The translations under genes were made by a program, and so were the position numbers. Positions 1 through 9,942 of a stretch of DNA of 9,942 nt are shown here, in pieces. The notes below the pieces were generated by a model. The model worked only from the letters and a program-made list of their open reading frames with translations, did no database searches and was not told the DNA's origin. Location of the stretch: the NCBI GenBank assembly GCA_029857975.1, contig JAOUFX010000055.1, forward strand, positions 1-9,942. Direction: 5' to 3'. This stretch comes from Deltaproteobacteria bacterium (GTDB taxonomy: Bacteria > Desulfobacterota > SM23-61). The first letter of the stretch is position 1. The number at the start of each line of letters is the position of its first letter.

Positions 1-133
1 CTTTGATTTCCTTAAAAGCAATACGGTAGCTCTGGAATTCTTTCTCCAGGAGAGCCTTCATTTCTTCCAAGGCTCGGGGGATAAACCCCGATGGAATTTC
101 TTCGGTTCCGATTTCTAATAATAATTCAGACAT
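1..133 (-). CDS. glyS: Glycyl-tRNA synthetase beta subunit, N-terminal fragment (cut by window edge)
   Basis: The first 44 residues of the beta subunit of the tetrameric (alpha2beta2) bacterial glycyl-tRNA synthetase, which charges tRNA-Gly in the cytoplasm together with the GlyQ alpha subunit. The product begins MSELLLEIGTEEIP, the highly conserved opening of GlyS; the beta subunit carries tRNA-binding regions. The ATG at 133-131 follows a weak GGAT motif. The gene runs off the left edge, so about 640 further residues expected for the family are not visible. It lies downstream of glyQ in the same direction, the usual glyQ-glyS order, but a 118-base repeat-like spacer separates the two, longer than the tight spacing often seen. 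Confidence 0.93.
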   Translation of the reverse strand, partial: MSELLLEIGTEEIPSGFIPRALEEMKALLEKEFQSYRIAFKEIK

Positions 134-146
134 TTTTAATCCATTG

Positions 147-243
147 AATTAGGACACGGATTTTCATAAATGATCACAAATAATTCTTTAACATGAGGAT
201 TCCTGTTAATCTGCGTTTTTCTGTGCCCATCCGCGTCCAAATT
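147..243. repeat. MITE-like or REP-like element with imperfect terminal inverted repeats in the glyQ-glyS spacer
   Basis: The arms at 147-161 (AATTAGGACACGGAT) and 229-243 (reverse complement AATTTGGACGCGGAT) are 15 bases long with 13 matches. A second, inner inverted repeat TTAACA/TGTTAA lies at 188-193 and 204-209. The interior has the style (ATCTGCG..., ATCCGCGTCC, ATCCGTGTCC) of dispersed non-coding repeats I recall from environmental deltaproteobacterial genomes; copy number cannot be judged from one window. There is no coding capacity and no obvious target-site duplication. In the glyQ-glyS transcript the arms could pair into a long hairpin and affect expression of glyS relative to glyQ. 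Confidence 0.55.
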
Positions 244-251
244 ATTCTTCA

Positions 252-1130
252 TCAGGCCTTATTCTTTTTCAATAACGGAAAACCCATGGATTGGCGTTGT
301 TGGTAGTAAGCCTCTGCGGATAGGCGGGCTAAATTGCGCACCCGCGCAATATACTGGGTGCGTTCCGTTACGCTAATCGCTCCCCGGGCCTCAAGCAGGT
401 TGAAGGCGTGGGAGCATTTCAGGCAATAATCATAAGCCGGCAACACAAGCCCTTTCTGGTTCAAGCGGATCGACTCCTTCTCATACATGTCGAACAGTTG
501 GAACAGCATGGGAATGTCGGCTTCTTCGAAGTTGTAGCAAGAAAACTCCACTTCACTGCGGTGATGTACATCTCCGTACTTGATTCCTTTGGTCCATTCC
601 AAATCGAAGACGTTATCGATCTCCTGGAGGTACATGGCGATTCTTTCGATGCCGTAAGTGATTTCTACCGAGATAGGCTTGAGGTCAATGCCGCCGGCTT
701 GCTGAAAGTAAGTGAACTGCGTGATCTCCATTCCATCGAGCCAAACTTCCCATCCCAAACCCCAAGCGCCTAACGTAGGAGATTCCCAGTCGTCTTCGAC
801 GAAACGGATGTCATGTTCCAGAGGTTCCACCCCGAACGCCCTGAGGCTTTCTAAGTAGATGTCCTGGATTTCCAAGGGGGAAGGTTTCAAAATGACCTGA
901 AATTGGTAATAATGCTGGAGGCGGTTAGGATTTTCTCCATATCTTCCATCGGTGGGTCTGCGGGAGGGTTCTACATAAGCAACTTTCCAGGGCTCTGGCC
1001 CCAGAACCCTCAGGAAAGTTGCCGGGTTAAAAGTCCCAGCCCCTACTTCGGTATCATACGGTTGCTGCAGGAGGCACCCGCGATCGGCCCAGAATTTTTG
1101 CAGGGCCATGATCAAGTCCTGGAAGGTCAT
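252..1130 (-). CDS. glyQ: Glycyl-tRNA synthetase alpha subunit
   Basis: The catalytic subunit of the class II, alpha2beta2 glycyl-tRNA synthetase, which forms glycyl-adenylate from glycine and ATP and charges tRNA-Gly with GlyS. From the ATG at 1130 the protein is 292 residues, close to the usual 290-305. Class II motif 2 is visible around residues 52-79 ([20 protein letters not shown], then HYYQFQV, including the ATP-binding arginines), and motif 3 around 160-168 (GIERIAMYL). The core [19 protein letters not shown] is typical of the family. A TTG two codons upstream (1136) also opens the frame; ATG is preferred because only it leaves room for the weak ACGGGA ribosome site, and MTFQDLI resembles known GlyQ starts. 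A candidate promoter lies at 1189-1216, so it need not depend on the transporter operon. Confidence 0.97.
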
Positions 1131-1156
1131 ACTCAAAATCCCGTTACGCCCATTTT

Positions 1157-1179
1157 AAAAATTTCGAATCCAATTCAAA
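1157..1179 (-). terminator. Weak terminator-like or attenuator-like hairpin in the glyQ leader
   Basis: On the minus strand TTTGAAT (1179-1173) can pair with ATTCGAA (1169-1163) across a 3-base loop, giving 7 pairs including one G-U. One A later there are five U (1161-1157). The shape is that of an intrinsic terminator, but the stem is AT-rich and weak. It lies 27 bases upstream of the glyQ ATG and 120 bases beyond the last transporter gene, so it could end transporter transcripts or lightly attenuate glyQ. Confidence 0.25.
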
Positions 1180-1188
1180 GGAGAATTT

Positions 1189-1216
1189 ATTAACATTTTC
1201 CAAGGGGAAAAGTCAA
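1189..1216 (-). promoter_or_regulatory. Candidate sigma-70 promoter for glyQ
   Basis: Minus-strand TTGACT (1216-1211, five of six to the -35 consensus), a 16-base spacer, then GTTAAT (1194-1189, four of six to the -10 consensus). Predicted transcription start is near 1182, giving a leader of about 50 bases. The rest of the 1131-1257 gap holds an inverted repeat GGTCAA/TTGACC (1256-1251 and 1222-1217) with no U-tract after it. The leader is too short for a T-box. It would let the essential glyQ gene be transcribed without the upstream transporter operon. Confidence 0.4.
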
Positions 1217-1257
1217 GGTCAAAAAGGCGGGTCGATAGGGCGGATGCAAATTGACCG

Positions 1258-2307
1258 TCACCCCGTGCGAATCGGCTGCAGGCTGAGGGTATCGGCAAAA
1301 TGACAGGACACAAAGTGTTCATTTCCCAAGTCACGGTAGAGAGGTGATTCAACCCCGCAGATCTTTTCAGCATACCGACAGCGGGCGTGAAAATAGCAGC
1401 CGGAAGGAGGATTCATGGGGCTCGGCACATCCCCCTCGAGGATAATCTGTTGGGCTTTGTAATCGGGGTCCGGGACCGGAACCGCCGACATCAAGGCCTC
1501 GGTGTAGGGGTGCTTGGGATTCAAGAAGAGAGCTTCGGTTGCGGCAACCTCAACGATCTTTCCCAAATACATCACGGCCACTCGATCGCTGATGTATTTT
1601 ATAACCGAGAGATCGTGGGCGATAAACAGATACGTCAAACCGAACTGTTCCTGAAGGTCCTGCAGGAGGTTTACCACCTGGGCCTGGATGGAGACGTCCA
1701 AGGCAGAGATCGGCTCATCGGCCACGATCAACTCCGGCTCGAGTGCGAGCGCTCGGGCGATTCCGATGCGTTGGCGCTGCCCGCCGGAAAATTGGTGCGG
1801 ATACCGTTTCATCTGCTCCGGGTTCAACCCGACCGCCGCCAGCAATTTTTGAATCCTATCCTCCCGTTCACTCCCCTTGGCGATTCCGTGCACCTGCAAC
1901 GGCTCACCGACAATGTCCGCCACCGTCATCCGGGGGTCGAGGGAGGAATACGGGTCCTGAAAGATAATCTGCAGATCGCGACGAAGGAACTTGAGCAGGT
2001 TCGGCGGGGCGGCAGCAATATCAACTTCTTTACAGGATTCGCCGGAGCCGGAGAGCTTTTTACTGCGGAAAAGGACCTCACCGCCGGTAGGTTCGATCAG
2101 GCGCAGGATGGCGCGGCCGGCGGTAGTTTTTCCGCATCCGCTCTCACCGACAAGGCCAAGGGTTTCCCCCTCCTTTATGTATAAATCAATATCGTCGACC
2201 GCCTTGATATATCCGGCTGAACGCATAAAAATGCCTTTGCGCACCGGGAAATATTTCTTTAGGTGCCGCACCTCCAGCAAGATGGGTTCAACCGCTTCCA
2301 CCGCCAT
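1258..2307 (-). CDS. Peptide/opine/nickel-type ABC transporter ATP-binding protein, DppF/OppF family
   Basis: One of the two cytoplasmic ATPases that drive the import channel. The 349-residue protein has Walker A GESGCGKT (54-61), Q-loop Q117 in [11 protein letters not shown], signature FSGGQ (173-177), Walker B LIVADEP (193-199), D-loop SALD (201-204) and switch histidine H231. The C-terminal oligopeptide-transporter domain (about 250-335) carries cysteines 304, 310, 317 and 335, a spacing that in some Opp/Dpp ATPases binds an iron-sulfur cluster. The segment before the Q-loop (about 82-107) looks slightly longer than usual. The ATG at 2307 lies 3 bases after the stop of ATPase D and its ribosome site (GAAGGA) overlaps the end of that gene, so translation is probably coupled. 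Last gene of the operon. The substrate cannot be read from the ATPase. Confidence 0.95.
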
Positions 2308-2310
2308 TAT

Positions 2311-3309
2311 TTATCCTTCATTTTGCTCAGCATAGAGCCAGCAGGCTGCGTAGTGACCCGGAGAAACTTCGGTCAGCCGGGGAATTCGTCTTTTACAAAT
2401 GGCCATTGTCTGCGGACAGCGAGGTTCGAATCCGCAGCCTTCTTCCACATCCAAAAGGCCCGGTACAACCCCTTTGATGGGCACCAGGCGTCTTTCTTTT
2501 GTTGCCGCGAGCGATGGGATTGAATTCATCAATCCCCTGGTGTAAGGATGGCTGGGGTTATGAAAAATGTCCCTTACGGGAGCACTCTCAACAATTCTGC
2601 CCAGATACATCACAACCACATCATCGGCCATATGGGCGATTACCCCAAGGTTGTGGGTAATAAACATGATGGCGGTTTTAAAATCCCGGCGCAGATCGTT
2701 CATGATCTTCAATACCTGGGCCTGGATGGTAACATCCAGCGCGGTTGTCGGCTCATCGGCGATCAGCAGCGAAGGATTGCACGAAAGCGCCATGGCGATC
2801 ATGGCCCGCTGGCGCATGCCACCCGAAAGCTGGTGAGGATATTCCCGAATCCGCTGCTCGGCAGAAGGTATGCCGACCGCCGTGAGAAGTTCGATGGCCT
2901 TGGTTTTTGCCTCTCTCCTTCCCAAACGCTGATGGAGGATAATGGTTTCCATGATCTGGTTGCCGATCGTAAAAAGGGGGTTCAAAGAGGTCATGGGCTC
3001 TTGGAAAATCATGGCCACTTCGTTCCCTCGAATCGAGCGTATTTCAGGACCCTTGGGATCAAGCTTGGCCAGATCAACGACTTTTCCGTTCCTATGAAAA
3101 AGAATTTCTCCAGCATCCACTTTTCCCGGCGGCCGGATCAGCCCCAGGATCGACAGCGCCGTCACCGACTTGCCGCACCCGCTTTCTCCTACGACTCCCA
3201 GTGTTTTTTCCCGTTCAATGGTGAAATCAACGCCGTTGACAGCGTGCAACACACCGGCATCTGTATAAAAGTTGGTCTTAAGCCCTTTTACTTCGATCAA
3301 CCGCGCCAC
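2311..3309 (-). CDS. Peptide/opine/nickel-type ABC transporter ATP-binding protein, DppD/OppD family
   Basis: The partner ATPase of the import complex, 332 residues, cytoplasmic face of the membrane. Walker A GESGCGKS (41-48), Q-loop Q103 in IFQEPMTSLNP, signature LSGGM (161-165), Walker B LLIADEP (181-187) and switch H219 are all intact. The LSGGM signature and IFQEPMTSLNP are typical of the D-type rather than the F-type subunit. The C-terminal domain has cysteines 292, 298, 305 and 323, a possible 4Fe-4S site as in ATPase F. The start is GTG at 3309, chosen because a GGAGGG ribosome site (3321-3316) sits 6 bases upstream and MARLIEVKGLKT matches family starts. Unlike the other joints of the operon, a 185-base gap separates it from the upstream lyase. 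Confidence 0.95.
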   Translation of the reverse strand: MARLIEVKGLKTNFYTDAGVLHAVNGVDFTIEREKTLGVVGESGCGKSVTALSILGLIRPPGKVDAGEILFHRNGKVVDLAKLDPKGPEIRSIRGNEVAMIFQEPMTSLNPLFTIGNQIMETIILHQRLGRREAKTKAIELLTAVGIPSAEQRIREYPHQLSGGMRQRAMIAMALSCNPSLLIADEPTTALDVTIQAQVLKIMNDLRRDFKTAIMFITHNLGVIAHMADDVVVMYLGRIVESAPVRDIFHNPSHPYTRGLMNSIPSLAATKERRLVPIKGVVPGLLDVEEGCGFEPRCPQTMAICKRRIPRLTEVSPGHYAACWLYAEQNEG

Positions 3310-3494
3310 GGTTGGCCCTCCGCGCTTTCCCCCGCAATAAAAACGCCCATGATTATTTGCCGAATTCGCTTGCGCTTAACGCCTAACCCGCACAAAGCCG
3401 AAGCCAAAAAGCCTTATTGAAAAATCCGCAACCCGCATATCGAAATTCGAAACGAACATTAAAAAATACGTCGCTTTATTTTCGCATAAAAGCC
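3310..3494 (-). repeat. Low-complexity repeat-like spacer between lyase and ATPase D
   Basis: A 185-base non-coding stretch within an otherwise compact operon. The plus strand reads as strings of related short words (ATCCGCAACCCGC, TCGAAATTCGAAAC, TTAACGCCTAACCC), the style of degenerate dispersed intergenic repeats I recall from environmental proteobacterial genomes. Close to the lyase stop, a minus-strand hairpin (GCTTT/AAAGC, 3473-3493) is followed six bases later by six U (3466-3461), a weak terminator shape. Nearer ATPase D, TTAAGC-16-AATAAT is a possible but poor promoter. Neither signal is strong; both allow the D and F genes to be expressed differently from the upstream genes. Confidence 0.45.
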
Positions 3495-5030
3495 CTAAGC
3501 TGCAGCTTTCGCAATTTCTTTGGCAACCCGACGCAATTTTTCATAAGACTCATTCGTTTTCGTTTCCATATTTTTAATCCAGGTCGATTCCCGCTTCAAC
3601 CGAACCTTTCGATCCTCGGCCATCCGTTCCACCTCATTGGGATGGGTGCATCCAGGAGTCGACCGGGTTTGAATGAAGTGCTTGGGATCTAAGACCATTC
3701 TGATTTCTACAGTGGAGATGTCGAGCTTTAAGTTTCCCCCTAAGATCTCTTTTACAGCTCCCTCCAGCATCTGTTTTGTCGCCTGCGCCGGCGTTAATTC
3801 TTGATCCAGCGCATTCCTTACCATTCTGCCCACAATTCTGTGAGCCGTCCGCCACGAGAGGCTTGTTTTATGGGTAATCAACTCGGCCAAAGCACTGGCA
3901 GCTGACCAATTCGTCTTGGCGTTTTCCTCCATCCTGCCTTTACGGATGCTCATAGTGGCCACCACCGCTTCCATCAGTTCAGCCATGTCAACAAGCATCC
4001 GAAACGCATCCAAGTTGAAATCCGGCGTAAATTCGATGATATCAACTTCCTCCGAGTTCGTCTTCAGAACACCGAGCAGCGCCGGAAGCAGCCCGATAAA
4101 GTAACCGCTGCAGGCTCGAACCGCTTCCAGAGGAAGCGGGTTTTTCTTTTGCGGCATAAAGCTGCTGGTGCCGGAAAAGGCATCAGCCAGCTCAATCATA
4201 TTGAACTCCCGGGTACAGAATATATCGAGGTCGGTGGCCAGCTGACCTAAATTGGACATAAAAATGGCACAGCCGCTGCAGCTTTCCAAGGCATAATCTC
4301 TGGAGAAGCAAGCTTCACGTGCATTTTCTATGAACCCTCCAAACCCTAACAGTTCAGCGGTTCGTTGGCGGTTTAAAGGCAGGGATTCCCCTGCCGCTGC
4401 CGCTGCGCCCAAGGGGCTTAGGTTTGTCCGTAAGAACGCCCGCTGCAACCGATCCATATCGTTAAAAAACGCATCGGCAAACGCCAGCAGGTAATGTCCG
4501 AAGGTACAAGGCTGGGACTGTTGCAGGTGGGAATAGGCGGGCATAATCGTGCGGCTGTGCTCCGATGCCCTGGCCAGCAAGGTTTCGATGAGGACCTGGA
4601 TGGCTCTCATCGCTTTGAGGAGCTGGTCTCTTACATACACCCGTCGAATCGCAGCTTCGTAATCGAGCCGGCTTCTTCCGATATAGGCACTTCCCCCCAC
4701 TGCTTCGCCAAGCCGCATCAGGAGAAAGTGTTCCAGGTTCAGATAGATATTTCCCCTCTCTTTCTCCAAGGGAAACGTTGCGCTTCCCATGCTGTCTGCC
4801 TCCAGCATGGCCTGGAGAATCTTTGCCCCGGTGTCTTGATCAATGATCTTTCCCTCGGTCAGCATTACAAGATGGGCCAGATTAACAAGCGTACATGCAT
4901 AAAAGAGCGGTTTGGTCCGATCGATAATCGGCCCGTAGTAGGTTCTGGTAAATATTGCCGATGGTTCCTCCTGGAAGCGAGAATAGGCGCCCAGGTGTTG
5001 CCAAGATTTCACAGATTCCTTCTCGCTCAT
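3495..5030 (-). CDS. Argininosuccinate-lyase-like C-N lyase (aspartase/fumarase superfamily), divergent paralogue
   Basis: A 511-residue cytoplasmic lyase expected to split a C-N bond by elimination, typically releasing fumarate. Superfamily landmarks in order: GRSRLD (118-123), YSHLQQSQP (166-174) with the family histidine at 168, LSPLGAAAAAG (204-214), and the signature loop GTSSFMPQKKNP (287-298) with the catalytic-serine position at 289/290. A family-like C-terminal segment LDPKHFIQTRSTPG lies at 447-460. Compared with ArgH, the Asn of GRSRND is Leu122, and the region that should hold the arginine-binding YNKDxQEDK motif (about 322-340) is unrelated. A tail of about 35 basic, helix-prone residues makes it longer than the usual 450-470. 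ATG at 5030 has a G-rich ribosome site and lies 14 bases after permease C. Probably acts on the imported solute rather than in arginine synthesis; relatives with other substrates include EDDS lyase. Confidence 0.85.
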   Translation of the reverse strand: MSEKESVKSWQHLGAYSRFQEEPSAIFTRTYYGPIIDRTKPLFYACTLVNLAHLVMLTEGKIIDQDTGAKILQAMLEADSMGSATFPLEKERGNIYLNLEHFLLMRLGEAVGGSAYIGRSRLDYEAAIRRVYVRDQLLKAMRAIQVLIETLLARASEHSRTIMPAYSHLQQSQPCTFGHYLLAFADAFFNDMDRLQRAFLRTNLSPLGAAAAAGESLPLNRQRTAELLGFGGFIENAREACFSRDYALESCSGCAIFMSNLGQLATDLDIFCTREFNMIELADAFSGTSSFMPQKKNPLPLEAVRACSGYFIGLLPALLGVLKTNSEEVDIIEFTPDFNLDAFRMLVDMAELMEAVVATMSIRKGRMEENAKTNWSAASALAELITHKTSLSWRTAHRIVGRMVRNALDQELTPAQATKQMLEGAVKEILGGNLKLDISTVEIRMVLDPKHFIQTRSTPGCTHPNEVERMAEDRKVRLKRESTWIKNMETKTNESYEKLRRVAKEIAKAAA

Positions 5031-5044
5031 CCCTCACCCCCAGA

Positions 5045-5878
5045 TTACGTAAGACGCCCCCGGAGCTTTGGATCAAGCACATCCCGTATTCCGTCCCCCA
5101 GCATGTTGAACCCGATGACGGCAAGGAATATCCCTGCCCCGGGGATCAGCGAGAGCCAGGGGGCGTGCATGAAATAGAGCATTCCCTCCCGGATCATGTT
5201 GCCCCAGCTTGGTGTCGGCGGTTGCGTTCCCAGCCCGAGAAAACTAAGACTCGCCTCCAGCCTTATGGCGGTGGCAATCCAAAGGGTCGACATCACGATA
5301 ATGTCACCGGCAATGTTCGGGAAAATATGCTTCCGGATGATTCCGAAACTGGGCTGCCCCGTCGCGCGGCTGGCTTCGATGAAAACCTGCTCGGAGACGG
5401 AAAGGGTGGAAGCCCGGGCCAGGCGGATGAAGCGGGGGGTAAACGCAAGCCCGATGGCCAGGATAACGTTTTGGGTCCCCGGACCGAAGGCGACCACAAC
5501 GATAATGGCCAGCACCATGGTCGGAAAGGACATAAAAACATCCGTCAGCCAAACAATCCCAATGCCCACCCAGCCTTTGTTATACCCGGCGATCAGGCCC
5601 AGGATCGTGCCCAGCATGGCCCCCAGAAAAGTGGCGGCAAACCCAACGGACAATGAAATCCTTGATCCGTATATCGTCCGGGAAAAAATATCTCTTCCAT
5701 ATCCATCTGTTCCGCCGAAATATTCCCAGCTTGGCTTGACAAAGCGCTTGATGATATTCTGTTTCAGCGGATCCTGGGTCGCAATATAGGGCGAGAATAC
5801 GGCTAACAAGAGCGCGACAATCACCAATATAAAACCGAGAAAAGAAACCTTATTTTTTAAAAATCTTTTTAGCTCCAC
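5045..5878 (-). CDS. Peptide/opine/nickel-type ABC transporter permease, DppC/OppC family
   Basis: Inner-membrane channel subunit that pairs with permease B. From the GTG at 5878 it has 277 residues. It opens with a short basic stretch and a first membrane segment (about 11-31), then the conserved GTDGYGRDIFSR (56-67), several more hydrophobic segments (about 76-98, 108-130, 134-150, 190-210, 240-260), and the EAA coupling loop EASRATG...IIRKHIFPN (168-188) that docks on an ATPase. FLGLGTQPPTPSWGNMI near 213-229 is typical of DppC-type subunits. An in-frame TTG at 5902 would add eight residues but has no ribosome site, whereas the GTG has GGAAGGG 10 bases upstream. It lies 33 bases after permease B by this start, or 9 bases by the TTG. 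Confidence 0.94.
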   Translation of the reverse strand: MELKRFLKNKVSFLGFILVIVALLLAVFSPYIATQDPLKQNIIKRFVKPSWEYFGGTDGYGRDIFSRTIYGSRISLSVGFAATFLGAMLGTILGLIAGYNKGWVGIGIVWLTDVFMSFPTMVLAIIVVVAFGPGTQNVILAIGLAFTPRFIRLARASTLSVSEQVFIEASRATGQPSFGIIRKHIFPNIAGDIIVMSTLWIATAIRLEASLSFLGLGTQPPTPSWGNMIREGMLYFMHAPWLSLIPGAGIFLAVIGFNMLGDGIRDVLDPKLRGRLT

Positions 5879-5888
5879 GCCGTGAAGA

Positions 5889-5895
5889 CCCTTCC
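5889..5895 (-). promoter_or_regulatory. Ribosome binding site deciding the permease C start
   Basis: Minus-strand GGAAGGG lies 10 bases upstream of the GTG at 5878-5876. The alternative TTG start at 5902 is preceded by ACCGTCAAAG, with no Shine-Dalgarno match. This favours the shorter protein. Confidence 0.5.
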
Positions 5896-5911
5896 TTGGC
5901 AACTTTGACGG

Positions 5912-6853
5912 TTAGTCATATTTGATTCGAGGATCGATAAAGGCGTAAGACAAATCCGTAATAAGGTTCACCAGCATAATAAAAACCGTAAGCACCACCA
6001 GGCCCGATTGGATCACCGGGTAATTCCGTTCCTGGATGGCCCCGATTAAAAACTTGCCCAGGCCGGGCCGATTAAAAACGATCTCGACCTCTATAGACCC
6101 CCCGATGGTTACCGCCATATAGACCGAGATCATCGTAACCACCGGAATTAAAGAGTTTCTCAGGGCGTGCTTGTAAATAACCACCCATTCCTTAAGCCCT
6201 TTGCTCCTGGCGGTGGTGATATAATCTTCATGCAAAACATTCAGCATGGAGGATCGGGTCAAGCGCATGACAAAAGCCGATTTTATCAGCCCGAGGCTGA
6301 GTGCAGGCAAAAACAGATGGCGGGCGCGTTCCACCCAATTGCTCAGCTCACCGCCGCCGATCATGGGAAACCACCCCAGCACGAGGGAAAAGATGAAAAG
6401 AAGAATAATGGACAAATAAAATGCTGGAAAGGAAAAACCAAAAATCCCCAAAAATCTTCCGACAAAATCCAGTGGAGTGTTCCATTTCAGGGCCGCCAGG
6501 ATTCCGGCCGGCACCCCGATCAAAATCCCGATAACCGTCGCCCATATGGCCAGGTCGACGGTATACGGAACCGCTCGTCTAAACAACTCGGATACGGGTT
6601 GATCGGTGCGCAGATCTCGCCCCAAGTCTCCCCGGGTCAGATCCCATAAAAATGAGGTATACTGCTTCCAGAGCGGCTGGTTGAGACCCAGTCTCTCCCG
6701 GAGCACCTCAAGGGCTTCGGGGTTTGCCCGGTCTCCGAGAATTGCCATCGCCGGATCCCCGCCGAGCCCCCGGACGGCAAAAAAAACGACGGTGATGACA
6801 ACCAGAATGGTGGGTATTGCCAGCAGAAGCCTGCGAATGATGAAGGTAGTCAT
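5912..6853 (-). CDS. Peptide/opine/nickel-type ABC transporter permease, DppB/OppB family
   Basis: Inner-membrane channel subunit, 313 residues. The start MTTFIIRRLLLAIPT, first membrane segment (about 7-28), periplasmic-side GDPA (32-35), GDLGRD (75-80), and further membrane segments near 99-121, 133-160, 179-195, 236-256 and 281-303 follow the family plan. The EAA loop DYITTARSKG...YKHALRNSLIP (210-237) should contact an ATPase. The C-terminal DLSYAFIDPRIKYD is characteristic of DppB-type subunits. The ATG at 6853 is supported by family comparison, but no Shine-Dalgarno is visible: the bases before it are a U-tract following a strong hairpin. Translation may therefore depend on leaderless-like initiation, processing, or re-initiation. 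Confidence 0.95.
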   Translation of the reverse strand: MTTFIIRRLLLAIPTILVVITVVFFAVRGLGGDPAMAILGDRANPEALEVLRERLGLNQPLWKQYTSFLWDLTRGDLGRDLRTDQPVSELFRRAVPYTVDLAIWATVIGILIGVPAGILAALKWNTPLDFVGRFLGIFGFSFPAFYLSIILLFIFSLVLGWFPMIGGGELSNWVERARHLFLPALSLGLIKSAFVMRLTRSSMLNVLHEDYITTARSKGLKEWVVIYKHALRNSLIPVVTMISVYMAVTIGGSIEVEIVFNRPGLGKFLIGAIQERNYPVIQSGLVVLTVFIMLVNLITDLSYAFIDPRIKYD

Positions 6854-6856
6854 AAT

Positions 6857-6905
6857 AAAAAAGGCAGCTGGCAGAGAGCACTTTCCGCGCCTTCCCCCAG
6901 CTGCC
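6857..6905 (-). terminator. Strong hairpin with U-tract between binding-protein gene and permease B
   Basis: On the minus strand GGGCAGCTGG-type arms form a perfect 9-pair stem, CCAGCTGCC/GGCAGCTGG (6905-6897 and 6871-6863). The 25-base interior can continue the stem with two mismatches (GGA, then GGCGC/GTGCT with G-U pairs) to a GGAAA loop. Six U follow at 6862-6857. This is the form of an intrinsic terminator. It starts 17 bases after the binding-protein stop and ends 3 bases before the permease B ATG. In such operons, hairpins here commonly let the binding protein be made in excess, by partial termination or by protecting the upstream mRNA. Confidence 0.75.
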
Positions 6906-6922
6906 CGGCTCCTTTCGGTTTA

Positions 6923-8551
6923 TCAGTGCTTCAGAATTCGCGCCTTTTCCAGCGGATACCCGAAAATCATCGAACCTTTAATCTCAACGCCGGGGTCAAA
7001 CCAGTTGTGCCGGACCAGCACTTTGGTCAGCTCATGGAGCGGCTTGGCCGGCATGTCTTTCAGAATCTCCAGTTGCGCCTCATAGTAAAGCTGCCTCTGT
7101 TTCTCTCGATTCATTTCGCCGCGGGCCGCGATGATAAGGGAGTCGACACTGTCGACTTTGCCGTCGCCATCCGCGTCCACATCGCCGTAATGGGAGAAAT
7201 TCGTGACCGCCGTGGGCTTGCCGATAACGGCCTTGGAGAAATAATACTGGGTAAGATAAGAGTCTGCCACCGGCGCCCGGCCCGCATAATAGACGACTAC
7301 ATCGTTCATGTCTTTGCGGATATTGGCGTGAAACGTAGTATGATCAACCCCTTTGATTTCAAGCTGAACTCCGAGCGGTTTCCATAGTTCCTGGCAAATC
7401 TCCATGATGGACTTGTAGTAGGGTTTGTCGGTGATATATCCCATTAATTTAAACCCTTTGGGGTAGCCAGCCTCCGCCAGCAGCTTTTTCGCTTTTTCCA
7501 AGTCGTACTCGTATAGAAGTTCTTTGGGCGTCTTCTCCTTGGGCAAAGCGGCGTAGTAAGAAGGGGGTACCGGAGCGGTCATCTCGTGCCAGACGGCGCC
7601 GAAATACTGTTTAAACGCTTTCCGGTCGGTCGCTATGGCCAGGGCTTTTCTGACTTTGATGTTATCAAGGGGTTTTTTGGTCATGTTAAAGTGAATGGCA
7701 CAGCCGCTGCCCAGCGGCACGGAATCCACAATAACCGTTTTGGTCTTCTTTACATCTTCAACCCAGTAGGTATCCCGCTCCCCGTAAATGGCATCCAGGT
7801 CCCCCTTGATAAAGGCCATGGTTCTGGAAGCCACATTGGGCATAAAAAACATCTCCAGCCGCTCTATCGTCGGCGCTCCCCTGAAATAATTCGGGTTTCT
7901 GACAAAGGTTATTTTCTCTTTTGCTTTATAATTCTCAACCATAAAGGGGCCGGTGCCGATGACGTACAGCCCGAGATTCTTCAAGCCCTTCTCCTCTCCC
8001 TGCTTTTTGCACACGATCATACCGGCCTGATAGGCAAAGGCCTGATTCATGATGAAAAAGGTATTGGGTTTTTTGAGAATGATTTGAACCGTGTATTTGT
8101 CGACGACCTTAACACTGTCAATGGCGAGAAACTTCGCGCCATAGGGGGAACCCAGTTTGGGATTTTTCAGGCGATCAAAGGTGTATTTAACATCCTCGGC
8201 GGTAAATTCCCCGTACCCTTTATGCCATTGGACCCCTTTTCTGAGGCGGAAGGTGTAAACCAAGCCGTCCTTGGAGATCTCCCAGGATTCGGCCAGATCC
8301 CCTTCGAGGTTGTCAAAGTCAAGCGTTCCGGGCCTCACGCGAACCAGGCCGTTGAAAACCCCGTTGCCGGCCGAATAGGTCATGTCCTCAACGGAAAAAG
8401 CCGGATCCAGCGAGGTAAGATCCGAAGTGTGGTGCCCCCACCGCCAAACCTGCTTATCTGCCAGTTCCTGTGAGGCCGCAAAAATAAGCCCCGGGGCCAG
8501 GCAAAGGATCACTGCCAAAAAGCCGATCAAGTAACCAAGACGATGTCTCAT
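6923..8551 (-). CDS. Periplasmic solute-binding protein, family 5 (peptide/opine/nickel), with EF-hand-like loop
   Basis: The solute receptor of the importer, 542 residues, usual length for family 5. Residues 1-26 form a signal peptide (MRHR, hydrophobic core, cleavage near IFA-AS); C17 lacks a proper lipobox, so a soluble periplasmic protein is likely. Family landmarks: SLDPAFSVEDM (47-57), LAESWEISKDGLVYTFRLR (87-105), WHKGYGEFTAEDVKYTFDRL (109-128), GTGPFMVENY (199-208), RNPNYFRG (218-225) and VRKALAIATDR (300-310). Residues 459-470 (DADGDGKVDSVD) match a 12-residue EF-hand calcium loop, with Asp at positions 1, 3, 5, 9 and 12 and Gly at 6. The ATG at 8551 is chosen for its GGAGGT site 6 bases upstream; an in-frame GTG at 8596 would bury the signal peptide. 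First gene of the operon, with its own promoter. Confidence 0.95.
   Translation of the reverse strand: MRHRLGYLIGFLAVILCLAPGLIFAASQELADKQVWRWGHHTSDLTSLDPAFSVEDMTYSAGNGVFNGLVRVRPGTLDFDNLEGDLAESWEISKDGLVYTFRLRKGVQWHKGYGEFTAEDVKYTFDRLKNPKLGSPYGAKFLAIDSVKVVDKYTVQIILKKPNTFFIMNQAFAYQAGMIVCKKQGEEKGLKNLGLYVIGTGPFMVENYKAKEKITFVRNPNYFRGAPTIERLEMFFMPNVASRTMAFIKGDLDAIYGERDTYWVEDVKKTKTVIVDSVPLGSGCAIHFNMTKKPLDNIKVRKALAIATDRKAFKQYFGAVWHEMTAPVPPSYYAALPKEKTPKELLYEYDLEKAKKLLAEAGYPKGFKLMGYITDKPYYKSIMEICQELWKPLGVQLEIKGVDHTTFHANIRKDMNDVVVYYAGRAPVADSYLTQYYFSKAVIGKPTAVTNFSHYGDVDADGDGKVDSVDSLIIAARGEMNREKQRQLYYEAQLEILKDMPAKPLHELTKVLVRHNWFDPGVEIKGSMIFGYPLEKARILKH
7142..7177 (-). other. EF-hand-like calcium-binding loop within the binding protein
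   Basis: These 36 bases encode residues 459-470 of the binding protein. Canonical loop positions 1, 3, 5, 9 and 12 are Asp, position 6 is Gly and position 8 is Val, satisfying the classic pattern. It sits between NFSHYG and the conserved VDSLI..AR segment, where I recall family members having a shorter loop. Calcium binding is inferred, not shown. Confidence 0.7.
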
Positions 8552-8557
8552 GTTCGT

Positions 8558-8563
8558 ACCTCC
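8558..8563 (-). promoter_or_regulatory. Ribosome binding site of the binding protein, partly within an A/U hairpin
   Basis: Minus-strand GGAGGT lies 6 bases before the ATG at 8551-8549 and fixes that start. Immediately upstream CCTTTT (8577-8572) can pair with AAAAGG (8567-8562) across UAAA; the GG of that stem is part of the Shine-Dalgarno, so access could be modulated. The hairpin is weak. Confidence 0.6.
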
Positions 8564-8583
8564 TTTTTTTAAAAAGGTTACAA

Positions 8584-8616
8584 TTAGGGATTGCACTTCC
8601 GGGCTTTCACCTCCAT
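8584..8616 (-). CDS. Possible 10-residue leader peptide upstream of the binding protein
   Basis: In the 5' leader an ATG at 8616 opens MEVKARKCNP and stops at 8584, 33 bases before the binding-protein ATG. No ribosome site precedes it, but the leader contains a second GGAGGT (8614-8609) that could serve an internal GTG (8610, same frame) poorly or the in-frame GTG at 8596 at 12 bases. There is no run of one amino acid as in classic attenuation leaders. It may be chance. Confidence 0.15.
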   Translation of the reverse strand: MEVKARKCNP

Positions 8617-8633
8617 GTTACAGGGATCGAGCC

Positions 8634-8662
8634 ATTATACGGAATGAAGCCTATCAAAGCAA
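8634..8662 (-). promoter_or_regulatory. Sigma-70-type promoter of the transporter-lyase operon
   Basis: Minus-strand TTGCTT (8662-8657), a 17-base spacer, then a perfect TATAAT (8639-8634). The predicted start near 8627 gives a leader of about 75 bases to the binding-protein ATG, too short for most riboswitches. No clear operator dyad was seen next to it, and no regulator gene is in the window. Confidence 0.6.
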
Positions 8663-8708
8663 CACCAAACTTGCCACTTTCGGCCGCGCCCAATCCTGAC
8701 GGTCACGC

Positions 8709-8759
8709 AAAAAGTCTGGAAATAAGCCCTTCGGTCTTTCCGCGAAGGCCGGAATCCAG
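8709..8759 (-). terminator. Possible recO terminator built from a degenerate REP-like palindrome
   Basis: Just past the recO stop the minus strand has an outer arm pair CTGGA (8759-8755) and TCCAG (8720-8716), followed two bases later by five U (8713-8709). Inside are two mutually exclusive hairpins: TTCCG/CGGAA (8754-8750, 8742-8738) and a six-pair CCTTCG/CGAAGG (8748-8743, 8733-8728). The plus strand at 8733-8763 resembles the widespread repeat whose core is TTCCCGCGAA...GCGGGAATCCAG, here with decayed arms. It could end recO transcripts; the fold is not compact, so this is uncertain. The rest of 8664-8708 shows nothing recognisable. Confidence 0.4.
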
Positions 8760-8768
8760 TCTTTATTC

Positions 8769-9527
8769 TCAGGCTGGCGGAGAAAACTGCTCGAGAAATT
8801 TTTTGGATTTAAGGTCTTTTCCTAAGTATTGCTCGAGAAAAAGGGAGAGAATCGTTTTGCTTTCTCTTAAAGATTGGGGCGAAAAAGAGACGCGCCCGAC
8901 CTTTTCCAGAAGGATCGTCTGGGTGAGGAGAAGGGTCTTGATCGTTCCCAGAGAGATGGAAACCAGACCAGGATGATTGCGGGCGCAAACTGGACAGAGT
9001 ATTCCGCCTTCCCGGACGCTAAAGAAATTTTTTTCCCCGGAAAGTCCTTTTTTACACCCCAGGCAATGGTCGAGCAGGGGCTGGTATCCCAGGAGGGCGA
9101 GGAGCCGAATTTCGAAAATCCGCTGGATTTCTTCCTTAAGAATACCTTTGTCGATAAGATTAAGAAAAACAAGCAAAAGTTTAAAGAGCATTTTGTTCTT
9201 AATCTTCTCCGCCGTCATGGCATTGGCCAATTCGATGAAATAACTGGCCCAGGCCAGTTTATTGATGTCTTCCCGCAGACCGGCAAAAGAGCGCATCAGG
9301 TCGCAGTGGTTCAACCGGACAAGCTCCGAAGTCTCTTTCTCGAAAAAAGAAAGATTGATGTAAGAACAAATTTCCAGCGTGTTGCCGAAACGCTTGCGCG
9401 ATCGTTTGGCGCTTTTGGCGATCCCTTTAATTTTACCAAAATCAAGGGTGTAAAGAGTGACAATTTTATCCGCTTCACCGTAGGGGATCGAGCGGAGAAC
9501 GATGGCGGGTGTTTTGTATAAGGGCAT
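8769..9527 (-). CDS. recO: DNA repair protein RecO
   Basis: Recombination mediator of the RecFOR pathway: with RecR it helps load RecA onto SSB-coated single-stranded DNA. The 252-residue length is usual. The N-terminal OB-fold region opens MPLYKTPAIVLRSIPYGEADKIV in family style and continues through LYTLDFGKIKGIAKSAKRSRKRF (25-47). A four-cysteine zinc-binding motif is visible (CLGC at 155-158, CPVC at 178-181), as in many RecO proteins. ATG at 9527 fits family starts, although no clear Shine-Dalgarno precedes it (AGACTC only). It is transcribed away from the plus-strand membrane protein. It lies next to the transporter operon, and glyQ-glyS follows that operon in the same direction. Confidence 0.94.
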   Translation of the reverse strand: MPLYKTPAIVLRSIPYGEADKIVTLYTLDFGKIKGIAKSAKRSRKRFGNTLEICSYINLSFFEKETSELVRLNHCDLMRSFAGLREDINKLAWASYFIELANAMTAEKIKNKMLFKLLLVFLNLIDKGILKEEIQRIFEIRLLALLGYQPLLDHCLGCKKGLSGEKNFFSVREGGILCPVCARNHPGLVSISLGTIKTLLLTQTILLEKVGRVSFSPQSLRESKTILSLFLEQYLGKDLKSKKFLEQFSPPA

Positions 9528-9553
9528 GAGTCTGGAAAAAAATTTTTAGTAAG

Positions 9554-9582
9554 ATCATAGCAGAAAGATATGGCGGAGGGAA
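9554..9582 (-). promoter_or_regulatory. Candidate extended -10 promoter for recO
   Basis: Minus-strand TGC-TATGAT (9562-9554) is an extended -10 element with five of six -10 matches. Seventeen bases upstream is a weak -35, TTCCCT (9582-9577). Predicted start near 9547 would give a leader of about 20 bases. Confidence 0.4.
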
Positions 9583-9592
9583 GGAGCTCCTT
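9581..9592. promoter_or_regulatory. 12-base perfect dyad between divergent promoters
   Basis: AAGGAGCTCCTT is a perfect palindrome, followed on the plus strand by more T. It overlaps the weak recO -35 and sits a few bases before the weak plus-strand -35, so it could be an operator. No gene on the plus strand precedes it within the window that it could terminate. Chance occurrence is possible. Confidence 0.25.
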
Positions 9593-9598
9593 TTTTCA

Positions 9599-9628
9599 TT
9601 CAGGAAGAGGCCGGATTTTTGCTATAAT
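9599..9628 (+). promoter_or_regulatory. Candidate extended -10 promoter for the plus-strand membrane protein
   Basis: TGC-TATAAT (9620-9628) is an extended -10 with a perfect -10 hexamer. A poor -35 (TTCAGG, 9599-9604) lies 18 bases upstream, as is common for extended -10 promoters. Predicted start near 9635, about 50 bases before the ATG. Confidence 0.55.
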
Positions 9629-9630
9629 TC

Positions 9631-9670
9631 CCGCAGGGTCTCGATGAAAAATTAAATTATTGCTCTGCGG
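9631..9670 (+). other. 5' leader hairpin of the plus-strand membrane protein
   Basis: CCGCAGGGT (9631-9639) pairs with GCTCTGCGG (9662-9670): nine pairs, two of them G-U, around a 22-base A/T-rich loop. It would form at or very near the 5' end of the predicted transcript. The loop contains a three-codon ATG AAA AAT TAA frame. It may stabilise the message or hold a protein; no known riboswitch was recognised. Confidence 0.35.
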
Positions 9671-9683
9671 CGAGAAACCTCCT

Positions 9684-9942
9684 ATGAACCTTCCTATTAT
9701 TTTTGCTCTGCTCGTCATGGGGTTTACCTTTACCATCACCCAAGTGATGGTCATCCGCGAACTCCTGGTGGTCTTTGCCGGGAATGAGCTCTCTATTGCC
9801 ATCATCCTGTCTAACTGGCTCCTGCTGGAGGCGGCTGGAAGTTACCTGATCGGCAGGAAGGTGCAAGAGTTCGGATGGGGCAGAAGTAGCTATGCCCTGG
9901 TACAAGTAGTTTTATCCCTTTTTCTGCCCATCACCATCTACG
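9684..9942 (+). CDS. Multi-spanning membrane protein, N-terminus of a spermidine-synthase-like fusion (cut by window edge)
   Basis: The first 86 residues of an inner-membrane protein. Hydrophobic segments lie near 4-24, 35-57 and 70-86. The stretch QVMVIRELLVVFAGNELS (20-37), with RELL and GNEL, followed by SNWLLLEAAGS (43-53), resembles the membrane domain that precedes a spermidine-synthase-type methyltransferase fold in proteins widespread in Desulfobacterota. The catalytic domain would lie beyond the window, so the activity is unconfirmed. The ATG at 9684 has no good ribosome site (GCGAGAAACCTCCT precedes it); an in-frame TTG at 9660 and a stop at 9645 bound the alternatives. Divergent from recO. 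Confidence 0.75.
   Translation, partial: MNLPIIFALLVMGFTFTITQVMVIRELLVVFAGNELSIAIILSNWLLLEAAGSYLIGRKVQEFGWGRSSYALVQVVLSLFLPITIY

What the first reader, a model, noticed from the sequence alone, without database searches (positions are those of the whole stretch)
3495..5030. Argininosuccinate-lyase-like enzyme embedded in a peptide/opine-type ABC importer operon
A C-N lyase gene lies between permease C and ATPase D, 14 bases after the former and co-directional with both. Import and intracellular cleavage of one compound is the simplest reading. A known parallel, from memory, is degradation of aminopolycarboxylates: EDDS lyase is an ArgH-type enzyme, and EDTA uptake in the same bacterium uses a peptide-type ABC importer. 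The solute here may be an N-substituted aspartate, an N-succinated amino acid or a metallophore-like compound; this is inference.
Basis: partly seen in the sequence, partly recalled or inferred. Interest (0 to 1): 0.75.

Follow-up and report, generated by a model that had tools for sequence, protein, structure and literature searches.

The report
Importer operon with misnamed carbon-nitrogen lyase
A bacterium carries a complete nutrient importer, related to those that take up crown-gall opines, with a built-in enzyme that is labelled arginine-making but lacks the usual arginine-side motif and most likely splits the imported compound into fumarate and an amine.

Summary
In detail: a 511-aa lyase (3495-5030, minus) starts 14 bases after permease C inside a complete peptide-type ABC importer between recO and glyQ. 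NCBI's argH model would name it argininosuccinate lyase, but 19 of 19 close relatives examined, itself included, lack the ArgH motif YNxDxQ, and two related genomes carry a separate ArgH. A 70% lyase has the same place in another MAG. G001 keeps the operon at about 96% identity but lost the lyase, leaving its first codons, and the SBP 5' end; G006 lacks the lyase and has a broken ATPase. The SBP's nearest characterised relatives are MoaA (mannopinic acid) and SacA (succinamopine), as a sister branch. EDDS lyase is only a cousin. Of hand-picked ArgH paralogues, those without the motif have an adjacent transporter gene in 14 of 22 loci, those with it in 0 of 7. Best reading: uptake of an opine-like N-substituted aspartate and cleavage to fumarate plus amine; solute unknown. 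New variant of a known kind.

The parts
6923..8596 (-). Solute-binding protein, SBP_bac_5; nearest characterised relatives MoaA and SacA (opine binders)
   Evidence: Pfam PF00496 E 1.7e-82; best solved sequence 6tfq (MoaA with mannopinic acid) 285 bits, next 169; in one group with SacA and MoaA at 99/98, as a sister branch
5912..6853 (-). Permease B (BPD_transp_1)
   Evidence: Pfam PF00528 E 5.2e-40
5045..5902 (-). Permease C (BPD_transp_1, OppC_N); TTG start as listed, a start further in is possible
   Evidence: Pfam PF00528 E 2.1e-27
3495..5030 (-). ArgH-superfamily C-N lyase paralogue (the finding)
   Evidence: PF00206 1.8e-37, PF14698 3.5e-8; TIGR00838 314 bits over cut-off 279.5; model pLDDT 90.9; own clade in tree
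2311..3309 (-). ATPase D (ABC_tran + oligo_HPY)
   Evidence: Pfam; GTG start
1258..2307 (-). ATPase F (ABC_tran + oligo_HPY)
   Evidence: Pfam
3310..3494 (-). 185-base gap between lyase stop and ATPase D; its D-proximal part (3310-3383) is shared with G001, the rest is not
3384..5013 (-). Stretch absent from the nearest genome G001 (lyase body plus part of the gap), where about 90 unrelated bases stand instead
8204..8692 (-). Stretch absent from G001: region before the SBP gene and its first about 130 codons

Best explanation
The operon imports an opine-like N-substituted aspartate (an N-(1,2-dicarboxyethyl)amine, i.e. an iminodiacid whose one half is aspartate) through a peptide-family ABC transporter whose binding protein is kin to MoaA and SacA. 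Inside the cell the ArgH-family lyase breaks the C-N bond by beta-elimination, giving fumarate and the free amine or amino acid. Fumarate enters the central cycle; the amine supplies nitrogen. Shown here by sequence: gene order, family membership, loss of the ArgH amine-side motif, conserved core positions, kinship of the binding protein, recurrence of the gene pair, and damage to the two operon copies seen without the lyase. Inferred: the reaction, its direction, and the class of solute.
For: (1) Same order permease C-lyase in L008 (Pseudomonadota MAG; lyase 70%, SBP 72%, permease B 84%, permease C 74%), beside a Hydantoinase_A gene instead of recO. (2) A 44% lyase (P0022), a 66% SBP (P0142) and a 70% permease C (P0277) each list a longest contig of 39,546 bp from the same source, so very probably one contig. 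(3) In G001 the lyase is replaced by a scar that keeps its start codon and the next few codons (one base differing), and the SBP gene has lost its 5' end; in G006 there is no lyase between C and D and ATPase D has a 62-base internal gap. Both lyase-less copies seen are thus damaged; the window's is whole, L008's is cut by the contig end. (4) Lyase: SRLD for SRND and SEEVDIIE in place of YNxDxQ in 19 of 19 relatives examined, while S289, K295, N297 (invariant) and S290, K296, R121 (at least 90%) are kept in an alignment of 46 ArgH-like proteins. (5) SBP: nearest solved relative MoaA (285 bits, next 169; named), and 38% to the pTiEU6 SBP gene whose position fits SacA, the succinamopine-binding protein of PMC6733357 (passages); 111 of 131 plasmid records with a relative at E <= 1e-60 are Agrobacterium or Rhizobium. 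(6) ArgH paralogues without the motif have an immediately adjacent transporter gene in 14 of 22 loci, those with it in 0 of 7 (Fisher p 0.006).
Confidence: 0.55

Rival explanations
1. It is a true argininosuccinate lyase that happens to lie in the operon, either housekeeping or serving uptake of argininosuccinate.
For: Passes the NCBI argH equivalog cut-off (314 against 279.5 bits); ArgH folds head the structure list.
Against: YN.D.Q in 0 of 19 relatives examined, SRND replaced in all 19. G001 and G396 carry another ArgH with these motifs, scoring higher (389.5 and 375.9 bits). The cut-off does not discriminate: 7 of 8 scanned proteins without the motif passed it. G001 lost the gene. The window's own assembly is not held.
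Confidence: 0.08
2. The lyase works in the C-N forming direction: it builds a chelator from an amine and fumarate, and the importer recovers the metal complex (metallophore cycle, as for nickel or staphylopine systems).
For: EDDS lyase is described as adding amines to fumarate (PMC12363623, passages); the best NCBIfam model for the SBP is nikA, though far below cut-off (152.9 against 393 bits); NikA binds chelated metal (PMC7312458, passages).
Against: No exporter, metal regulator or second biosynthetic gene recognised in the window. The SBP scores 285 bits to MoaA against at most 98.5 (NikZ, 4oet) to solved nickel-type SBPs in the 60 rows shown.
Confidence: 0.13
3. The neighbourhood is accidental: a dipeptide or opine importer with an unrelated lyase gene inserted.
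For: G006 keeps the transporter genes (85-93% identical) without the lyase; 0 of 8 class genomes have the lyase at 1e-60; in two overlapping phylum draws 1 of 395 and 2 of 395 genomes have a hit at 1e-70, one of them of this clade (G396).
Against: Same place in L008 with another neighbour upstream; contig-length match of P0022/P0142/P0277; the G001 scar shows loss, not gain; both lyase-less copies are damaged.
Confidence: 0.15
4. The lyase acts on something other than an N-substituted aspartate, for instance eliminating an oxygen or phosphate leaving group, or on a sugar conjugate.
For: The CoM-synthesis model XcbC scores nearly as high as argH (310.6 against 314.4 bits); other importer-linked loci carry sugar-type enzymes (SIS, PfkB, PIG-L).
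Against: The XcbC cut-off (575) is not reached; the XcbC-like protein L062 branches elsewhere; core positions are conserved.
Confidence: 0.12

Closest known systems
EDDS lyase of Chelativorans sp. BNC1 (6g3d, 6rx8 and others)
   Different: Not in its clade. Of the six substrate-near residues named in PMC12363623 (passages), R112 and N288 are kept; N113 is Leu, Q159 is His (as in ArgH), D290 is Leu; Y320 lies in a loop that cannot be aligned safely
EppABCD EDTA importer (PMC7312458, passages)
   Same: NikA/DppA/OppA-like binding protein and ABC importer for an aminopolycarboxylate
   Different: EppA (6wm6, 6wm7) is not among the 60 of 89 sequence matches shown for the SBP
Succinamopine system sacA-H of pTiEU6 (PMC6733357, passages; region read)
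   Same: SBP in the same wider group (38% identity), peptide-type permeases and ATPase, hydantoinase genes as beside L008
   Different: Its cluster has FAD dehydrogenase genes for opine cleavage and no lyase in the region read
MoaA, mannopinic-acid binding protein (6tfq)
   Different: MoaA sits with SacA in another branch; the window SBP has an extra EF-hand-like loop after NFSH (alignment)
Clusters with MmgE/PrpD, possibly for iminodisuccinate (plasmid loci L049, L056, L060, L063, L064)
   Same: ArgH paralogue in a run with an importer
   Different: Amino-acid-type ABC importer plus MmgE/PrpD; the L049 MmgE/PrpD matches IDS-epimerase best (206 bits); lyases in other branches

Membership tests
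Argininosuccinate lyase (ArgH) | Fumarase/aspartase superfamily fold with ArgH C-terminal domain | tested here: met
Argininosuccinate lyase (ArgH) | Amine-side motif Y(N/S)xDxQ (its role in holding the arginine half is recalled, not from a call) | tested here: not met
   YN.D.Q in 0 of 19 and SEEVDIIE in 19 of 19 relatives examined; Y(N/S)xDxQ is present in the ArgH of G001, G396 and Nitrospirae and in L047, L050, L057, L059
Argininosuccinate lyase (ArgH) | SRND signature | tested here: not met
   SRLD in 19 of 19; SRND in the seven rows with the Q motif. The D of KKNPD is less telling: the G396 ArgH has G, L059 has V
Argininosuccinate lyase (ArgH) | Catalyses argininosuccinate cleavage | not testable with these tools
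   no assay
EDDS lyase | Same clade as the Chelativorans enzyme | tested here: not met
   Tree of 47 rows: EDDS lyase with ArgH rows (84/67, not starred, long branch 1.51, partial sequence); window in another fork (96/97)
EDDS lyase | Substrate-near residues R112, N113, Q159, N288, D290, Y320 | tested here: not met
   2 of 6 kept, 3 differ, 1 not safely alignable
MoaA/SacA-type opine binding protein | Nearest to MoaA and SacA among characterised binding proteins | tested here: met
   285 bits to MoaA, next solved sequence 169; one group with SacA and MoaA at 99/98, few outgroups
MoaA/SacA-type opine binding protein | Inside the MoaA/SacA clade itself | tested here: not met
   SacA, MoaA, L072 and L073 form their own clade (100/100); the window is in a 16-row sister group (97/95)
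MoaA/SacA-type opine binding protein | Binds an opine | not testable with these tools
   no binding data
Peptide-type ABC importer (SBP5, two permeases, two ATPases) | All five components in one operon | tested here: met
   (co-transcription not tested)
Opine dehydrogenase pathway | FAD opine dehydrogenase genes beside the importer | tested here: not met
   none recognised in the window; present in pTiEU6

The most novel reading that the evidence does not exclude
A non-oxidative route of opine catabolism: a non-agrobacterial lineage takes up iminodiacid opines (for example succinopine-like or other N-(1,2-dicarboxyethyl) amino acids or polyamines) with an importer kin to SacA and MoaA and splits them with a dedicated ArgH-derived lyase to fumarate plus amine, in place of a flavin opine dehydrogenase. 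More widely, a large share of genes now labelled argininosuccinate lyase would be catabolic enzymes for N-succinated amines, each specialised to the importer next to it.
Probability: 0.3. Interest if true: 0.74.

Novelty: new variant of a known kind. Interest (0 to 1): 0.55.

Why it matters
If right, it gives a concrete, testable enzyme for the breakdown of N-succinated amines and joins opine-type uptake to a C-N lyase. It also shows that the standard argH model accepts likely catabolic paralogues as arginine biosynthesis (7 of 8 scanned proteins without the ArgH motif passed), so importer-linked 'argH' genes may be a source of new C-N lyases for making N-substituted aspartates, a use for which EDDS lyase has been engineered (PMC12363623, passages).

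Tried and rejected
EDDS/EDTA reading: the best solved match is EDDS lyase, but the tree does not place the window with it and residues differ; kept as analogy only. XcbC (CoM synthesis): close in score (310.6 bits) but under its cut-off and elsewhere in the tree. G033 (L067): a 44% SBP with permeases is followed by a different Lyase_1 enzyme (ADSL type) and preceded by MmgE/PrpD, which looked like independent support; but that lyase is nearest trans-aconitate decarboxylase (316 bits), the MmgE/PrpD is nearly as close to the B. subtilis IRG1 (cis-aconitate decarboxylase type) as to IDS-epimerase (121.6 against 133.4 bits), and tripartite tricarboxylate transporter genes lie near, so it may be an aconitate locus; not counted. 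G279 (L068): SBP 41-43%, no relative of the window lyase near. Promoter-like sites 8 found, 6.5 expected; terminator-like 8 found, 10.5 expected. No Rfam match at the gathering score. Repeats within the window are short and imperfect. Fold comparison of the SBP does not by itself single out MoaA.

Paper searches (titles and abstracts listed unless said): EDDS lyase with argininosuccinate lyase 0 papers; EDDS lyase 6, one read in passages; iminodisuccinate 6; paralogue/ABC terms 11 holding at least 4 of 5 terms, none on the subject by title; ArgH active-site terms 113, 15 listed; aspergillomarasmine terms 0; Chelativorans/EppA 9, one read in passages; MoaA and mannopinic acid 15 and 6, no structure paper of MoaA seen; succinamopine 72, 20 listed, two read in passages. 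That importer-linked ArgH paralogues are not surveyed in print is claimed only for in this library.

Contig lengths of the listed best 120 lyases, SBPs and permease C proteins were compared by eye: one match (39,546 bp) among the 22 closest lyase clusters; weak evidence either way, because each cluster shows only its longest contig.

Full report
What is there. The minus strand of the window carries a run SBP (8596-6923), permease B (6853-5912), permease C (5902-5045), ArgH-like lyase (5030-3495), ATPase D (3309-2311), ATPase F (2307-1258), between recO (9527-8769) and glyQ (1136-252). The space from the lyase to ATPase D is longer, 185 bases.

Where it belongs. A tree of 47 ArgH-like proteins puts the window with six of the closest hits and L008 (8 rows, 100/100), then P0022 (98/92) and P0028 (100/98), in one fork (96/97) with Roseibium, Cupriavidus, Microvirga and faecal-scaffold lyases. 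EDDS lyase lies with the ArgH rows (84/67, not well supported, long branch, partial sequence). So the EDDS resemblance looks like that of two ArgH paralogues, not of one subfamily. Six residues near the substrate in EDDS lyase are named in PMC12363623 (passages): R112 and N288 are kept; N113 is Leu, Q159 is His (as in ArgH), D290 is Leu; Y320 lies in a loop that cannot be aligned safely.

Is it tied to the importer? Four lines. First, L008, a MAG contig of a Pseudomonadota bacterium, has Hydantoinase_A, SBP (72%), permease B (84%), permease C (74%), then a 70% lyase; the contig ends inside the lyase, so the ATPases are not seen. Second, P0022 (lyase, 44%), P0142 (SBP, 66%) and P0277 (permease C, 70%) each list 39,546 bp as the longest contig from the same source. 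Third, G001 holds the operon at about 96% nucleotide identity between the same recO and glyQ, but window 3384-5013 is missing; about 90 unrelated bases stand there, next to a remnant that keeps the ATG and GAGAAGGAATC of the lyase start, so the lyase was lost, not gained. G001 also lacks window 8204-8692, the region before the SBP gene and its first about 130 codons. Its remaining operon genes show low dN/dS against the window (0.04-0.30), so decay would be recent. Fourth, G006 (another genus of the family) has the transporter with other genes on the SBP side (its other side is the contig end), only 91 bases between C and D, no lyase, and a 62-base out-of-frame gap in ATPase D. Both lyase-less copies are thus damaged; two cases only. 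Against: the lyase is rare. None of 8 class genomes has it at 1e-60; at 1e-70 it is in 1 of 23 genomes of the class of G396, that genome itself, and hits are in 1 of 395 and 2 of 395 (drawn round G396, overlapping groups), where the 34% hit of G200 and G609 (same place and score, evidently one genome) is not of this clade. Among 395 genomes the SBP at 1e-120 is in 4: G001, G006, and two at 43-44%.

Do relatives sit beside transporters? I read 26 loci out of 279 records with a lyase relative (256 plasmids at 1e-30; 23 phage-labelled at 1e-5): 12 of the 15 best plasmid rows (three near-duplicates skipped), 12 picked by hand for spread from a list of 60 rows, and two faecal 'phage' scaffolds. Unannotated ones were scanned in part. 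An immediately adjacent, same-strand transporter gene was found in 15 of 26; three more (L039, L049, L055) have an ABC importer in the same run, one gene between; 8 have none by this rule (L042, L044, L047, L050, L053, L057, L059, L062), though L042 has a TauE/SafE exporter on the other strand and L047 an ABC ATPase about 1 kb upstream. Types among the 18: peptide ABC 4 (L040, L043, L045, L051), amino-acid ABC 6, sugar or PotA-type ABC 4, tripartite receptor 2, single carriers 2 (one of them a Na+/H+ antiporter family protein, which need not be an importer). Split by the Q of the motif, rows lacking it have an adjacent transporter in 14 of 22 (L046, a split gene, was not classed; L033 of G200 included, neighbours by eye; L052 motif judged by eye), rows with it in 0 of 7 (L047, L050, L057, L059 and the ArgH of G001, G396 and L009; the G396 contig is short, L009 by eye; a cobalt-type importer run starts about 1.7 kb after the G001 gene, by eye); Fisher p 0.006. 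Rows are related (L047 and L050 nearly the same) and hand-picked, so this is a pointer, not a rate.

Mechanism. The SBP catches an opine-like iminodiacid, the ABC importer brings it in, and the lyase removes the amine from its aspartate half as fumarate. The class of solute follows from lyase chemistry (established for the superfamily, recalled) and SBP kinship; the actual solute is unknown. The acidic loop in place of the ArgH motif speaks for a cationic amine half, and against plain succinopine. The importer is shown by sequence; the reaction and its direction are inferred.

Verdict. It is a new variant of the known importer-plus-C-N-lyase kind. On rechecking I lowered the main odds from 0.58 to 0.55 and the novel case from 0.33 to 0.30, because the SBP is a sister of the MoaA/SacA clade, not a member of it.

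Noticed in passing
window 7142-7177 (minus), SBP residues 474-485: A 12-residue EF-hand-like calcium loop (D.D.DG..D..D) directly after the conserved NFSH motif; D.D.DG..D is found in 26 of 42 aligned SBPs and is a gap in MoaA (alignment).
   Followed up: partly
window 8693-8764: A dispersed repeat, also on other contigs of G001 (C178, C203, C20), lies at the breakpoint of the SBP 5' loss in G001.
   Followed up: no
L049, L055: Asparaginase, amino-acid ABC importer, ArgH paralogue and SIS protein in one run, in L049 also MmgE/PrpD and a PfkB kinase: resembles a fructose-asparagine type locus (recalled) with a lyase; possible cleavage of sugar-aspartate conjugates.
   Followed up: no
L058, L061: ArgH paralogue with sugar-type ABC importer and a PIG-L deacetylase near, in L058 also a sugar kinase.
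   Followed up: no
L056, L060, L063, L064: ArgH-like lyases with YNRD kept but the Q replaced by A or S, beside an amino-acid ABC importer and MmgE/PrpD; candidates for iminodisuccinate use.
   Followed up: partly
L067 5414-6772 and 10607-12076: In G033 a relative of the transporter is flanked by an ADSL-type lyase and an MmgE/PrpD protein; substrate class unclear (aconitate or aminopolycarboxylate).
   Followed up: partly
TIGR00838 scan: The argH equivalog cut-off is passed by 7 of 8 scanned proteins that lack the ArgH motif: an annotation trap.
   Followed up: partly
window 9660-9942 (+): Start of a membrane protein gene cut by the window end (MNLPIIFALLVMGFTFT...), possibly spermidine-synthase-like (by eye).
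   Followed up: no
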